Assembly: GCA_020072965.1 (NCBI GenBank)
Contig: JAIQFY010000005.1
Span: 248,001-312,000, forward strand
Direction of reading: 5' to 3'
DNA: 64,000 nt
From: Terriglobia bacterium
Lineage (GTDB): Bacteria > Acidobacteriota > Terriglobia > JAIQFV01
Below are positions 1-64,000 of the stretch, in pieces. Made by a program: the position numbers and the translations under genes. Numbering within the stretch: position 1 is the stretch's first letter; each line of letters starts with the position of its first letter. A model generated the notes under the pieces. It saw nothing but the letters and a program-made list of their open reading frames with translations, made no database searches and was not told the origin of the DNA.

Positions 1-522
1 TCAGGTGTCTATCTAATCCAAGGCCACGAAAGGCCGGTCATCCAATGGTATGTGAGCAAGTCGACTGTTCGGCTCGTGCTTAGCCTCCGAATACAGTTCA
101 AAGATCACACGGTAAGCCATTATAGCACATACCGCCGTCGGAGTTGTGGCATTCCCGCGATGAGTCCTTGCGATCAGCAACTCCGCATGGAGATGGGCGT
201 CAAGGGATGAATCCTGGTGCGACTGAGCTGAAGTTCAGGGATCAGGAATTCGGGGAGGAGAAAAGGAGGTCTGGATCAACACAGGAGATCTGACGGGTGG
301 GTCATGAAAGACTCCGGCCCACCCACAGGTCTGGATCGGCGGTTAATTCAAAATGATCAAAGTGCATGAAGCCTGCTCATTGAGCTACAGGCATTCACCT
401 CCACCCGGGTAGGAGCCTCCTCCGGGGACGAAGCTGAGATCTCTCCTGTGCCGCACTGCGCCCCCTTCGATTACTCATCCACGGAGGGAGGCGGGAATAC
501 CCTTGCCGTGACTCTTTTCAGA
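1..522. other. Left-edge region without a convincing gene
   Basis: No reading frame here resembles a protein. Two small structures are visible: an 11-base direct repeat AGGTCTGGATC at 267-277 and 327-337, and between its copies a 7-bp inverted repeat GGGTGGG (295-301) / CCCACCC (318-324) with no T-tract. The open frame that begins at 448 on the plus strand runs antisense through the next gene and looks like a shadow. Confidence 0.5.
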
Positions 523-1086
523 TTACGCTGCCTTGTTGATGTAGTCGAACGGATCAACGTGTTCCACGGGTTTCTTCACAGGCTTAAAGTGCAACACAAT
601 CCCAAACACGCAGGCAAGCGCAATCATCGTCAATGCCGATCCCCCCACCAAGTTCCGGAAACGCAACCACGCGAATTTGTCGAAATATGCGATCGGGAAG
701 ACGGGCTGGTCGGAATACTGAAAGGAGGTGATATCGGTCTTCTCGGGCACTGCAAAAACGAGAAGATTTTCAGTTGGAGTCGATTCATTCCAGATGGCGG
801 TTTGAAGCTTGTGGATACCGCCCTGCGTGTCGATCAGTTTCGCCGTATAGAAGTCAATCTCGCGTGGGGCCTTCGGCTTGCCCTCGAATCGCATGACCAC
901 AAGCTTGTTCTCAGGCTGGGTCAGCAGGTGCTCAGTGGTTGTCTGCAGATCGCTTAGCTTGTCCATGGCCATGAGGTGACCGTAAAGCACCAGCCCCGTG
1001 TAATTCGACTCGTAATAGGACAACACTTCCCACCCTGCGGCCAGCACCACCGCGAGGATGAGCGACAGCAGGAAAAGTTTTTTCAT
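523..1086 (-). CDS. Hypothetical membrane protein, 187 aa
   Basis: I do not recognise the family. The product starts with a hydrophobic segment preceded by lysines (MKKLFLLSLILAVV, residues 1-17), a signal anchor or signal peptide. A soluble stretch of about 130 residues follows, then a second hydrophobic segment near residues 150-172 and a short basic tail. This suggests a two-pass protein with most of its mass outside the cytoplasm. The ATG at 1086 is chosen over the longer frame (to 1212) because a GGAGG ribosome site lies 5 bases before it and because it puts the signal at the N-terminus. A sigma-70-like promoter lies upstream at 1328-1357. No neighbour suggests a role. Confidence 0.75.
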   Translation of the reverse strand: MKKLFLLSLILAVVLAAGWEVLSYYESNYTGLVLYGHLMAMDKLSDLQTTTEHLLTQPENKLVVMRFEGKPKAPREIDFYTAKLIDTQGGIHKLQTAIWNESTPTENLLVFAVPEKTDITSFQYSDQPVFPIAYFDKFAWLRFRNLVGGSALTMIALACVFGIVLHFKPVKKPVEHVDPFDYINKAA

Positions 1087-1327
1087 GGTGCCCTCCAGGA
1101 ATTCAGATGCTCCTTGAAATGCTTTCGCTACGATGGATGAATCCACTAAACGGCTCTTAAGGATCTTGGGCTCAAGGGAGACTGGAACACGAGGCGGCTC
1201 AACGAAAGTCAAAAAGGTGAGGGTTCAAAGGTGAGGTACTGTGTCGATTTATTTCTGTAAAGCCGCAAAAAGCCTCGCCCTCAGCCACGTTCCCCAAACC
1301 GGGAAACGCGGCCTCGGTTACGGGCTC

Positions 1328-1357
1328 ATTATAAACCACATCACGTCGCTTTAACAA
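1328..1357 (-). promoter_or_regulatory. Sigma-70-type promoter for the 523-1086 gene
   Basis: Read on the minus strand: -35 TTGTTA (1352-1357), an 18-base spacer and a perfect -10 TATAAT (1328-1333). It lies in the 514-bp gap 1087-1600, which otherwise shows nothing coding. The implied leader before the ATG at 1086 is about 235 bases. Confidence 0.6.
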
Positions 1358-1600
1358 AGGTTATTACAAAATTAAAACTCAACAACTGACGCAGCCCCAT
1401 CAGATCTGATCCGGGTGTCAGCGATAGGATCCACGGACTGCATTCACATCAAAAATCACCCGTTCTCCCCAGGAATACGGGTAGAGGAGGTATTCTTCAC
1501 GATGCACGGTGTCTGTACCCTCCGACAGGGGAAACCCTCTCACCGTCAGAATCCCCCACACCCGTCGGCCTCATTTCATGGACACGCCCGTCAAACCGGA

Positions 1601-3958
1601 TTAGCTGGTGATGTTGTCCAGGATCGACTTCAGGTGCCGCAGTCGGCGCTCGCGTTCACGGACAAAGCGTTCAATTCCGGTCAGCAGCCACTGCGGGGAC
1701 AAATGAGCCTCTTCCAGCACCTCGTCCAAAGTCCCGCCTGTCCGCCAGCGATTGTCCCAGTCGGAGCACATAGCATATTCACGCGCCACATCCGTCTTGA
1801 TCCAGTCGCTCATCAGCCTCAAAGCCCGGTTCGAGATAACCGTTGAATCAATCCAGTCGCCTTCTGAAAGGACTTCGCGTTGATAGGATAAATCCTGCAA
1901 CGCAAATAATTGAGGCGAGATGGCGACGACAATCTTGACATTCAGCTTTTGCTCATCAAGCATGGGGAGGAGCTTGATGATGTTGGCGGTGGTCGAGGTC
2001 CCCTGCACGATCAACGTACCCATCGGTTTAGTCCCGATGCGGTAGTCACGGATCACGTATGCCCCGCGAGCCGCTTCAAGGTGAGAGGGAAGGTCGAGGG
2101 CCTCCCGATCCGGGATTTCAATGGGAGGGCGCGTCAGGTGGAGCGCGATGATGGGGATATTGGTCTTCATCCATGCACCCAACACCGGTGCGACCTCGTT
2201 GTGTTCCCACGGGTGAGCATCGACGATGTGACCCTCGGGGAAGAGCTGTGTAATGCCCGGCTCAAAGATGCCGAAATGTGTTCGCGAGTCGTCGGCTGTT
2301 TCCGGGCCCGAGTGGCCGGCGACCCATATCACCTTGCCCATTTTCAGTTGGCCATCCTGTGCCATCTGGCTGAAGAGGCGCATCATGCCGTACTTGAGAT
2401 ATACAAATGAACCGTAAGTTGAGCAAGTGCCGAGAAAGCCATTAAATTCCTGGAAGGGATCATCGGCAAAATTAACACTTGCAGCCCCCACCATGATCCC
2501 GGAGTTGACGTTCTCCGTAATTTCCTGGGGCAGCAGGACCCCCTCGGGATTCTTGTCCCGAGAGTAACGCCCGTAGTTCTTCATCTCGCCAAAGTCCTTA
2601 GAGAAGCCGGCAATGTTGGTCGACTCGGCAAGGTCAGCGGAGCAGGCAAGGAACAGGGGGCGATCATATTTTTGCCGGCAATAGGAGTTGATCCACGACC
2701 CCCACTTGGCAAATCCCGCTCGATTCGCCTCCTTCGCCCCGCCCTTTGCAAACAGTTCCTCAGGATAATTCTTGATATCGGTGAGAACCGGGTCCTGTAG
2801 TGGATTCTTCCGGCCGGCGAGGCGGAAACTCGGAATAGTCTCAGGGACACTCTCACCCAACTCCAGGAGCCGGTCCGCCAGGTAATTGACCAGAGATTCG
2901 TCGTTCCGGATCACGTCGGCAATAATCTTCAAATTGCTCTTGAATTGCTGGCGCATCTGGGCAGGATCCTTGGGCGCGGGCTGGCCGAACCCTTCAAACC
3001 TGACGTTGTACTTGTTCTGAAATTCCTTCTTAGTCTCCCAGAAAGTCTCTGAGTTCAAGGGATGCGGCGTGCCATGCGATTTGTTGTCATACATCAGATA
3101 TCCGCGCCCCTTGCGGGTCTTCATCCAAATCGCGGTGGGGACTCTCTGGGGGTTGTCTCCCTGGGCTTCAAGGATTGCTTCCGTGAGCAGATTCCAGTCC
3201 GAGCCATCCTCTGCACCGAACGTGCGCCATCCATACGAATTGAACCACGTTTCCGGAGTGCCATAGACAACCGAACTGATGGGCTGCTCGTCAATTCCAT
3301 AATCGTTCCAGTCAATTAGAAAATAGAGGTTGTCGAGCCCCAGGCCCCAGGCGGAATTTTTGGACTCATGCGACGCCCCCGGCGTCAAGCCCCCTTCTCC
3401 CTCAAAGAGCACCACTTTGACGCCTTCGGCGCCGGCGCGTTTCAAGGCGAAGGCCTCTCCCACGCTAGCCGTCATGCCATGGCCGGAGGGGCCGGTGTTG
3501 AACTTGAGGAAGAGCGTTTTCCCTTCCATTTCAGCGTGCCCGGACAAACCTTTGTTCCTGCGAAATCCCAGCAGGTCTTCCCAGGTGAGTTGAAACTTCT
3601 CCGGGTGGGGAACCAGGAAATCCGGATTTTGCGTGCGCTCATACTTGGCGCGGAGCGCCTCATTCAGAACGGTGAGCGTGCAATAGACGAGCGGCACGGT
3701 GTGGCCGCCGCTGAGGATGAATCGGTCACCGAATTTTTTTTCGGGATGACGAATGTCCCATCGCATGAAGCCACTCAGCAGGGTAGTGACCATGGCATGG
3801 ACTTTGGACCGGGAACCCCCGGGATGACCACTTTGTCGGTAGTTGATGATAAGGTCAAGATAGTTATCAATGCAGTCTTTCGTTTTTTCCCAGTAAGGAA
3901 AGTCCTTGGAAAGTTCCTTCAACCGGCTGGGTGATTGTTCGACAGTCAACATTGGCAT
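1601..3958 (-). CDS. Transketolase-like thiamine-diphosphate enzyme, 785 aa
   Basis: This is a thiamine-diphosphate (TPP) enzyme of the transketolase superfamily, expected to move two-carbon ketol units or act on a related 2-oxo substrate in the cytoplasm. The N-terminal TPP domain has HPGG near residue 45, SGHGMTASVGEA near 156, a GEGG element near 186 and DWNDYGID near 219. A pyrimidine-binding domain with a THFGIFEPG region follows, then a C-terminal transketolase domain from about residue 640. At 785 residues it is longer than a classical transketolase (about 660). It lacks the HEGGELGYS signature expected of phosphoketolase, so I reject that call despite the similar length. The ATG at 3958 has AGGAG 7 bases upstream; the extra upstream codons look non-coding. 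True substrate is unknown. Confidence 0.8.
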   Translation of the reverse strand: MPMLTVEQSPSRLKELSKDFPYWEKTKDCIDNYLDLIINYRQSGHPGGSRSKVHAMVTTLLSGFMRWDIRHPEKKFGDRFILSGGHTVPLVYCTLTVLNEALRAKYERTQNPDFLVPHPEKFQLTWEDLLGFRRNKGLSGHAEMEGKTLFLKFNTGPSGHGMTASVGEAFALKRAGAEGVKVVLFEGEGGLTPGASHESKNSAWGLGLDNLYFLIDWNDYGIDEQPISSVVYGTPETWFNSYGWRTFGAEDGSDWNLLTEAILEAQGDNPQRVPTAIWMKTRKGRGYLMYDNKSHGTPHPLNSETFWETKKEFQNKYNVRFEGFGQPAPKDPAQMRQQFKSNLKIIADVIRNDESLVNYLADRLLELGESVPETIPSFRLAGRKNPLQDPVLTDIKNYPEELFAKGGAKEANRAGFAKWGSWINSYCRQKYDRPLFLACSADLAESTNIAGFSKDFGEMKNYGRYSRDKNPEGVLLPQEITENVNSGIMVGAASVNFADDPFQEFNGFLGTCSTYGSFVYLKYGMMRLFSQMAQDGQLKMGKVIWVAGHSGPETADDSRTHFGIFEPGITQLFPEGHIVDAHPWEHNEVAPVLGAWMKTNIPIIALHLTRPPIEIPDREALDLPSHLEAARGAYVIRDYRIGTKPMGTLIVQGTSTTANIIKLLPMLDEQKLNVKIVVAISPQLFALQDLSYQREVLSEGDWIDSTVISNRALRLMSDWIKTDVAREYAMCSDWDNRWRTGGTLDEVLEEAHLSPQWLLTGIERFVRERERRLRHLKSILDNITS

Positions 3959-4129
3959 AAAGCGCTCCTGTGTGCGTAGTCTTCCTCCTGATTGGGAATC
4001 GAGGGGGGAGTGCGGGGAATTAATCCGCAAAAGTAATTTTGCGAAAGGAAAAGAAGAGAAATAGCAGGCCCGGGTCTTCTGGCGATCACAGCGCACCCCA
4101 ATGTGTCGGGGTGTATCCGGTTCTCCTGG

Positions 4130-5302
4130 CTACACCAGGACCTTCTTGGTCACAAACTGTTCGACTCGATCCATCGCCTTCTTCAAATTCTCAAGCGAGT
4201 TGGCATAGGAAAAGCGAACGTAGCCCTCGCCAAATGCTCCGAACGAAGTTCCCGCCAGGCAGGCCACGAAGGCTTCATTCAGCAATCTCTCTTCAAATTC
4301 CTTGGAAGTCATTCCGGTCTTCTTGATATTCGGGAAGACATAGAACGCCCCCTTCGGCATTCGGCAGCTGAGTCCTTCGATTTCGTTCAGTCGCTTGACG
4401 ATGAACTCACGCCGGCGGCGAAACTCCGCGACCATCGCCTCTGAGCCCGACTGGTCCCCTCGGAGCGCTTCCACCGCGGCGATCTGGCTGAAGGAAGCGG
4501 TGCAGGACGTGGAGTTGGTTTGCAACTTCGCAATTTGAGTCGCGAGGTCGGCGCGCATGACTCCGTATCCCAGCCTCCATCCGGTCATGGCATAAGTTTT
4601 TGAGAAGCCATCCAGGATGATCGTCTTCTCCTGCATTCCCGGAAATTGAGTGATCGATTCGGCTTTCCCCTCAAATTGGATGCGGGAGTAAATCTCGTCG
4701 GAAAGAATCATCACATCGCGGTCACGGACGGCTTCCGCAATGGCTTTCAGATCTTCCCGGGGGAGCACGCCCCCCGTAGGATTCTGCGGGGAGTTGAGGA
4801 TGATCAACTTGGTCCGATCGTTGATCTTTGAAATCAACTCGGTCACGTCGAACGCGAAATCACGTTCCTCACGCAACGCGATGGGGACGGCCTTTCCGCC
4901 GATGAAATTAATCATCGATTCGTAGATCGGAAAACCGGGATTGGGATAAATCACTTCATCCCCCTCGTCGACCAGCGCGAGAATGGGGAAGAAGATGATC
5001 GGTTTGCCACCGGGCACAACAACCACGTTGCTCGCATCGACCTTCAGGTTGCGTGTCTTCGAAATGTACTCGGCGATCGCTTCGCGCAGCAGAGGCTGGC
5101 CCGCCGCCGGGCCGTAGTGAGTCCACTTGTTCTGGAGAGCTTGAATTGCGGCATCCGTGATATTGGCCGGTGTATCAAAGTCCGGTTCACCAATTTCCAG
5201 ATGGACCACATCATGGCCCTTGGCTTCCAAGCCCTTGGCTCGGACCAATACCTCAAAGGCTGTTTCGGTTCCCAGGCGGGACATTCTTTTTGCAAGTTTC
5301 AT
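4130..5302 (-). CDS. PLP-dependent class I aminotransferase (aspartate aminotransferase type)
   Basis: Fold-type I aminotransferase, 390 aa, close to the usual length for the aspartate aminotransferase I-gamma group. The PLP-binding lysine is K235 in SKTYAMTGWRLGYG, which is the family's Schiff-base site. The substrate-binding arginine is expected in the C-terminal VRFSYANSLENL segment. Other family landmarks are LEIGEPDFDTP near residue 40 and NSPQNPTGG near 165. It probably exchanges amino groups between aspartate or another amino acid and 2-oxoglutarate. The start ATG has GAGGAT about 11 bases upstream. In the leader a TATAAT-like -10 is seen at 5349-5354 but no good -35. Exact amino-acid specificity cannot be read from the sequence. 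Confidence 0.9.
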   Translation of the reverse strand: MKLAKRMSRLGTETAFEVLVRAKGLEAKGHDVVHLEIGEPDFDTPANITDAAIQALQNKWTHYGPAAGQPLLREAIAEYISKTRNLKVDASNVVVVPGGKPIIFFPILALVDEGDEVIYPNPGFPIYESMINFIGGKAVPIALREERDFAFDVTELISKINDRTKLIILNSPQNPTGGVLPREDLKAIAEAVRDRDVMILSDEIYSRIQFEGKAESITQFPGMQEKTIILDGFSKTYAMTGWRLGYGVMRADLATQIAKLQTNSTSCTASFSQIAAVEALRGDQSGSEAMVAEFRRRREFIVKRLNEIEGLSCRMPKGAFYVFPNIKKTGMTSKEFEERLLNEAFVACLAGTSFGAFGEGYVRFSYANSLENLKKAMDRVEQFVTKKVLV

Positions 5303-5627
5303 GGCGGAAGATCCTCATTGAGAATTAAAGGAAAGATTTTGTCGAATGATTATATTACGCAGGCGGTTCTCCCCTGTTAAAGGATGGAATTCGCAGCAAA
5401 AAAAGCACCCTTAATAGGCCGGAAATCACCGCTATTGCAGGTAAGACTTGGAGAGACAAACTTCAAGTCCCAACCACCCATAGGATATCATTATTTCCCC
5501 AGTTATTTCAATCGGAAGCACGACGGGAGGCGATAAAAACTGCTGAAACCTAACGTTCAGGAGAGGATCGTCGATCTCCTCTTATTTTGGAGTCGCTTGG
5601 GCGGTTGGCATCGGCCGATAAAAGGCG
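5303..5627. other. Intergenic stretch with a possible -10 element
   Basis: No gene is seen in these 325 bases. On the minus strand a perfect TATAAT occurs at 5349-5354, about 47 bases before the aminotransferase ATG, but no convincing -35 hexamer is placed 16-18 bases upstream of it. Confidence 0.4.
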
Positions 5628-6485
5628 CTACCAGGTGACCTCGACTTCCGCCCCTCGCGAGATTTTCAGATTGTCGGCCGCTGACCCGCGATTCAAAGAG
5701 ATCTCCAGGAAGTCGGAACTTCCCAGGATGACAAACGGGATATTCGTTTCGCCGGCACCGTAGGCGGTGCAAATCTGCTGGATGGAGGTTGTTCCAACGC
5801 GAAATTTGAATGAGGGTCGCGGTGTTGAAAAGAAATCAGGAAGGAGCTGCGGGGGGATGTTCGTGATGCAATTCCCGAAATGGTCGATCTGGATGATGGC
5901 TCCCCGCACCAGGTTCGATCCTTCGAGTCGGGCCTTCGGCATTTTGAAGCGAACATAATCCGTCACGGGGTCGCCGAAGTGGTCAACCTGGGTCCCCCGG
6001 CTCAGCCACGCGGTGACGGGCGCAAAAATGTCCCGTCCATGAAAGGTCTGGCTGACCTCACTCAGAAAATAGTGTGCGGCGGTGGCCTGTACCACGCGCA
6101 CGCCCTCGGTGCGGTCACAGATTAGTGAGAGCACCCCATTATCCGGAGCGACGAAATAGTGGCCGTCCGCGGAAGCCACAAGCGGCCGGCGCGCGGTTCC
6201 CACCCCGGGATCAACAACAATACAGTGCACGGTCAGCGCCGGAAAATAACGGTAAGCCCTGCTGATGAGAAAGGCCGCATCGAGAATGTCATGGGGCCGT
6301 ATCTCGTGGCTTAAGTCGACTATCAGGGCATCCGGATTGATGGAGAGAATGACTCCCTTCATGGCCCCGACGTAATAGTCCGATTCACCGAAATCAGTCG
6401 TCAGAGTGACGATGGATGTGGCAGGCATCTCTTCCTTTGCAAAAGCGGGATCGAGTGTCATCCATAGGGAGCGATCAATTCCCAT
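5628..6485 (-). CDS. S-adenosylmethionine hydroxide adenosyltransferase (DUF62 family)
   Basis: Member of the SAM-dependent chlorinase/fluorinase/hydroxide adenosyltransferase family (DUF62). Ordinary bacterial members cleave SAM to adenosine and methionine using hydroxide and do not halogenate. The N-terminal LTTDFGESDYYVGAMKG signature carries the conserved Asp that contacts the ribose of SAM. HCIVVDPGVGT and FVAPDNGVL are further family blocks. A C-terminal beta domain with IDHFGNCITNI completes the usual two-domain layout at normal length. The start is uncertain. The ATG at 6485 has GGAG 7 bases upstream and is preferred. An ATG at 6491 is too close to that site, and one at 6428 begins right before the conserved domain. 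It is divergent from the cysteine desulfurase gene. Confidence 0.87.
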   Translation of the reverse strand: MGIDRSLWMTLDPAFAKEEMPATSIVTLTTDFGESDYYVGAMKGVILSINPDALIVDLSHEIRPHDILDAAFLISRAYRYFPALTVHCIVVDPGVGTARRPLVASADGHYFVAPDNGVLSLICDRTEGVRVVQATAAHYFLSEVSQTFHGRDIFAPVTAWLSRGTQVDHFGDPVTDYVRFKMPKARLEGSNLVRGAIIQIDHFGNCITNIPPQLLPDFFSTPRPSFKFRVGTTSIQQICTAYGAGETNIPFVILGSSDFLEISLNRGSAADNLKISRGAEVEVTW

Positions 6486-6566
6486 TTGCATCGCTCCGTG
6501 ATGAGTACCCCCGCTGTAGTTTATCTCAAATTTCAGATAGAATGAGAAGTGCTTTGTGGATTCTAA

Positions 6567-7754
6567 ATGACAAGAATTTACCTGGATAACAACGCCTCGA
6601 CGCCCATGGCGCCGGAGGTCTTTGAGGCCATGCTGCCGTGGCTACACGAAAACTATGGCAACGCATCCTCCGTGCACTGGTTTGGGCAGCGCGCCACAGC
6701 CGCTGTGGAAGGGGCGCGGCGACGCGTGGCCTCGTTGATCGGCGCGACTCCGCACGAGATCATTTTCACTTCCGGAGGCACAGAGGCCGACAACCTGGCG
6801 ATCCTGGGGATGAGCGAGGCTCGGAAGGCTATTGGACGGCATCTTATAGTCTCCTCGATTGAACATCCGGCCGTCTTGTCCGCCTGCCGGGCCCTGGAAA
6901 GCCGGGGCTTTGATATCACCTACCTCGGTGTTGACCGCGAAGGGTTGATTCATCCGGATGAGCTCCGCGCAGCAATTCGCCCGGATACAATTCTGATCTC
7001 GGTGATGCTGGCGAACAATGAGACCGGGGTCATTCAACCCGTCGAGGAAATCGTCGAGGTGGCGCGGGCCTTGCAAGTCCCGGTTCACACCGACGCGGTG
7101 CAAGCGGTGGGGAAGATCCCGGTGGATGTGAAGAGCCTGTCGGCGGACCTGCTTTCCCTGTCCGCACACAAGATACACGGTCCGCAGGGGATGGGGGCCC
7201 TCTATGTCCGCAAAGGGGTGGGCTTGACACCGCGAATGCTCGGCGGAAATCAGGAACGGAAGCGTCGGGCGGGGACCGAGAGTGTGGCGGCCGCGGTCGG
7301 GCTGGGCCGGGCTGCTGAACTCGCCCGGCAGGGTGTCCTCTCGGAGTCGCCGCACATCGCCTCTCTGCGCGACCGGTTCGAACATGAAATTCTTTCGCGA
7401 TGCCCCCGGTCCCGGGTCAACGGACATCGCCAACTCCGCGTCGGCAATACCACCAACCTCGGGTTCGAGGACGTGGATGGAGAGGCGTTGTTGCTGGCGT
7501 TGGATATGGAAGGGGTGGCAGCTTCCATGGGGGCGGCCTGTTCCTCGGGATCCCTGGAGCCATCCCACGTGCTCAAAGCGATGGGAGTGCGCAAGGAGAT
7601 CCTCCGGGGCAGCTTGCGCTTCAGTTTAAGCAAATTTAACACCGAAGAAGAGATTGATCGTGCGGCAGAGATCGTGTGTCGGACCGTTGAGCATATCCGG
7701 TCTGTCCCGGAGAAGGTTGCGAAGCAAGGGACGGCTCCTGCTGTGTTAGAATAG
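6567..7754 (+). CDS. Cysteine desulfurase (NifS/IscS family)
   Basis: PLP enzyme that removes sulfur from cysteine as a persulfide for Fe-S clusters and tRNA thiolation. It is 395 aa, normal length. Family residues are visible: H100 in SSIEHPAV, the PLP lysine K202 in SLSAHKIHGPQG and the catalytic cysteine C325 in MGAACSSGS. YLDNNASTP opens the protein. The short loop around C325 fits the group I (NifS/IscS-like) type. The tRNA 2-thiolase gene mnmA lies about 4 kb downstream; that enzyme needs such a sulfur donor, so a functional link is plausible but the genes are not in one operon. No iscU or iscA homologue is next to it, so its sulfur acceptor cannot be told from context. A strong terminator follows at 7858. 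Confidence 0.95.
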   Translation: MTRIYLDNNASTPMAPEVFEAMLPWLHENYGNASSVHWFGQRATAAVEGARRRVASLIGATPHEIIFTSGGTEADNLAILGMSEARKAIGRHLIVSSIEHPAVLSACRALESRGFDITYLGVDREGLIHPDELRAAIRPDTILISVMLANNETGVIQPVEEIVEVARALQVPVHTDAVQAVGKIPVDVKSLSADLLSLSAHKIHGPQGMGALYVRKGVGLTPRMLGGNQERKRRAGTESVAAAVGLGRAAELARQGVLSESPHIASLRDRFEHEILSRCPRSRVNGHRQLRVGNTTNLGFEDVDGEALLLALDMEGVAASMGAACSSGSLEPSHVLKAMGVRKEILRGSLRFSLSKFNTEEEIDRAAEIVCRTVEHIRSVPEKVAKQGTAPAVLE

Positions 7755-7857
7755 CACGGCGCGAAAGCCCTATTGCGTGCGCCATGGCAATTCGCTTGAT
7801 CGGACGATGAGAAAACTCTGTAATCGGGGAGAGTTTAGCGGCTCTGAAGTTTTGGTA

Positions 7858-7892
7858 GCCCCGGCGAGCGTTTTTCTCGCCGGGGGCTTTTG
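7858..7892 (+). terminator. Rho-independent terminator after the cysteine desulfurase gene
   Basis: An 11-bp G+C-rich stem GCCCCGGCGAG (7858-7868) pairs with CTCGCCGGGG-GC (7876-7887, one bulged G) around a T-rich loop, followed by TTTTGT. It sits about 100 bases beyond the stop codon. The rest of the 322-base gap (7755-8076) holds no gene, only a second G+C-rich palindrome at 7917-7935 without a T-tract. Confidence 0.85.
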
Positions 7893-8076
7893 TCAGCATT
7901 TTTGCATAACCCTGCGGCCCGCCGCCGCGGCGGGCTCGCCGGTGATATCCCAGCAAGCTTGCAAGGAAAGGAGATCCACTCAACCCCCTGTTCGAACCCA
8001 AGGCAGATCGTGAATTTTTCATCTTTATTCCAGGCCTTCATTCCAAACTGTACTGCACTCATCTAATGGTGTCCTC

Positions 8077-9327
8077 ATGAAAATATTCATACTGAATTCC
8101 GGAAGTTCTTCGGTTAAGTTCCAGCTGATTGAAACGGACCAGCACATGATCGAAACCGCCAGCGACCGGCGGCTCGCCAGCGGTCAGGTGGAGAAGATCG
8201 GCGCCGATGATGCCATCATCACCTTCGAGTCGGTGACCACGCGCGATTTTGAACGGCACGTGCAGGCGATCTACGATCACAAGACTGCGATCGCGAAGAT
8301 CATTTCCCTTTTGACCGACCACGGACTGGTGGGGGCGGAATCTCCGATCGAGGCGATTGGTCACCGCGTCGTGCATGGTGGGGAGCGATTCTCGTCGTCG
8401 ACCTTGATGACTGAAGAGGCCGTGAGAGCGATTGAGGATTGTGTCGTCCTGGCTCCCTTGCACAATCCCCACAACCTGAAGGGATATTACGTTTGCCGCG
8501 AACTCTTTCCGAACCTGCCCCAAGTAGGGGTCTTTGACACCGCTTTCCACCAGACCATGCCGCCCGAGGCGTTTCTTTACGCCCTGCCTTACAGCCAGTA
8601 CAAGCAGCATCAAATCCGCCGATACGGTTTTCACGGCGTCTCTCACCGCTATGTCGCTTATCGCTATCGACAGATCACCCGGGCGCCAAAGGACACTTGT
8701 AATCTGATCACGTGCCATCTTGGAAATGGTTGCTCCATTACCGCCATCGAAAACGGGAATTCAGTGGACACCTCGATGGGCATGACGCCACTGGAAGGTC
8801 TGGTCATGGGGACCCGCACGGGCGACCTGGATGCGGCGGTCGTGGTGTACATGATGCTTCAGGAGGAACTGACCGCCAGCGACGTGACCAACCTGCTCAT
8901 GAAACAGAGCGGGCTGTATGGAATTTCCGGGGAATCGAACGATATGCGCCAGCTCATGATCAGCATGGTGGAAGGGCACGCCCGGGCCAAGCTGGCGATC
9001 GACATGTTCTGCTATCGGCTCCGCAAGTATATCGGGGCCTATACCGCGATTCTGGGTCGCGTGGACGCGTTGATTTTTACGGGAGGAATCGGCGAAAACG
9101 CTTCTCTGGTCCGCGAGAAATCGTGTGACCGGCTGCAGTCGATCGGCTATGAAATCGATCGCGAGAAGAACCAGGCTGTCAAGGAGGGCGACATCGCCAC
9201 GAAGAAGAGCCGCTCCCGCATCTTCGTGATCCCCACCAACGAGGAGGTTCTGATCGCCCGCGACACCTACCGGACGATTCTCAAGATTCCTCAGCCGCAG
9301 GTGGTTGCCGGAGAGGTCTCCGCTTGA
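8077..9327 (+). CDS. ackA: Acetate kinase
   Basis: Converts acetyl phosphate and ADP to acetate and ATP, or the reverse, in the cytoplasm. It is 416 aa and carries the full set of family landmarks: the N-terminal phosphate-binding block LNSGSSSVKFQL, the VHGGERF motif near residue 107, GFDT-type VFDTAFHQTMP, catalytic-site histidine H186 in GFHGVSHRYV, GNGCSITAIENG, DTSMGMTPLEGL and TGGIGENA near the C-terminus. No free-standing phosphotransacetylase gene is next to it. The only Pta-like domain in the window is the C-terminal half of MaeB at 23048, which in characterised MaeB proteins is regulatory. The ribosome site before the ATG is weak (TGGTG). Confidence 0.96.
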   Translation: MKIFILNSGSSSVKFQLIETDQHMIETASDRRLASGQVEKIGADDAIITFESVTTRDFERHVQAIYDHKTAIAKIISLLTDHGLVGAESPIEAIGHRVVHGGERFSSSTLMTEEAVRAIEDCVVLAPLHNPHNLKGYYVCRELFPNLPQVGVFDTAFHQTMPPEAFLYALPYSQYKQHQIRRYGFHGVSHRYVAYRYRQITRAPKDTCNLITCHLGNGCSITAIENGNSVDTSMGMTPLEGLVMGTRTGDLDAAVVVYMMLQEELTASDVTNLLMKQSGLYGISGESNDMRQLMISMVEGHARAKLAIDMFCYRLRKYIGAYTAILGRVDALIFTGGIGENASLVREKSCDRLQSIGYEIDREKNQAVKEGDIATKKSRSRIFVIPTNEEVLIARDTYRTILKIPQPQVVAGEVSA

Positions 9328-9342
9328 GGAAGAAATGAGACG

Positions 9343-9366
9343 CCGCGGCGGGGACAACCGCCGCGG
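9343..9366. repeat. Perfect 9-bp inverted repeat between convergent genes
   Basis: CCGCGGCGG (9343-9351) and CCGCCGCGG (9358-9366) form a perfect stem with a 6-base loop, just after the ackA stop and before the convergent DUF2911 gene. There is no T-tract, so it is a weak or factor-dependent terminator candidate. Confidence 0.5.
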
Positions 9367-9402
9367 GCCCCGGATCAAGAGTAAGACGCCGCCGTTCAGT
9401 AA

Positions 9403-9942
9403 TTACGCTTTATTATTGAACTCAGCAATGAGGACCTGGGTGCCCCAGGCACAGCGGATTTCCCCGCCTTTGGCTGTCTTGACCAGCGTGATAGTGACCT
9501 GTTCGGCACTGTCCTTGGAGGTTTCTACCTTCATGGGGACAGAGATCAGATCCTTGAGCGGATCATGGTCGGTTCCCCACTGGCCGGTCTGAGAATTGAA
9601 AATCAATTCCCATTTATTTTCCCCGACTTTCTTGGCCCACAAACTGTAGGAACCCGCTTTCACCACGCCGCAGCAGGTGTAAAGATCCGTATCGGTCTTG
9701 AGGACGGTGGCCTCGTTCATCCCGAAGCGCCACACCGTGCCCACCGCGACGGAGTTTGATAGATCGCGGCCTTTCAGGGCGGGGCGGCCGTAGTTGATGG
9801 AAATCGCCTTTCCGTCAAGGGTCAGATTTGCAATTCCTCGATTGGGTCCAGCGGGAGGCTGGGCTGAAATGAAGGGGATCGCCAGCAAAAGACCCAGTGT
9901 CAGACAACCCAGGATTTTCAAGAAGCGCGCGCGATCAGTCAT
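9403..9942 (-). CDS. DUF2911 domain protein with signal peptide
   Basis: A 179-aa exported protein. The N-terminus has a basic-hydrophobic signal peptide ending near residue 29 (FISAQ-PPAG). The rest matches the DUF2911 family, a beta-rich domain of unknown function: SINYGRPALKGR, WRFGMNEATVLKTD, GSYSLWA and WELIFNSQTGQWG are typical blocks. Two adjacent cysteines (TCCG) lie mid-domain. The ATG at 9942 is chosen because AAGGAG lies 10 bases upstream and the signal peptide begins there; the longer frame to 9993 adds nothing recognisable. A well-formed promoter is found at 9994-10022. It is convergent with ackA. No biochemical role is known for the family. Confidence 0.88.
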   Translation of the reverse strand: MTDRARFLKILGCLTLGLLLAIPFISAQPPAGPNRGIANLTLDGKAISINYGRPALKGRDLSNSVAVGTVWRFGMNEATVLKTDTDLYTCCGVVKAGSYSLWAKKVGENKWELIFNSQTGQWGTDHDPLKDLISVPMKVETSKDSAEQVTITLVKTAKGGEIRCAWGTQVLIAEFNNKA

Positions 9943-9993
9943 GGATCGAATTCTCCTTGTGTTTTGATGGTTGAAGCTTTTTTGAGAACCCAT

Positions 9994-10022
9994 TTATTAC
10001 CCCGTCGACCGTGGCCTGTCAA
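9994..10022 (-). promoter_or_regulatory. Sigma-70-type promoter for the DUF2911 gene
   Basis: Minus strand: consensus -35 TTGACA (10017-10022), a 17-base spacer and -10 TAATAA (9994-9999). The implied leader is about 45 bases and contains the AAGGAG ribosome site. Confidence 0.7.
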
Positions 10023-10543
10023 CTGCAATTGCAAGCTCTCACGGGTCAAGGCTGTAAAATCTTGTATCGAGATTCGGGCGAGGGAGGGCATACTTGATCT
10101 ATAGTCTTTGTGGCGACTGAACGCGATTTTTTTGGGGGGATGCTCCTTTTCAGGCTCCAAAGGGCATTGACCCGCCATCGCACATACCGCAAAGGACGCG
10201 ATGTGTGCGCCACCCCCGCCCAGACCTCTAATCCCACCAGCGGCAGGTGGTGGATCATTCAGTTTCAACCTACCCACAGACCAAGTTCGACGTGAAAATT
10301 TCACCAGTCCGCCTCGGCGGAGTGGATCCTTCAAATACGAAAAGTGCGTGTCAGATCTCTGCAATCGTGAAATGGTGCATCGTCATTGTCAAACCAGCGA
10401 CCTTTCTTGACCAATTGCCATATGCAGAGACCTGACACTCAGCGTTTTGACACTCAACATTTGTAGAGTCGAGGAGAAATTGGGGGAAGGCGTTCGGAAT
10501 CCGGTGTTGCTTGGGAGCAGGTCAATCCTCAATCGGTCCTTCA
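10023..10543. other. Intergenic region, no gene seen
   Basis: Short frames in this stretch have no family resemblance. Two small hairpins are visible, around CCCACC...GGTGG near 10230-10251 and CCGCC/GGCGG near 10310-10320. No terminator with a T-tract is seen for the minus-strand gene that ends at 10544. Confidence 0.4.
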
Positions 10544-11653
10544 TCATTTGATCCTCGTCATAGAGAAGGTTCCCTGATAAGTCGAGTTGGCGGAAAGGCC
10601 GGGATCAACAAGGGTTCCCACATACGTTCCAGAAACGGAATCTGAGGTGAAGGAAAATGTGTTGAACTGGGCAAAGAGATTCGTCGCCTGACTGAGGAAG
10701 GCCGCCCCATTCCCCGAGGTACATACCGTTAGAACACCATCGCGCAGTTGGCCGTGGATGACATAATTCTCAGGTGTGATTGGTGCGCCGTTCACTTGCG
10801 TTACTTGCAGATACCCCTTTACGAAAATGTCTTCGGCCCAGAGACTGAGGGTCCCTTTGACCACCGGCCCGCCAGACGCTTGTGCCACCAGGGTATAGGA
10901 AGTGGGCATGGGTAACAGGGGAAGGGATGAGAACTCTCCCCCAATGAGGGTCAATGCGGTCCCGAAGATTGGAACATCCGACTGGATCTCTAACCTCCCC
11001 CGGCCGAGTTTCAGCCCTGGAAAGAGAATTTTGACGAGGAACCGGTCTGACAAAAAGAAAGCATCATGGCTGAGAGATTCAAGGATCGTAGTCCCTGTCA
11101 AAGTGAACTTCCCATCATTGAGAATGATCTTCAAAGTGGCATTGGCCTTGGTGGAGCGAAGGTTTCCAATCGCCAGGGCGATGGTGTCGAGATCTTCAAA
11201 GGCGACTCCACCCACAGTGAATTCTGTCGAGGGTGATACTCCGACGCTGTCCAGGATCGTCGAACCACCTTTCACAAAATAGGTGAGATTCCCTTCCAGA
11301 AAACTCGTTTGGGATAGATCATTGGCGACAAATGCGGCAAATCCGGATTCGACGGTCTGGCCACTCGTCACTTGAAAAGTACGGGTCGCCGCCGGCGGAA
11401 TCGAGATACTCCAGCCCCCGTTGATCGTTTGTAGGCCATTAACCAGGGGGTTCCACCTCTGGGCTTGAAGCCGATAAAAAAGAAGAACGCCGTTGTAAGT
11501 GTCTGTGCCACGGTTTGTGACGGTGATGAGGGATTCATAGCCCCCTCCTGCAGCGACCTGTGCAAAGACCAGGTCTTTCTTGGGCCAGAGGTCTTGGCAG
11601 AAAAGCGGAGTGGATAAGAACAGAGAAAGAAAAACAACTTCTCTGATTCGCAT
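10544..11653 (-). CDS. Hypothetical secreted beta-rich protein, 369 aa
   Basis: I do not recognise a named family. The product begins with a signal peptide (MRIREVVFLSLFLSTPLFCQ), whose FCQ end could be a signal peptidase I site. The mature part is rich in Gly, Thr, Ser and Val with alternating hydrophobic residues, which suggests a beta-sandwich or repeat-beta fold. The segment ESLITVTNRGTDTYNG resembles the start of an immunoglobulin-like or DUF11-like domain. The C-terminal part describes strands around YVIHGQLRDGVL and TFSFTSDSVSGTYVG. The ATG at 11653 is supported by GGGAGG 6 bases upstream; 45 further upstream codons are open but unlikely. It probably acts outside the cytoplasm. Confidence 0.75.
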   Translation of the reverse strand: MRIREVVFLSLFLSTPLFCQDLWPKKDLVFAQVAAGGGYESLITVTNRGTDTYNGVLLFYRLQAQRWNPLVNGLQTINGGWSISIPPAATRTFQVTSGQTVESGFAAFVANDLSQTSFLEGNLTYFVKGGSTILDSVGVSPSTEFTVGGVAFEDLDTIALAIGNLRSTKANATLKIILNDGKFTLTGTTILESLSHDAFFLSDRFLVKILFPGLKLGRGRLEIQSDVPIFGTALTLIGGEFSSLPLLPMPTSYTLVAQASGGPVVKGTLSLWAEDIFVKGYLQVTQVNGAPITPENYVIHGQLRDGVLTVCTSGNGAAFLSQATNLFAQFNTFSFTSDSVSGTYVGTLVDPGLSANSTYQGTFSMTRIK

Positions 11654-11877
11654 AGAGCCTCCCTTTTTAACCACAAATAAAGCAGTTGGAGCAAGATCTG
11701 ACAGTGAAGCGACGAAACCCGGGATTATTGTAATAGATTGCAGGAGTATGATTCGAGGAAGAACAGGTCCAACCTGGACATAAAGCAAAGCCGGCGCGCG
11801 TGCCAGCTATCCTCACTATTTTTGTCCTTTCGACCGTCCCCTGTCAATCACTTATGCAGAACCAAGGCTTTGGAAGT

Positions 11878-11905
11878 TTGATTTGGGTCCCAATTCTGAT
11901 AAGAT
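11878..11905 (+). promoter_or_regulatory. Putative promoter immediately before mnmA
   Basis: TTGATT (11878-11883), a 16-base spacer and TAAGAT (11900-11905). The predicted transcript start is near 11912, leaving almost no leader before the ATG at 11915 or 11921, which fits the absence of a ribosome site. Confidence 0.4.
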
Positions 11906-11914
11906 GACCTGTTT

Positions 11915-13069
11915 ATGAGCATGAGAATAGCCGTTGCTATGAGCGGCGGAGTGGATTCATCCACTGCGGCCGCGTTGCTGCTGGACGCCGGACATGACGT
12001 CGTGGGGCTCTCCATGCAGCTTTGGGATCAGGAGCGACTCCCTGAATTAAAGGCGAGGGGGGGCATTCAGTCTTCGGGACACTGCTGTTCACTGGACGAC
12101 CTGCATGATGCGCGGCGCGTGGCCGAGTACCTGGGGTTTCCCTTTTACGTGGTCAACTTCGGGGAGCAGTTCGAGGCCAGGGTCGTGAAGCCGTTTGTCG
12201 GGGAGTATTTCCAGGGAAGGACCCCCATTCCGTGCGTTGAGTGTAACAATGTGTTCAAGTTCGATTTGCTGCGAACACGCGCCCTTCAGATCGGAGCCGA
12301 CAAGTTGGCCACGGGGCATTACGCGCGTATTCGCTACAACCGGACGAGTGGCCGCTACGAATTGTTGAAGGGGGTCGATTCAAGCAAGGACCAGTCCTAC
12401 TTCCTTTTCGGAATGACACAGGAACAGCTGGCTCAGACCGAGTTTCCACTTGGCTCCCTGACAAAGCCGGCCGTGCGTGAGATGGCCGCCGCCCGGAATC
12501 TTCCGACCCACGAAAAGCCCGAGAGCCAGGAAATCTGCTTCGTGCCCGGGGGGGCGTACGCTGATTTCATCGAGGCTTATCGCGCCGAGATCGTGTCAGA
12601 GAATGTCGCCGACTCAGGTTCGGCCACGCTGCCTGATGAGGCGTTGGCGGGAGAGATCACGCTTCGGGATGGCACGGTGCTGGGCCGCCACCGGGGCATT
12701 CATCATTTTACCGTGGGTCAGCGCAAAGGTCTGGGGGTGGCCTTGGGACGTCCTTTGTACGTCGTTTCGATCGATCCGGAGACGCGGCGAGTCGTGGTGG
12801 GTGACGATGCGGAGCTGATGCATCGCGGGGCCCAGGTGTGCGATGTGAATTGGATTTCCATGGCTGGATTGAAGGAGCCGCGTCCGGTCTCCGCCAAGAT
12901 TCGCAACCGGCATGAGCCGGCCGAAGGGGTGGTCTCAAATTCCAACGACGGAAGTACAGTGATGGCATTCAATGAGCCACAGCGGGCCATCACGCCGGGA
13001 CAGGCTTGCGTTTTCTACGAGGACGACCTGGTGGTGGGTGGGGGATGGATCAGAAAGGCGCTGTTTTAG
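11915..13069 (+). CDS. mnmA: tRNA-specific 2-thiouridylase MnmA
   Basis: Puts sulfur on U34 of tRNAs for Lys, Glu and Gln, using ATP and a persulfide chain that begins at a cysteine desulfurase. The 384-aa product has the PP-loop SGGVDSS (residues 10-16) that adenylates the uridine. The first catalytic cysteine is C107 in PIPCVECN and the second is C208 in ESQEICFVPGG, the two redox-active cysteines of the family. GHYARI and HFTVGQRKGLG are also conserved. Start is either ATG at 11915 or the one two codons on (11921), which gives the usual MRIAVAMSGG beginning. The ribosome site is poor. A GCC CysCys pair at residues 57-58 is extra. It is followed by a terminator serving the opposite strand. 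Confidence 0.95.
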   Translation: MSMRIAVAMSGGVDSSTAAALLLDAGHDVVGLSMQLWDQERLPELKARGGIQSSGHCCSLDDLHDARRVAEYLGFPFYVVNFGEQFEARVVKPFVGEYFQGRTPIPCVECNNVFKFDLLRTRALQIGADKLATGHYARIRYNRTSGRYELLKGVDSSKDQSYFLFGMTQEQLAQTEFPLGSLTKPAVREMAAARNLPTHEKPESQEICFVPGGAYADFIEAYRAEIVSENVADSGSATLPDEALAGEITLRDGTVLGRHRGIHHFTVGQRKGLGVALGRPLYVVSIDPETRRVVVGDDAELMHRGAQVCDVNWISMAGLKEPRPVSAKIRNRHEPAEGVVSNSNDGSTVMAFNEPQRAITPGQACVFYEDDLVVGGGWIRKALF

Positions 13070-13100
13070 TCCGCATCGAGGACAGCCTCATAATCCTTCC

Positions 13101-13136
13101 AAAAAAAAGCGGGCCGCTCAAATCCCCGGCCCGCTT
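13101..13136 (-). terminator. Terminator for the minus-strand gene ending at 13191
   Basis: Stem GCGGGCCG (13109-13116) with CGGCCCGC (13127-13134). On the minus strand it is followed by eight T residues (A run 13101-13108), a textbook rho-independent terminator. On the plus strand the tail is only TTCC, so it is at best weak for mnmA. Confidence 0.85.
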
Positions 13137-13190
13137 CCAAATCTTCAAATCCCGGACAACAATCCCATTCCTGGGTTGACGTTCCTCAAC

Positions 13191-13709
13191 TCAGATGAAC
13201 ATGGCTTCGTCCTGCGTCGCCTTGTCGACCGCAGCCGGCCGGCGCTTGGACGTGAGAAATTCCAATCCCATTTTTATCCCTTTGATCACGGCTGACACTT
13301 CTCGCACCGGGCCGAGGATATTGGCTTGAACCACTTTGGTGGTGCGCTCAATATGGTCGATGGCGTCGGTGACGATGACATCCAACCGGCGCACTTGATT
13401 CTGCGCCAGATCGGTCGTTTCAGAAACCAGAGAACCTACCTTCTCCACTTGATGCAACGCGGTGGAGGAGATCTTCGAGAAATCCCCCGAAATTCGGTTC
13501 AAATTGCTGACCAGTTCGATTGATTGGTTGAGCAGGACCTTGATATCGGCCAGCAAGGGCTCCTTGGCGCGGTCAAAAGACTCCCGCGCGGTCGTCACCT
13601 GTTGGTTGAGGCGACTCATCGCTTGAAAGATGCCGTAGAGGATGCCGACCTGGACAAGGATCGCCACCGAAACAACGATCACCAGCGCGAGAGCAATGTC
13701 ATTCGACAC
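13191..13709 (-). CDS. DUF948-like membrane-anchored coiled-coil protein
   Basis: A 172-aa protein with one N-terminal transmembrane helix (residues 5-27, DIALALVIVVSVAILVQVGIL). A long helical region predicted as coiled coil follows, with heptad-like spacing through about residue 140 (for example SIELVSNLNRIS, VETT-type VSETTDLA). The arrangement matches DUF948-type proteins, which are often paired with YtxH proteins, and a YtxH gene lies directly upstream on the same strand. Function is unknown; a cell-envelope or stress role is usually assumed. GGAGG lies 14 bases before the ATG, which is rather far. The strong terminator at 13101 ends the pair. Confidence 0.75.
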   Translation of the reverse strand: MSNDIALALVIVVSVAILVQVGILYGIFQAMSRLNQQVTTARESFDRAKEPLLADIKVLLNQSIELVSNLNRISGDFSKISSTALHQVEKVGSLVSETTDLAQNQVRRLDVIVTDAIDHIERTTKVVQANILGPVREVSAVIKGIKMGLEFLTSKRRPAAVDKATQDEAMFI

Positions 13710-13885
13710 AGCAAGCCTCCAAGAAAAGATCGAGCGCTAGGCTCCATCCGGGTGATAAATACGCTGTGAATCCCCACAACCACGCCCACAAAAGACTTGC
13801 GGGAGTGTCAAGATTATTGTGCCCCGAGTTCGAAACCGATCCACTACAAACAAGGTTATAAAATCCACCATAATCATGGCGATAC

Positions 13886-14185
13886 TTAATTCGCTTTGGA
13901 TTTTTCGTCGCGATAGGCTTGTTTGCCGGCTTCCAGGGCCGCAGAAATCTGAGTCTTCTTCTGGGTCAGTGTCTCCTTGGTCTGATCGAGAACCTCTTGG
14001 GTCTTATCCTGAACATTCCGAGCGGTCGAGGTCAAATACTCTCTCCCCTCAACGGCTTTCTGGGCGAGGAGTTCTCGCGTCTCTCTGCCGGACCGGGGGG
14101 CGAACAGAAGCGCAATGACGGCGCCAATTCCAGCCCCCACCACAAAGAACAGAACCTTGCTGCCTGTATCGTTATTCTCTCCCAT
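13886..14185 (-). CDS. YtxH domain-containing protein, 99 aa
   Basis: Small YtxH (general stress protein) family member. A glycine-rich transmembrane helix (residues 10-27, VLFFVVGAGIGAVIALLF) is followed by the family's APRSGRETR motif and a charged helical tail, rich in Lys, Glu and Gln, that probably forms a coiled coil. The ATG at 14185 has a perfect AGGAGG 7 bases upstream. It precedes the DUF948-like gene with a 176-base gap, so they may be co-transcribed. It is divergent from hppA. The family is linked to stress in Firmicutes, but no biochemical function is established. Confidence 0.85.
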   Translation of the reverse strand: MGENNDTGSKVLFFVVGAGIGAVIALLFAPRSGRETRELLAQKAVEGREYLTSTARNVQDKTQEVLDQTKETLTQKKTQISAALEAGKQAYRDEKSKAN

Positions 14186-14345
14186 AAGAGACCTCCTGCG
14201 TCAATAATCCATTAAATTGAAAACACGGTAACCTTCAGGAACGTGAAATTGTTTATTCTGGGCCATCATACCATCGTGAAATTGAAATAGCAAGGTAGCT
14301 GGGCCCGGTCAGAGTAGAGGACCGCGGAGGGCGGGATGGCGCGAA

Positions 14346-14374
14346 TTGCGCATTTAAAAAAGTTGTGGTATATA
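14346..14374 (+). promoter_or_regulatory. Putative promoter for hppA
   Basis: TTGCGC (14346-14351), a 17-base spacer and TATATA (14369-14374). It lies in the 339-base divergent gap 14186-14524, which holds no gene. The implied leader is about 145 bases. Confidence 0.5.
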
Positions 14375-14524
14375 CTCAGGTCGCTTCATTGGCCAGAGAG
14401 CACTTCGCATTATCTTCGCTTCATTTCAGGACTCAATTTTGCACTCGCGATTCAAATGATCCCAGCGTGCGGGGATTCTCGTGCGCCCTAACCCCTCGAA
14501 GTAAGACAATCTGGAGGATCACGT

Positions 14525-16729
14525 ATGGTCTTTCTGCCAATCGTTATCGGGATAAGTCTCTTGTCTCTGCTGGTGGCCGTGCTGCTGGCCCGGTGGGTCT
14601 TGAGCCAGGATCAGGGGCCCAAGGAAATGCAGGAAATTTCCAACGCGATCAAGGAAGGTGCGGAAGCTTTCCTCCGTCGTCAAAACGGCACGATTGTCAT
14701 TTTGGCGGTCGTGCTGGCGGTGGTCATCTTCATCCTTTACGCGTTTATCCGGTCCCATCACAGTTTTGATCCTGTGGCGACGTCGACGGGACTGGCCTTT
14801 TGGATTACGCTCTCCTTTTTGCTCGGGGCGGCCTGTTCCGTGTTTGCAGGCTATGTCGGGATGTGGGTGTCGATTCGCTCCAATGTCCGCTCGGCATCGG
14901 CGGCGCGGTCTTCGCTGAACAAGGCACTCCAGATTGCGTTGCGGGGAGGCGCGGTGTCCGGCCTGTTTGTCGTAGCCATGTCGCTGTTTGGCGTGGGGGG
15001 CTTGTACTGGCTGGTCAGCACGTTCGCGCCCGACGTTGCCAAAGAGAAGATTCCCTTGCTGATCGTGGGATATGGGTTTGGCGCCTCTTTTGTGGCGTTA
15101 TTCGCGCAGTTGGGCGGTGGTATTTACACCAAGGCGGCTGATGTCGGCGCAGACCTGGTGGGGAAGGTAGAGGCGGGTATCCCGGAAGACGATCCACGCA
15201 ACCCGGCCGTGATTGCCGACCTGGTCGGGGACAACGTGGGCGACTGCGCCGGTCGTGGGGCCGACTTGTTTGAGTCCACAGCGGCCGAAAACATCGGTGC
15301 CATGATCCTGGGCGCGACCCTGGCGGCGTCGGCACAGAGAATGAACATGCCTTTCGCCTATGGCATCGTCGGGGTGATGATGTTCCCCCTTGTTGCCCGC
15401 GCGTTCGGATTGATCGCCTCCGTCATCGGAATCTTGATCGTCAAAACCAAGGAACAGGGCCAGGATCCGATGTCGGCGCTGAACCGGGGTTATGCGGTCA
15501 CGGCCACCCTGGTGATTGTCGCGTTCTTTGGGGCCACGAAGTGGTTGCTCTCCAGCTTGAATGATCCCGATGCCTGGTGGAAGTTTTTTATCTGCGGTGT
15601 GATTGGGGTGCTGACCTCGTGGGCTTTTGTTTGGATCACCCAGTATTACACCGAATACCGGTATCGCCCTGTTCAGGAGATCGCCAATGCCTCCATCACC
15701 GGGCCGGCCACCAACATTATTTCTGGAATCTCTGTGGGGATGGAGTGCGTCCTGTTACCCGTGATCACGATATCGATTGCCATCCTCTCCTCCTATCATT
15801 TAGGCGAATGGGCCGTCCCGAACGGAGGGCTGTTTGGAACCGCCGTCGCCACCATGGGAATGCTGGGCTCCGCAGCATACATTTTGGCGATGGACACCTT
15901 CGGACCGATCACCGATAACGCCGGCGGAATCGTGGAAATGTCCAAGCAGCCCGAAGAGATTCGCAAGAAGACCGATCGTCTGGACGCTGTCGGTAATACG
16001 ACCAAGGCACTGACCAAGGGATATGCCATTGGATCGGCGGCGCTGGCGGCCTTCCTGCTGTTTTCCGCTTATATGGACGAAGTGCGCCTTTACCTGGGCT
16101 CCGAAGGGGAAACGCTTTTTCACCGGGTCGACATTGCCAAGCCCGCGGTTTTTGTCGGAGGACTGCTGGGAGCCATGCTCGTGTTTTTCTTCTCTGCCCT
16201 GGCTATCAAAGCGGTGGGGCGAGCGGCACAATCCGTCATCCAGGAGGTCCGGACCCAGTTTAAGGAGAAGCCCGGGATCATGCAGGGGACGGAAAAGCCG
16301 GATTATGCCCGGTGTGTCGACATCGTGACACGCGGAGCGCTCAAGCAGATGATCGCTCCGGGACTGGTAGCGGTCGGAATGCCTGTTGCCGTCGGCGTGC
16401 TTTTCCGCATGTTTATCACGGCCCAGGACAAGACGATTGCGGCCGAGTCCGTGGCCGCCCTCCTCATGGTGGGCACCATTGGCGGAATCCTGATGGCCCT
16501 GTTCCTGAACAACAGCGGCGGCGCGTGGGACAATGCCAAGAAGTATATCGAGTCGGGTCTTTTTACCGTGGATGGCAAGGTGGTGGGGAAGAAATCGGAT
16601 CCGCACAAGGCGGCAGTCGTCGGAGATACGGTCGGGGACCCCTTTAAAGATACGGCCGGACCGTCCCTCCATGTGCTGATCAAGTTACTTTCCACCATCA
16701 CACTGGTCCTGGCTCCCTTGTTCATTTAG
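14525..16729 (+). CDS. hppA: Membrane proton-translocating pyrophosphatase, potassium-independent type
   Basis: Integral inner-membrane pump, 734 aa with about 16 transmembrane helices, that couples pyrophosphate hydrolysis to ion transport. The PPi site is visible around residues 200-250: DVGADLVGKVEAGIPEDDPRNP and DNVGDCAGRGADLFES. A second acidic site is at DTFGPITDNAGGI, and the C-terminal block GDPFKDTAGPSLH is also present. K494 in GNTTKALTKG is the key residue. In the family a lysine here marks the K+-independent proton pumps, while the K+-dependent ones, including the sodium pumps, have alanine. The start has GGAGG 7 bases upstream. A strong terminator follows at 16748. It likely recycles PPi from biosynthesis into proton motive force. 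Confidence 0.96.
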   Translation: MVFLPIVIGISLLSLLVAVLLARWVLSQDQGPKEMQEISNAIKEGAEAFLRRQNGTIVILAVVLAVVIFILYAFIRSHHSFDPVATSTGLAFWITLSFLLGAACSVFAGYVGMWVSIRSNVRSASAARSSLNKALQIALRGGAVSGLFVVAMSLFGVGGLYWLVSTFAPDVAKEKIPLLIVGYGFGASFVALFAQLGGGIYTKAADVGADLVGKVEAGIPEDDPRNPAVIADLVGDNVGDCAGRGADLFESTAAENIGAMILGATLAASAQRMNMPFAYGIVGVMMFPLVARAFGLIASVIGILIVKTKEQGQDPMSALNRGYAVTATLVIVAFFGATKWLLSSLNDPDAWWKFFICGVIGVLTSWAFVWITQYYTEYRYRPVQEIANASITGPATNIISGISVGMECVLLPVITISIAILSSYHLGEWAVPNGGLFGTAVATMGMLGSAAYILAMDTFGPITDNAGGIVEMSKQPEEIRKKTDRLDAVGNTTKALTKGYAIGSAALAAFLLFSAYMDEVRLYLGSEGETLFHRVDIAKPAVFVGGLLGAMLVFFFSALAIKAVGRAAQSVIQEVRTQFKEKPGIMQGTEKPDYARCVDIVTRGALKQMIAPGLVAVGMPVAVGVLFRMFITAQDKTIAAESVAALLMVGTIGGILMALFLNNSGGAWDNAKKYIESGLFTVDGKVVGKKSDPHKAAVVGDTVGDPFKDTAGPSLHVLIKLLSTITLVLAPLFI

Positions 16730-16747
16730 TTTTTTGAGAGATCCGGG

Positions 16748-16785
16748 CGGCGATCCAGGGGCGGTTGGGTCGCCGTTTTTCTTTT
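16748..16785 (+). terminator. Rho-independent terminator after hppA
   Basis: A 9-bp stem CGGCGATCC (16748-16756) with GGGTCGCCG (16767-16775, one G-T pair), loop of 10, followed by TTTTTCTTTT (16776-16785). Confidence 0.88.
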
Positions 16786-16797
16786 GATGGGTGACCA

Positions 16798-17700
16798 GTG
16801 CCCCGTTTGAAGCCACCAAAGAGAAAAATATTATTTGTCTTCTTTGATGGAGTAGGCTTGGCACAAAGAGCCAGGCGACTGAATCCATTTCAGTTTCTCC
16901 CTTCAGAATTTTTTTCGTTTAGACGCCGCAAGATTTTTCAGGAGTTTTCTGGATTCGGGAAGGCCATTGACGCCACCCTGGGGGTGAGCGGACTCCCGCA
17001 GAGCGCGACCGGTCAGGCCTCTATCCTCTCCGGGGTGAATGCCGCCCGGTTGTTGGGGAGACACCTGAATGGGTTTCCCAACCGGGAGCTTCGGGAATTG
17101 CTCTCCCGGGAATCTGTTTTTGTGAAGCTCAAGCAGAGAAGGTTGGATGCCACCTTTGCCAATGCCTATCAGCCGGAATTTTTCAAATCGCCGCTGGCGA
17201 AACATTACGTCTCCGTTTCCACGGCGGCCGTGACCGCTGCTGGGATCCCCTTGAATGACATTGCTGCGGTTCGAGCAGGGCGTGCGGTGTATCAGGAGTT
17301 CACGAACTCCTATTTGAATGCCCGAGGATTTTCCCTGGCCGTGCGCACCCCGGAGCAGGCGGGTGAAGTTCTGGTCAATATCTCCCTCCGCCACGACTTC
17401 ACTTTTTACGAATATTTTTTGAGCGATCTCGTGGGACACCGAAAGAGTTTCGATCGCTCCCTGATTGAGGTGTCTAAACTCGATCGCTTGTTGAAGGGCA
17501 TTTGTGCTCGATTTGATTTTAAGTTCCACACCCTGCTGGTGACGAGCGACCATGGAAATCTCGAGGATCCCTCGACGAAATCGCATACGCGAAATCCCGT
17601 GCCGCTGCTGGCATTCGGCCACGACGCTCACTTTTTTACAAGAAAGGTACGGTCCCTGGCTGACATCACTCCGGCCATCCTGGAGTTCTTTGAGCGCTGA
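16798..17700 (+). CDS. Alkaline-phosphatase-superfamily metalloenzyme
   Basis: A 300-aa protein with the metal-binding motifs of the alkaline phosphatase / cofactor-independent phosphoglycerate mutase superfamily, in order. FFDGVG has the metal ligand Asp17. LPQSATGQASILSG near residues 67-79 supplies the nucleophile Ser/Thr. SDLVGHR near 210 and TSDHGNLEDPSTKSHTRNPVP near 248-268 follow. The last block is very like that of phosphopentomutases and phosphoglycerate mutases. At 300 residues it lacks the large inserted domain of phosphoglycerate mutase. The substrate is unknown and no signal peptide is seen, so it is probably cytoplasmic. The start is a GTG with GGGTGA 4 bases upstream; no in-frame ATG is available. 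Confidence 0.8.
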   Translation: MPRLKPPKRKILFVFFDGVGLAQRARRLNPFQFLPSEFFSFRRRKIFQEFSGFGKAIDATLGVSGLPQSATGQASILSGVNAARLLGRHLNGFPNRELRELLSRESVFVKLKQRRLDATFANAYQPEFFKSPLAKHYVSVSTAAVTAAGIPLNDIAAVRAGRAVYQEFTNSYLNARGFSLAVRTPEQAGEVLVNISLRHDFTFYEYFLSDLVGHRKSFDRSLIEVSKLDRLLKGICARFDFKFHTLLVTSDHGNLEDPSTKSHTRNPVPLLAFGHDAHFFTRKVRSLADITPAILEFFER

Positions 17701-17837
17701 GTTTGTGGGGGGGCAGGGATACGCTTTATTTTTCATCTCTTCTGCCGGGCCCGGAGGCGGTTCGTGGAACCTTCCTGTGTTATGAAATGCGGGGAACCAT
17801 GCTTCAGTTTTCGCTTTATGTTCGCTTTTTCTTCTGC

Positions 17838-17843
17838 TAGATT
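17838..17843 (+). promoter_or_regulatory. Possible -10 element abutting the nrdJ start
   Basis: TGC-TAGATT, an extended -10-like element with TAGATT at 17838-17843, directly abuts the first ATG (17844). No good -35 is seen. If used, transcription would begin about at the second in-frame ATG (17850), giving a leaderless message; no ribosome site is visible. Confidence 0.3.
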
Positions 17844-19745
17844 ATGGGTATGAATCTCACTTCCAATGCCCGGATGGTCATCGAGAAACGCTTTCTCAGG
17901 CGCGACACCGAGGGGAAGCTCTGCGAAACCGTGGAAGAGATGTTCCGCCGGGTTGCTCATGCCGTAGCTCAATCCGAATCCCATTACAAGGGCGCTCTCT
18001 CGGTGGAAGAGGTGGAGCAGAAGTTCTTCGACATGATGGTCACGCTGGAATTTTTACCCAACTCGCCCACCTTGAGGAATGCTGGAACACCACTCGGCCA
18101 GCTTTCGGGATGTTTTGTCTTGCCGATCGAGGACTCGATGGAATCGATTTACTCGACTCTCCGGGATGCGGCACTTATTCAGAAGAGCGGGGGCGGCACC
18201 GGTTTTTCTTTCTCCCGGTTGCGGCCGCGTAATGATGGCGTGGCCTCGACCCGGGGCATCTCTTCCGGGCCCGTCTCCTTCATGCGGCTATACAATTATT
18301 CCACAGAGATCAACCGCCTGGGAGGTGCGCGCGCCGGGGCCAATATGGCGGTGCTCCGTTTCGACCACCCCGACATCATGGAGTTTGTCACCTCCAAATC
18401 GAATGATGAGTCCCTCAATAACTTCAACATCTCGGTTGCAGTAACGGACGATTTCATGGAACGGCTGAAGAGAGATGATTCGTTCGAATTGGTCAATCCC
18501 CGGAGCGGCAAGCCTCAGGGGTCGTTGCACGCGCGCGAACTCTTTGAAAAGATTACCGAGCTGGCCTGGGCGACAGGTGATCCCGGGCTGATCTTTCTGG
18601 ATCGGATCAACCGCGACAACCCGACGGCGCACAAGGGCGCCATCGAAGCGACCAATCCCTGTGGAGAGCAGCCCCTGCTCCCGTATGAATCGTGCAACCT
18701 CGGTTCCATCAATGTGGCCGCGCATATGCTCGACAGCAGATTTGCCCTGGAAAAGTTTCAGGAAACGGTCCGCTGGGCGGTGCGTTTTCTCGATGACGTG
18801 ATTGAGGCCAATCAATATCCCCTGGAGAAAACGGCGGAGATTACACATGGAAACCGGAAGATAGGCCTCGGGCTGATGGGGTTTGCGGACGTTTTAATTG
18901 AGATGGGGATTCCTTATGATTCGATGGATGCCCGAAAGTTTGGCGAGTACGTGATGTCCACCTTGCAGCGAGAGGCCCGCGAGGCCTCCTGTGAACTGGC
19001 GGAGCAGCGAGGGGTCTTTCCCAATTTCAAAGGCTCCCGTTATGACGTGGCCGGAGGAGAGCGGCTCCGCAATGCCACGGTCACCACCATTGCGCCGACC
19101 GGAACCCTGAGCCTGATTGCGGATTGCTCCAGCGGCATCGAGCCCCTTTTCGCACTTTCCTACTTCCGGAACATCCTGGGAGAGGACCGCGCCGTCGAGG
19201 TCCACCCTGGCTTTGCCGCCATGGCGCGTGCACGTGGATTCTTCTCGGAAGGGTTAATGGAAGCTCTGGCCGAGCAGGGTTCCATCACTGACCTGGGGAT
19301 TGATGGAGGGCATGCCTTCGCGATTCCAGAGGACGTGAAGAGGATTTTTAAGACGGCGCACGACATCGCCCCCTCCGACCACGTTCGCATGCAGGCGACC
19401 TTTCAGCAGTTCACCGATAGCGCCGTCAGCAAGACGGTGAACCTGCGCTCGAGCGCAAGCGTTGAGGGCGTGGCGGAAATATACCGACTGGCCTATGAAA
19501 TGGGTTGCAAGGGGATAACCATCTTCCGCGATACCAGCAAGCGGCACCAGGTGCTCCGGAAGCCGGCGGTTCAATTCGAACTAAAGTCGATCACTCAACG
19601 TGAAGCAACGGTCATTTCAGGGTGGAGTGAAATGGACCAAAGGATACTGGCGAATGAAATCTGTGGGGAGTGCGGCGGCCCCATTGAGCATTCCAGCGGC
19701 TGCCTGCATTGCCGGGTTTGCGGATATACCGTCTGCCAGGTCTAG
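17844..19745 (+). CDS. nrdJ: Adenosylcobalamin-dependent (class II) ribonucleotide reductase
   Basis: Makes deoxyribonucleotides using a thiyl radical generated from adenosylcobalamin, so it needs no oxygen and is not harmed by it. The 633-aa monomer carries FLPNSPTLRNAG, GCFVLPIEDSM, the loop QKSGGGTGFSFSRLRP, the catalytic block ATNPCGEQPLLPYESCNLGS near residues 268-287 (radical cysteine and glutamate) and TTIAPTGTLSLIADCSSGIEP. No N-terminal ATP-cone is present. The C-terminal 27 residues are cysteine-rich (CGECGG...CLHCRVCGYTVCQ), a likely metal-binding or disulfide-regenerating tail. No nrdA/nrdB is nearby and no cobalamin riboswitch is seen upstream. Start is ATG 17844 or 17850. Confidence 0.95.
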   Translation: MGMNLTSNARMVIEKRFLRRDTEGKLCETVEEMFRRVAHAVAQSESHYKGALSVEEVEQKFFDMMVTLEFLPNSPTLRNAGTPLGQLSGCFVLPIEDSMESIYSTLRDAALIQKSGGGTGFSFSRLRPRNDGVASTRGISSGPVSFMRLYNYSTEINRLGGARAGANMAVLRFDHPDIMEFVTSKSNDESLNNFNISVAVTDDFMERLKRDDSFELVNPRSGKPQGSLHARELFEKITELAWATGDPGLIFLDRINRDNPTAHKGAIEATNPCGEQPLLPYESCNLGSINVAAHMLDSRFALEKFQETVRWAVRFLDDVIEANQYPLEKTAEITHGNRKIGLGLMGFADVLIEMGIPYDSMDARKFGEYVMSTLQREAREASCELAEQRGVFPNFKGSRYDVAGGERLRNATVTTIAPTGTLSLIADCSSGIEPLFALSYFRNILGEDRAVEVHPGFAAMARARGFFSEGLMEALAEQGSITDLGIDGGHAFAIPEDVKRIFKTAHDIAPSDHVRMQATFQQFTDSAVSKTVNLRSSASVEGVAEIYRLAYEMGCKGITIFRDTSKRHQVLRKPAVQFELKSITQREATVISGWSEMDQRILANEICGECGGPIEHSSGCLHCRVCGYTVCQV

Positions 19746-20076
19746 TCAACCCCGGACGGATTTTCCAGAGAACCCCGAAGAAGGGAATTGTTTTTTCAGA
19801 AGAGAACGGGGATTACGATTATCGACGTATCAGTGGAATTCATGCCGACTAGGTCAAGACAAGTTCATCATTAGGAGGCCAGGAATACAGGAAGTTAAAA
19901 GCCGTCAATCTGAAGAGAATCTGAGGCTCCCTGCCGGCGGAATTTCCATAGATGACTGATCCTCCTGTTTTCCTGGCTTCTTTATGAAATCTCGTTTTGG
20001 TTCCGGCTCGTCCGGATTGGGGGCTTGCTTCCATCTCGCTCTTCGCAGAGAGCCGAGGGATGGCGCGGGCATTTAT
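19746..20076. other. Intergenic region between nrdJ and the tRNA promoter
   Basis: No gene, terminator with a T-tract or RNA structure is recognised here. Confidence 0.4.
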
Positions 20077-20106
20077 TTGCCTTTTGGCGCGCCCTGCGGG
20101 TATATT
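20077..20106 (+). promoter_or_regulatory. Promoter for tRNA-Leu
   Basis: TTGCCT (20077-20082), an 18-base G+C-rich spacer and TATATT (20101-20106), ending 18 bases before the tRNA. Confidence 0.65.
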
Positions 20107-20124
20107 CTTATGTCAAGCGCGGAC

Positions 20125-20212
20125 GCGGGGGTGGCGGAATCGGCAGACGCATGAGACTTAAAATCTCAAGCCCCAAAAGGGCGTGAGGGTTCAAGTCCCT
20201 TCCCCCGCACCA
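20125..20212 (+). tRNA. tRNA-Leu (anticodon UAA)
   Basis: Class II tRNA, 88 bases including an encoded CCA. The acceptor stem is GCGGGGG (20125-20131) with CCCCCGC (20202-20208), discriminator A 20209 and CCA 20210-20212. The anticodon stem is TGAGA/TCTCA (20152-20156, 20164-20168), with loop CTTAAAA giving anticodon TAA at 20159-20161. The long variable arm typical of leucine tRNAs and the T-loop GGTTCAAGTCC are present. Confidence 0.97.
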
Positions 20213-20389
20213 CATTTCACACCTTTCGATACCAATCCGTGATGAGGAATGGAGGAGTCCATGAGGGCTTGGAGATTATCGAGCGAATCGAGAAAAGATT
20301 ATCAGCGCCACGGTTGGCCGGCCTCTTTTTACCTCCGCAGCGTACTCTTCCTCATTTGACTCCTCATTCTCCCTGCTCTCTTGCTTCCC

Positions 20390-20875
20390 TTATTGCGCCT
20401 TATTGATCTCCTCCATTTGCTGACCCACCCTGCTCCATTCTTCTTCGGTAAGCATGTGTTCAGCCATCGGGAACAGCACCGAATCCTCCTTGACGATGTG
20501 CATTGTCAATTGAGGATTGAAATTCTCCCACACCGAACGGACCCTGGTCAGGTCACTTGCGGCGACCGATTCCCTGAGTTCCTTGAGGAGGGAGTTGTGC
20601 TGTTGGTGCTCGTTCAGCATGACGGCAATCGGCCCGCTTTCCCGGCCCACATACTTCTCCAAGGCGGGAAAGAGCGCGTCCTCTTCCTTTTTGAAGTGAG
20701 TGGCGACGTCCCTTTTGAAGAATTCCAATGCGTTTTCGAAAAAGGGTTTCCAGGCGACTGCATCTGAGGTGTCTGCCGAACCCAGCACACGGTTCATCTC
20801 ATTCAACAACTGGAGTACGGACTGGTGCTCTTGCCGCAGTTCCTCGGTTGCACGGACCTTGATTTGATTGGTCAT
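20390..20875 (-). CDS. Hemerythrin (HHE) domain protein
   Basis: A 161-aa helical-bundle protein of the hemerythrin-like family, expected to hold a non-heme diiron site and to sense or bind oxygen or nitric oxide or aid Fe-S repair. The His/Glu ligands are visible in each helix: LRQEHQSVL, HFKKEEDALFPALEKY, LNEHQQHNSLLKEL and HIVKEDSVLFPMAEHML. The ATG at 20875 is chosen for GGAG about 7 bases upstream; a longer frame to 20929 is open but has no support. No scdA-type N-terminal domain is present. It stands alone between the tRNA and a TPR gene. Confidence 0.88.
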   Translation of the reverse strand: MTNQIKVRATEELRQEHQSVLQLLNEMNRVLGSADTSDAVAWKPFFENALEFFKRDVATHFKKEEDALFPALEKYVGRESGPIAVMLNEHQQHNSLLKELRESVAASDLTRVRSVWENFNPQLTMHIVKEDSVLFPMAEHMLTEEEWSRVGQQMEEINKAQ

Positions 20876-21182
20876 AAACTCTCCGATCTGACTTGCATTC
20901 TCGCCGCCGTCCTTCTTCCGCCTGTCCAATGGGTCAATAGAGGCAGGCTCGAGATCAAGGATGTATCGGTGATGTCTAACCAGGTGGCCGGTTTTCTCTC
21001 CGAATGAATGAGGAGACCCGGCCGACAGCTTTGATCTTAGAAGTTCTTAAGCTTGGAGTCGATGACTAAAGTCATAGGGACAAGCGATCATTTCAGAGGG
21101 GAGAGAATGTGAGTGAGGCCGCCCCCGAGGGGAATGGGAAGGGGAGCAGCCCCTGGATTCCGGCATTGAAATTAACGAGAAA

Positions 21183-22175
21183 TCACTTCTTCGAATCAGC
21201 CGATTTCGTTTCCAGCTTTTCAATCATGGTCTCGATCGTCCGCTTGTCTGCCCCCTTGGGGGCGTGTTTGAGATAGACCTGAAGGGCATTTGCGGCGTCT
21301 TGAAACTTGCCATTCTTTTCGTAGGCGTTCGCGAGATAAAGTTGAGACTCAATAGCCCGATCGCCGCCGAATCGGAATGCGAGCTGGAGAGGGTCCTCCG
21401 CTTCAGGGGCACGGCCGTTCTTGATGAGAGCGTAGCCGAGAATCAGGTAGGCGCTGGGGGATCGGGGGTTGAGTGCCGTGGATTGGCGCAGTGAAGCAAT
21501 GCATTCTTCCATCCGGTTGAGATTCAGTTGGGCGATCCCCAGGGAAACAAAACTGACATCCGATTTGGGATTGATTTCGATGGCGCGCGATAAGATTTTC
21601 ATTGCGGTCTCGAACTGACCTTGCCGGACCTCGACAGCGCCCAAGGCCTGAAGGGCCAGATAATAATTTGGAAAGATATCAAGGGCCTGGTGGAACAGCC
21701 GGATGGCCTCATCGTTCTTCTCCCGCTTGAGCAGGTCTATCGCCTTCTTGTATTGGCTCTCGGCCTCCTTGGGGATGGCCTGAACAAAAAGGATGCCCGT
21801 GTTAGTAGCGTGGGGCCCCGGGTTGCGCCGTGTGATGGGTAGATTTTCAAATCCAATGTCCGACGATTGACGCAGGCCGGGGATCCCCATCGGGCCCAGA
21901 GGAGCTCGGTGCGACGCTTGAGCAATGAGAAATTCATCCGTTTTGGATCCAACCTGCGGATGATTTATCCCTAAAGACAAGCGGTCGGCCATGGCAAATC
22001 GCGAGGCGGAAATTATCGGTGCGACGAAAGACCGACCCACGATGCCATCGGCATCTGCGACGATGGGGTTGGTATCTGTTTGCTGACGGTTCAAGAACGG
22101 GTTCTGGACCGCGGAATTATCCGTCGGTCCAATCATCAAACTCAACCCGACCCAAAATAAAAGCCTGCTGAGCAT
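21183..22175 (-). CDS. TPR-repeat protein with N-terminal signal
   Basis: A 330-aa protein. It has a short hydrophobic N-terminus (MLSRLLFWVGLSLMIGPT) that is a probable signal peptide. A low-complexity stretch to about residue 130 follows, then several tetratricopeptide repeats to about residue 315. Characteristic TPR spacing is seen in AIRLFHQALDIFPNYYLALQALG, AMKILSRAIEINPKSDVSFVSLG, CIASLRQSTALNPRSPSAYLILG and the following two units. It probably acts as a periplasmic scaffold for protein-protein contact. The ATG at 22175 has AAGGAGG 7 bases upstream, which decides it over the 22226 frame. The partner is unknown. The 872-base region upstream holds a perfect GCAACA-N4-TGTTGC palindrome at 22786. 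Confidence 0.82.
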   Translation of the reverse strand: MLSRLLFWVGLSLMIGPTDNSAVQNPFLNRQQTDTNPIVADADGIVGRSFVAPIISASRFAMADRLSLGINHPQVGSKTDEFLIAQASHRAPLGPMGIPGLRQSSDIGFENLPITRRNPGPHATNTGILFVQAIPKEAESQYKKAIDLLKREKNDEAIRLFHQALDIFPNYYLALQALGAVEVRQGQFETAMKILSRAIEINPKSDVSFVSLGIAQLNLNRMEECIASLRQSTALNPRSPSAYLILGYALIKNGRAPEAEDPLQLAFRFGGDRAIESQLYLANAYEKNGKFQDAANALQVYLKHAPKGADKRTIETMIEKLETKSADSKK

Positions 22176-23047
22176 GAGAGCCTCCTTAAGGTGTGCCCTC
22201 ACTTCCCTGAGAATCAGGGGGGACACAACTCGGATGGAGACCGCATTGTGGAAAGAGATGCGAAAATGAAAAGAGCAACCCAGGAAATACTAGATGAACA
22301 CCCGCCACGTGGTCGCCCTCGCACCACGCGATATTCGACTCAACTTTAAGTGGAAGCCAGTCCGTGCAGGAAGTGGTCGTAAGTTCTTCGATCCGCAAGA
22401 ATGAGGCGGCACGCCATAAAAGGTAGGTTTTCACATCGGCAATTTACCTCGATGTGTGCGGGCATTTGCAGGTGATTTTTGGAATTGGTCTGATCAGTTC
22501 CAGAAAATAGGCGGTAATTACATTTTTGAAGACGGTACCGCCACTCCTGCGGATTGAAGAACTCGCGTCTGGCTTTTGGATTGGGCTCACTTCAGTTGTC
22601 AAAGATCGTCTTAAACCGCTGGGTTTATGCTGAACTAGGGGCCGGGATACATAAACAGAATATACATTTCACCTGCCAAACTAAAGGATTTCTCATGCTA
22701 GCGCATCTCCTTTAAATTGTTCAAATTAGAATCATGAAAAAATTGAAATGGCTTTGGACATGAAACACAATGGATAAAACCTGTCGCAACAATACTGTTG
22801 CACGCAACGCTTTTGTGTGAGTTCCAGGCGAAAGCCCTCAGGGGCTGGACACATCCTGGAAGGCGCGAATTGTTTCGGGGAGGGCAGGGCAATGATCGGA
22901 GCGGAGCAGCGCTTGGTTAGACCACTGGAAAGTGGGGGGGCCGGATTGAAACCACCGGAACGAGTGGATAGATTTGTCCCACGCACCGGCAAAATCCGAT
23001 TTTCCAGCCCTCCCCTTGTCAGAGAGGAGAATTCCACCAGAACACGC
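22176..23047. other. Long intergenic region upstream of the TPR gene
   Basis: These 872 bases contain no frame with family resemblance. The notable signal is the palindrome at 22786-22801. On the minus strand, AGGAGATGCGCTAGCA (22693-22708) keeps the GG-N10-GC spacing of a sigma-54 promoter but matches the consensus poorly. A small RNA or long leader cannot be excluded. Confidence 0.4.
22786..22801. promoter_or_regulatory. Perfect palindrome GCAACA-N4-TGTTGC
   Basis: GCAACA (22786-22791), ATAC, TGTTGC (22796-22801). It matches, at 11 of 12 arm positions and with the same spacing, an element at 37878-37893 upstream of the merR-led gene run. It is therefore a candidate binding site for the same regulator, upstream of the TPR gene. 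Confidence 0.45.
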
Positions 23048-25333
23048 TCAACGATTTGCCCCGACAACCTCCTGCTGGTGGACTTCGTACAACTGAGCAT
23101 CGACAACTGCGATCGCCGCCATATTGACGACCTCAGTGACCTCGGCGCCACGCTGCAGGACATGAACGGGCCGACCGATTCCCATGAGGATGGGTCCGAT
23201 GGCTTCCGCCCCACCGATGCGCATCATCAATTTATATGCGATGTTCCCCGACTGGAGGTCGGGGAAGATCAGGACATTTGCCCCGCCCTTGAGTGTCGAG
23301 AACGGGTAGGTTTCATTGATAATTTCAGGCACCACGGCCGTGTCGGCCTGCATTTCGCCATCGATCATTAAGTCCGGCATCAACTGCTTCACTATTTCGG
23401 TGGCTACTCGCACCTTCTCGGTGAGCGGATGCTTGGTCGAGCCAAAGTTTGAGAACGAGAGCATGGCGATGCGGGGTTCAATATCGAAGCTCCGCGCCAC
23501 CTCGGCGCTGCACATCGCGATCTCGGCAAGTTCATCCGGACTGGGTTCGATGTTGACGGTCGTGTCTGCGAAAAAGAAGGTTTCCTTCTTGCTCATGAGG
23601 ATGTAAAGGCCGGAAACCCGGTGTGCTCCACTCTTGGTCTTCAAAATCTGAAGCGCCGGCCGGATGGTATCCGGGTAATGCTGCGTCATTCCTGAAATCA
23701 GCCCGTCGGCATCGTTGAAATACACCATCATGGCCCCGAAGTAATTGCGGTTCAGCATGATTTCCTGGGCCTCGCCCAGGGTGACACCTCTGCGTCGTCG
23801 CAACTGATAAAACTCATTCGCATATTTTTCGAAGAGAGGCGACTGGGTGGGTTCGATGATTTGCGCCCCCTTCAGGGTCAGATCCAAGTCCTTGATGGTC
23901 TGGGTGATCTTCTCGACGCTTCCGAGGAGAATAGGCTTAGCAATCTTCTCGTCAATCAGGATTTGTGAGGCCCGCAGGATCCTCTCATGGTCGCCTTCCG
24001 GAAACACGATTCGTTTCGGATCCTTCCGGGCCTTGTGGACGACGTGGCGGATCAGCTCGCGGGACTTTCCCAGTCGAAGTTCCAGTATTTCTTTATACTC
24101 GTCCAGGTTCACAGGCTCGCGAGCCACACCGGAATCCATGGCTGCCTTGGCCACTGCGGAGGCTTCCCAGATCAGCACGCGGTTGTCAAAAGGCTTGGGG
24201 ATAATGTAGTCCCGGCCGAATTTGAAGCGTTCGCCGCCATAAGCCCGGACGACGGTATCGGGAACATCCTGTTTCGCCAGTGAGGCGAGGGCGAAAGTCG
24301 CGGCAATTTTCATGTCCTCGTTGATGGCCGTCGCCCGGACGTCGAGGGCGCCGCGAAAGATGAACGGGAATCCCAGCACGTTGTTCACCTGGTTGGGATA
24401 GTCGCTTCGGCCGGTGGCCATGATGATGTCATTGCGGGCCGCCTTGGCATCCTCGTAAGTGATCTCGGGGTCAGGGTTTGCCATCGCGAAGACAATCGGA
24501 TTGGCATTCATCGACCGCACCATGTCCTTCGTCACGCAATTGGCGACGGACACTCCGCAGAAGACGTCGGCGTCTCTCATAACTTCCGCCAGCGTTCTCA
24601 TGGAAATATCTTGCGCGAACCGCTCCTTGTATGGGTTCATCCCTTTTTCGCGGCCCTTATAGACGACGCCGTTCGAATCGCAGAGAGTGATGTTTTCACG
24701 TTTTACGCCCAGCCGGACGTAGTGCTCCGCACAAGCGATACCCGCCGCGCCGGCACCATTGAACACGACCCGGACCTTGGAAATGTCCTTTCCCACGAGC
24801 TCAATGGCATTGATGAGCGCGGCGCCCGAGATGATGGCCGTGCCGTGCTGATCGTCATGAAACACGGGGATCTTCATCGTCTTCTTCAAAGTCTCCTCGA
24901 TGTAGAAACAGTCGGGGGCCTTGATGTCCTCCAGGTTGATGCCGCCAAAGGTGGGCTCCAGGAGTTGAACGGTGCGGATGATCTCGTCGGGATTATGGGT
25001 GTCCAGTTCAAGGTCAAAGACGTCAATATCGGCAAAGCGTTTGAACAGGACACCTTTCCCTTCCATGACCGGTTTGCCGGCGGCAGGCCCGATATCACCC
25101 AATCCCAGGACGGCTGTGCCGTTGGAGACAACCGCCACGAGGTTTCCCTTGGCGGTATAGCGATAAACATTCTCGATGTCCTTTTCGATCTCACGGCAGG
25201 GCTCTGCCACGCCCGGGGTGTAAGCGAGGGAGAGATCAAACGCGGTTCGGCAGGGCTTGCTGGGCGTCACCTCGATCTTTCCGCGGCGCCCCAATGCATG
25301 GTAATTCAGTGCATCTTGTCTTCGGATAGTCAT
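23048..25333 (-). CDS. maeB: NADP-type malic enzyme MaeB (malic enzyme / phosphotransacetylase-like fusion)
   Basis: Oxidatively decarboxylates malate to pyruvate. The 761-aa product has the standard two-part layout. Residues 1 to about 430 are the malic enzyme, with [25 protein letters not shown] (metal site), the Rossmann motif [15 protein letters not shown] and [13 protein letters not shown]. Residues from about 434 to the end are a phosphate acetyltransferase-like domain ([16 protein letters not shown]...). In studied MaeB proteins the second domain does not catalyse but binds acetyl-CoA as a regulator. AGAGGAG lies 7 bases before the ATG. The gene stands between a zinc-ribbon protein and a large non-coding gap. 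Cofactor preference (NADP versus NAD) is inferred from the family. Confidence 0.95.
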
Positions 25334-25562
25334 AATGGCTCCTCTTGGTAAGTATGAAGAAAAAGTGGGTCAAGACTGGGTCTTGTCGCAGAAGGCATGA
25401 ACCCCCGGCAAATCTGAGTCGCAAGTGACGTTGTTCAGAGGCTAGTTCAAGCGTCGGGTCGCGGACAGTTCGAACTGAACTGGGCGCCTCAGAAGGTCTC
25501 ACTTCAGGCAGCGTCTGCCGGCTCGATCACTCCTGAGCCCCCAACAGGCCTCCGGGTGGTGG

Positions 25563-26138
25563 TCACGTTCGAGACCATTCCACGCGGAGCGGATCATGAT
25601 CGGTCCAATGAATTTTCAGCGACCCTCGGTTCGCATGGTGCAGGCCTTTCCCCAGCAGGACGGCGAGCGTGCGGTGTGTGGTAAAAACGGAGAGTCCCGC
25701 TCCGTTGCGTTCGAGCTTCAATAATCGGGCCATGGGATTCCGCAGCCGCTCGCGCTGGGCGATACGGCGTATTTGCGACAGGATATTCACCTCGTGCACC
25801 GGTAAAAATTCGCCCGAAAGCCTGACGATGCCGCCCACTTTTCCCTCGCGTTCCAATCGGCAACCCGGACATTCGACGCGGGGGAGTTGTTTAAGCCGGG
25901 CCGGCGGCCGGGGCGGATAGCTCCAACGCTTGCCATGATAAACCGCCTTGCATTGCCCGCAGACAGCTTCTCCCGCAGTGTGTAAATCGCGGGCAATTAA
26001 GCCGTCATCGATGCGATAGGAACGCGGCGAAGGTTGTGAGCCGGGAGAATGCAGGGGAACAGACGCCGTTTGGGTTTGAAGCTTGGGGACGCCGTGAACT
26101 CGACCACGGCGACCGGGGCGGGAAGACATCGGTACCAT
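25563..26138 (-). CDS. BCAM0308-like zinc-binding protein
   Basis: A 191-aa basic protein with two CxxC pairs, C60-x2-C63 (CGQCKAVYHGKRW) and C90-x2-C93 (CPGCRLE), that probably form a zinc ribbon. An NMD3-like fold follows (VRLSGEFLPVHEVNIL...), with THRTLAVLLGKGLHHANRG and a closing LRVEWSR. The order of these blocks resembles the BCAM0308 family of unknown function. The N-terminal 40 residues are low-complexity and Arg/Pro/Ser-rich. The ATG at 26138 is decided by AAGGAG 5 bases upstream. A good promoter lies at 26234-26263. A role with RNA or ribosomes is a guess from the zinc ribbon and charge only. Confidence 0.72.
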   Translation of the reverse strand: MVPMSSRPGRRGRVHGVPKLQTQTASVPLHSPGSQPSPRSYRIDDGLIARDLHTAGEAVCGQCKAVYHGKRWSYPPRPPARLKQLPRVECPGCRLEREGKVGGIVRLSGEFLPVHEVNILSQIRRIAQRERLRNPMARLLKLERNGAGLSVFTTHRTLAVLLGKGLHHANRGSLKIHWTDHDPLRVEWSRT

Positions 26139-26233
26139 AACGTCTCCTTTCTAGTCACGTGAAGACGTATTCGGCATTTAGGGAGCTCTCATGAGGCACC
26201 CTCCATCTCTGTTGTAGCGAGTCATGCTGCCCT

Positions 26234-26263
26234 ATTGTAGCAACATTGGTTCACCGTTTTCAA
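26234..26263 (-). promoter_or_regulatory. Promoter for the BCAM0308-like gene, with a TGTTGC half-site in the spacer
   Basis: Minus strand: -35 TTGAAA (26258-26263), an 18-base spacer and -10 TACAAT (26234-26239). The six spacer bases next to the -10 (26240-26245) read TGTTGC, the half-site seen repeatedly around the sigma-54 regulator gene at 37922-39298. A single hexamer can occur by chance. Confidence 0.6.
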
Positions 26264-26365
26264 TGGTCCCTTTAGAAACGGGCCCGGCATTTCCCCGACC
26301 CTTTCAGCACAGCCGGTCCACCCGTTCGGATTCTCAGCAAGAATTCCCATCATGATCCGAGGGCC

Positions 26366-26800
26366 TCATTTTTCCTGCAGCGTCTCGATATACTTCATCA
26401 GGGCGTAAATGTTTAACGAGGATTCCATCGGTCCTTTGCTGCGGCGAAAGCGCGTCCCCCACACTGGCATTTCCCTGGTTCCATGAGCGGAGATAGCCTT
26501 TTCGCCATCCACGAAGGCGATGACATGGATTTCATCGAATTTTCCCTGGTTCTTTTTGGCGATTTGAGTCAAATCAGTCGGTTGAGCTTTCATCGCGGCA
26601 GCGACGGGCCCGCTTCCCTTGCCATCCTTGCCATGGCATGAAGCGCAATTGGTTGCGAAGAGCTTCTTGCCGCGCTCCAGGTCCTGCGCGGGCGCTGCCT
26701 GCACAGTCACTTCTTTCTGGGTCTGGGCCGCTGTCCAAGCGACGACAGGCAGGCCCAGGCAAAGCGGGAGGATAAGGGCTTTCAGAGCGAGCTTCTTCAT
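26366..26800 (-). CDS. Exported c-type cytochrome, mono-heme
   Basis: A 144-aa class I-like cytochrome c. The N-terminal signal peptide runs to about residue 25 (MKKLALKALILPLCLGLPVVAWTAAQ). One heme motif CASCH is at residues 52-56 in LFATNCASCHGKDGKG. The likely methionine ligand lies in the REMPVWGTRF segment, and the C-terminal helix is IYALMKYIETLQ. It should carry electrons in the periplasm or on the outer face of the inner membrane. The ATG at 26800 is supported by TGGAG 6 bases upstream and by the signal peptide. It is unrelated in sequence to the second cytochrome at 40194 apart from the heme motif. Confidence 0.92.
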   Translation of the reverse strand: MKKLALKALILPLCLGLPVVAWTAAQTQKEVTVQAAPAQDLERGKKLFATNCASCHGKDGKGSGPVAAAMKAQPTDLTQIAKKNQGKFDEIHVIAFVDGEKAISAHGTREMPVWGTRFRRSKGPMESSLNIYALMKYIETLQEK

Positions 26801-26906
26801 AAAGACTCCATGCCTGTCATCGTCGAGGCAAAGCAAGGATATTGGAGGCCCCGGGTGGGGAGCACAGATCGGGAAACGCTTTGTGCCCAGCCATTCCACG
26901 GCGGCC

Positions 26907-27386
26907 TCATGCCGGGGCCAACTGGTGAGTCAGGGAGAGAACAGTCGGCTGGACCAGCCGGTCAAAATCGGCGTAGGTCATCCGAATTGTATCGGTATGC
27001 GTCCCGGCGTTGAACACGATTTCGCTGTCGCGCGTCAGCTCGGTATCCACGAAGACCGGCAGCCCATAGAGGTTTCCGAAAGGCGCCATCGCCCCGACCT
27101 CACAGTCCGGAAAAAGGACGGCAAAGTCGGATTCTGTGGCGAGGGTGACGTGGTCATACGGGAGAGCACTCTCGAGAGCGGTGATGTCGACCTTGTGCAA
27201 GGCGGGCAGCACCGCCATTAAAAACTTGTCCGCGGTTCTCAAGATGACGGTCTTGGCCATCTCGCGTCCCTTAACATGCTGTGCCGCGGCGACTCCCTGC
27301 GCCGTATAGGCCAGCCGGTGTGTGCAGTGGGTGTAAGAGACCCCGCTTGTTTCGAGGTACTCCTTTAAACGGTTTGTGATGGACAT
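26907..27386 (-). CDS. YbaK/EbsC-type aminoacyl-tRNA deacylase
   Basis: A 159-aa single-domain editing protein of the YbaK/ProX/EbsC superfamily, which hydrolyses mischarged aminoacyl-tRNAs in trans. Family features are HRLAYTAQGVAAAQHVKGREMAKTVILRT, with the conserved lysine in MAKTV, LPALHKVDITAL, and the active-site loop VGAMAPFGNLYGLPVFVD. Of the subtypes, the region resembles free-standing YbaK-like proteins more than the ProRS insertion domain, but which amino acid is edited cannot be told. The spacing of 159 bases to gltA upstream allows but does not show co-transcription with that run. Confidence 0.88.
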   Translation of the reverse strand: MSITNRLKEYLETSGVSYTHCTHRLAYTAQGVAAAQHVKGREMAKTVILRTADKFLMAVLPALHKVDITALESALPYDHVTLATESDFAVLFPDCEVGAMAPFGNLYGLPVFVDTELTRDSEIVFNAGTHTDTIRMTYADFDRLVQPTVLSLTHQLAPA

Positions 27387-27545
27387 AAATCACTCCTTCC
27401 TCTGGTTTGCAGAGAGGCGATTGTATCCAGTTGTTTGCCCTCTTCACTCCGTACTCTCAGCGGAACCGGGATCGGTCCCCGCTGAAACTCACCCCTCCGG
27501 TTGGAAGGGGTCCCTGTCCCAGCGGATCCCTTCCGGGGTTTCCCC

Positions 27546-28859
27546 TTATACAGCGGATTTGACCGCGACCTTCGATCGTTCCTCCAGGGACTGATAATCG
27601 CGGCTCTCGTAACCCAAGTAGACTTGTCGCGGGCGCGCGATCTTCTGCTCCGGATCCGTCAGCATCTCCTGCCACTGCGCGATCCAGCCTGAGGTGCGGC
27701 CAATGGCAAAGAGCACAGGGAACATATCGATCGGGAAGTCCATCGCCTGGTAGATCAAGCCCGAGTAGAAATCCACGTTTGCATAGAGCTTGCGCTGGAT
27801 GAAGTATTCATCTTTCAGGGCGATGCGTTCCAGCTCCATGGCGATATCGAGCTTCGGATTGCGGCCAGTCACAGCAAAGACATCCTCGGCCAGTTTCTTT
27901 ATGATCTTGGCACGAGGGTCAAAGTTCTTATAGACGCGATGACCAAATCCCATCAATTTGCCTTTGCCTTCCTTGACGTTCTTGATAAACGCGGGAATGT
28001 TCTCTTTGGAACCGATTTCATCCAGCATGTACAGCACTTCCGCATTGGCGCCCCCATGCAGGGGGCCGTACAACGCCGCGGCCGCGGCTGCAACCGCTGA
28101 AAAGGGATCGACGTGCGAACTTCCGACGCCGCGCATGGCGCTGGTACTGCAATTCTGCTCATGGTCGGCGTGAAGGATGAACAGCACATCCAGGGCTCGT
28201 TCCAACACCGGATGTGGCTTGAACTTCGACTCCGTCATCTTCCACAGCATGTTCAGAAAGTTGCCGGGATAGCTGAGCTCGTTGTCGGGATAGGCGTAGG
28301 GCATCCCCTTGGAATGCCGGAAGGCAAAGGCGGACAGCGTAATCATCTTGCCGATCAGCCGGTAGATCTGCTTCTTTCGATTCTCGGGATCATGGATTTC
28401 CTTGGCGTCCTTATAAAAAGTGGAGAGGGCGCCGACCGTACCCACCAGCATCCCCATCGGGTTGGCGTCGTAATGGAAGCCGTCCATGAACTTCTTGATG
28501 TTTTCGTGAATGATGGTGTGGTGATTGATCTGGAACGTCCAATCATCCAGCTGCTCCTTGGTCGGCAATTCCCCATGGATGAGCAGGTAGGCGGTTTCCA
28601 CGTAGGTCGATTTTTCGGCGAGTTGCTCGATCGGATATCCGCGGTACCGCAAGATGCCCTTGTCCCCGTCAATAAAGGTGATCTTGCTCTTGCAGGAGGC
28701 GGTGTTCATAAAGGCTGGATCGTAGGTCATCATCCCGAATTCTTCGGGTTTGACTTTGATCTGCCGCAGATCGAGTGCCTTGATGGTGTCGTTCTGAATC
28801 GGGATTTCGTATGTCTTTCCGGTCCGGTTGTCCGTAATAGTGAGAGTCTCTTTGCCCAT
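27546..28859 (-). CDS. gltA: Citrate synthase
   Basis: Condenses acetyl-CoA with oxaloacetate. At 437 aa it is a type II (hexameric, NADH-sensitive lineage) length protein. Catalytic regions are visible: the histidine in ILHADHEQNCSTSAMR, the second histidine in YGPLHGGANAEVL, GFGHRVYKNFDPRA and the aspartate region near VDFYSGLIYQAMDFP. The N-terminal small domain (TITDNRTGKTYEIP) is typical of type II. GAGG lies 9 bases before the ATG. It lies downstream of ilvE (128-base gap) and the ferredoxin oxidoreductase genes, suggesting that acetyl-CoA or 2-oxoglutarate metabolism is a theme of this run. Confidence 0.96.
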   Translation of the reverse strand: MGKETLTITDNRTGKTYEIPIQNDTIKALDLRQIKVKPEEFGMMTYDPAFMNTASCKSKITFIDGDKGILRYRGYPIEQLAEKSTYVETAYLLIHGELPTKEQLDDWTFQINHHTIIHENIKKFMDGFHYDANPMGMLVGTVGALSTFYKDAKEIHDPENRKKQIYRLIGKMITLSAFAFRHSKGMPYAYPDNELSYPGNFLNMLWKMTESKFKPHPVLERALDVLFILHADHEQNCSTSAMRGVGSSHVDPFSAVAAAAAALYGPLHGGANAEVLYMLDEIGSKENIPAFIKNVKEGKGKLMGFGHRVYKNFDPRAKIIKKLAEDVFAVTGRNPKLDIAMELERIALKDEYFIQRKLYANVDFYSGLIYQAMDFPIDMFPVLFAIGRTSGWIAQWQEMLTDPEQKIARPRQVYLGYESRDYQSLEERSKVAVKSAV

Positions 28860-28987
28860 AACTTTTTCCTCGTTTAAGGTTTAAGGTGTGAGTGGATAAC
28901 TCGTTCGATGAGAGTGCGACTGGAGCCTATGACGGGGGTCCGCCCGTGAAATGTGGATCCCCGTCGCGTTCTATGATTCCCGACTTC

Positions 28988-29947
28988 TCAGATTGCCATC
29001 TCGGCACGCTGGTACCGATAGGCCGAAGTACACCATTCGGCATACTTCGGGAATTTGTTCACCACCACTGCATTATACAACTTTTGAACTTCCCGGGTCA
29101 CCATTCCGATTTCCCCGGTTCCGACCACCCGCCGGTCCACGGAGGTGATAGAGGCGATTTGTGCGGCAGTCCCACAGAAAAACAGTTCGTCACACACGTA
29201 GAGCTCACTGCGGTCAATCTTGCGGACTTCGACAGGAAGGTGCAGTTCCTCCTGGGCCAGCCGGATCACGGAGTCGCGGGTAATGCCCTCCAGGATATTC
29301 TCAGTTTCTCCCGGGGTCACCAGTTTGTGATTGCGCACCATGAAGATATTAAAGCCCGGGCCCTCACTGACATGGCCGCTCTCGCTCAACATCACGGCTT
29401 CGTCAAAACCGCTGGAGTGGGCTTCGTCGGCCGCCAAGGCGCAATTGACATAACCGCCGGAGATCTTTCCCCGGCAGGGGATGGCGTTGTCCTCGGTGCG
29501 TCGCCACGAGGAAGTGCAGACATCCAGCCCGCGGTGGGTGTCGAGATAGTCTCCGAAAGGTACCGCCACGATAAAGAAGTCGTCATCGGCGGCAAGCCGC
29601 ACCCCAATGCTGCGGGTGGACTTGTAGGCCAGTGGACGGATATAGACGTTTTCAGCGAACTTGTTCCGCTGCACCAACTCGGCGCTGAGATCACACATCT
29701 CACTGACCGTTAGCGGCAGTTTGATCTTGAGCAAATTGCAGTTGCGCTTCATGCGCTCGTAATGCTCGCGCAGGCGGAAAAAGTAGATGTCCCCGCTCTC
29801 GGCATCCCAGTACCCCCGGATGCCTTCAAAGACCGCCGTTCCATAGTGCAATGCCTGGGTGAGGATACTGACTTTCGCGTCCTCGAGGGGGACGAACTCT
29901 CCTTGAAAATAGACCAGTACGTTTCCGATTTCGGGGTGCGGAATCAT
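28988..29947 (-). CDS. ilvE: Branched-chain amino acid aminotransferase
   Basis: Fold-type IV PLP enzyme, 319 aa, that interconverts Leu, Ile and Val with their 2-oxoacids. The PLP lysine is in the RGKISGGYVNCALAADEA block. The phosphate-binding ILEGITRDSVI and the C-terminal FFCGTAAQIASITSVD are conserved. The start ATG has AAGGAGG 8 bases upstream. The neighbouring 2-oxoacid:ferredoxin oxidoreductase genes suggest a route in which branched-chain 2-oxoacids made here are oxidised to acyl-CoA, or the reverse. This pairing is context-based inference. Confidence 0.93.
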   Translation of the reverse strand: MIPHPEIGNVLVYFQGEFVPLEDAKVSILTQALHYGTAVFEGIRGYWDAESGDIYFFRLREHYERMKRNCNLLKIKLPLTVSEMCDLSAELVQRNKFAENVYIRPLAYKSTRSIGVRLAADDDFFIVAVPFGDYLDTHRGLDVCTSSWRRTEDNAIPCRGKISGGYVNCALAADEAHSSGFDEAVMLSESGHVSEGPGFNIFMVRNHKLVTPGETENILEGITRDSVIRLAQEELHLPVEVRKIDRSELYVCDELFFCGTAAQIASITSVDRRVVGTGEIGMVTREVQKLYNAVVVNKFPKYAEWCTSAYRYQRAEMAI

Positions 29948-30140
29948 GTAATCATCCTCCTTGGAGATGATCCTTCATTGAGAAAATACGCGGGCGGTCT
30001 GCGGTCGTTTGCGGCAGCACACACGGGTCCGGCCTCTGACCTGGTTGCTCTCAAAGACACCGGGAAGAATCAAAGCATTCAGGAAGTCCCACAGCCACCC
30101 GCGGGTCCATCGGATCGAACAGGTTCACTTCTCGACCGGT

Positions 30141-30398
30141 TTACTGGACAGCCTGGCCGGCGTGCAACCGCTCCTTCTTGACCAGGAGTTGTTCCGGAGT
30201 TTCCTGCACGTCTGGATTCAGAACAATGCACTCCACCGGACACAGGGGGAGGCATTGGGGCTCATCAAAAAACCCGACGCACTCCGTGCACCGGTCAGAG
30301 TTGATGACATAGATCCCGTCCTGGGATATTGCCTGATTGGGACATGGCGGCTCGCAAGCGCCGCAGGAGATGCAGTCATTCGTAATCATCAATGCCAT
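30141..30398 (-). CDS. YfhL-type 2[4Fe-4S] ferredoxin
   Basis: An 85-aa ferredoxin. The first cluster motif is CISCGACEPPCP (residues 9-20). The second contains the longer loop CTECVGFFDEPQCLPLCPVEC typical of the YfhL group, where extra residues split the CxxC of the second cluster. It lies 201 bases downstream of the fused oxidoreductase gene and on the same strand, so it is a likely electron acceptor for that enzyme. GGAG lies about 13 bases before the ATG. Confidence 0.92.
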   Translation of the reverse strand: MALMITNDCISCGACEPPCPNQAISQDGIYVINSDRCTECVGFFDEPQCLPLCPVECIVLNPDVQETPEQLLVKKERLHAGQAVQ

Positions 30399-30599
30399 GA
30401 GATTTTCTCGCTCCTTTAGGAATTGGAATGGTTCAGTTCATATGAGGTCCACGGCTGAGCCTGGGGCACGAATTCCCCGCTGCCCCGGCAAGAGGCCGGA
30501 CTCACAATTGTATGAAGCCCAAAAGCTAAAACTCTTACCTCCGCCACTGTGTTTCTGTACAAATTCGAACGATGGCTGATGGCAGCCGACACCGAGCCT

Positions 30600-32267
30600 T
30601 CAGCTCTGAAGGACCGCCTCCAGTTCCAGTACGGCCTGCATCCCCGCTTCAATGGCGCGGCGGTTCAGTTCGATCAGGGCCTGATTTTTCACCAGCGCGT
30701 CAATCGCAGCAAACACCGTTTCCTTGGAGAGCAGATGCGTCCGGGCCATCAGGCCTCCAATCATGACCATATTGGCGACCTTGGGGGAGCCAATCTTCTC
30801 AGCAATTTCCGTGGCTGAGAGTGGGACCGTTTCGATATCGTCTCTCACTGGCGGCTCATCGATCAACGATGAATTGTAAATGATGAGTGCGCCAGGCGTC
30901 GCTTCCGGTAGGAATTTCAATAAGGAAGGTTTGTTGAGAGATAGGAGTATGGTGGGTCGAGACACGAGCGGTGACCCAATCTCGTGTTGTGAGAGACGGA
31001 CGTGGCAATGTGCTGTGCCACCCCGCATTTCTGGTCCATAAGAGGGAAGCCAAGAGACCCGATATCCACTGAGCATTCCACTCTCAGCCAAGACCTCGCC
31101 AAGGAGGAGCACTCCCTGGCCTCCGAACCCCGCAATCTTGATCTGGGGGTTCTGATACTTTTCCGGAACGGTTGAAGGGAAAAAGCCGGCTTCCGAGCGT
31201 GGCGGTGCCGGGGAAACCGTCGAGTCAAAAAAGCGTGAGCGTTCGTTGTAATTCCCGAGGAGAGCGGCGCTGCCGCTGGTCTCTCCCGGCCGCTCCGTGG
31301 CCCGGATTCCAAGGAGGGAGGGGACCTCAACCAGGGGCACCTCTTTTCTTGCGGTCCTCCTGGAAGGGGCAGGAGGCGGGGAGCTCGGCTCCACTGCATT
31401 GTCGGCCGGCACCTTGGTTGCCGGAGTCTGACCCGCCTCCGAAGCTGCGCTCGAGCTACCCGACGCAGCCTGCAAAGTCACAATTGATTTTGTCGGGGGC
31501 GCCGTCTTATCACGGTACACGCCCGGCTTATAGTACGGAATCATATTCTCGTTCAGCCACTTTCGCGCATCCTGCGGGGTCATCTTCCAGATGGTCGGAC
31601 ACGGGGAAAGAATCTCCACCAGCGAAAACCCCAGGCCGTCAATTTGATTCTGGATGGCCTTCCGAATCGCCTTGCGTGTGCGCATATTGTTTTTGCTGTC
31701 GAATATAGCGGTCCGTTCCAGATAAACCGGTGCCTCGAGCGCCGCCAACAATTCACAGACCCGCATGGGGTACCCCTCGTTCTGGAGAGTTCGCCCGAAA
31801 GGAGAGGTTGTCGTCTTCTGACCCAACAGGGACGTGGGGGCCATTTGCCCGCCTGTCATTCCGTAGATGGCGTTGTTGACGAAGAACACGGTAATGTCTT
31901 CACCACGGTTGGCCGCATGCAGGATTTCGTTTCCGCCGATAGCCGCAAGGTCTCCATCTCCCTGGTAGCTGAGGACAATGGAACCCGGGCGGGAGCGTTT
32001 GATGCCTGTGGCCACCGCGGGAGCTCGCCCGTGCGGGGCTTGCACGTTCCCCACATCAAAATAGTAGTAGGCGAAAACGGAGCAGCCGACCGGGCTGACC
32101 AGGATCGTCCGGTCCTGGACTCCCAGGTCGTCAAGACACTCCGCGATCATTTTGTGGATGACGCCATGCCCGCATCCGGGACAGTAGTGAGTGACATGCT
32201 GGTCGCCGTCCTTGCGCTCGAACAGGTCGTAGATAGAATCGGGTCGTTGTTGGACAATCGTGTACAT
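30600..32267 (-). CDS. 2-oxoacid:ferredoxin oxidoreductase, fused beta-gamma subunit
   Basis: Catalytic subunit of a CoA-dependent 2-oxoacid oxidoreductase that passes electrons to ferredoxin. Residues 1-255 are the TPP-binding beta part: YCPGCGHG (cluster cysteines 29 and 32), SPVGCS, GDGD at 103-106, NN at 131-132 for Mg-TPP, then SPCP near 221. Residues 256 to about 373 are a low-complexity Ala/Pro/Ser-rich linker. Residues 375-555 are a complete gamma domain: IAGFGGQGVLLLG, SYGPEMRGGTAHCHVRLS and the conserved C-terminal helices. Beta and gamma are usually separate proteins, so the fusion is unusual. The alpha and delta genes lie directly upstream. Substrate is probably a branched-chain 2-oxoacid or 2-oxoglutarate. 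GGAG lies 9 bases before the ATG. Confidence 0.9.
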   Translation of the reverse strand: MYTIVQQRPDSIYDLFERKDGDQHVTHYCPGCGHGVIHKMIAECLDDLGVQDRTILVSPVGCSVFAYYYFDVGNVQAPHGRAPAVATGIKRSRPGSIVLSYQGDGDLAAIGGNEILHAANRGEDITVFFVNNAIYGMTGGQMAPTSLLGQKTTTSPFGRTLQNEGYPMRVCELLAALEAPVYLERTAIFDSKNNMRTRKAIRKAIQNQIDGLGFSLVEILSPCPTIWKMTPQDARKWLNENMIPYYKPGVYRDKTAPPTKSIVTLQAASGSSSAASEAGQTPATKVPADNAVEPSSPPPAPSRRTARKEVPLVEVPSLLGIRATERPGETSGSAALLGNYNERSRFFDSTVSPAPPRSEAGFFPSTVPEKYQNPQIKIAGFGGQGVLLLGEVLAESGMLSGYRVSWLPSYGPEMRGGTAHCHVRLSQHEIGSPLVSRPTILLSLNKPSLLKFLPEATPGALIIYNSSLIDEPPVRDDIETVPLSATEIAEKIGSPKVANMVMIGGLMARTHLLSKETVFAAIDALVKNQALIELNRRAIEAGMQAVLELEAVLQS

Positions 32268-32331
32268 TCTCGTCAGCTCCGTTTTCGCTCAGAAAGTAGA
32301 TATTCGGTTTTCCACTCCTTGAATGACCTCA

Positions 32332-33432
32332 CTAAACAGCGTGCAAGCCCATCGGGACGGCCATCGCCTCATTGCACTCGGCAGGATGGGAAATGGTCGA
32401 CCTAATGACATCGAAGACCTCCTCGGTGGAGGGAACACACCCCCCCATACGGCTGTAAAAGTCGCAAGGGTGCCGGCGCGAAATCGCCAGCCGGACATCG
32501 TCCACCAATTGCCCATCGCTTAACTCCACCGTAAGGAAACGCTCTGTGGACATTGAAATCTCGGCAAGTTGCTGCGTAGGGAAGGGGAAGAGGGTGATGG
32601 GGCGAAACAGGCCTGCCCGGATTCCGTAATGGCGGGCCATGTCAACGGCCGATTTCAACACCCGCGAGACGATCCCATAACCCACCAGCACAATTTCAGC
32701 ATCGCTCACCTGATAGGCCTCATACCGGACCTCGCTTTCCCGGATTCTGCGATACTTTTCGGCCAGACGCAGTTCATGTTGCTCCAGCGCCTCATGCGAG
32801 AGGTAAATCGACGTGATGACATTCTTCCGGGTCGCTGCATCTCCTCGGGCAGCCCAGTCCTTGACCGGGGCTTCCTGGGCAGTCTCCGGAAAGTCCACCG
32901 GTTCCATCATCTGGCCGATGTAGCCATCGGCGAGCACAACGGCGGGGTTGCGATACTTGTCCGCCAGCTCAAAGGCCAGGATGGTCAAATCGCACATCTC
33001 CTGCGCGGAATTGGGGGCCAGTACGATGTTGTGGTAATTTCCATGGCCGCCTCCTTTCACCATCTGGTTGTAATCGCCCTGCTCCGGACCAATGTTTCCC
33101 AGGCCCGGGCCGCCCCGCATGATATCGGCGATAACACAGGGGAGTTCCGAACCAGCGAGGTAGGAGATTCCTTCCTGCATCAGGCTAATCCCCGGGCCCG
33201 ACGAGCCGGTCATGCATCGCAACCCGGCCGACGAGGCCCCGTAGATCATGTTGATCGAGGCGACTTCGCTTTCGGCTTGGAGAAAGGTGCCGCCCACCGT
33301 AGGAAAGTAGTAAGCGGCTGCTTCTGCAATTTCGCTCGCAGGCGTGATGGGATACCCAAAATAGGCGCGACAGCCCGCCAGAATCGCAGCCTTCACGATG
33401 GCTTCATTTCCCTTGATCAGTTCTTTGCTCAT
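32332..33432 (-). CDS. 2-oxoacid:ferredoxin oxidoreductase, alpha subunit
   Basis: A 366-aa pyrimidine-domain subunit that pairs with the downstream beta-gamma fusion. [32 protein letters not shown] is the standard opening of VorB/KorA-type alpha subunits. [22 protein letters not shown] and the C-terminal transketolase-like segment [16 protein letters not shown] also fit. The gap to the fused subunit is 64 bases. The ATG at 33432 begins exactly at the conserved domain, with a weak GGAC upstream. The longer frame to 33507 is less likely. Substrate class cannot be set from sequence alone: VOR and KOR alpha subunits look much alike. Confidence 0.92.
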
Positions 33433-33549
33433 GGTTATTTGTCCGCGTTGGAGATTTTGGTCCGAAAAGTTGTATGTGCTCGATGGATTGAATGAAAGTG
33501 GTTTCACAAAACGCCGGTTGACGTGGCCGTGGCGCTTCGGCCGCCGCCG

Positions 33550-33810
33550 CTAAGCCGCACGGTGCTGTTTCGGTTGGACCTCCTCATCCTGCCACTTGTA
33601 GACGGTGATGGCCCCGGGCTCAGGGCAGACATAAAAGCAAATACCACATCCTGTACACCCGTCCCCCAGATACTGGGCGGGGTGATACCCCTGGACATTG
33701 AGTGTGGTTGAGAGCTGGATGACTTTCGGGGGACAAGCGTCAGTACAAACGGCGCACCCCTTGCATTCGTCCTGGGCAATCTCAATCTTTCCACGCGCTG
33801 GATTGGGCAT
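33550..33810 (-). CDS. 2-oxoacid:ferredoxin oxidoreductase, ferredoxin-like delta subunit
   Basis: An 86-aa protein with two [4Fe-4S] motifs, [12 protein letters not shown] (first Cys at residue 16) and [12 protein letters not shown]. It is the usual small subunit that relays electrons from the catalytic TPP site to soluble ferredoxin. The segment [20 protein letters not shown] and the closing GAITVYKW are typical of the delta/PorD-KorD group. It precedes the alpha gene on the same strand. AGAGG lies 9 bases before the ATG. Confidence 0.93.
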
Positions 33811-33881
33811 CCGATATTCCTCTCTGAGCGGTATTGTTTTTTGCCTGGTCTTTCAAGCCGTCGCCGGAAGCCGGGGCCCGG

Positions 33882-35210
33882 TCAGGCTACCTCGACGGGC
33901 ACCCGCACCTGCGGGGCCAACCATTTTTGAGTGAAAGCAAATTCCAACAAATCTTCACGGAACCTGGGATCTGCGATCTCGATCAGCGCCATGCAGCGCT
34001 GCCGGATGTTCTTTCCGTGAAGGGAAGCGACCCCGAATTCGGTGACCACAAAATGGACATCCCCGCGGGAGGTGACCACCCCTGCTCCCGGATCAAGCCG
34101 GGCGACGATTCGCGAGACGGCACCGTCTCTTGCCGTCGCTGGGAGAGCGATGATGGGCTTGCCCCCTTTGGATCGCGCGGCCCCGCGAATGAAATCCACC
34201 TGTCCACCGATTCCGCTGTAAATCGAATGACCGATGGAGTCGGCAGAGACCTGTCCCGTCAGATCCACCTGGATGGCCGAGTTGATGGCCACCATCTTCT
34301 CGTTCTGCGCGATGATGAATGGATCGTTCACGTACTTGGTCGGGTGGAATTCGAAGAGGGGATTGTTGTCCACGAAATCGAAGACGCGCTTGGTCCCCAG
34401 CAGGAACCCTGCAATAATCTTGCCGGGATGCAGGGTCTTCCGCTCGCTGTTTACCACGCCCATCTCCACCAGTTCGGCCACGCTGTCAGAGAACATTTCG
34501 CTGTGAATGCCCAGGTCCTTCTTGGTTCGAAGGAACGAAAGCACCGCATCCGGAATCCCGCCGATGCCGAGTTGTAGCGTCGAGCCGTCCTCGATCAGAG
34601 CCGCCGCATGACGGCCAATGGCACTGTGCAGTTCGCTCGTTTCGACTCGCTTGATTTCCAGCACGGGGCGCGAACATTCCACGATGCGGTCAATCTTGTG
34701 CACATGAATAAAGGAGTCCCCCAGCGTACGCGGCATCTGATCATTCACATGCGCGATGACCGTCTTCGCCACTTGGCAGGCGGTGAGCGTGGTATCGACC
34801 CCCACGCCGAAACTGCAGAATCCGTGTTCATCCGGCGGAGAAACCTGAATCAGGGCGACATCAATGGGCAGCGCCCCACTCTCGAAAAGGTCCTCGATCT
34901 CGCTCAGAAAGATCGGCGTGTAATCGGCGCGACCTTCGTTGACGGCCCGGCGGACATTTCCTCCCACGAACATGGCGTTGTGGCGGAAATGGCCTTCCAT
35001 CTCCGGCTTGATGTAGTCGGCATTGCCCATGGTCAACAGATGGACGACTTCCACGTTTTGCAGGCTGGGGGCGCGCGCTATCAGGGCTTCGACCAAAACT
35101 TCCGGTTCGGCACAGCCGGGATGGATGTAAACCCGGTCGTTGGATTTCACGACATCGAGAGCCTGCTCGGCGCTCATTAATTTCTGTTTATAATTGCTGA
35201 TCCAGATCAT
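33882..35210 (-). CDS. Acetyl-CoA hydrolase/CoA-transferase family protein
   Basis: A 442-aa family I-like CoA-transferase, close to 4-hydroxybutyrate CoA-transferase / Cat1-type enzymes. It would swap CoA between acyl-CoA and a free acid such as acetate via a glutamyl-CoA thioester. Landmarks are DRVYIHPGCAEPEVLVEAL (N-terminal domain), TLQLGIGGIPDAVLSFL, VDNNPLFEFHP, GIGGQVDFIRGAARSKGGK and FGVASLHGKNIRQRC (C-terminal domain). Being 71 bases upstream of the delta subunit gene, it could consume the acyl-CoA made by the oxidoreductase and conserve its energy. The acid and acyl-CoA used are not predictable. A second start at 35177 is possible. Confidence 0.9.
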   Translation of the reverse strand: MIWISNYKQKLMSAEQALDVVKSNDRVYIHPGCAEPEVLVEALIARAPSLQNVEVVHLLTMGNADYIKPEMEGHFRHNAMFVGGNVRRAVNEGRADYTPIFLSEIEDLFESGALPIDVALIQVSPPDEHGFCSFGVGVDTTLTACQVAKTVIAHVNDQMPRTLGDSFIHVHKIDRIVECSRPVLEIKRVETSELHSAIGRHAAALIEDGSTLQLGIGGIPDAVLSFLRTKKDLGIHSEMFSDSVAELVEMGVVNSERKTLHPGKIIAGFLLGTKRVFDFVDNNPLFEFHPTKYVNDPFIIAQNEKMVAINSAIQVDLTGQVSADSIGHSIYSGIGGQVDFIRGAARSKGGKPIIALPATARDGAVSRIVARLDPGAGVVTSRGDVHFVVTEFGVASLHGKNIRQRCMALIEIADPRFREDLLEFAFTQKWLAPQVRVPVEVA

Positions 35211-35277
35211 GGCAGTCCCGCGTCAATCCTTATATGAAGGTTGTGAAGACCTAGAGAAAACCTCGTCGTCCTCCTCG

Positions 35278-36411
35278 TTAGGACCAAATATAGGCGGAGG
35301 TGAGCGTGTCGAGGGGTTCGTACTTAACATCAAAGATTTCAGCGATCTGTTCGCGCGTACAATGACCGCGATAGGTAAACACGCCTCGGGCCAGATCGAG
35401 ATGCTTGCGGACCGCCTCTTCGGTGCCGAGTCCGGCGATCTCGCGCACGTACGGCAGACTGGCATTGGAAAGCGCGACGGACGCCGTGCGGGCGATATTC
35501 GCGGTCAGGTTCGGACAGCAATAGTGAATCACATCCTTGTGAACAAACGTCGGCTGCGCCAGCGTGGTCGGACGACTGGTTTCAATGCTCCCGCCCTGGT
35601 CAATGGAGACATCCACAATGACACTGCCCGGCTTCATGGTCTCGACCATTTTTTGCGTCACTACGTGGGGCGTCTTCCCCCCGTGAATCAAGACCGCGCC
35701 AATCAGAACATCCGCATGCCGCACCGCGCGCTCGATATTATAGGTATCGGCGACCGCCGTGACGACACGATTACCCAGCCGTGACATCAAGCGCCGCAGC
35801 TTGTTGACATCCGAATCGAGGACCATGACGTGGGCGCCATTCGCGACCGCGGTCTGGGCCGCCCAGGTCCCGACTACGCCCGCGCCCAAAATCACCACCG
35901 AGGCCGGCGGAATTCCAGGGGCCCCTCCGAGCAGCACTCCACGCCCGTTGTTGTGGGATTCCAGGAGATGCGCGGAGATAAAGACGGACATCTGGCCCGC
36001 AATCTCGCTGATCGGGAGCAATACCGGCAGTTGACCGTCCAGGGTCTCAATCACTTCGTAGCCGATGGCCGTGATCTCCTTCTTCAGGAGCTCCTCAAAG
36101 AGCGGCCTTCCCGCCACGGCGAGGTGAAAGAAGGCCAGGACGGTCTTGTCCCGCCGCATCGACTGAAGTTCGTCCAGCGTCGGAGCAGAGACCTTCAGGA
36201 GCAGTTCGGTCCGGGCCAGGACTTCGTCGTGGGAAAAGGCGATCTTCGCCCCGGCATTGACGTACTCTTCATCATTGAAATGGCTTCCTTCCCCTGCCCC
36301 GCGTTCAAAGTAAACCGAGTGGCCTTCTTCAATCAGCGCCCGGACATTGGAAGGAATCAAAGCGACACGCCGCTCCATCTGGGTCGGCTCTTTAACAAAT
36401 CCGATGATCAT
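35278..36411 (-). CDS. ald: Alanine dehydrogenase
   Basis: Reversibly converts alanine and NAD to pyruvate, ammonia and NADH. It is 377 aa, the family length. IGFVKEPTQMERRVALIP includes the substrate-binding arginine; the conserved catalytic histidine and lysine regions and LLPISEIAGQMSV are present. The NAD site is VVILGAGVVGTWAAQTAVANGAHVMVLD. DVSIDQGGSIETSRPTT is also conserved. The ATG at 36411 has GGGAG 7 bases upstream; the 34 extra upstream codons are likely not translated. The position upstream of the CoA-transferase and pyruvate-family oxidoreductase suggests pyruvate as a shared intermediate, although IlvE downstream points to branched chains. Confidence 0.94.
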   Translation of the reverse strand: MIIGFVKEPTQMERRVALIPSNVRALIEEGHSVYFERGAGEGSHFNDEEYVNAGAKIAFSHDEVLARTELLLKVSAPTLDELQSMRRDKTVLAFFHLAVAGRPLFEELLKKEITAIGYEVIETLDGQLPVLLPISEIAGQMSVFISAHLLESHNNGRGVLLGGAPGIPPASVVILGAGVVGTWAAQTAVANGAHVMVLDSDVNKLRRLMSRLGNRVVTAVADTYNIERAVRHADVLIGAVLIHGGKTPHVVTQKMVETMKPGSVIVDVSIDQGGSIETSRPTTLAQPTFVHKDVIHYCCPNLTANIARTASVALSNASLPYVREIAGLGTEEAVRKHLDLARGVFTYRGHCTREQIAEIFDVKYEPLDTLTSAYIWS

Positions 36412-36555
36412 GGTGCTTCTCCCGTCGACGTCGAAATCAATCTTCCTTACAACCCTGCATTCCGCTCCCGCCCCCCCGGAGGAAGACGGCCCAACTGTTG
36501 TAACTTTTTTCACATGAGCTTAAAGACTATTCCCTCCCGGCCGGTTTTCTCCGAG

Positions 36556-37095
36556 CTATTCAGCAGCTTTCGACTTAGAAAACTCGAATTCGGGATACTT
36601 AATGGAAAGCACCGGACACGGCGCCAGCGAAACCACGCGCTCCGTCGTTGAACCCGTGAGGGTGTGGTCCAGCCCGGTCCGACCGCGCGTGGACATCACA
36701 ATGATGTCGACCCCCAGGGCCTGCGCTTTCCGCACAATCTCCTGGTAAGGGACCCCTTTCTCCAGGATTTCTTCGACCCGGATCTGGGTCTTGACCTCAG
36801 GTGGAACAACTTTCTGAAGACTCTCCTTGGCGCAGTGTTTCAGATAGGCGATGTAGTCCGCATCCATGCCGTGGTACACCTCGGGCGGATAATTCTGCGC
36901 CAGCAGGACGTTCACGTGGAGAACATAGAGGATGGCATTGAAATGCGTCGCCAGCGAAATCGCGTACTTGAGGGCATAATTGGCGTAATTTGAAAAGTCC
37001 GTGGGAAATAGGATCTTCTGGATCAGAAAGCCTGCCATCGGATTCTTTGGAACTGGGGCTTCCAAAACGACCTCGGGAGAAATCTTCTTGAGCAT
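36556..37095 (-). CDS. Universal stress protein (UspA family)
   Basis: A 179-aa single Usp domain with an N-terminal extension of about 25 residues. The domain begins at QKILFPTDFSNYANYALKYAISLA, and the ATP-binding loop is DIIVMSTRGRTGLDHTLTGSTTERVV (G-x2-G-x9-G-S/T pattern), so it is probably a nucleotide-binding type. The ATG lies 3 bases after the stop of the merR gene, so the two are almost certainly translated together. ald follows after 144 bases. Such proteins are often induced by starvation or low oxygen. Here a sigma-54-like promoter upstream of merR would control it. Confidence 0.9.
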   Translation of the reverse strand: MLKKISPEVVLEAPVPKNPMAGFLIQKILFPTDFSNYANYALKYAISLATHFNAILYVLHVNVLLAQNYPPEVYHGMDADYIAYLKHCAKESLQKVVPPEVKTQIRVEEILEKGVPYQEIVRKAQALGVDIIVMSTRGRTGLDHTLTGSTTERVVSLAPCPVLSIKYPEFEFSKSKAAE

Positions 37096-37098
37096 AGG

Positions 37099-37605
37099 TT
37101 AGGCGCCTCGTTCCAGGAATACAGACATCATTAAGGGCGCGTGGCCACGACGATCAACAGCTTTGCAGTCCCCACAGGATTCTATTTCCAGCAGAGGTTT
37201 TCCTTCGCAGCGGGCACATTCACGGAGGATATCGACCATTCCGGAGAGTTCATCTTTGACCCCGGACAGTTCCTGGATCCTGCCATTGACGGCCCCCAGT
37301 TTGGACTCCAGCAACTTGATGAGGACGGCGACTTGTTCTTTCTTCTCGCGTGTGGGTGTGGACTTCTTGACGGTGAAGATCTCCTTAATTTCCTCCAGGG
37401 AGAGCGGCAGTGACTTCAAATAGTTGATGACTTCCAGTTTCTTGACATCCTCCCCCGAATATAGCCGATGTCCCCCCTTGCTATGGGATGCGGGAGCGAT
37501 CAGGCCGATTTCTTCGTAGTAGCGGAGCGTTCTCAGAGAGACATGCGCATTCCTCGCCAGGGCCCCGATCTTGATCAGATTATTTGTAGATCCCGCACTT
37601 GCCAT
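37099..37605 (-). CDS. MerR-family transcriptional regulator
   Basis: A 168-aa regulator. The winged helix-turn-helix is IGALARNAHVSLRTLRYYEEIGLI (residues 12-35), with GGHRLYSGEDVKKLEVINYLKSLPLSLEEIKEIF completing the DNA-binding domain. A coiled-coil dimer helix follows to about residue 130. A short C-terminal part holds four cysteines (CARCEG...ESCGDC), which could bind a metal or respond to redox; this layout differs from classical MerR and SoxR. SD AAGGA lies 6 bases before the ATG. It heads the usp-ald-oxidoreductase run and is preceded by a sigma-54-like promoter at 37749-37764. Its target could be this same operon. Confidence 0.88.
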   Translation of the reverse strand: MASAGSTNNLIKIGALARNAHVSLRTLRYYEEIGLIAPASHSKGGHRLYSGEDVKKLEVINYLKSLPLSLEEIKEIFTVKKSTPTREKKEQVAVLIKLLESKLGAVNGRIQELSGVKDELSGMVDILRECARCEGKPLLEIESCGDCKAVDRRGHAPLMMSVFLERGA

Positions 37606-37748
37606 ATTTGGTTCCTTTCTTCTCGGCTACCTGGATTTCAACGGGCGAATGTCGTCTCGCCTCCACTTGGATCAAACCTGCACTGAATTCATGTCTCAGG
37701 ACCCGCTCATTGATAAAGAGTTCGACATCTCTCCCTACAATGTTCTTG

Positions 37749-37764
37749 GGCAATTGCTTTTCCA
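37749..37764 (-). promoter_or_regulatory. Sigma-54-type -24/-12 promoter upstream of the merR-usp-ald run
   Basis: Minus strand: TGGAAA-AGCAA-TTGCC, with GG and GC exactly 10 bases apart as in the TGGCAC-N5-TTGCW consensus. TGG and TTGC match; the CAC part is AAA. It lies about 145 bases before the merR ATG, and the expected transcript start is near 37738. A TGTTGC-rich cluster 106-142 bases upstream and an enhancer-binding regulator gene beyond it support the call. Confidence 0.65.
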
Positions 37765-37869
37765 AACGAGTGAAGGAGCGTGTGGATATCACGAGGCCAA
37801 GAAGCCTTTTAGTTACAGCAGGGTGAGGGTATTTTGAAGCATGTGTATTAGAGGTGTGCTTGGCTTTTT

Positions 37870-37906
37870 TGTTGCATGCAACGCATATGTTGCGGCTTTT
37901 TGTTGC
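37870..37906. promoter_or_regulatory. Cluster of TGTTGC/GCAACG elements, candidate upstream activating sequence
   Basis: TGTTGC at 37870-37875, GCAACG-CATA-TGTTGC palindrome at 37878-37893 and TGTTGC at 37901-37906. The first two overlap in a 12-bp palindrome GTTGCATGCAAC (37871-37882). They sit 106-142 bases upstream of the -24 element, the usual distance for sigma-54 activator sites. Confidence 0.55.
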
Positions 37907-37921
37907 AGTTTTAAGGAGAAG

Positions 37922-39298
37922 TTATGGGGCAGAGATATTAAATTTCTTCATCTTACGCCACAAGGTCACACGATCAATTCCCAGCTCCCGGCTGGCCTTT
38001 GCCTTGTTCCAGCCCGCCTGTTGCAAGGCTGCAATGAGCTTTTCGCGGTCGTCCTTCACACCTTGCTCGGAGATCTGAAAGTGCTTGGACCCGAGACAGA
38101 TTTCAATGGGCAGAGAAATCGGCTCGATCGATCGACTGTGGGTCTTTACAAAGGCATGCTCTACGGCATTCTCAAGCTGACGGATATTTCCAGGCCAGTC
38201 ATAATCCATTATGATGTTGAGAGCCTCTTTGGTGATTCCCGCAATGTTCTTTCCGGTCTGCTCATTGAATTCGGAGATGAAATGATCGAGCAGCAAGGGG
38301 ATGTCTTCTTTGCGTTCACGAAGGGGCGGGATCGAAACCGGAATGACATTGAGCCGGTAAAACAGATCCTCCCGGAATTTAGACTCGTCCACCAACTGCT
38401 TCAGGTTTCGATTCGTGGCCGCAATTATGCGGACATCGACGTTGATCACTTTGGAATCCCCGACCCGTTCCACCTCACGTTCCTGCAAAACACGCAAAAG
38501 CTTCAATTGGATGTTCGGCGAGATGTCGCCGATTTCATCGAGAAAAATGGATCCCTGCTGCGCCAGTTCGAAGCGCCCGATCTTGTCCCGGTAGGCGCCT
38601 GTGAAGGCCCCCTTCACATGACCGAATAGTTCACTCTCAAGCAGGGTCTCGGCCAGGGCGGAACAGTTGACTTTCACGAATGGAAACTGAGAACGTCGGC
38701 TCTGGTGATGGATGGCGCGGGCAATCAATTCCTTGCCGGTCCCACTCTCTCCCAGGACTAATACGGTGGCGTCCGATTCCCCTACATCTTCAATGAGGGC
38801 GAAGGTCTCCTGCATGCGGTGGCTCTTCCCGATGATGCTGTGGAATTGATATCGCCCGATGAGCTCCTTCTTCAGGGTCATCAGCTCGCTGATATCTCGG
38901 AAGGTGACTACTATCCCCGCGATGCGGTCGCTGGCGTCGCGAAGGATGGCAGTGCTTATCCGCGCGATGCGAATCTCCCCATTCTTGCGCTCCAGGCGAA
39001 CCTCGGTGTTTTTTTCGGGGACTTGATTTTGCACCGTTGTAAACATTCCACAGGAAGAGTCGCACGCGGTGCAACGAAGGATGTGCCGGCAGGTCTGACC
39101 AATGGCTTCCTCAGCGGTGTACCCGGTAATCTCTTCGGCCGCCCGATTGAATCGGGTGATCTTGAAGTCGGAGTCGTAGGTCATCACACCGTCGCTGATA
39201 TTGTTGAGAATTGCCCCGAGGGTGTCGGCCTGGTCCCAGTATTCGCGGGGTTGAACCATCAACCCTTCACTAATTTGAATTAATTCGCTTTCGCTCAA
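37922..39298 (-). CDS. Sigma-54-dependent enhancer-binding regulator with Cys-rich PAS domain
   Basis: A 458-aa activator of the NtrC class. Residues about 24-145 are a PAS sensor with an inserted four-cysteine motif C70-x5-C76-x2-C79-x3-C83, a possible Fe-S or redox site. Residues about 150-390 are the AAA+ domain: Walker A GESGTGKE (183-190), the sigma-54 contact loop GAFTGA (230-235), Walker B IFLDE (251-255) and an arginine finger region LREDLFYRLN-like. Residues 416-455 are a Fis-type helix-turn-helix. There is no response-regulator receiver domain, so it senses directly. The start is TTG at 39298 or ATG at 39259 (AAGGG 3 bases upstream). Sigma-54-like promoters lie on both sides of the gene. 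Confidence 0.93.
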   Translation of the reverse strand: MSESELIQISEGLMVQPREYWDQADTLGAILNNISDGVMTYDSDFKITRFNRAAEEITGYTAEEAIGQTCRHILRCTACDSSCGMFTTVQNQVPEKNTEVRLERKNGEIRIARISTAILRDASDRIAGIVVTFRDISELMTLKKELIGRYQFHSIIGKSHRMQETFALIEDVGESDATVLVLGESGTGKELIARAIHHQSRRSQFPFVKVNCSALAETLLESELFGHVKGAFTGAYRDKIGRFELAQQGSIFLDEIGDISPNIQLKLLRVLQEREVERVGDSKVINVDVRIIAATNRNLKQLVDESKFREDLFYRLNVIPVSIPPLRERKEDIPLLLDHFISEFNEQTGKNIAGITKEALNIIMDYDWPGNIRQLENAVEHAFVKTHSRSIEPISLPIEICLGSKHFQISEQGVKDDREKLIAALQQAGWNKAKASRELGIDRVTLWRKMKKFNISAP

Positions 39299-39324
39299 TG
39301 GCTCGTCGCCTGTTCCTTGATCCC

Positions 39325-39339
39325 GATTCGGACCGAATC
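39325..39339. promoter_or_regulatory. Palindrome in the regulator gene leader
   Basis: GATTCGG-A-CCGAATC, perfect 7-bp arms, between the predicted -10 (39358) and the start codon. It may be an operator or a leader hairpin. Confidence 0.4.
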
Positions 39340-39357
39340 CCGACTAAACGTGTTTAC

Positions 39358-39391
39358 ATTATACCACATACCACAGAATGCAACACCTGTC
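39358..39391 (-). promoter_or_regulatory. Promoter of the sigma-54 regulator gene overlapped by an ATGCAACACCTGTC element
   Basis: Minus strand -10 TATAAT at 39358-39363; the -35 position (39381-39386 with a 17-base spacer) reads GTGTTG. That hexamer is part of the 14-mer ATGCAACACCTGTC (plus strand 39378-39391), which recurs inverted at 39471-39484. Overlap with the -35 suggests autorepression. Confidence 0.55.
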
Positions 39392-39470
39392 TTAAGAGAG
39401 TGCCTTGGTAAGGCCCTAATAGATACAATAGAAAAGGTTTTCTCGTCGAATAAAGACCTTAGGATTGGTT

Positions 39471-39484
39471 GACAAGTGTTGCAT
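39471..39484. promoter_or_regulatory. Inverted second copy of the 14-base element
   Basis: Plus strand GACAAGTGTTGCAT; its complement ATGCAACACTTGTC matches the 39378-39391 copy at 13 of 14 bases, in opposite orientation, about 80 bases away. Both lie in the 553-base divergent region 39299-39851, which has no gene. Confidence 0.6.
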
Positions 39485-39638
39485 GATTGAGGTGGAGACT
39501 GCGTGGGAGACCATGACTTACGATGTTGCCCGCCGATTGTCGGTGCTCTGGGACGCTGTTTTCACACCTGTTTGAATGGAGAAATGTGCTTGCGATGAAA
39601 CAAAGAGGCATGTTAGGTTGCGTCTCGTTCTGACAATT

Positions 39639-39652
39639 TGCAGTGTTGCAAT
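39639..39652. promoter_or_regulatory. Third GTGTTGCAA element, candidate activator site
   Basis: TGCAGTGTTGCAAT region: contains TTGCA-GTG-TTGCAA and the GTGTTGCA core shared with the 39471 element. It lies about 105 bases upstream of the sigma-54-like promoter at 39753. Confidence 0.45.
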
Positions 39653-39752
39653 GCTGGAACGGGAGTCCTTGGTATCAGGCGATTGGGAACTGCCATACCC
39701 AGGCAAGTTTTTAACGCCGGACCGTTGAGGTTCGGCTTGCACCTTACGTTCC

Positions 39753-39768
39753 TGGTAATTCTGTTGCA
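39753..39768 (+). promoter_or_regulatory. Sigma-54-type -24/-12 promoter upstream of the Dabb-cytochrome pair
   Basis: TGGTAA-TTCTG-TTGCA: correct GG-N10-GC spacing, perfect TTGCA at -12, and TGG plus A at -24. Predicted start near 39779, about 73 bases before the ATG at 39852. Confidence 0.7.
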
Positions 39769-39851
39769 GGGTCCTTGTCATTTGATTTCGACCGTTTGGT
39801 GTATGTCAGACAGTGGATGCGGAAACGCCTTCCGGAAGCGAGGTTACGGTT

Positions 39852-40145
39852 ATGATACGCCACATCGTGTTCTTCAAATATAAGACAGAGACCCCTCCAC
39901 AGCGGCGACAGAACTTCCTGCACATGCTTCAAGCCCTCCCAGAGCGGGTCCCCGGAATCATTACCTTTGAAGTGGGGGAAGATATTTTGCATATGCAGCG
40001 GTCGTTTGATGTCGCTATTGTCTTTACGTTCGCCGATCGAGCGGCATTGGAGGTCTATTCTGGTCATCCCGAACATGGCACTCTGGTCGAGGAATCACAT
40101 CGGATTAACGAGAAGGTCTGCTCCGTCGACTATGAAACAGGTTGA
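39852..40145 (+). CDS. Dabb (stress-responsive alpha/beta-barrel) domain protein
   Basis: A 97-aa dimeric alpha/beta-barrel domain. MIRHIVFFKYK at the N-terminus, VPGIITFEVGEDI and the histidine-containing SGHPEHGTLVEE are standard for the Dabb family. Members have varied or unknown activity. The ATG at 39852 has GAGGT 8 bases upstream and begins exactly at the family start; the frame extending to 39813 is not needed. It lies directly downstream of a sigma-54-like promoter and 48 bases before a cytochrome c gene, so the two probably form an operon under the divergent regulator. Confidence 0.87.
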   Translation: MIRHIVFFKYKTETPPQRRQNFLHMLQALPERVPGIITFEVGEDILHMQRSFDVAIVFTFADRAALEVYSGHPEHGTLVEESHRINEKVCSVDYETG

Positions 40146-40193
40146 AGGCTTGTTCGGCATGCCAGGTTATTATCTTTCCGGAGAAGGGATCAG

Positions 40194-40658
40194 ATGAGAA
40201 AAAGTCAGGTGATAGGGATTTTACTGCTTGTGGGAATCAGCACGGTATTCGTGGGGTTTTACGCTTATGGTCAGCGAGTTGAGAATGGTCAAGAAGATTC
40301 AGACCAGAAGACCGCAGGGGATCGAAGCGCCGGTAATCCAGTCAAACTGACCCCCAAATCCATCGAGGCGGGGAAGAAGGCTTTCCAGGACAAGTGTGAG
40401 GTTTGCCACGGTGAGAAGGCGGATGGCACCGGTGAAATGGCAACGATGCTGGATCCCAAGCCGGCGAACCTGACCGATCCCCGGAAGGTGGGGAAAATGA
40501 CCGATAAGGAAGTGTTTGACTTCATTACGCGGGGTAAGGATGCGATGCCAAAGTTTGCCGATCTGCCCGAGGAGGTTCGTTGGAATTTAGTAAACTTCGT
40601 ACGCTCCGTGGAAGCAAAGCGCGTTGAAGGGGGCAACGAATCCGGAAAGGGAAAGTGA
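40194..40658 (+). CDS. Exported or membrane-anchored mono-heme cytochrome c
   Basis: A 154-aa class I cytochrome c. The N-terminus is a basic residue plus a hydrophobic helix (residues 4-25, signal or anchor). A charged linker follows, then the heme site CEVCH at residues 68-72 in KKAFQDKCEVCHGEKADGTG. The probable axial methionine is in KDAMPKFADLP, and the final helix is VRWNLVNFVRSV. GGAGAAGG precedes the ATG by 6 bases. Linked with the Dabb gene, it suggests that the sigma-54 regulator adjusts respiratory electron transport. Confidence 0.92.
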   Translation: MRKSQVIGILLLVGISTVFVGFYAYGQRVENGQEDSDQKTAGDRSAGNPVKLTPKSIEAGKKAFQDKCEVCHGEKADGTGEMATMLDPKPANLTDPRKVGKMTDKEVFDFITRGKDAMPKFADLPEEVRWNLVNFVRSVEAKRVEGGNESGKGK

Positions 40659-40713
40659 CTCAAGCCTTAGGTCCAGAGATGGGCTGGGAATCGATCTCAC
40701 CGGGGGACTTTTT

Positions 40714-40744
40714 ATTGCGGATTTCGGATTGTGAATTGCGGATT
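40714..40744. repeat. Short direct repeat ATTGCGGATT
   Basis: Two exact 10-base copies at 40714-40723 and 40735-40744, with a related TTCGGATTG between, in the gap between the cytochrome and zip genes. Confidence 0.45.
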
Positions 40745-40808
40745 AAGCGTTGACTTCTGGAAACAAGGAAACAACCCGCTCGGGATTCATCGGGCCTCTC
40801 CCTCCCAC

Positions 40809-41543
40809 TTAGAGCCCGCCCTCTAACAGCCATTTCGTAAACGAGAAAAATATCACTCCCGCGAAGACCACCAGGGCCATTCGAAAGCCCGGTTCCTTAT
40901 TCACCTCTGGAATAAGGTCTGAGGCCGCCACATACAAAGCCACTCCCGCCGTGACCGGCAAGCCGTAATTCACCCAATGCCTGGTCATCGTCATCAAAAG
41001 CACGCCCAGCAGGGTCGACACGCCCAGCGAGATCGCAGCGATCATCGCAAAACGCTTGCTCCGGCCGGAGGAGAGCATGACGGAGGCCACGGTGAACCCT
41101 TCAGGGATCTTGTGTAGCAGCACGGCGACGAAAATCAACAGCCCCAGCGGTCGCGAGATGAGGAACCCCGAAGCGATTGACACACCGTCGAAAAAAGTGT
41201 GGATGATCAGTCCGAACAGCGAAGAGAGGCCGACGGCCGGATTCATGACCTCATGCGAATGAATTTCCTCCCCGAAGTGAAAGTGGGGAGTGATGGTGTG
41301 TTCAAAGAAATGGACCAGGAGATAACCTCCGAGGATCAAGAGGGCGGCGTGCGGACGCATCCGGCTGATGCTTTCAGGGATCATCTCCAGGGTGGCCACC
41401 GCCAGCATGTACCCGGATCCGAGCGCTACGAAATACTTCAGGAAACCCCGGTGCCAGTCGCGCTGGACGATGAGAAAACCGCCGAAGACGTTGGCCAGTG
41501 CTGCGACCAGTCCGTAAGCGAAGATGCTGAAAGTGAGTTCCAT
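40809..41543 (-). CDS. ZIP-family metal transporter
   Basis: A 244-aa inner-membrane protein with about 7-8 helices, importing a divalent metal such as zinc, iron or manganese. The metal-path residues are in helix IV (HTFFDGVSIASG, H115 and D119) and helix V (HKIPEGFTVAS, H144 and E148), the ZIP signature. A His-rich loop (HTITPHFHFGEEIHSHE, residues 82-98) lies between helices III and IV. It is nearer to the GufA/ZupT-like bacterial ZIPs than to eukaryotic ones by length. The gene lies 54 bases downstream of ychF on the same strand, so they may be co-transcribed. The metal used is not predictable. Confidence 0.92.
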   Translation of the reverse strand: MELTFSIFAYGLVAALANVFGGFLIVQRDWHRGFLKYFVALGSGYMLAVATLEMIPESISRMRPHAALLILGGYLLVHFFEHTITPHFHFGEEIHSHEVMNPAVGLSSLFGLIIHTFFDGVSIASGFLISRPLGLLIFVAVLLHKIPEGFTVASVMLSSGRSKRFAMIAAISLGVSTLLGVLLMTMTRHWVNYGLPVTAGVALYVAASDLIPEVNKEPGFRMALVVFAGVIFFSFTKWLLEGGL

Positions 41544-41597
41544 GGTGGTCAGAAGGAATGGTGCAGCGACAGGCCGTTCGAAAGCGAGGGACCATCG

Positions 41598-42692
41598 TCA
41601 GCCGCTGTGGCGAAAATGGACGATGTCCCCGTCGAGGACGACGTGCTCTTTCCCTTCCAGTCTTAAGAGCCCCTTCTCCCGGGCGGCGGGGAGACTGCCG
41701 CAGGCCAGGAGGTCCTCATAGCTGACGACTTCGGCCCGAATGAAATTCTTTTGAATATCGGAGTGAATGACGCCGGCCGCCTCCAGGGCGGTCGAGTTGC
41801 GAGGGATCGTCCAGGCACGACATTCATCCTCACCCACCGTAAAAAAGGAAATTAAATCCAGCAGTCGATAGGTGGCATGAATGATCCGTTCCAGCCCCGA
41901 CTCTTTCAAGCCGAAGTCCGCCAGAAAAACCTGCTGATCCTCAGGGGGGAGCTCAATCAACTCCGATTCAATCTTTCCGCAGACTGCTGTGACCGTCGTG
42001 TTCGGCTGGTGAGCGATCGTCTCCAGGCCAAACCGCGAGGGCGCTGCATCGATCGAGCTGCTGTCGCTGTCGCCCAGATTGATGCAATGGAGAATGGGTT
42101 TGGCGGAAAGAAACATGAAACCGCGCAGGCGCTTCTTTTCCTCTGCCGGGAATTCGAGTTGGCGCAACGGCGTTCCGGCTTCGAGGGTTGCTTTGCAACG
42201 CCGCAGGAGGTCCTGTTCGCGTTCCAGCTCCGGATTCTTGATTTTCTTCAGATCCTTTTCCAGGCGCTCGCATCGCTTTTCCACGATCCCGAGGTCGGCC
42301 AGCACCAGCTCCAGCTCTAGATTCTCGATGTCGCGCTTGGGATCGATTGAACCTTCGGAGAAGGGAATACCGGGGTCTTCGAAGGCCCGGACCACGTGCA
42401 ACAGGGCTTCGACATTGCGGAGGTCCACCAGGAACGCGGCCTCTTTTTCCTTTTTCTGATCTCCCTTCACAATTCCGGCGACATCCACGTATTCTACGGT
42501 CGCAAAAATGGTCCGCTTGGGCTGGTATTTCTGGGAGAGTTTTTCGAGGCGGGAGTCCGCGACCGTCGCGATTCCCAAATGCGCTTCCGCGCGGCCTCCG
42601 GAGAACTTGGAAGTCTCGACTTGGGCGTGTGTGAGAATTTTGAACAAGGTGGTCTTGCCCACCTGGGAAAAGCCAATGATGCCGGTTTTCAA
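41598..42692 (-). CDS. ychF: YchF-type P-loop ATPase/GTPase, divergent
   Basis: A 364-aa Obg-family nucleotide hydrolase of the YchF type, thought to bind ribosomes and to prefer ATP. The P-loop is GFSQVGKTT (residues 7-15), where most family members have a Gly-Leu-Pro-Asn-Val-Gly-Lys-Ser sequence. DVAGIVKG is the switch II region, followed by the coiled-coil helices LEKDLKKIKNPEL. The C-terminal TGS domain is VGEDECRAWTIPRNSTALEAAGVIHSDIQKNFIRAEV. The NxxE-like specificity element that gives YchF its ATP preference is not clear (CINLGDSD). The start is a TTG with GGAG 7 bases upstream. Length is normal, so this is divergence and not truncation. Confidence 0.85.
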   Translation of the reverse strand: MKTGIIGFSQVGKTTLFKILTHAQVETSKFSGGRAEAHLGIATVADSRLEKLSQKYQPKRTIFATVEYVDVAGIVKGDQKKEKEAAFLVDLRNVEALLHVVRAFEDPGIPFSEGSIDPKRDIENLELELVLADLGIVEKRCERLEKDLKKIKNPELEREQDLLRRCKATLEAGTPLRQLEFPAEEKKRLRGFMFLSAKPILHCINLGDSDSSSIDAAPSRFGLETIAHQPNTTVTAVCGKIESELIELPPEDQQVFLADFGLKESGLERIIHATYRLLDLISFFTVGEDECRAWTIPRNSTALEAAGVIHSDIQKNFIRAEVVSYEDLLACGSLPAAREKGLLRLEGKEHVVLDGDIVHFRHSG

Positions 42693-43162
42693 GTTAGGAC
42701 TCCGTAGGATCAGGGCTGGAAAAGCCGAAGCATCTTAGCATAATTCGCAGCGCCTATGAATCAGGGACCGGGAAAGATACGAGGCTGCAGCGAGAGGATC
42801 GCTCGGGCATCACCTTATGGTATGGCGTATCCTGCTCCTAAGCAGATGAATGACGACTTTGGATTGAGAAGGCCTCACTCATGTCGGCATTGAAAAAGAA
42901 GCCGATTTTGATGGATCAAGGCCCTTTTTAGAGTCAGGCACCGACATTCCCACTGTAATTCATACCGGGTTCAGGCCCATTAAAAAGACTGGTCTCCGGT
43001 GTGGGGCAGGCGTCCTCGCCTGCCTCACAGGCGCAGCACACTGCTATAAAGAGGCAGGCGAGGACGCCTGCCCCACACGAGCAGACCCCTGCTCTGTTAC
43101 TCAATCCGCATAAATCCTGTTTCGAGTGGTGAGGTGAGGCGCGCCGAAAAACGAAACCGATT
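42693..43162. other. Intergenic region containing a large palindrome
   Basis: No gene is seen. The region carries the perfect 28-bp inverted repeat at 42999-43078 described separately. Confidence 0.5.
42999..43078. repeat. Perfect 28-bp inverted repeat (REP-like palindrome)
   Basis: Left arm 42999-43026 begins GTGTGGGGCAGGCG and ends CTGCCTC. Right arm 43051-43078 is its exact complement, ending GCCTGCCCCACAC. The loop is 24 bases. No T-tract follows, so it is not a standard terminator. Exact arm identity suggests a recent or selected element, perhaps a dispersed repeat of this genome or a miniature mobile element. Confidence 0.85.
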
Positions 43163-43191
43163 TTGACGGAATACGTACTTTGTGGTACGAA
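43163..43191 (+). promoter_or_regulatory. Putative promoter for the TPM-NTase-LemA genes
   Basis: TTGACG (43163-43168), a 17-base spacer and TACGAA (43186-43191). Good -35, weak -10. About 140 bases before the first ATG. Confidence 0.4.
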
Positions 43192-43330
43192 GGAACTTCA
43201 TGCAGGAGGCCTTTTGGTTTCAATTCTGAAGTTGTGCGCCCGTTCATTTCGAACCCAACAGCCAGCCCGGATTCACAGGAGTGGCAACGCCAGGAGCACA
43301 GCCCGCTTTGAATTCGCGCAGAGCGGCGGC

Positions 43331-44128
43331 ATGAAATGGATCGTGAGGTTGTCGATTGTATTTCTACTTGTGGCGGGGCTTCTTGTCCCCGTCATCCAGT
43401 ACACCGCGCAGATTCCGCTCAAGCCCCAGGGATATGTCAGCGATTTTGCCAATATGCTCAGTCCATCCGCGCGGCAACAGATCGAACAACTGGCAGTACA
43501 GTTGGAGCGGGAACAGCGGACCGAGCTCGCAGTGGTAACAGTTCCCTCGATCGGCAATCGTGCCGTCCAGGACTATGCCATCGATCTCTTTGCACAATGG
43601 GGAATTGGGAAGAAGGGCGTGGACAACGGCCTTCTATTGCTGGTCGCCAAGAACGATCGGCAAATGTGGATCGAGGTGGGGTACGGCCTCGAGGACAAGG
43701 TCCCGGATGCCACCGCCTCCGAGATCTACCGCGTCATCCGCGACCGGTTTCGGCAAGGTGATTACGATGGCGGCATGATCACGGGCGTACAGATGCTGGC
43801 CTCGGCGGTGGGTGGGACTTTGAAGGTTCCACCTCCTCGCCGCTCGGGCACCCAGAGAAGCCGGGGAGGCTCGGGGCTGGGGATTTGGGTCCTTTTTGGA
43901 TTTCTCATTCTATTCGGATTGCTGAAATCGATTGGTCGCGCCGCGATGGGACGACCGGCCGTGCGCAGCGGGTCCTCGATTCCATGGTGGTTGATTTTCT
44001 TAATCGGCAGTGGTCGAGGCGGTGGAGGCAGTTCCTGGGGAGGTGGTGGTTTCTCAGGGGGAGGCGGCGGCTTCGGCGGATTTGGAGGAGGGATGAGCGG
44101 CGGCGGGGGCGCAGGGGGGGGCTGGTAG
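43331..44128 (+). CDS. TPM-domain (YgcG-type) membrane protein with glycine-rich tail
   Basis: A 265-aa protein. An N-terminal signal or anchor (MKWIVRLSIVFLLVAGLLVPVIQ) is followed by a TPM domain (GYVSDFANMLSPSARQQIEQLA through DRQMWIEVGYGLEDKVPD, about residues 35-160). Then come a second hydrophobic helix near residue 185-198 and a C-terminal tail of Gly/Ser repeats that runs to the last residues (GGGGFSGGGGGFGGFGGG). This is the standard YgcG layout; the extracytoplasmic domain faces outward. The domain is often found with LemA proteins, as here, two genes downstream. The ATG at 43331 starts the signal directly. Function is unknown, probably membrane or envelope quality control. Confidence 0.88.
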   Translation: MKWIVRLSIVFLLVAGLLVPVIQYTAQIPLKPQGYVSDFANMLSPSARQQIEQLAVQLEREQRTELAVVTVPSIGNRAVQDYAIDLFAQWGIGKKGVDNGLLLLVAKNDRQMWIEVGYGLEDKVPDATASEIYRVIRDRFRQGDYDGGMITGVQMLASAVGGTLKVPPPRRSGTQRSRGGSGLGIWVLFGFLILFGLLKSIGRAAMGRPAVRSGSSIPWWLIFLIGSGRGGGGSSWGGGGFSGGGGGFGGFGGGMSGGGGAGGGW

Positions 44129-44236
44129 ATGCTCCCTGGAACCGTCTAATATCTTTTTCATTACAGGGTGATCCATCGCATCAGATTTTCACGCGGGGCA
44201 ATGCAGCGCGATGGAATGAGAATTGAGGAGCGAAAG

Positions 44237-44956
44237 ATGGAAACGTACCAGGAAACCTTGGACAAGCTGGTAGCGGGGCTTAAGTCGGCATTCGGTGACG
44301 AGTTGGAATCGGTCATCCTGTATGGATCAGCCGCTTCCAATGAATATCATGTCAAGCACTCGGACTTGAATGTCCTCATCGTGGTCAAGAATTCCACCTT
44401 TCATAAAGTGGGCCGGGCGAGCGACATTGCCCGATGGTGGAACCGGACGGGCAATCCGCCTCCGTTGTTTTTCACCGCCCACGAGCTCACGGAATCGGCC
44501 GATGTTTTTCCGATCGAGTTCAGTGATATGAAGGACGCCCACCGTGTTCTTTTTGGGCAGGACCCCTTGAAGGATGTCGAAATTGATCACACCCATCAGC
44601 GACTGGAATGTGAACATGAGTTGCGCGGAAAACTCTTGAATCTCCGCAGCCGCTACGTGTTGGTGACTGGAGATCGCCGGGAATCCCTGCGTCTGCTGTC
44701 CCAGTCGATTTCGTCGTTCGCGGTCCTGTTCCGTCACGCCTTGCACCTGGTGGGGCGTGCGGCATCGGTTCAGAAAAAGGAAATATTTGAATTCTCGGCC
44801 GAGGAATTCAAGTTCGATGCGGCTCCCTTCCTCCAGATTCTGGACTTTCGAAGGGGAGAGTTGGAACTCAAGGATTCGGACGTGGATCCATTGTTCGAAA
44901 AGTACTTCGAGGCGATCGGGAAGGTCATCGAACGCGTCGATGCGCTGGCGTCCTAG
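44237..44956 (+). CDS. Nucleotidyltransferase-fold protein
   Basis: A 239-aa protein with an N-terminal minimal nucleotidyltransferase domain: LYGSAASNEYHVKHSDLNVLIVV (residues 28-50), the GS motif at 30-31 and D43. In active enzymes the acidic pair is DxD; here the second position is N45, so catalysis may be weak or lost. The C-terminal half is helical (about residues 120-239) and could be a substrate or HEPN-like region, though I cannot assign it. The ATG at 44237 has GGAG 6 bases upstream. It is placed between a TPM gene and lemA, with short gaps, suggesting one operon. The modified target is unknown. Confidence 0.75.
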   Translation: METYQETLDKLVAGLKSAFGDELESVILYGSAASNEYHVKHSDLNVLIVVKNSTFHKVGRASDIARWWNRTGNPPPLFFTAHELTESADVFPIEFSDMKDAHRVLFGQDPLKDVEIDHTHQRLECEHELRGKLLNLRSRYVLVTGDRRESLRLLSQSISSFAVLFRHALHLVGRAASVQKKEIFEFSAEEFKFDAAPFLQILDFRRGELELKDSDVDPLFEKYFEAIGKVIERVDALAS

Positions 44957-44986
44957 CCTCAACTAACAACGGTTTGGAGGATTCTT

Positions 44987-45574
44987 ATGGGAAAAAAATT
45001 CTTGATTGGGTTGCTGGTGGTGGTGGTGTTCCTGGGACTGGTGGGCATCATTCTTGTAGGGCAGTACATCACGGTGCGCAATAATCTGGTTCAAAAGCGC
45101 GAGGACGTGCGACAAAAATGGTCCCAGGTGGAGAATGTCATGCAGCGTCGCGCCGACTTGATTCCAAACCTCGTGGCCACGGTGAAGGGTTATGCCACGC
45201 ATGAGCAAAAAGTGTTCGATGACATCGCGGCGGCGCGCGCGGCCTTGGGAGGCGCGCGATCACCGCAGGAAGCCATTGCCGCCAATGGACGGTTGGATAC
45301 CGCGCTGAGCCGACTTTTGGTCGTGGTGGAGAACTATCCGAACTTAAAGGCGGATCAACAATTCTTGAGTCTCCAGGCCCAGTTGGAGGGGACCGAGAAC
45401 CGCATCGCCCAGGAGCGGCGCCGGTACAACGAGGCGATCCAGGATTACAACACCTACTTGCAACTCTTCCCTCACAACATCTTTGCTTCGATAAGCGGTT
45501 TCACTTACAACAACGACTACTTCAAGGCGAGCGAAGGGGCGAAGGAAGTGCCCAAGGTCGACTTCAGCAAGTAG
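44987..45574 (+). CDS. lemA: LemA family membrane protein
   Basis: A 195-aa protein. A single N-terminal transmembrane helix (residues 4-27) is followed by a soluble helical bundle. NNLVQKREDVRQKWSQVENVMQRRADLIPNLVATVKGYATHE is the family hallmark, and ENRIAQERRRYNEAIQDYNTYLQLFP is the second. The start has GGAGG 7 bases upstream, 30 bases after the nucleotidyltransferase stop. LemA and TPM proteins are commonly encoded together, which supports a shared membrane role whose nature is not established. Confidence 0.93.
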   Translation: MGKKFLIGLLVVVVFLGLVGIILVGQYITVRNNLVQKREDVRQKWSQVENVMQRRADLIPNLVATVKGYATHEQKVFDDIAAARAALGGARSPQEAIAANGRLDTALSRLLVVVENYPNLKADQQFLSLQAQLEGTENRIAQERRRYNEAIQDYNTYLQLFPHNIFASISGFTYNNDYFKASEGAKEVPKVDFSK

Positions 45575-45601
45575 GGTGGAAGCGGGGTTTGATACGGATC
45601 C

Positions 45602-46798
45602 TCAATTCGAAGCGGAAGCGGAATCGGGAGGGGGAGCTTTCTTCTTCATGAAGAACATGGTTCTAAAGAAATTTTTGACTTTTTGGCCAAACGAATTTCG
45701 CCTCGCCGGCTTCGGCAGGGTCTCGGCAGAAACCGCCATTGTCGCTGACATCACCGGCGCCGTTCCGGTTGAGTCTCTGGCTGGTCCTGCCTCCGGGGCG
45801 GGTGCCTTGTTTTGAGCAGGAGGCGGGCTTGTCGGGGCGAGCGAGGCAGCCGGCAGGCTCGCGGAGGGGGGCGGATCGATCCGAGCTGGAGCCGGGTTTG
45901 CTGCAACGAGCGAGGGAACCGCCGGTCGCACCTGAGAATCCTGACGCTCAATAACGCGAGCTTGTTGGCGAACTGTATTTCCGAGGGGCTGCTGTGGCGG
46001 CCGATTATTCTCATCCGTGGCAGTGGTCAGGGCGGAAGGCAACTTCTCCTGAGTCGGAACCGCCTGATCGGGTGGAGGTGTCGAAGCAGGCTCCGGGCTG
46101 GGCATCACAGGTGGGGGTTGCTTCGCCGTGAGGGGCGTAACGGCCGCGCTCATGGGAACTGATTTCGTACAACCACAATCCAGGCCCTTCGAAATGCGCG
46201 CGGTGCTGGCCTGACCGGACTGCAGTTGTACCGAGGAGCCGGCAGGGAGGTCCAGCGACTGGCCATTGAGCAGATCGGATATCTTCACACTCCCCGCAAA
46301 ATTCTGAACACACAATCCCCCCCGCGAGTCGAGACTCACCACGCCTTGTTTCCGGCCTGCAGCGATCGATTTCCATTCCACGGCGAGGTCGGGAGTCAAG
46401 ACTCGATCTGTCGTCGGGGACGAAAGATCAAGACTGAGGGTTCCGGAGTTCATTGCGTACAGCAGGGTGTTCTGAGATTTCAGCAGGGAGAGCGAAGTCC
46501 GTCCGCAGAAACCCGCCACCCCGCTTGAATCTTCCATCTGCAACAGAGCGATTCCGGCCTGGATTGTAATCTTGGTTCCGCTGAAGACAAGAGGAGTCGG
46601 ATCTTCAAAATCTTCTTTGGGAGAAGTCCAGGTGGCACGTCCTTCGATGGACACCGGGTCACTGCTCAACAGCCGACCAATGGCCGGCGCAGGCCTGCCG
46701 GATTGCGCGGTGAGCAGGACATTGAGCATCACGAGCATGAGCCACGCGGCAGTCCGCCGCAGCCACTCCAAGGCACTTCTGTTCAACCCTGGAATCAC
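45602..46798 (-). CDS. FecR-like exported protein with proline-rich tail, 398 aa
   Basis: Not firmly recognised. A GTG start at 46798 is chosen because AGGAGG lies 6 bases upstream; the first upstream ATG (46831) has no ribosome site. A signal peptide follows (LEWLRRTAAWLMLVMLNVLLTAQ). The middle (to about residue 195) is beta-rich, with PLVFSGTKITIQAGIALLQM, VEWKSIAAGRKQGVVSLDS and SSVQLQSGQ elements reminiscent of FecR/DUF4384-like surface sensors, though this is tentative. From about residue 215 to 350 it is Pro/Ala/Ser-rich low complexity, ending in a basic FGQKVKNFFRTMFF segment. It is convergent with lemA. A promoter is proposed at 46932-46960. Confidence 0.7.
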   Translation of the reverse strand: MIPGLNRSALEWLRRTAAWLMLVMLNVLLTAQSGRPAPAIGRLLSSDPVSIEGRATWTSPKEDFEDPTPLVFSGTKITIQAGIALLQMEDSSGVAGFCGRTSLSLLKSQNTLLYAMNSGTLSLDLSSPTTDRVLTPDLAVEWKSIAAGRKQGVVSLDSRGGLCVQNFAGSVKISDLLNGQSLDLPAGSSVQLQSGQASTARISKGLDCGCTKSVPMSAAVTPLTAKQPPPVMPSPEPASTPPPDQAVPTQEKLPSALTTATDENNRPPQQPLGNTVRQQARVIERQDSQVRPAVPSLVAANPAPARIDPPPSASLPAASLAPTSPPPAQNKAPAPEAGPARDSTGTAPVMSATMAVSAETLPKPARRNSFGQKVKNFFRTMFFMKKKAPPPDSASASN

Positions 46799-46931
46799 CT
46801 CGTTCCTCCTGAGGAGTGCGGGGACAGGCATCGCTGGCAGGTGTGAGTGAGCGCAACGATGCTTGGAGAAGATGTTTTCATCCGCGTTGTGGAAGCTTGA
46901 AGGATAACTCCGCCTTTGCTTGTGCATCGCG

Positions 46932-46960
46932 AATCTATCAAATCTCCTCCCACAGTTCAA
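46932..46960 (-). promoter_or_regulatory. Promoter for the FecR-like gene
   Basis: Minus strand -35 TTGAAC (46955-46960), a 17-base spacer and -10 TAGATT (46932-46937). It lies in the divergent region 46799-47280, which contains no gene and also houses the mraZ promoter. Confidence 0.5.
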
Positions 46961-47147
46961 GCACGCGTTCCGGAAGCATCACGCGGACCTCCTCTGGCTG
47001 CTCCCTCCAAAGTAATTCGTTTCGACTTGTGTGGTCAGAACCGCAAATTGTGGGATGACCCCGGCCCCGCCATTCAACGGCTGGTATGAATGGGTGTAAT
47101 TCGGGCGCCTCAAAGGACCTTTCCCTGAGACAAGTTACAGATTTCCC

Positions 47148-47176
47148 TTGACATTACAAGTAGAGCACCCTATATT
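47148..47176 (+). promoter_or_regulatory. Promoter of the dcw cluster (PmraZ)
   Basis: Consensus -35 TTGACA (47148-47153), a 17-base spacer and -10 TATATT (47171-47176). The transcript start is near 47183, giving a leader of about 98 bases before mraZ. Confidence 0.8.
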
Positions 47177-47180
47177 TTGG

Positions 47181-47210
47181 TGGTCAAAAGTGGGAGAAAG
47201 TAGTCTTTTT
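47181..47210 (+). promoter_or_regulatory. MraZ-box-like triple repeat
   Basis: Three adjacent 10-base units, TGGTCAAAAG, TGGGAGAAAG and TAGTCTTTTT, sharing a T-R-G-start with A-rich ends in the first two. They overlap the predicted transcript start of mraZ. MraZ is known to repress its own operon through tandem TGGGN-type direct repeats with 10-base period. Confidence 0.65.
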
Positions 47211-47280
47211 TAGCCAAGTATTGTAATTTTAAGCCTTTCCTGTTCAAACTTAATCCTTCAATCGATTTCTGGAAATCCCC

Positions 47281-47721
47281 ATGCTCCGCGGCAACTATCT
47301 GGCGACGGTCGATGAAAAAGGGCGGCTGAAAATTCCGACGGTCTTCCGCAATGCCCTCCTGGAAGATTACACCAACGAATTCTACGTGACCAGTCCGAAC
47401 GGGGACTCAGCCCGCATTTATCCGATGGCGGAGTGGGTGAAGATTGAAGAGAAACTGGCGCGTCTCTCCACGTTTCATCGGACCAAAAAGAAATTCTTGA
47501 ATCGCACCAACTATTTCGGACAGGTCGTGGAGATGGACAACCAGGGCCGTGTCCTCATTCCCGCCCCACTGCGCGAAGCGGCGCAGATGAAGGGGGATGT
47601 GGCGGTGTTAGGCCAGTTGCTGTACCTCGACGTGTGGAACAACGACCGCTTCATGAATGATATCAAGAGCAATCCATTGACGGAAGAGGATGAGAAGATC
47701 CTCGAAGAGCTTGGAATTTAG
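47281..47721 (+). CDS. mraZ: Transcriptional regulator MraZ
   Basis: A 146-aa AbrB/MraZ-fold DNA-binding protein with two copies of the domain: LRGNYLATVDEKGRLKIPTVFRNAL (residues 2-26) and FGQVVEMDNQGRVLIPAPLREAA (about 80-102). Both show the D-x-K/Q-G-R-x-x-I-P signature. It represses the dcw operon by binding tandem repeats upstream of itself; such repeats are seen at 47181-47210. The ribosome site is weak (CTGGAAA). Its stop codon touches the rsmH start codon, so these two are translationally coupled. Confidence 0.96.
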   Translation: MLRGNYLATVDEKGRLKIPTVFRNALLEDYTNEFYVTSPNGDSARIYPMAEWVKIEEKLARLSTFHRTKKKFLNRTNYFGQVVEMDNQGRVLIPAPLREAAQMKGDVAVLGQLLYLDVWNNDRFMNDIKSNPLTEEDEKILEELGI

Positions 47722-48633
47722 ATGGTGGATGACGCCCCTCATCATCCCGTCCTGGTGGAAGAGGTTTTGAATTATGTGCACTGGCGAGAAGGCGGAATTT
47801 ACATTGATGCGACCCTGGGAGCGGGTGGTCATGCCGGGGCCCTCCTCAGGTCCGATCCCCGCGCCCGCGTTCTCGGGTTCGACGTGGACGCGGCCGCTCT
47901 CGATCTCGCCCGCCAGCGTCTGAAGGTGTACGGGGATCGGTTTCAAGCGATCCACTCCAACTTTACTGAAATGGCCACTTATCTGAAAGAGCAGGAAATG
48001 CGATGTGTTGACGGGATCCTCGCTGATCTCGGGATGTCGTCCATGCAGTTGGACCATGCGGAGCGTGGATTCAGTTTTCTGGTGGAAGGCCCCCTGGATA
48101 TGCGAATGGACACCCGCCAGGCTTTGCGGGCAGAGGACGTTGTCAACCACTTTTCGGAAACGGTACTCGCTGATTTGATCTATCACTACGGGGAAGAGCG
48201 TTGTTCCCGGCGCATTGCCCGGGCCATTGTCTCTCATCGTCCTCTTTCAAGCACCACCCAGCTGGCGGAAGTGGTAGCCCGTTCCTTTCGGAGCAGTCGG
48301 CGGCAGCGGATTCATCCGGCCACGCGGACTTTTCAAGCGTTGCGCATCGCGGTCAACGAGGAACTCAACAGCCTGTCTCGTTTTCTGGATGAAATCCCCG
48401 TGTTGCTGTCTCCGGGGGGCCGCGCTGTCATCATCAGCTTCCACTCCCTCGAGGACCGGCCGGTCAAGCAGGCGTTCCGGGAGTGGCAAAAACGGGGCTG
48501 GGTGCGCATTCTTACCCCTCATGTCGTGACCTCCTCAGAAACCGAGAAACGAACCAACCCGCGCAGCCGGAGTGCCAGGTTGCGTGCTGCCGAAAGAAGT
48601 AGCCAGGCGTTAGACACTGCGGTTGAAAAATAA
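47722..48633 (+). CDS. rsmH: 16S rRNA m4C1402 methyltransferase RsmH
   Basis: SAM-dependent methylase (303 aa) of the ribosomal decoding site. HHPVLVEEVLNYVHWREGGIYIDATLGAGGHAGALL is the SAM-binding opening with the GAGGH motif. DGILADLGMSSMQLDHAERGFSF and DMRMDTRQALRAEDVVNHF are diagnostic blocks. The C-terminal VIISFHSLEDRPVKQAF and TNPRSRSARLRAAER complete the family. The ATG follows the mraZ stop without a gap. ftsL begins 16 bases beyond the stop. Confidence 0.96.
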   Translation: MVDDAPHHPVLVEEVLNYVHWREGGIYIDATLGAGGHAGALLRSDPRARVLGFDVDAAALDLARQRLKVYGDRFQAIHSNFTEMATYLKEQEMRCVDGILADLGMSSMQLDHAERGFSFLVEGPLDMRMDTRQALRAEDVVNHFSETVLADLIYHYGEERCSRRIARAIVSHRPLSSTTQLAEVVARSFRSSRRQRIHPATRTFQALRIAVNEELNSLSRFLDEIPVLLSPGGRAVIISFHSLEDRPVKQAFREWQKRGWVRILTPHVVTSSETEKRTNPRSRSARLRAAERSSQALDTAVEK

Positions 48634-48649
48634 TTCTCAGGAGCATTTC

Positions 48650-49069
48650 ATGAACGACGTATTTTACCTCAAACCTGTAGACAACTCACGGATTCGGAAG
48701 CCGATCGATTTAAGGATGAGCCTGGAGCTCGGATCCTGGCTGCTGGTGGCCTCGGTGCTAGTGATCGCCCTTCTGCTCCAGGCATGGGAGCGCGTGGAAA
48801 TCCGCCAGATCGGCTATCACACCGAGCAAGTCCGCTCCGAAACGGATTCAGTCCAGCAGGAGAACCATCTCCTCCTGGTGGAGCGGGCGGCCCTGCGGAG
48901 TCCGCGCCGAATTGACAGCCTGGCGCGGGTCAACCTGGGAATGACATTTCCGCAGCAACAACAAACGATTGTCCTGGATGCCACTCATACCCTCGGCGAC
49001 CAGCCCGTTATGGCCCAGGTCCGTTCCGCGGGAGCGGCGATCCCCCCCAAACCTCGCGGCGTGGAATAA
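48650..49069 (+). CDS. ftsL: Cell division protein FtsL
   Basis: A 139-aa bitopic protein of the divisome core with a short cytoplasmic tail, one transmembrane helix (about residues 28-47, LGSWLLVASVLVIALLLQAW) and a periplasmic heptad helix (VEIRQIGYHTEQVRSETDSVQQENHLLLVERAALRS). This is the leucine-zipper-like region that pairs with the FtsB-type partner and positions FtsI and FtsW. The sequence is poorly conserved in the family, so the call rests on size, topology and position between rsmH and ftsI. The ATG at 48650 is decided by CAGGAG 7 bases upstream. The C-terminal tail after the coil is Pro-containing and likely unstructured. Confidence 0.85.
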   Translation: MNDVFYLKPVDNSRIRKPIDLRMSLELGSWLLVASVLVIALLLQAWERVEIRQIGYHTEQVRSETDSVQQENHLLLVERAALRSPRRIDSLARVNLGMTFPQQQQTIVLDATHTLGDQPVMAQVRSAGAAIPPKPRGVE

Positions 49070-49135
49070 GGAACGGGTTTTTTTCAATCTTTGATCCTTC
49101 CGTGGAACGACTCTTAAGATCCGTGAGTGCTCTTC

Positions 49136-51226
49136 ATGCCCTCTCAGTTCAAAAAACTCGCACAGGCCAGAATACTGATTCTCGGAAGCGTGATGCTGTT
49201 GTGGTCCTTTGTGATTCTTGTGCGGTTGTTCGACCTGCAGGTGGTGAGGCATGGAGAGATGATGGACAAGGCCCTCCGGCAACAACAGCATGTCGTCAAT
49301 ATCGTCCCCCATCGGGGTGTAATCTACGACCGCCAGCACCGTGAGCTGGCGATCAGTGTGGACGTTGACTCCCTCGCCGCATGGGGCAGCCAGATCAAGG
49401 ACCCCAAGTCGCTGGCGCACAGCCTTGCCCGCCTTCTCCACATGGATCCCAATGAAATTGAATCGAAGCTCAGTTCGACCCGGGGATTTGTGTGGATCAA
49501 GCGAAAGCTCGAGAAACCGGAAGCGGACGCGGTTCGGGCCCTCAACCTGAAGGGCCTGGAATTCATCAAGGAGTGCAAGCGGTTCTATCCGAAACGGGAA
49601 CTCGCGGCCCAGGTGCTGGGTTACGTGGGGCTCGACAATGAGGGGCTGGGAGGGATTGAGCATTATTATGACAGCAAGATCAAGGGGGCGCCGGGCCATT
49701 TCTTTGTGCTGGTAGATGCCCGGCGTCAACGGTACGGCCGCAGGGAGAGCAGCCGGTTTCCAGGCGATGACGCCATCCTCACCATTGATGAAAACATCCA
49801 GTACATCGCCCAGAAGGCACTGGATGCCGCGATGGAGGCGACCCGCTCCGAAGGGGGCACGGCCATCGTCATGAATCCCCGGACCGGGGAGATCCTCGCC
49901 CTTGCAAATTCTCCCGATTTCAATCCCAACAGCTACAAGGCCACGCATCCCGATACTTGGAAGAACCGGGCTGTGCAATCCATTTATGAGCCCGGTTCCA
50001 CATTCAAGATTATTACTGTGGCTGCCGCCCTGGAAGAAGGGTTGACAAGGCCCGACGAGGTGATCGACTGTCAGATGGGAGCAATCGTTCTGGCAGGCCA
50101 CACGATCCACGACCATGAGCGACTGGGGGCGCTGACCGTCAATCAGATCATCGAGAAATCCAGCGACGTGGGGGCCATCAAACTGGGATTGCGCCTGGGT
50201 GACGAGCGGCTCTACAAGTTCATCCGGGCCTTCGGATTTGGATCGCCCACCGGCGTTGATGTCCCCGGCGAAGCCAGGGGCATCGCCCGCGATCCCAGTC
50301 AATGGTCGAAGATTTCGGTGGGCGCCATTTCGATGGGGCAGGAAGTGGGGGTTACCCCGCTGCAGCTTCTTCGCGCGGTATCGACGATTGCCAATGACGG
50401 TGTCGCGGTGCGGCCTTATCTTGCCAAATCCATCGTCGATGCCAATGGGAAATTGGTGCTCTCGAATACGCCCCAGTATGAACAGGTCATTAGCGCGCGC
50501 ACGGCGGTGATGATGAAGAAGATGCTGGAGGGCGTCGTGTTGGAGGGGACGGGTCGAAAAGCAAGGCTGGAAGGCTATACCGCTGCGGGCAAAACGGGAA
50601 CGGCGCAAAAGACTGATCCCCAGACAGGCCGCTACTACCACAACAAATACGTGGCCTCGTTTGCCGGATTCACTCCGGTGAATAATCCCGAACTAGCCAT
50701 TATTGTGGTGCTGGATTCACCGGAAGGGTATCTCCACCAGGGGGGTCAGGTGGCCGCGCCGGTGTGGAAAGAAATCGCCGAGCAAACCCTGCGATACTTG
50801 GGCGTTCCTCCCGAATTGCCCTTGATGAATGTGGCCCGGAAGACGGCGCCTGCGGTGGCCAGTGCCGAAGTTTTGGATTTCGAGTCGAACGAGGTCCCCG
50901 AAACCGGCCAGACCCAGGCCACTCCGGACCCTGTCGTGCCGTCAAACTACGCGGTCCGGCCTGTCGCGGATTCAGGAAATACGGGGGAGACCCGGGTCGA
51001 AGAAGAACAGTCATTCCGGGCAACGGCGAATACCATTCCGGTCCCCAGCCTTTTGGGAAAATCGCTGCGTGAAGCAGCGGTCGATTGTCAGCAAGTGGGG
51101 CTGGAGCTGGGGGTGGTAGGGTCGGGATTTGTCGTCACGCAGCATCCCGTCGCGGGGGCATTGGTGCCGCCTCACTCCCGGGTCGTTGCCAAATTTGCCC
51201 GGAAACCGGAAAGGGGCGCCCTGTAA
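49136..51226 (+). CDS. ftsI: Division-specific peptidoglycan transpeptidase FtsI (PBP3-type) with PASTA domain
   Basis: Class B penicillin-binding protein, 696 aa from the ATG at 49136 (a GTG at 49127 is also possible). An N-terminal membrane anchor is at about residues 15-35. A dimerisation domain follows with IVPHRGVIYDRQHRELA, and then the transpeptidase: the serine nucleophile S288 in EPGSTFKI, the SSD motif at 342-344 and KTGTAQ at 486-491. A C-terminal PASTA domain (VPSLLGKSLREAAVDCQQVGLELG..., about residues 625-690) is preceded by a low-complexity linker. It makes septal cross-links with FtsW, encoded in the same cluster. Confidence 0.95.
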   Translation: MPSQFKKLAQARILILGSVMLLWSFVILVRLFDLQVVRHGEMMDKALRQQQHVVNIVPHRGVIYDRQHRELAISVDVDSLAAWGSQIKDPKSLAHSLARLLHMDPNEIESKLSSTRGFVWIKRKLEKPEADAVRALNLKGLEFIKECKRFYPKRELAAQVLGYVGLDNEGLGGIEHYYDSKIKGAPGHFFVLVDARRQRYGRRESSRFPGDDAILTIDENIQYIAQKALDAAMEATRSEGGTAIVMNPRTGEILALANSPDFNPNSYKATHPDTWKNRAVQSIYEPGSTFKIITVAAALEEGLTRPDEVIDCQMGAIVLAGHTIHDHERLGALTVNQIIEKSSDVGAIKLGLRLGDERLYKFIRAFGFGSPTGVDVPGEARGIARDPSQWSKISVGAISMGQEVGVTPLQLLRAVSTIANDGVAVRPYLAKSIVDANGKLVLSNTPQYEQVISARTAVMMKKMLEGVVLEGTGRKARLEGYTAAGKTGTAQKTDPQTGRYYHNKYVASFAGFTPVNNPELAIIVVLDSPEGYLHQGGQVAAPVWKEIAEQTLRYLGVPPELPLMNVARKTAPAVASAEVLDFESNEVPETGQTQATPDPVVPSNYAVRPVADSGNTGETRVEEEQSFRATANTIPVPSLLGKSLREAAVDCQQVGLELGVVGSGFVVTQHPVAGALVPPHSRVVAKFARKPERGAL

Positions 51227-51280
51227 TCCAGGGTGCACTCTCTTCCCGTCGTAACCCTCTCAAGGAGGTAAGCGAAGCGG

Positions 51281-52774
51281 TTGACACCCTTAAATGAGCT
51301 CCTGGCCTCTCTGCGACCCATCGAGATCATCGGACCGACGGCGGTACCGATATCGCAGATCTGTTGTGATTCGCGGCAGGTCGGAAAAGGAAGCCTCTTT
51401 TTCGCCCTGCGAGGGGAGCGGCTGGATGGGAACCGTTTCGTGCAGGCGGCCATTGATCGGGGGGCGGTCGCGGTGGTCACCGACGGGGTCGGGGAGGGGA
51501 GTCCCCCAGGGAATGTGTGCCTGCTCCGGGTGCGAGATGCGCGTCAATCCATGGCGCTGGTGGCATCCGCCTTTCAGGGTCATCCCAGCCGGGCGCTGCA
51601 GCTGGTGGGGATTACGGGGACCAACGGAAAAACAACAACGAGTTATGTGCTGCATTCGATCTTTCAAGCGCGGCAGGAATGCGCGGGATTGATGGGAACA
51701 ATTGAAAGTCTCCTGGGGGGCCGATCCATGCCGTCGAAAAACACCACCCCCGAGTCCATTGACGTGCAAGGGTTCCTGGCGGCGGTCCGTGATCAGGGGT
51801 GCCGCCGTGCTGTCATGGAGGTGTCCTCCCATGCTCTGGAGATGCACCGGGTGGATGGCTGCGAGTTTGCTGTGGCGGTATTCACCAATCTCACACGCGA
51901 CCATCTTGATTTCCATCAAACCATGGACCGCTACTTCGATGCCAAGCGGAAACTGTTCTTTGGAACGGAAAGTCCTCCCCCCGAGTGGGCGGTTCTCAAC
52001 GTGGACGACGACTATGGAGTCCGGCTGAACGCCGAAGTGCCTTCGAAGAAGATAACCTACGGCGTGCGCCAGGCCGCCGATGTTCACGCGAGTTCGGTTG
52101 AGTTTTCATTTGAAGGAATGAAGTTGACAGCCTTGACGCCGAAAGGGCCGATCCCGATCGAGTCGACCCTTATGGGAACTCCAAACGTGTACAACATCCT
52201 GGCGGCTGTTGCCTCCTCGATCGCGATGGGGATTGACATGGAAATGATACGAGACGGAATCCGAAATCTCAGCTCTGTCCCGGGACGATTCGAAAGGGTC
52301 GAGTGTGGCCAACCCTTCACGGTGGTTGTCGACTATGCGCATACTGATGACGCGCTGCGGAATGTCATCACAACCGCGCGCGGGCTGACCAAGCACCGGG
52401 TGATCACCGTGTTTGGCTGTGGAGGAGAGCGGGACCGCACCAAGCGGCCACTCATGGGCGAAGTTGCGGGACGCCTCAGTGATTTTACGGTCCTTACCTC
52501 GGACAATCCCCGGAGTGAAGATCCCCTGCGCATCATCGCCGACGCTGTGGTGGGACTTCAACGGGCGACCGACCGCTACGCCGTCGAGCCGGACCGGGGC
52601 AACGCCATTCGACGTGCCCTGGAGGAGGCCCGCGAGGGCGACATCGTGCTGCTGGCCGGCAAAGGGCATGAGACCTATCAGGTCCTGTCAGATCGGACGG
52701 TTCATTTTGATGACCGGGAAGTGGCGCGCGAAATACTATCCGGACTGGGCTATTCATCGACGGTATGCAACTAA
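51281..52774 (+). CDS. murE: UDP-MurNAc-tripeptide synthetase MurE, meso-DAP type
   Basis: Adds the third residue to the peptidoglycan stem peptide (497 aa). The ATP loop is GTNGKTTTS near residue 111, the carbamate-lysine region lies in the middle domain (SSHALEMHRVDG, FTNLTRDHLDFH), and the C-terminal ligase domain carries DNPR at 408-411. That motif is the diagnostic for meso-diaminopimelate and not lysine. The start is a TTG because an in-frame TAA at 51269 blocks anything further upstream and no ATG is close. AAGGAGG lies 12 bases before the TTG, a long spacing. Its stop overlaps the murF start by 10 bases. Confidence 0.96.
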   Translation: MTPLNELLASLRPIEIIGPTAVPISQICCDSRQVGKGSLFFALRGERLDGNRFVQAAIDRGAVAVVTDGVGEGSPPGNVCLLRVRDARQSMALVASAFQGHPSRALQLVGITGTNGKTTTSYVLHSIFQARQECAGLMGTIESLLGGRSMPSKNTTPESIDVQGFLAAVRDQGCRRAVMEVSSHALEMHRVDGCEFAVAVFTNLTRDHLDFHQTMDRYFDAKRKLFFGTESPPPEWAVLNVDDDYGVRLNAEVPSKKITYGVRQAADVHASSVEFSFEGMKLTALTPKGPIPIESTLMGTPNVYNILAAVASSIAMGIDMEMIRDGIRNLSSVPGRFERVECGQPFTVVVDYAHTDDALRNVITTARGLTKHRVITVFGCGGERDRTKRPLMGEVAGRLSDFTVLTSDNPRSEDPLRIIADAVVGLQRATDRYAVEPDRGNAIRRALEEAREGDIVLLAGKGHETYQVLSDRTVHFDDREVAREILSGLGYSSTVCN

Positions 52775-54210
52775 CCTTTCGCGATATCTCAGAGGCATTG
52801 GCTGAAGTCGGTGAACGCGCCCTGGGAGAGTCTTTCGAGATGGACACCGTCGTCTCAGGGTATTCCATTGACAGCCGGACTTTGGAACCCGGCGATCTGT
52901 TCTTTGCCATCCGGGGTGAACGATTGGACGGCCACGCGTTCATCTCAGCCGCCTTTGAAAAGGGGGCCTGTGGCGCGGTGGTGGCGGCCGATTGGGTGCA
53001 GCCGCCGGCGCCCCGCGGGGGTGAAGGAAAGAAACTCCCCGAGCGGAATTGGCTCGTCGTGGCGGACACAACGGCTGCGCTCCAGAGGCTCGCAAGGCAC
53101 GCTCGCCGGGAGTGGGGAGGAGAAGTGATCGCCATCACCGGCAGCGCCGGGAAAACGACCACCAAGGAGATCTGCGCCACCCTTCTTGGGTCCACCCGCA
53201 CGGTTTACAAATCTGAAGGAAACCTCAACAATCTCTACGGGGTTCCCCTGACCCTGCTCCGCGTGGATGCGGCCGCGGACGTGGCGGTCATCGAACTGGC
53301 CATGTCGGCCCGGGAAGAGATCCGCACGCTGGCACAAATCGCCAACCCCAACCTAGGAGTCATTACGAACGTCAATCCCGTGCATCTGCAGTTTTTTTCT
53401 ACCATCGACGAGATCGCCCTGGCCAAACGCGAATTGGTGGAAGAGCTGGACGCCAATGCTGTGGCGGTGCTCAATGCCGACGATCCTCGCGTCTCCGGTT
53501 TTGCGGCCTACACCAAGGCCCGGGTCGTCACTTATGGCCAGAGCGGAGGAGCCGGTGTCCGCCTGGAAAATATCCGGATGTCGGATCTTGAAGGGTCCGA
53601 CTTCAATGTGGTGCTGGCATCGGGGTCTCGGGCTTCCTGCCGGTTAAGCGTGCTGGGTAGACATAATGTGTGGAATGCCGGAGCGGCTATCGCTGCTGCA
53701 GTTCAGCTGGGGGTTCCACTCGCTGAGGCGGCACGCCGCCTGGAGTTGGTTCGTCCGGCCAGGATGCGCGGTGAGATCTTGAGATTTGTCGAGGGAATCA
53801 CGGTCATCGACGACACTTACAACTCCAACCCGCGGGCATTGACCGAGGTGCTTTCCACCGTGGCTCTCGCTGGTGGCTTTAAGCGTAAGATCGTTGCCGC
53901 CGGGGAAATGCTGGAGCTGGGAACACAGTCCCGCGCCTTGCATGCCGCGTGTGGAAAGGCGATCGCGGAGGCAGGCATCGACGTCTTGATTGCAGTCCAG
54001 GGAGAGGCAATGGCGATGGCTTCCGCCGCCCGGGGGGCAGGCATGTCGGCGGAGAGGGTCTTTTTCTATCCAACTCCGGCGGAGGCTGGAGAGAAACTGT
54101 GCCAAATCCTCGCGCCTGGAGATATGGTCTTAATGAAGGGGTCGCGAGGCGTTAAAATGGAGTTGGCGCTGGATTGTCTGCGCCGGAAATTTTCATTGAA
54201 AGCACATTAA
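52765..54210 (+). CDS. murF: UDP-MurNAc-pentapeptide synthetase MurF
   Basis: Adds D-Ala-D-Ala to complete the stem peptide (481 aa). SIDSRTLEPGDLFFAIRGERLDGHAF is the N-terminal substrate domain. The ATP loop is GSAGKTTTKE near residues 127-136. IELAMSAREEI, VITNVNPVHLQFF and DDTYNSNPRAL mark the central and C-terminal domains. The ATG overlaps the last codons of murE (52765-52774), and its stop TAA shares its last A with the mraY start. No ddl (D-Ala-D-Ala ligase) lies in this cluster, so its substrate is made elsewhere. Confidence 0.96.
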   Translation: MQLTFRDISEALAEVGERALGESFEMDTVVSGYSIDSRTLEPGDLFFAIRGERLDGHAFISAAFEKGACGAVVAADWVQPPAPRGGEGKKLPERNWLVVADTTAALQRLARHARREWGGEVIAITGSAGKTTTKEICATLLGSTRTVYKSEGNLNNLYGVPLTLLRVDAAADVAVIELAMSAREEIRTLAQIANPNLGVITNVNPVHLQFFSTIDEIALAKRELVEELDANAVAVLNADDPRVSGFAAYTKARVVTYGQSGGAGVRLENIRMSDLEGSDFNVVLASGSRASCRLSVLGRHNVWNAGAAIAAAVQLGVPLAEAARRLELVRPARMRGEILRFVEGITVIDDTYNSNPRALTEVLSTVALAGGFKRKIVAAGEMLELGTQSRALHAACGKAIAEAGIDVLIAVQGEAMAMASAARGAGMSAERVFFYPTPAEAGEKLCQILAPGDMVLMKGSRGVKMELALDCLRRKFSLKAH

Positions 54211-55340
54211 TGCTCTTCTGGCTTTTCACCTCACTTCAGCACTACTTCACGCCCTTCCGCGTCTTCCGATACATCACCTTTCGCACCGCCTACGCTTCGC
54301 TGACGGCGTTGGCTCTCAGCCTGCTGCTCGGTCCCTGGCTGGTCCGGCGCCTCCGTGAGTTCCAAATTGGCCAGCAGATTCGTGATGACGGCCCCCGATC
54401 TCATTTGGGAAAGGCGGGAACGCCGACGATGGGCGGAGTTTTGATTGTGGTCTCAATTCTGCTGCCCACCCTGTTGTGGGCGGATTTGAAGAGTCGCTAC
54501 GTCTGGATGGCGATGCTGGCGACTCTCGCTTTCGCGGTCATCGGATTCCTTGATGACCTGGCCAAGGTTTCAAAGAAGAAATCGCTCGGCCTGACCGGCC
54601 GTCAAAAATTGGTTCTTCAAACGCTGGTTGCGCTGGGAGTGGCGCTGATGCTGCTCTACTTCACGGCTGAGAAGCAGTACTCCACCAGTCTGATTGTCCC
54701 GTTTTTCAAACAATTCAATCCGGACCTGATTGTGCATCGCTGGTTCAGGATTTGGTGGCTGCATCCCCTCGCTTATCTCCCCTTCGTTCTCTTTGTGGTT
54801 CTAGTGATAGTGGGATCATCGAATGCGGTGAATCTCACGGACGGGTTGGATGGTCTGGCGATTGGATCAGTGGTCATTGCAGCGTCCGCGTTTACCGTGC
54901 TGACTTATATCTCAGGGAATGCAAAGTTTGCGGAATATCTTGATATTCAAAATCTCCCGCGGGTCGGTGAGATCACGGTCTTTTGCGGCGCCATGGTCGG
55001 GGCTTCCCTGGGGTTTCTCTGGTACAACTGTTTTCCGGCCTCCATTTTTATGGGCGACGTGGGCTCGCTGGCCCTGGGAGGAGCGATTGGCACGGTGGCG
55101 GTGATTGTTAAACAGGAAATCCTGCTTCTTTTTATCGGCGGGATTTTCGTAATCGAAGCCCTTTCGGTGATGATTCAAGTGCTCTATTTCAAGCTGACCG
55201 GGAAAAGGGTATTCCGGATGGCACCGATTCACCATCACTTTGAGTTGATCGGTTGGAAGGAACCGCAGGTCATCATTCGTTTCTGGATTGCCGCCTTGAT
55301 TTTTGCGTTGTTCAGTTTGACGACGCTGAAGTTGCGCTGA
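54210..55340 (+). CDS. mraY: Phospho-MurNAc-pentapeptide transferase MraY
   Basis: Integral membrane enzyme of about 10 helices (376 aa). It transfers phospho-MurNAc-pentapeptide to undecaprenyl phosphate, making lipid I. Landmarks are GTPTMGGVLI, FLDDLAKV with the catalytic aspartates, VGSSNAVNLTDGLDGLA, FMGDVGSLALGG and the C-terminal APIHHHFELIGWKEPQVIIRFW. The ATG at 54210 shares one base with the murF stop (TAATG), so the preceding ORF codons are not used; translation is coupled. It begins in a hydrophobic helix as usual. Confidence 0.96.
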   Translation: MLFWLFTSLQHYFTPFRVFRYITFRTAYASLTALALSLLLGPWLVRRLREFQIGQQIRDDGPRSHLGKAGTPTMGGVLIVVSILLPTLLWADLKSRYVWMAMLATLAFAVIGFLDDLAKVSKKKSLGLTGRQKLVLQTLVALGVALMLLYFTAEKQYSTSLIVPFFKQFNPDLIVHRWFRIWWLHPLAYLPFVLFVVLVIVGSSNAVNLTDGLDGLAIGSVVIAASAFTVLTYISGNAKFAEYLDIQNLPRVGEITVFCGAMVGASLGFLWYNCFPASIFMGDVGSLALGGAIGTVAVIVKQEILLLFIGGIFVIEALSVMIQVLYFKLTGKRVFRMAPIHHHFELIGWKEPQVIIRFWIAALIFALFSLTTLKLR

Positions 55341-55384
55341 CGGGTGAGGCGAGACATCAGGAGGGAAGGGCCTGTCAATTGGAC

Positions 55385-56815
55385 ATGAAGAAGAGAAGAA
55401 CATCACGCGCGGGGGTTGCGACAAAGAAGGCCGAGGGCCGCAGTGCGATCGACTTGCGCGGAGCTCACGTCCTGATTGTCGGGCTGAAACGCAGTGGGGT
55501 GGCGGCCGCGAAGCTCTGCGCTGAAAAAGGCGCCCGGCTTACGGTCTCCGATTCCGCGGAACGCGCTGCATTTTCTGAGGAGACGGCGGCGCTCCGCGAT
55601 ATCAATGTGGAGTATGAATTCGGAGGACATCGCGTCCAAACATTCCTCCAGGCCGACTTGATCGTGGCGAGCCCCGGAGTGTCCCTCTCGATTGAACCCC
55701 TCGGGGCCGCCCGGAATAAAGGAATCGAAGTCATCAGCGAACTCGAGCTGGCCTCCCGTTTTATCCGGGGCCGGGTGGTAGCCATCACGGGGTCGAACGG
55801 AAAGACCACGACGACGGCCCTGACGGGCGACGTATTACGTGCGGCGGGATTTCACACCCTGGTGGGCGGAAACATTGGAACGCCGCTGGCGTCCCTCGTC
55901 CCGCTTTCGACCGAGGAGTCCGTCATCGTCGCCGAAGTCAGCAGTTTTCAGTTGGAGGCCATCCCGACGTTTCGCCCCTTCGTCGGGGTGGTGCTGAATG
56001 TGACGCCGGATCACTTGGATCGGTATTCCTCCTTTGAGGAGTACGTCTCGTTCAAGCGAGCGTTGTTTAAAAACCAGACTGGTGCCGAGTGGGCGGTGTT
56101 GAATCGGGACGATCCCATCACCGCCCGGTTCGCGCCAGATCTGCAGGCCCGAGTCTGGTGGTTCTCGCAGCAGGCTCTGCTCGAGGACGGGACGGTCTAT
56201 AGCGACCACCGGATCGAAGTGGCACAGGGGGGGGTGAGAACCCCGGTCATCCACCGCCCCGAGATTCCTCTGCTCGGTGCCCACAACGTGGAGAACTGCC
56301 TGGCGGCCGTTTCGGCTGCCGCGATCCTCGGGGCTGATTTTCGCAATGTGGCGCGCGCGATTACCGAATTCCCCGGCGTGGAGCATCGCCTGGAGTTTTT
56401 GACTGAATTGAAGGGAGTCAAGTATTACAACGATTCCAAAGCGACCAACGTCGATGCCACGCGGAAGGCGCTGGAAGCTTTTGAGGGGAACGTGGTTTTG
56501 ATCCTGGGAGGGAAGGACAAGGGCAGTGACTATACCCTTCTTTCTCCGTTACTGAAGTCACGCGTCAAAACGGTTCTCCTGATCGGATCTGCCGCCGGGA
56601 AAATTGAGGGCCAGTTGAAGGGCGTGGTCGCGATGAGGCGGTGCGAGACCCTGCAACACGCCGTCGAAGCGGCACCCTCGCTAACCGCCCCCGGAGATGT
56701 TGTCCTGCTCGCGCCCGCTTGCGCCAGCTTCGATCAATTCGAGAACTATGAGCACCGGGGGCGTGTCTTCAAGGAATTGGTTTGGGGGCTCAAGGGGAAA
56801 GCGGCGCCGGGATAA
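55385..56815 (+). CDS. murD: UDP-MurNAc-L-Ala:D-Glu ligase MurD
   Basis: Adds D-glutamate to UDP-MurNAc-L-Ala (476 aa). The Rossmann N-terminal domain (VLIVGLKRSGVAAAKLCAEKGA) binds UDP. The ATP loop is GSNGKTTTT near residues 137-145. AEVSSFQLEAI, NVTPDHLDRY, GVEHRLEFL and NDSKATNVDAT are typical. The start is probably the ATG at 55385. A TTG two codons earlier (55379) sits a better 8 bases from GGAAGGG and cannot be excluded. An N-terminal basic tail of about 22 residues (MKKRRTSRAGVATKK) precedes the domain, unusual for MurD. Confidence 0.95.
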   Translation: MKKRRTSRAGVATKKAEGRSAIDLRGAHVLIVGLKRSGVAAAKLCAEKGARLTVSDSAERAAFSEETAALRDINVEYEFGGHRVQTFLQADLIVASPGVSLSIEPLGAARNKGIEVISELELASRFIRGRVVAITGSNGKTTTTALTGDVLRAAGFHTLVGGNIGTPLASLVPLSTEESVIVAEVSSFQLEAIPTFRPFVGVVLNVTPDHLDRYSSFEEYVSFKRALFKNQTGAEWAVLNRDDPITARFAPDLQARVWWFSQQALLEDGTVYSDHRIEVAQGGVRTPVIHRPEIPLLGAHNVENCLAAVSAAAILGADFRNVARAITEFPGVEHRLEFLTELKGVKYYNDSKATNVDATRKALEAFEGNVVLILGGKDKGSDYTLLSPLLKSRVKTVLLIGSAAGKIEGQLKGVVAMRRCETLQHAVEAAPSLTAPGDVVLLAPACASFDQFENYEHRGRVFKELVWGLKGKAAPG

Positions 56816-56927
56816 AAGGCCGCCGTATGATGGCGGTCCTCATTCCTGAACCGGGGCCGCCGCAGTTCACCCGCAGGGCAGGGCTCGAGGAACGCTGGTA
56901 AGAAAAAACGCAGAGGATGTCTTCATA

Positions 56928-58019
56928 ATGGCTCGCAAACTCACATTCGATCGATACTTGATTGCCGCGACTTTCGGACTGATCTTTTACGGCCTTCTCA
57001 TGGTCTACAGCGCCTCGGCGGCCATTTCCACGGATATTTACGGGTCCTCCTACATATTTCTCGGCAAGCAGGCCCTGGGGCTTGTGATGGGCCTGGTCTG
57101 TATGATCGTCGCGATGAACTATGATTACCGGAAATGGCGCAATCCAACCTTTGTGTTTTCGTTCCTGTTTGTATGCCAGATCCTCTTGGTGGCGGTGTTC
57201 TTTCTGGACCGTTCGCATAACACTCACCGCTGGATCAAGCTGGGTCTGTTTTCAATCCAGCCTTCGGAAATGGCCAAACTCGGCCTCATCTTCTTCTTCG
57301 CCTACTTCCTGGAGAGCCGCCTCCATCAGGTGAACGATATCCGGCGAACGCTGTTGCCGGCAGTGATAGTTATGAGCCTGACGGTCGCCCTGGTCCTCAA
57401 AGAGCCCGATTTCGGAACGGCCATTGCCAGCTGCTTCATCTGCGCCGCGATTCTGTTTGTGGCCGGGATTGACTGGAGGTGGTTTGCCGCAGTTCCGATC
57501 ATGGCTCTCCCCGTGTTTTATTTGGAAGTCTATCGGGTGTCCTACCGACTTGACCGGATCACCACGTTCATCGATCCCTGGAAGGATCCGTTGGGAAAAG
57601 GATTTCAGATCATCCAATCCCTGATCGCCATCGGAAGCGGGGGCATCGGCGGTGTGGGTTGGGTGCAGGGAAAACAAAAACTTTTCTACCTCCCCGAACC
57701 CCAAAATGACTTCATCTTCTCGGTCGTGGGCGAGGAACTGGGATTATGGGGAACGGTGCTGATCGTCATTTTGTTTGCGGTGATTCTCAAGCGCGGTTTG
57801 AAAGCCTCGCTGGCCGCGCCGGATTCCTTTGGCACGCTGCTGGGTGTGGGACTGACCGCGATGATCGCATGCCAGGCATTGATCAACATCAGCGTCGTCA
57901 CCGGTTTGCTCCCGACGAAAGGAATCCCGTTGCCCTTCATGAGTGCGGGAGGGTCTTCTCTGATCGTCAATTGCTTTGCGGTGGGTGTTTTATTGAACCT
58001 GTCGCAGCACTCGGATTGA
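56928..58019 (+). CDS. ftsW: Septal peptidoglycan polymerase FtsW (SEDS family)
   Basis: Polytopic inner-membrane glycosyltransferase (363 aa, about 10 helices) that polymerises glycan at the septum with FtsI. SEDS motifs are clear: VYSASAA near residue 26, RWIKLGLFSIQPSEMAK, LVLKEPDFGTA with the catalytic aspartate, GSGGIGGVGWVQGKQKL, LPEPQNDFIFSVVGEELG and the C-terminal GLLPTKGIPLPFMSAGGSSL. GAGG lies 11 bases before the ATG. The 112-base gap to murD has a CCGCC-GTATGAT-GGCGG hairpin without a T-tract. Confidence 0.96.
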   Translation: MARKLTFDRYLIAATFGLIFYGLLMVYSASAAISTDIYGSSYIFLGKQALGLVMGLVCMIVAMNYDYRKWRNPTFVFSFLFVCQILLVAVFFLDRSHNTHRWIKLGLFSIQPSEMAKLGLIFFFAYFLESRLHQVNDIRRTLLPAVIVMSLTVALVLKEPDFGTAIASCFICAAILFVAGIDWRWFAAVPIMALPVFYLEVYRVSYRLDRITTFIDPWKDPLGKGFQIIQSLIAIGSGGIGGVGWVQGKQKLFYLPEPQNDFIFSVVGEELGLWGTVLIVILFAVILKRGLKASLAAPDSFGTLLGVGLTAMIACQALINISVVTGLLPTKGIPLPFMSAGGSSLIVNCFAVGVLLNLSQHSD

Positions 58020-58091
58020 GACGGATCGGGAGGAAGACCACAGAAGGATCTTTAGCACCGCATTTCATCTGGATGGGTCGGACCGAAGCGT

Positions 58092-59165
58092 ATGAATGTC
58101 TTGTTTGCGGGGGGAGGCACAGGAGGGCATGTTTTTCCCGCTATGGCGGTGGCTGAAGAACTTGTGAGACGGAGTGGATCGACCCGATTATTGTTTGTCG
58201 GCTCCGACCGGGGCCTGGAGGCCCGCATCATTCCGCAGAGGGGATATTTGTTCGAGTCCATCGCGGCAGGCGCCCTGAAAGGAACTTCAACTGCGGCGAG
58301 AATGGCGACGCTGCTCGGACTGCCGCGGAGTGTTCGAATGGCTGGGCGGATTGTCAAGCGGTTTTCCCCCCAGGTCGTCGTGGGGATTGGCGGATATGCT
58401 TCCGCGCCGGCGGTGGTGGCAGCGACCCTGCAAGGACGACCCCGGATGATCCTTGAGCAGAACGCGATTCCCGGCCTCGCCAACCGGCTGCTGGCGTATT
58501 TCGTCACAATGGCGGCGGTGAACTTTCCTGAATCTCTGCGCTATTTTCCCGGGAACGCCGTTGTAACCGGTAATCCTGTTCGGCGTGAGTTCTTCCGGGT
58601 GGGGCGTCCGTCGAGCGGAGGGGGATTTACGGTGTTGATTTTTGGTGGCAGTCAGGGCGCTCATGCGATCAATGTGGCCATGATGGAAGCGCTCCCAAAC
58701 CTGGTTGAATGGCGCAGCCGGCTCCATTTCATTCATCAGACCGGTGAAAAAGACGCTGCATGGGTCGAGACGACATACCGCGCCAATCAACTCTCAGCGG
58801 AGGTTCGACCCTTCTTTGACGATATGCCACACCAGTTTAGCCGGGCCCATTGGGTCATTGCCCGCGCCGGCGCATCGTGTCTGGCAGAGATCGCTGCCGC
58901 GGAAAGGCCATCCCTATTGATCCCTTTTCCATCGGCGGCGGACGACCATCAACGCAAAAACGCAGAGGTCTTCGCCCGTCGCGGTGCATCCATTGTGATG
59001 GACCAGTCCTCTCTCAATGGAGAACGATTGGCATTGGCCATCCGTTTGCACATGGAGAATAGTGAGAAGCTGAAACAGATGTCGCAGGCGGCCGCCTCAC
59101 TCTCCATTCCAGACGCTGCCTCTCGGATTGCTGATCTTGTGGAAGGTCTGGCGTCAAAGGCGTGA
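58092..59165 (+). CDS. murG: GlcNAc transferase MurG
   Basis: Peripheral membrane GT-B glycosyltransferase (357 aa) that converts lipid I to lipid II. The N-terminal acceptor loop is FAGGGTGGHVFPAMAVA (residues 5-21), the second glycine-rich loop is GIGGYASAPAVVAA and the third is FGGSQGAHAINVAM. The UDP-GlcNAc site is ARAGASCLAEIAAAERPSLLIPFPSAADDHQ, with the family glutamate. It follows ftsW after 72 bases and precedes murC. Length is normal. Confidence 0.96.
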   Translation: MNVLFAGGGTGGHVFPAMAVAEELVRRSGSTRLLFVGSDRGLEARIIPQRGYLFESIAAGALKGTSTAARMATLLGLPRSVRMAGRIVKRFSPQVVVGIGGYASAPAVVAATLQGRPRMILEQNAIPGLANRLLAYFVTMAAVNFPESLRYFPGNAVVTGNPVRREFFRVGRPSSGGGFTVLIFGGSQGAHAINVAMMEALPNLVEWRSRLHFIHQTGEKDAAWVETTYRANQLSAEVRPFFDDMPHQFSRAHWVIARAGASCLAEIAAAERPSLLIPFPSAADDHQRKNAEVFARRGASIVMDQSSLNGERLALAIRLHMENSEKLKQMSQAAASLSIPDAASRIADLVEGLASKA

Positions 59166-59219
59166 AAGGTCTGGGGCCCCTGTATCGCGGGAAAATATCC
59201 CCGGATTTTATGAGGGAAT

Positions 59220-60626
59220 TTGTTTAAACGATTTCAGAGGATTCATTTTGTCGGGATCGGCGGGATCGGCATGAGCGGCATAGCCGAGCTCCTGGTGAAT
59301 CTCGGCTACGCCGTCTCCGGCTCGGATCTCAAGTCGTCGCCCACGACGGAACGACTGTCCCAACTGGGGGCAAAAATCTATTTGGGCCACGATGCAAGGC
59401 ATGTCAACGAGGCCCACGTCGTGGTATTTTCTTCGGCCGTCCCTTCGCAAAATCCTGAACTGATTGAAGCTCGCCGCCTGCAGCGACCGGTGATTTCTCG
59501 CGCCGAAATGCTGGCCGAGCTGATGCGTCTGAAGTATGGGATTGCAGTGGCCGGCGCGCACGGCAAGACGACCACCACGTCCATGGTGGCCGGGGTGCTC
59601 AACGAGGCCAAATTCGATCCGACCCTCATTGTCGGCGGACGGTTGAATGCGCTTGGAATCAACGCTCGGCTTGGGGGCGGCGAGTGGATGGTCGTGGAGG
59701 CTGACGAAAGCGACCGGTCATTCCTGAAAATTGACCCCACCATTGCCGTGATCACCAACATCGATCGGGAACACCTTGACCACTACCGCGACCTTCGAGA
59801 CATCCAGGACGCGTTTGTTTCCTTCGCCAACAAAGTTCCGTTCTACGGGAGCGTGATTGCCTGCATCGATGACGACTCCACGCGGGCGATTCTCCCAAGG
59901 TTGGAGCGGCGTGTCATGACCTATGGACGCCTGGAAGCGGCCGACCTGGGAGTCGGCGAGGTGACCCTGGGAAAGTTTGAATCGGATTTCGAAGTTCATG
60001 TGAAAGGGAAGACGCTGGGCAAGTTTCACGTTCAGGTGCCGGGATACCATAATATTTTGAATGCCATGGCCGCAGTGGCGGTTGGGCTGGAGCTGAATGC
60101 CCCCCTCACGGCAATCCAAAAGGGGCTCGCGGAATTCCGCGGCATGGAGCGCCGGTTTGAATGGAAGGGGGAACACCGGGGGGTCGCGGTGATCGATGAT
60201 TATGGCCATCATCCCACCGAGATCACGGCCACTTTGGCCACCCTGAAGCGTTGCGGATTCCGACGCTCTATCGTCGCCTTCCAACCCCATCGTTATTCAC
60301 GGACCAAGTTCTTGTTCGACGATTTCCTCCACGCCTTTGACCAGGCCGATGAGGTGGTACTGACCGAGATCTATCCCGCATCGGAACCGGCCCTCGAAGG
60401 GATCACCGGACAATCCCTGTACGAGAGGATGCAGCAGGAGTCCCGCGCCAACATCCATTTTGTTCCACGCGTGGAGGAAATCGCAGCATTCCTGCTGCCC
60501 CGGCTCCGTCGCGGCGACGTCGTTTTGACCCTGGGGGCGGGCAATATCGCGATGGCCGGGACCGAACTGGTGGCTCTGCTGACCCGCCAGGAGAACAAAG
60601 CGTCCCGGTTGGAGGCAGGGTCATAG
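59220..60626 (+). CDS. murC: UDP-MurNAc:L-Ala ligase MurC
   Basis: First stem-peptide ligase (468 aa), adding L-alanine. IHFVGIGGIGMSGIAELL opens the Rossmann domain. The ATP loop is GAHGKTTTTSMVA near 111-123. EADESDRSFLKI, ITNIDREHLDHYRD and VIDDYGHHPTEITATL are family blocks. The start is a TTG; no ATG is available and the alignment with other MurC proteins begins with this residue (MFKRFQRIHFVG). GAGGG lies only 3 bases before it. The murB gene often found next to murC in other bacteria is absent; ftsQ follows directly. Confidence 0.95.
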   Translation: MFKRFQRIHFVGIGGIGMSGIAELLVNLGYAVSGSDLKSSPTTERLSQLGAKIYLGHDARHVNEAHVVVFSSAVPSQNPELIEARRLQRPVISRAEMLAELMRLKYGIAVAGAHGKTTTTSMVAGVLNEAKFDPTLIVGGRLNALGINARLGGGEWMVVEADESDRSFLKIDPTIAVITNIDREHLDHYRDLRDIQDAFVSFANKVPFYGSVIACIDDDSTRAILPRLERRVMTYGRLEAADLGVGEVTLGKFESDFEVHVKGKTLGKFHVQVPGYHNILNAMAAVAVGLELNAPLTAIQKGLAEFRGMERRFEWKGEHRGVAVIDDYGHHPTEITATLATLKRCGFRRSIVAFQPHRYSRTKFLFDDFLHAFDQADEVVLTEIYPASEPALEGITGQSLYERMQQESRANIHFVPRVEEIAAFLLPRLRRGDVVLTLGAGNIAMAGTELVALLTRQENKASRLEAGS

Positions 60627-60715
60627 CAAGAGCCCTGCGCTGAAGGGACCGCTTCACGTAGAGAGTGAAGAAACCATTGGGGGCGACCGGCAGCGCGCCC
60701 CGGAAGGTTGAGCCT

Positions 60716-61603
60716 ATGGGACACAAGGAAAACAACCAGGAAGAAGAACGGGACTCCTTCGAAGAGACCCCGTATTTGCGGCGGCAGCGGGCCATATCGG
60801 TAAAGCGGACACAAGTGGAGGCGAGCAAGCTGGTCTTATTTTCGCAAATCTTCCTGGCGCTGGTTGCCCTGGCCGGATTGGGGATGAGCATCCGGTCCTT
60901 CGGAGAATACGCAGCCACCTCGCCGAAGTTCGATCTCAGCATCCGGGAAGTCAGGGGGATACGCAACCTCTCCGAGGCCACGGTCATGCAACAACTGGCG
61001 CCCCTGATCGGTCAGAATATTTTCCGGGCCAACTACAACGAACGCATTCGCGCCCTCATGCAGATTCCCTGGGTGGAATCTGTTGAATTCCTCCGGTTCT
61101 GGCCGGCCTCACTTTCGGTGATTATCACCGAGCGGGTCCCGGTGGGCTATGCGCTCATCGGCGGGGCGGTGGAACTCATCGACAAGGAGGGGATACCCCT
61201 GGGCGCGTCGAGGGAGACCCAGCAGCATTTTGATTTTCCGATTGTGCGTGGCCTGACGGGTGAAAACACCACCAACGATCACGTCATGAACCGCCTTCGC
61301 ATCAGCCGATACATGGACCTGTTGGGAGAACTGGAGAGCGGGCGAGAGGGTTACTCTGCCGACCTGTCCGAAGTGGATATCTCCGATCCGGACGACGTCA
61401 GGGTGATTCTCAAAAACGATCCCATCCTTGTGCACCTCGGAAAGGAGAGCCTGCTTCCGAGGTTTAAACTTTATCTCGCAAATATCAAGAAGTTGAAGCA
61501 GGATTATCCCGACATTGACGCCGTCGATTTGCGATTCAAGGACCAGATTATCATCAAGCGACAGGAGACCTCCCGGGAAGCGAAGGCGAAGACGTCAACT
61601 TAG
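60716..61603 (+). CDS. ftsQ: Cell division protein FtsQ
   Basis: A bitopic divisome protein (295 aa from the ATG at 60716). A charged cytoplasmic N-tail of about 37 residues is followed by one transmembrane helix (38-58, LVLFSQIFLALVALAGLGM), a POTRA domain with FDLSIREVRGIRNLSEATVMQQLAPLIGQNIF (about residues 75-105) and WVESVEFLRFWPASLSVIITERVPVGYALI. The FtsQ beta domain (VELIDKEGIPLG onwards) runs to about residue 275. GAAGG lies 9 bases before the ATG, preferred over a GTG at 60665. Sequence conservation is low as usual, but POTRA motif and position support the call. Confidence 0.92.
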   Translation: MGHKENNQEEERDSFEETPYLRRQRAISVKRTQVEASKLVLFSQIFLALVALAGLGMSIRSFGEYAATSPKFDLSIREVRGIRNLSEATVMQQLAPLIGQNIFRANYNERIRALMQIPWVESVEFLRFWPASLSVIITERVPVGYALIGGAVELIDKEGIPLGASRETQQHFDFPIVRGLTGENTTNDHVMNRLRISRYMDLLGELESGREGYSADLSEVDISDPDDVRVILKNDPILVHLGKESLLPRFKLYLANIKKLKQDYPDIDAVDLRFKDQIIIKRQETSREAKAKTST

Positions 61604-61636
61604 GAATCCTGGCAGCGGATTTCGGAGAAGCTAACC

Positions 61637-62866
61637 TTGACCAAAGACGACCGATTCATCGTGGGATTGGATGTGGGGACGACGGAGACCCGCGCCTTGA
61701 TCTGTGAAGTCGCGACCGACGGGCATCTGGAAGTCGCAGGATTCGGCCACGCGGAGTCGAAGGGCCTTCGCCAGGGGGTGGTGGTAAAACTCGATGAGGC
61801 AGTCCAGTCCATCAAGAAGGCGCTCGAAGAGGCGGAGTTGATGGCGGGGGTTCAGGCCGAATCAGTGTATGTGTCCCTTGGCGGCAAGCAGATCAAGAGC
61901 ATGAATAGCCAGGGCTCCATCGCGGTCCTGGGGCGCAACCGCGAGATCACCCGGGAGGATATCCGTCGAGTGCTCGAGGCCGCCCAGGCCGTCGCCCTGC
62001 CGTCCGATCGTGAAATTACCCATGTCCTCCGGCAGCAGTTTGTCGTGGACGAGCAGGATGGAATTGATGATCCCCTGGGAATGTTGGGAGTCCGCCTCGA
62101 AGTCAGTGTGCATATCATCACGAGTCCGGTCACGGCGGCTCAAAATGTCGTGACGGCGGCGAATCGTTCGGGGGCTTTTGTGAAAGGAACGGTGCTTCAA
62201 TCCCTGGCGGCCGCCGAAGCCACCCTGGCGCACGATGAAAAGGAATTGGGAGTGGCGCTGGTGGCCATGGGGAGCGGGACCACCGACCTTGCCATTTTTC
62301 TCCACGGCTCCGTGTGGCACACCTCGGTGGTGCCCATTGGGGGGGAGCACATCACCAGCGATCTGGCCGTGGGGTTGCGCACTCCGATCCCGGAGGCCGA
62401 GCGCCTCAAACAGGAACAGGGGTGCGCCATGACCCTGCTGGTGACCGAAGATCGCGAGGTGGAGGTGTCGGGCGTGGGCAGCCGCCGAACGCGAACGGTG
62501 CCGAGAAAACTTCTGTGTGACATTGTCCAGCCCCGGGTGGAAGAGATCCTCAGCCACGTCCGCGATGAGATACGAAACACCGGCCTCGAAAAACAGCTTG
62601 GTTCGGGAGTCGTTATCACCGGCGGCAACTCTAAGCTGCATGGGATGGTGGAGCTGGCGGAGCAGATCTTGAATTTACCGGTCCGCCAAGGGGTTCCGGA
62701 AGGGCTGAATGGACTGAGTGCCACCGTGAACAACCCGAGCCTCGCGACCACCGTGGGGTTGATTCGATATGGCAACAGGATCCGCATGGCGAAGCAGGCG
62801 GGCGGAAGGCATGCCTCGGGTCTGATGGAGCGTGCCGTCGAGCGTTTGAAGATTATCTTTCAGTAG
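61637..62866 (+). CDS. ftsA: Cell division protein FtsA
   Basis: Actin-like ATPase (409 aa) that tethers FtsZ to the membrane. IVGLDVGTTETRALICEV is the phosphate-1 motif. The SHS2-like 1C domain carries VYVSLGGKQIKSMNSQG. The phosphate-2 motif is VALVAMGSGTTDLAIF and the adenosine motif is VITGGNSKLHGMVELAEQILNLPVRQG. The C-terminus ends in a short amphipathic segment MERAVERLKIIF that fits the membrane-targeting helix. The start is a TTG with GGAG 10 bases upstream, 33 bases after ftsQ. It is upstream of ftsZ with a 142-base gap, enough for an extra ftsZ promoter. Confidence 0.95.
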   Translation: MTKDDRFIVGLDVGTTETRALICEVATDGHLEVAGFGHAESKGLRQGVVVKLDEAVQSIKKALEEAELMAGVQAESVYVSLGGKQIKSMNSQGSIAVLGRNREITREDIRRVLEAAQAVALPSDREITHVLRQQFVVDEQDGIDDPLGMLGVRLEVSVHIITSPVTAAQNVVTAANRSGAFVKGTVLQSLAAAEATLAHDEKELGVALVAMGSGTTDLAIFLHGSVWHTSVVPIGGEHITSDLAVGLRTPIPEAERLKQEQGCAMTLLVTEDREVEVSGVGSRRTRTVPRKLLCDIVQPRVEEILSHVRDEIRNTGLEKQLGSGVVITGGNSKLHGMVELAEQILNLPVRQGVPEGLNGLSATVNNPSLATTVGLIRYGNRIRMAKQAGGRHASGLMERAVERLKIIFQ

Positions 62867-63008
62867 GTTCTTTTTGTTTGCAAAAACAAAATCGCGGGGG
62901 TAAGTTCACCGTCTAGACTTCGGCACAACCCTCCAGGATGCGCAGCCTGGCCCGCTCCGACGGACCGCGATTTCAGGCCAAAATTCAATGCAAGGAGTGA
63001 ATGACAGC

Positions 63009-64000
63009 ATGACTGAAACAGCAAACGGTATTCGTCTAGCTTTTAATGATTCCCCCCGGAACCATGCCAAGATTAAGGTCATCGGCGTGGGAGGCGGTGG
63101 AGGTAACGCCGTCAATCGTATGATCGATGCCAAGATTGAAGGCGTTGAATTCATGGTCGCCAACACCGATCTTCAGGCGCTCAAAATTTCAAAGGCACCC
63201 ATCAAGATTCAACTGGGGGAGAAGCTCACCAAGGGGTTGGGTGCGGGTGCCAACCCGGTCGTTGGTCGCCAGGCGGCATTGGAGGATTCTGATAAGCTCC
63301 TCGAGGTGCTCGAAGGCGCGGATATGATCTTCGTGACCTCGGGCCTGGGAGGGGGAACCGGCACCGGCGCCGCGCCCATCATCGCGGCCCTGGGCGGGGA
63401 GCTGGGCGCCCTGACGGTGGCGGTTGTCACCTCTCCCTTCCTGTTTGAAGGGCGGAAGCGGATGCGCCAGGCCGAACAGGGAATGGAGGAGCTGCGCGAC
63501 TGCGTCGACACCGTAATCTCGATCCCCAACGAACGGCTGTTGCAATGCGTGGAGCGGGGAACTACCCTTTTTGACGCCTTCCGGGTCGCCGACGACATTT
63601 TGCGCCAGGCCGTCCAGGGGATCTCCGATATCATCACCATTCCCGGAATCATCAATCGCGACTTTGCGGACGTGAAGGCGATCATGGAAGACATGGGCAT
63701 GGCGGTCATGGGCACGGGGATTGCTTCCGGCGAGAACCGCGCCGCCGAAGCCGCCACCAAAGCCATCTCTTCACCGCTCCTCGAAGATCAGTCGGTCAAT
63801 GGCGCCAAGGGCGTCCTCATCAATATTACCGGCTCCAGCAACCTCATGCTGCACGAAGTGCATGATGCCTCCAACATCATTTTCAAGGCGGCCCATGAAG
63901 ATGCGAACATTATTTTTGGGGCGGTGCTCGATGACTCCATGGGAGAGAACATCAAAATCACGGTCATCGCCACCGGCTTCGGCCCGGAGAATCCGGGTCG
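63009..64000 (+). CDS. ftsZ: Cell division protein FtsZ (5' part, truncated by the window)
   Basis: Tubulin-like GTPase forming the division ring. The window contains about 330 codons of an expected 380-plus, ending in-frame at the edge. The GTP-binding core is intact: [16 protein letters not shown] (residues 22-37), the tubulin signature [13 protein letters not shown] near 113-125, [20 protein letters not shown] and the T7-loop region [14 protein letters not shown]. The C-terminal linker and the conserved tail that binds FtsA lie outside the window. AAGGAG precedes the chosen ATG by 11 bases; an ATG at 63001 is followed by a stop after three codons. Confidence 0.97.

Follow-up and report, generated by a model that had tools for sequence, protein, structure and literature searches.

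The window, that is, the whole stretch of 64,000 nucleotides that was analysed, carries on its minus strand the gene of a sigma-54 activator or enhancer-binding protein (EBP), followed by an intergenic region with a putative sigma-54 promoter and its UAS, and then by an operon that opens with merR and ends in a ferredoxin-linked 2-oxoacid oxidoreductase. The features of the locus are the following:

37922..39298, minus strand: one-component sigma-54 activator (EBP) with a PAS domain, an AAA+ domain with GAFTGA and a Fis-type HTH (Pfam Sigma54_activat 5.6e-72, PAS_9, HTH_8)
37871..37906, minus strand: UAS, with half-sites GCAAC-N8-GCAAC-N6-GTTGC-AT-GCAAC, kept in G001 and G002 and recurring at three other conserved places
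37808..37818 (approximate within 3 bases), minus strand: CTGTAACTAAA block between the UAS and the merR promoter, with 11/11 columns invariant in three genomes
37750..37764, minus strand: putative sigma-54 promoter (-24/-12), TGG-AAAAGCAATT-GC, 107 bp from the near edge of the UAS
37099..37605, minus strand: MerR-family regulator, first gene of the operon (Pfam MerR_1 7.8e-19)
36556..37095, minus strand: universal stress protein (Pfam Usp 2.9e-27)
35278..36513, minus strand: alanine dehydrogenase, third gene (NCBIfam TIGR00518, 394.1 bits, above the cut-off of 391.85)
33882..35210, minus strand: CoA-transferase of the acetyl-CoA hydrolase/transferase family, nearest to the butyryl-CoA:acetate type, below cut-off
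33550..33810, minus strand: 2x[4Fe-4S] ferredoxin subunit
32332..33507, minus strand: 2-oxoacid:ferredoxin oxidoreductase alpha subunit, VorB-type (NCBIfam NF005507, 548 bits, above the cut-off of 399)
30600..32267, minus strand: 2-oxoacid:ferredoxin oxidoreductase, fused beta/gamma (Pfam TPP_enzyme_C and POR; KorB/PorC-type NCBIfam matches)

The genes of the operon are closely packed, end to start, through korBC; ilvE and citrate synthase are next in order, and were left out of the operon because a gap of about 650 bases precedes them. Both the operon and its gene order are kept in G001 and G002. Pfam and NCBIfam bear out the content that a sequence-only reading had given it (MerR, Usp, alanine dehydrogenase, CoA-transferase and ferredoxin-linked oxidoreductase), and the Pfam domains and the GAFTGA loop agree with the same reading in making the gene beyond the UAS a GAFTGA-type enhancer-binding protein.

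The putative promoter, TGGAAAAGCAATTGC at 37764-37750 on the minus strand, has the exact GG-N10-GC spacing that had been claimed for it and the TGG(C/A)A...TTGC frame. Its -24 element, TGGAAA, is off the TGGCAC consensus, and 8/12 consensus positions are matched, a score that arises by chance about 0.7 times per kb per strand. A search of its own genome with TGGCAC-N5-TTGC was uninformative (14 matches versus 13 in the reversed control). Conservation was assessed in three genomes of the family, a small sample, namely G000 (its own), G001 (same genus) and G002 (same family). In their alignment, the -24/-12 block (TCGTTTGGAAAAGCAATTGC) has 18/20 invariant columns, so that the element is kept in close relatives, the check proposed by the sequence-only reading. 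The near UAS core, the CTGTAACTAAA block and the -24/-12 block together have 52/57 invariant columns, compared with 68/266 (26%) in the rest of the EBP-merR intergenic region, and the top two 20-column windows of the intergenic alignment are the -24/-12 element and the UAS. A promoter scan found no sigma-70 promoter-like site upstream of merR, where a clear one had been named as counter-evidence, and the genome has one copy of the sigma-54 gene (PF04552, E 4.3e-56). The conserved -24/-12, the sigma-54 gene and the outcome of the scan support the predicted sigma-54 control of the merR operon.

The UAS lies directly 3' of the EBP gene and upstream of the merR promoter. Its half-sites are GTTGCATGCAAC (37871-37882), GCAACGCATATGTTGC (37878-37893), which is the GCAACG-CATA-TGTTGC palindrome described earlier, and GTTGC (37902-37906). 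The cluster of TGTTGC/GCAACG elements is thus present as described, at 37871-37906. Its near edge lies 107 bp from the -24 TGG, where 106-142 bases upstream had been given for the cluster. The CTGTAACTAAA block, which was not seen at the other targets of the regulon, may be an extra half-site or the site of another protein.

The composite GCAAC-N6-GTTGC-N2-GCAAC (at most 2 mismatches) and its parts, GCAAC-N6-GTTGC and GTTGC-N2-GCAAC, were used as search patterns. All three genomes have the composite at the same four places, each genome having three exact copies and one with 1 mismatch (2 in G002). The four loci, with the distance from the UAS to TGG-N10-GC (or, at the last, from the near end of the UAS to a conserved TTTGGCA, 22674-22680) in G000, G001 and G002, are:

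Locus (a), the merR-usp-ald-CoA-transferase-ferredoxin-oxidoreductase operon: 107, 107 and 107 bp
Locus (b), G000:C106:48724, upstream of genes for a GNAT acetyltransferase, 2-oxoacid oxidoreductase gamma/delta and alpha/beta fusions, an OsmC-like protein and an NfnA/NfnB-like pair (farther downstream lies a gene of the glutamate dehydrogenase family): 108, 108 and 107 bp
Locus (c), G000:C106:66848, upstream of the ResB and cytochrome-c assembly protein (CcsA) genes, with multihaem cytochromes just ahead: 107, 107 and 108 bp
Locus (d), 22786..22808, minus strand, a second UAS copy in the window with the composite in the opposite order, between maeB and a candidate RNA and kept in G001 and G002: 108, 108 and 107 bp

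The distance from the UAS to the -24 TGG is therefore 107 or 108 bp in 12/12 cases (four loci in three genomes). Since TGG-N10-GC occurs in the window at a rate of 0.0014 per position, the chance of a match in a given 2-bp slot is about 0.003 per locus, and the arrangement of -24/-12 and UAS is, as judged from the sequences, beyond chance. Because the promoters are otherwise unlike in sequence, functional phasing is the best explanation of the constant distance. Sigma-54 control had been predicted for the merR operon, which remains in the regulated set, but the prediction was too narrow, since the recurrence of the UAS extends the putative regulon beyond one operon. A survey of 399 genomes of the class for GTTGC-N2-GCAAC followed at 105-109 bp by TGG-N10-GC gave three matches each in G000, G001 and G002, all of them centred on AT, and between 0 and 2 in each remaining genome (the background is about 0.16 per genome). 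Copies of GCAAC-N6-GTTGC alone in coding sequences (C24, C27, C61 and C67), without the third half-site and the promoter, were rejected, and G001:C1:369367 and G000:C20:60486 were rejected as chance matches.

Several other elements were seen around these sites. An extra GTTGCATGCAAC site occurs only in G002 (C81:1441; L163:1441-1452), upstream of a NapC/NirT-type cytochrome gene and with TGG-N10-GC at 113 bp; this gene is tentatively a lineage-specific fifth target. Between the UAS and the promoter of the POR/NfnAB operon (L155, L156), G000 and G001 have a Rex-like TTGTGAAGTTTTTCACT that is not conserved in G002. A protein with a Rex-type DNA-binding domain is encoded in all three genomes, and such a box would fit an NADH input to this operon. 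In the ResB/CcsA operon, two conserved GGGAC-type inverted repeats, GGGACGAATTGTCC and GGGACTTAAATTCC, lie between the UAS and the promoter (L160:2959-3080, and at the same place in L161 and L162); they are probably the sites of another regulator.

At locus (d), where maeB codes for a malic enzyme-phosphotransacetylase fusion, two features follow the UAS copy:

22664..22678, minus strand: TGGCAGGTGAAATGT, with the -24-like TTTGGCA 108 bp from the UAS copy and GT (GA in G002) instead of GC at -12
22382..22564, minus strand: candidate structured noncoding RNA of about 183 nt with a long closing stem and no Rfam match

The absence of GC at -12 is the weak point of the sigma-54 link at this locus. 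TTTGGCA and the stem are 116-119 bases apart, and a transcript would thus begin with a leader of about 90 bases. The segment 22564-22382 occurs in a single copy, with 97% identity in G001 and 80% in G002; among 61 genomes no other has it, apart from a chance match of 30 bases. It was considered as a 6S RNA (RF00013) and rejected, since that family gave no match at the locus and 6S RNA was found elsewhere in each genome; no other Rfam family matched either. Instead of an RNA gene, the segment could be a DNA element, code for a short product or serve as leader to a downstream gene, with the UAS acting on something else. Part of it is indeed a stop-free reading frame, and only 1 of its 49 pairs shows a two-sided change, to which the -12 element without GC may be added. 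However, G000 and G002 differ in length by 2 bases, which puts the frame out of register, and the downstream ORFs of G000 and G001 differ from those of G002. The predicted folding energies are -64.9, -64.5 and -55.7 kcal/mol in the three genomes, with z of about -6 in each against mononucleotide shuffles, and the pairs show 10 pair-keeping changes, nine of them one-sided, versus 2 broken pairs. We regard these other explanations of the segment as somewhat doubtful, though they retain real weight, and a sigma-54-linked structured RNA as a candidate that appears new.

The EBP itself combines a GAFTGA AAA+ sigma-54 interaction domain with a DNA-binding HTH, and its orthologues are 94% identical in G001 and 84% in G002. 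Its PAS domain has four cysteines, CRHILRCTACDSSC (C-x5-C-x2-C-x3-C), all kept in the three orthologues; distant homologues retain only part of the set. Against NCBIfam it reaches 395.3 bits with PrdR (NF041552), below the cut-off of 795 although this is one of the best matches and spans nearly the whole protein, and 398.4 bits with NifA (TIGR01817), below the cut-off of 528.85. The closest paralogues and homologues (45-49% identity; L042 = G001:C2, L044 and L045) lie beside genes for FeMo-cofactor-type (NifX-like) proteins and ferredoxin-fused MinD-like ATPases, a gene set different from that of the merR operon.

The genomes considered here carry 20 or more EBPs (about 26 scored matches in G000), so the UAS and the sigma-54 promoters could be real and be served by another EBP of the genome, the adjacent one being a chance neighbour; no EBP gene was seen in the stretches read around the other three target loci. 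Yet the EBP gene abuts the UAS in 3/3 genomes, where the gene order of the region is also kept, and its HTH segment, NKAKASRELGIDRVTLWRKMKK, is identical in all three, while EBPs of other lineages with 40-50% identity have an altered recognition segment and no UAS nearby. We count it in favour of the pairing that HTH segment and UAS stay constant together and that the UAS is absent near the distant EBPs. Control by another EBP thus seems improbable to us, and we infer that, of all the EBPs of the genome, it is the adjacent one that binds the UAS, a pairing that rests mainly on adjacency in the three genomes. The distant EBPs without the site, together with the counts in the class, indicate on present data that the regulon is confined to its own family.

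It is very improbable that the GCAAC/GTTGC inverted repeats are merely the terminator of the EBP gene, with a coincidental -24/-12 and merR transcribed by sigma-70: a scan gives a terminator-like hairpin at 37877-37894, though on the plus strand, but on the strand of the EBP gene A rather than T follows the hairpin, the repeats also stand, without a T tract, upstream of divergently placed or unrelated operons, merR has no sigma-70 promoter-like site before it, and the recurrence at a fixed spacing to TGG-N10-GC already contradicts a terminator, for which reason the palindrome was rejected as one.

Pairing the adjacent EBP with the UAS, the switch may work as follows. The EBP (39298-37922) would be made constitutively, probably from a sigma-70 promoter of the ordinary kind; upstream of its gene, all three genomes keep TGGTATAAT, an extended -10. 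It would bind the triple or quadruple array of GCAAC/GTTGC half-sites just behind its own gene, the DNA would loop across 107-108 bp, about ten helical turns, and ATP hydrolysis by the EBP would open the sigma-54 RNA polymerase waiting at TGG-N10-GC, switching on merR-usp-ald-CoA-transferase-ferredoxin-vorAB; activation is the direction of regulation that we infer. The same activator would act in the same way on the POR/NfnAB and cytochrome-c assembly operons and probably also on the candidate RNA that follows maeB. The EBP may respond to a redox (or metal) signal, sensed by its four-cysteine PAS domain. As a separate observation, two inverted TGCAACACTTG-like copies flank the promoter region of the EBP gene (about 39370-39490, minus strand) in G000 and G001, one of them just upstream of its TATAAT; the pair is not conserved in G002, and autoregulation of the EBP is possible.

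Related systems have been described. In Desulfovibrio vulgaris Hildenborough, the one-component EBP DVU0569 is linked to direct sigma-54 control of the alanine dehydrogenase DVU0571, with the sigma-54 promoter of ald just downstream of the DVU0569 gene, and pyruvate and lactate metabolism are also under sigma-54 (PMC4641369). As here, the EBP gene stands immediately before the sigma-54 promoter of ald and the EBP motif is kept in relatives. The likeness is one of layout: ald is the third gene here, DVU0569 has GAFTGG instead of GAFTGA, and its only listed target is ald, whereas here ald sits with a CoA-transferase, a ferredoxin and a 2-oxoacid oxidoreductase, to which three further loci are added. 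Other EBPs of D. vulgaris control 2-oxoacid and lactate metabolism through sigma-54, as we propose here: iorAB is co-transcribed with DVU1949 orthologues, and the DVU2275/DVU2827 and DVU0539/DVU0621/DVU3023 regulons cover pyruvate formate-lyase and lactate metabolism (PMC4641369). These are, however, different EBPs in a different organism, and many of the EBP motifs there have TGT/ACA half-sites in contrast to GCAAC/GTTGC. The same study lists four sigma-54-linked noncoding RNAs (PMC4641369). In Clostridiales, many amino-acid EBPs including PrdR have been reconstructed; they contain PAS domains, like the EBP described here, and activate Stickland catabolism from sigma-54 promoters (PMC6615313). 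The sites of PrdR are TGT-N10-12-ACA, there are no proline reductase genes here, and the PrdR score is far below the cut-off; the Clostridiales study has no mention of 2-oxoacid:ferredoxin oxidoreductase or alanine dehydrogenase (PMC6615313). The sequence-only reading had held the link to 2-oxoacid metabolism to be undescribed, which is only partly right, because sigma-54 control of ald and of pyruvate and lactate metabolism is published for Desulfovibrio (PMC4641369). A literature search, mostly without subscription papers, found no sigma-54 regulon with the GCAAC/GTTGC motif or this gene set, and the EBP/UAS regulon, its redox content, the rigid spacing and the candidate sigma-54-linked RNA appear to be new.

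The promoter, the UAS, their spacing, recurrence and conservation and the presence of sigma-54 are all read from sequence, and from them we consider it highly probable that an EBP-UAS-sigma-54 switch drives the merR operon, POR/NfnAB, cytochrome-c assembly and probably the RNA. The targets come together in the production and re-use of reduced ferredoxin from 2-oxoacids (VOR/POR), in amino-acid dehydrogenases and, with NfnAB and cytochrome c assembly, in electron transfer, which suggests a regulon for oxidising amino acids and 2-oxoacids via reduced ferredoxin and handling the electrons. Since the same switch and spacing recur at the other operons, one activator probably controls this programme of redox and amino-acid oxidation. 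For the full picture, a single redox-sensing EBP that acts from a rigidly spaced enhancer on two oxidoreductase operons with NfnAB, on cytochrome-c assembly and on an undescribed small RNA from a sigma-54-type promoter with a non-GC -12, we see the case as evenly balanced.

The result is a concrete regulon, with an EBP, a motif, a spacing rule and four targets, in a bacterial family for which we found no sigma-54 regulon described. The invariant enhancer spacing of 107-108 bp at non-homologous promoters would be a clean natural case of helical phasing, and the linked RNA, if a true RNA gene, would be a new family. For the biology of these bacteria, one switch would tie together ferredoxin-generating 2-oxoacid oxidation, the electron-bifurcating NfnAB, amino-acid dehydrogenases and cytochrome-c assembly.
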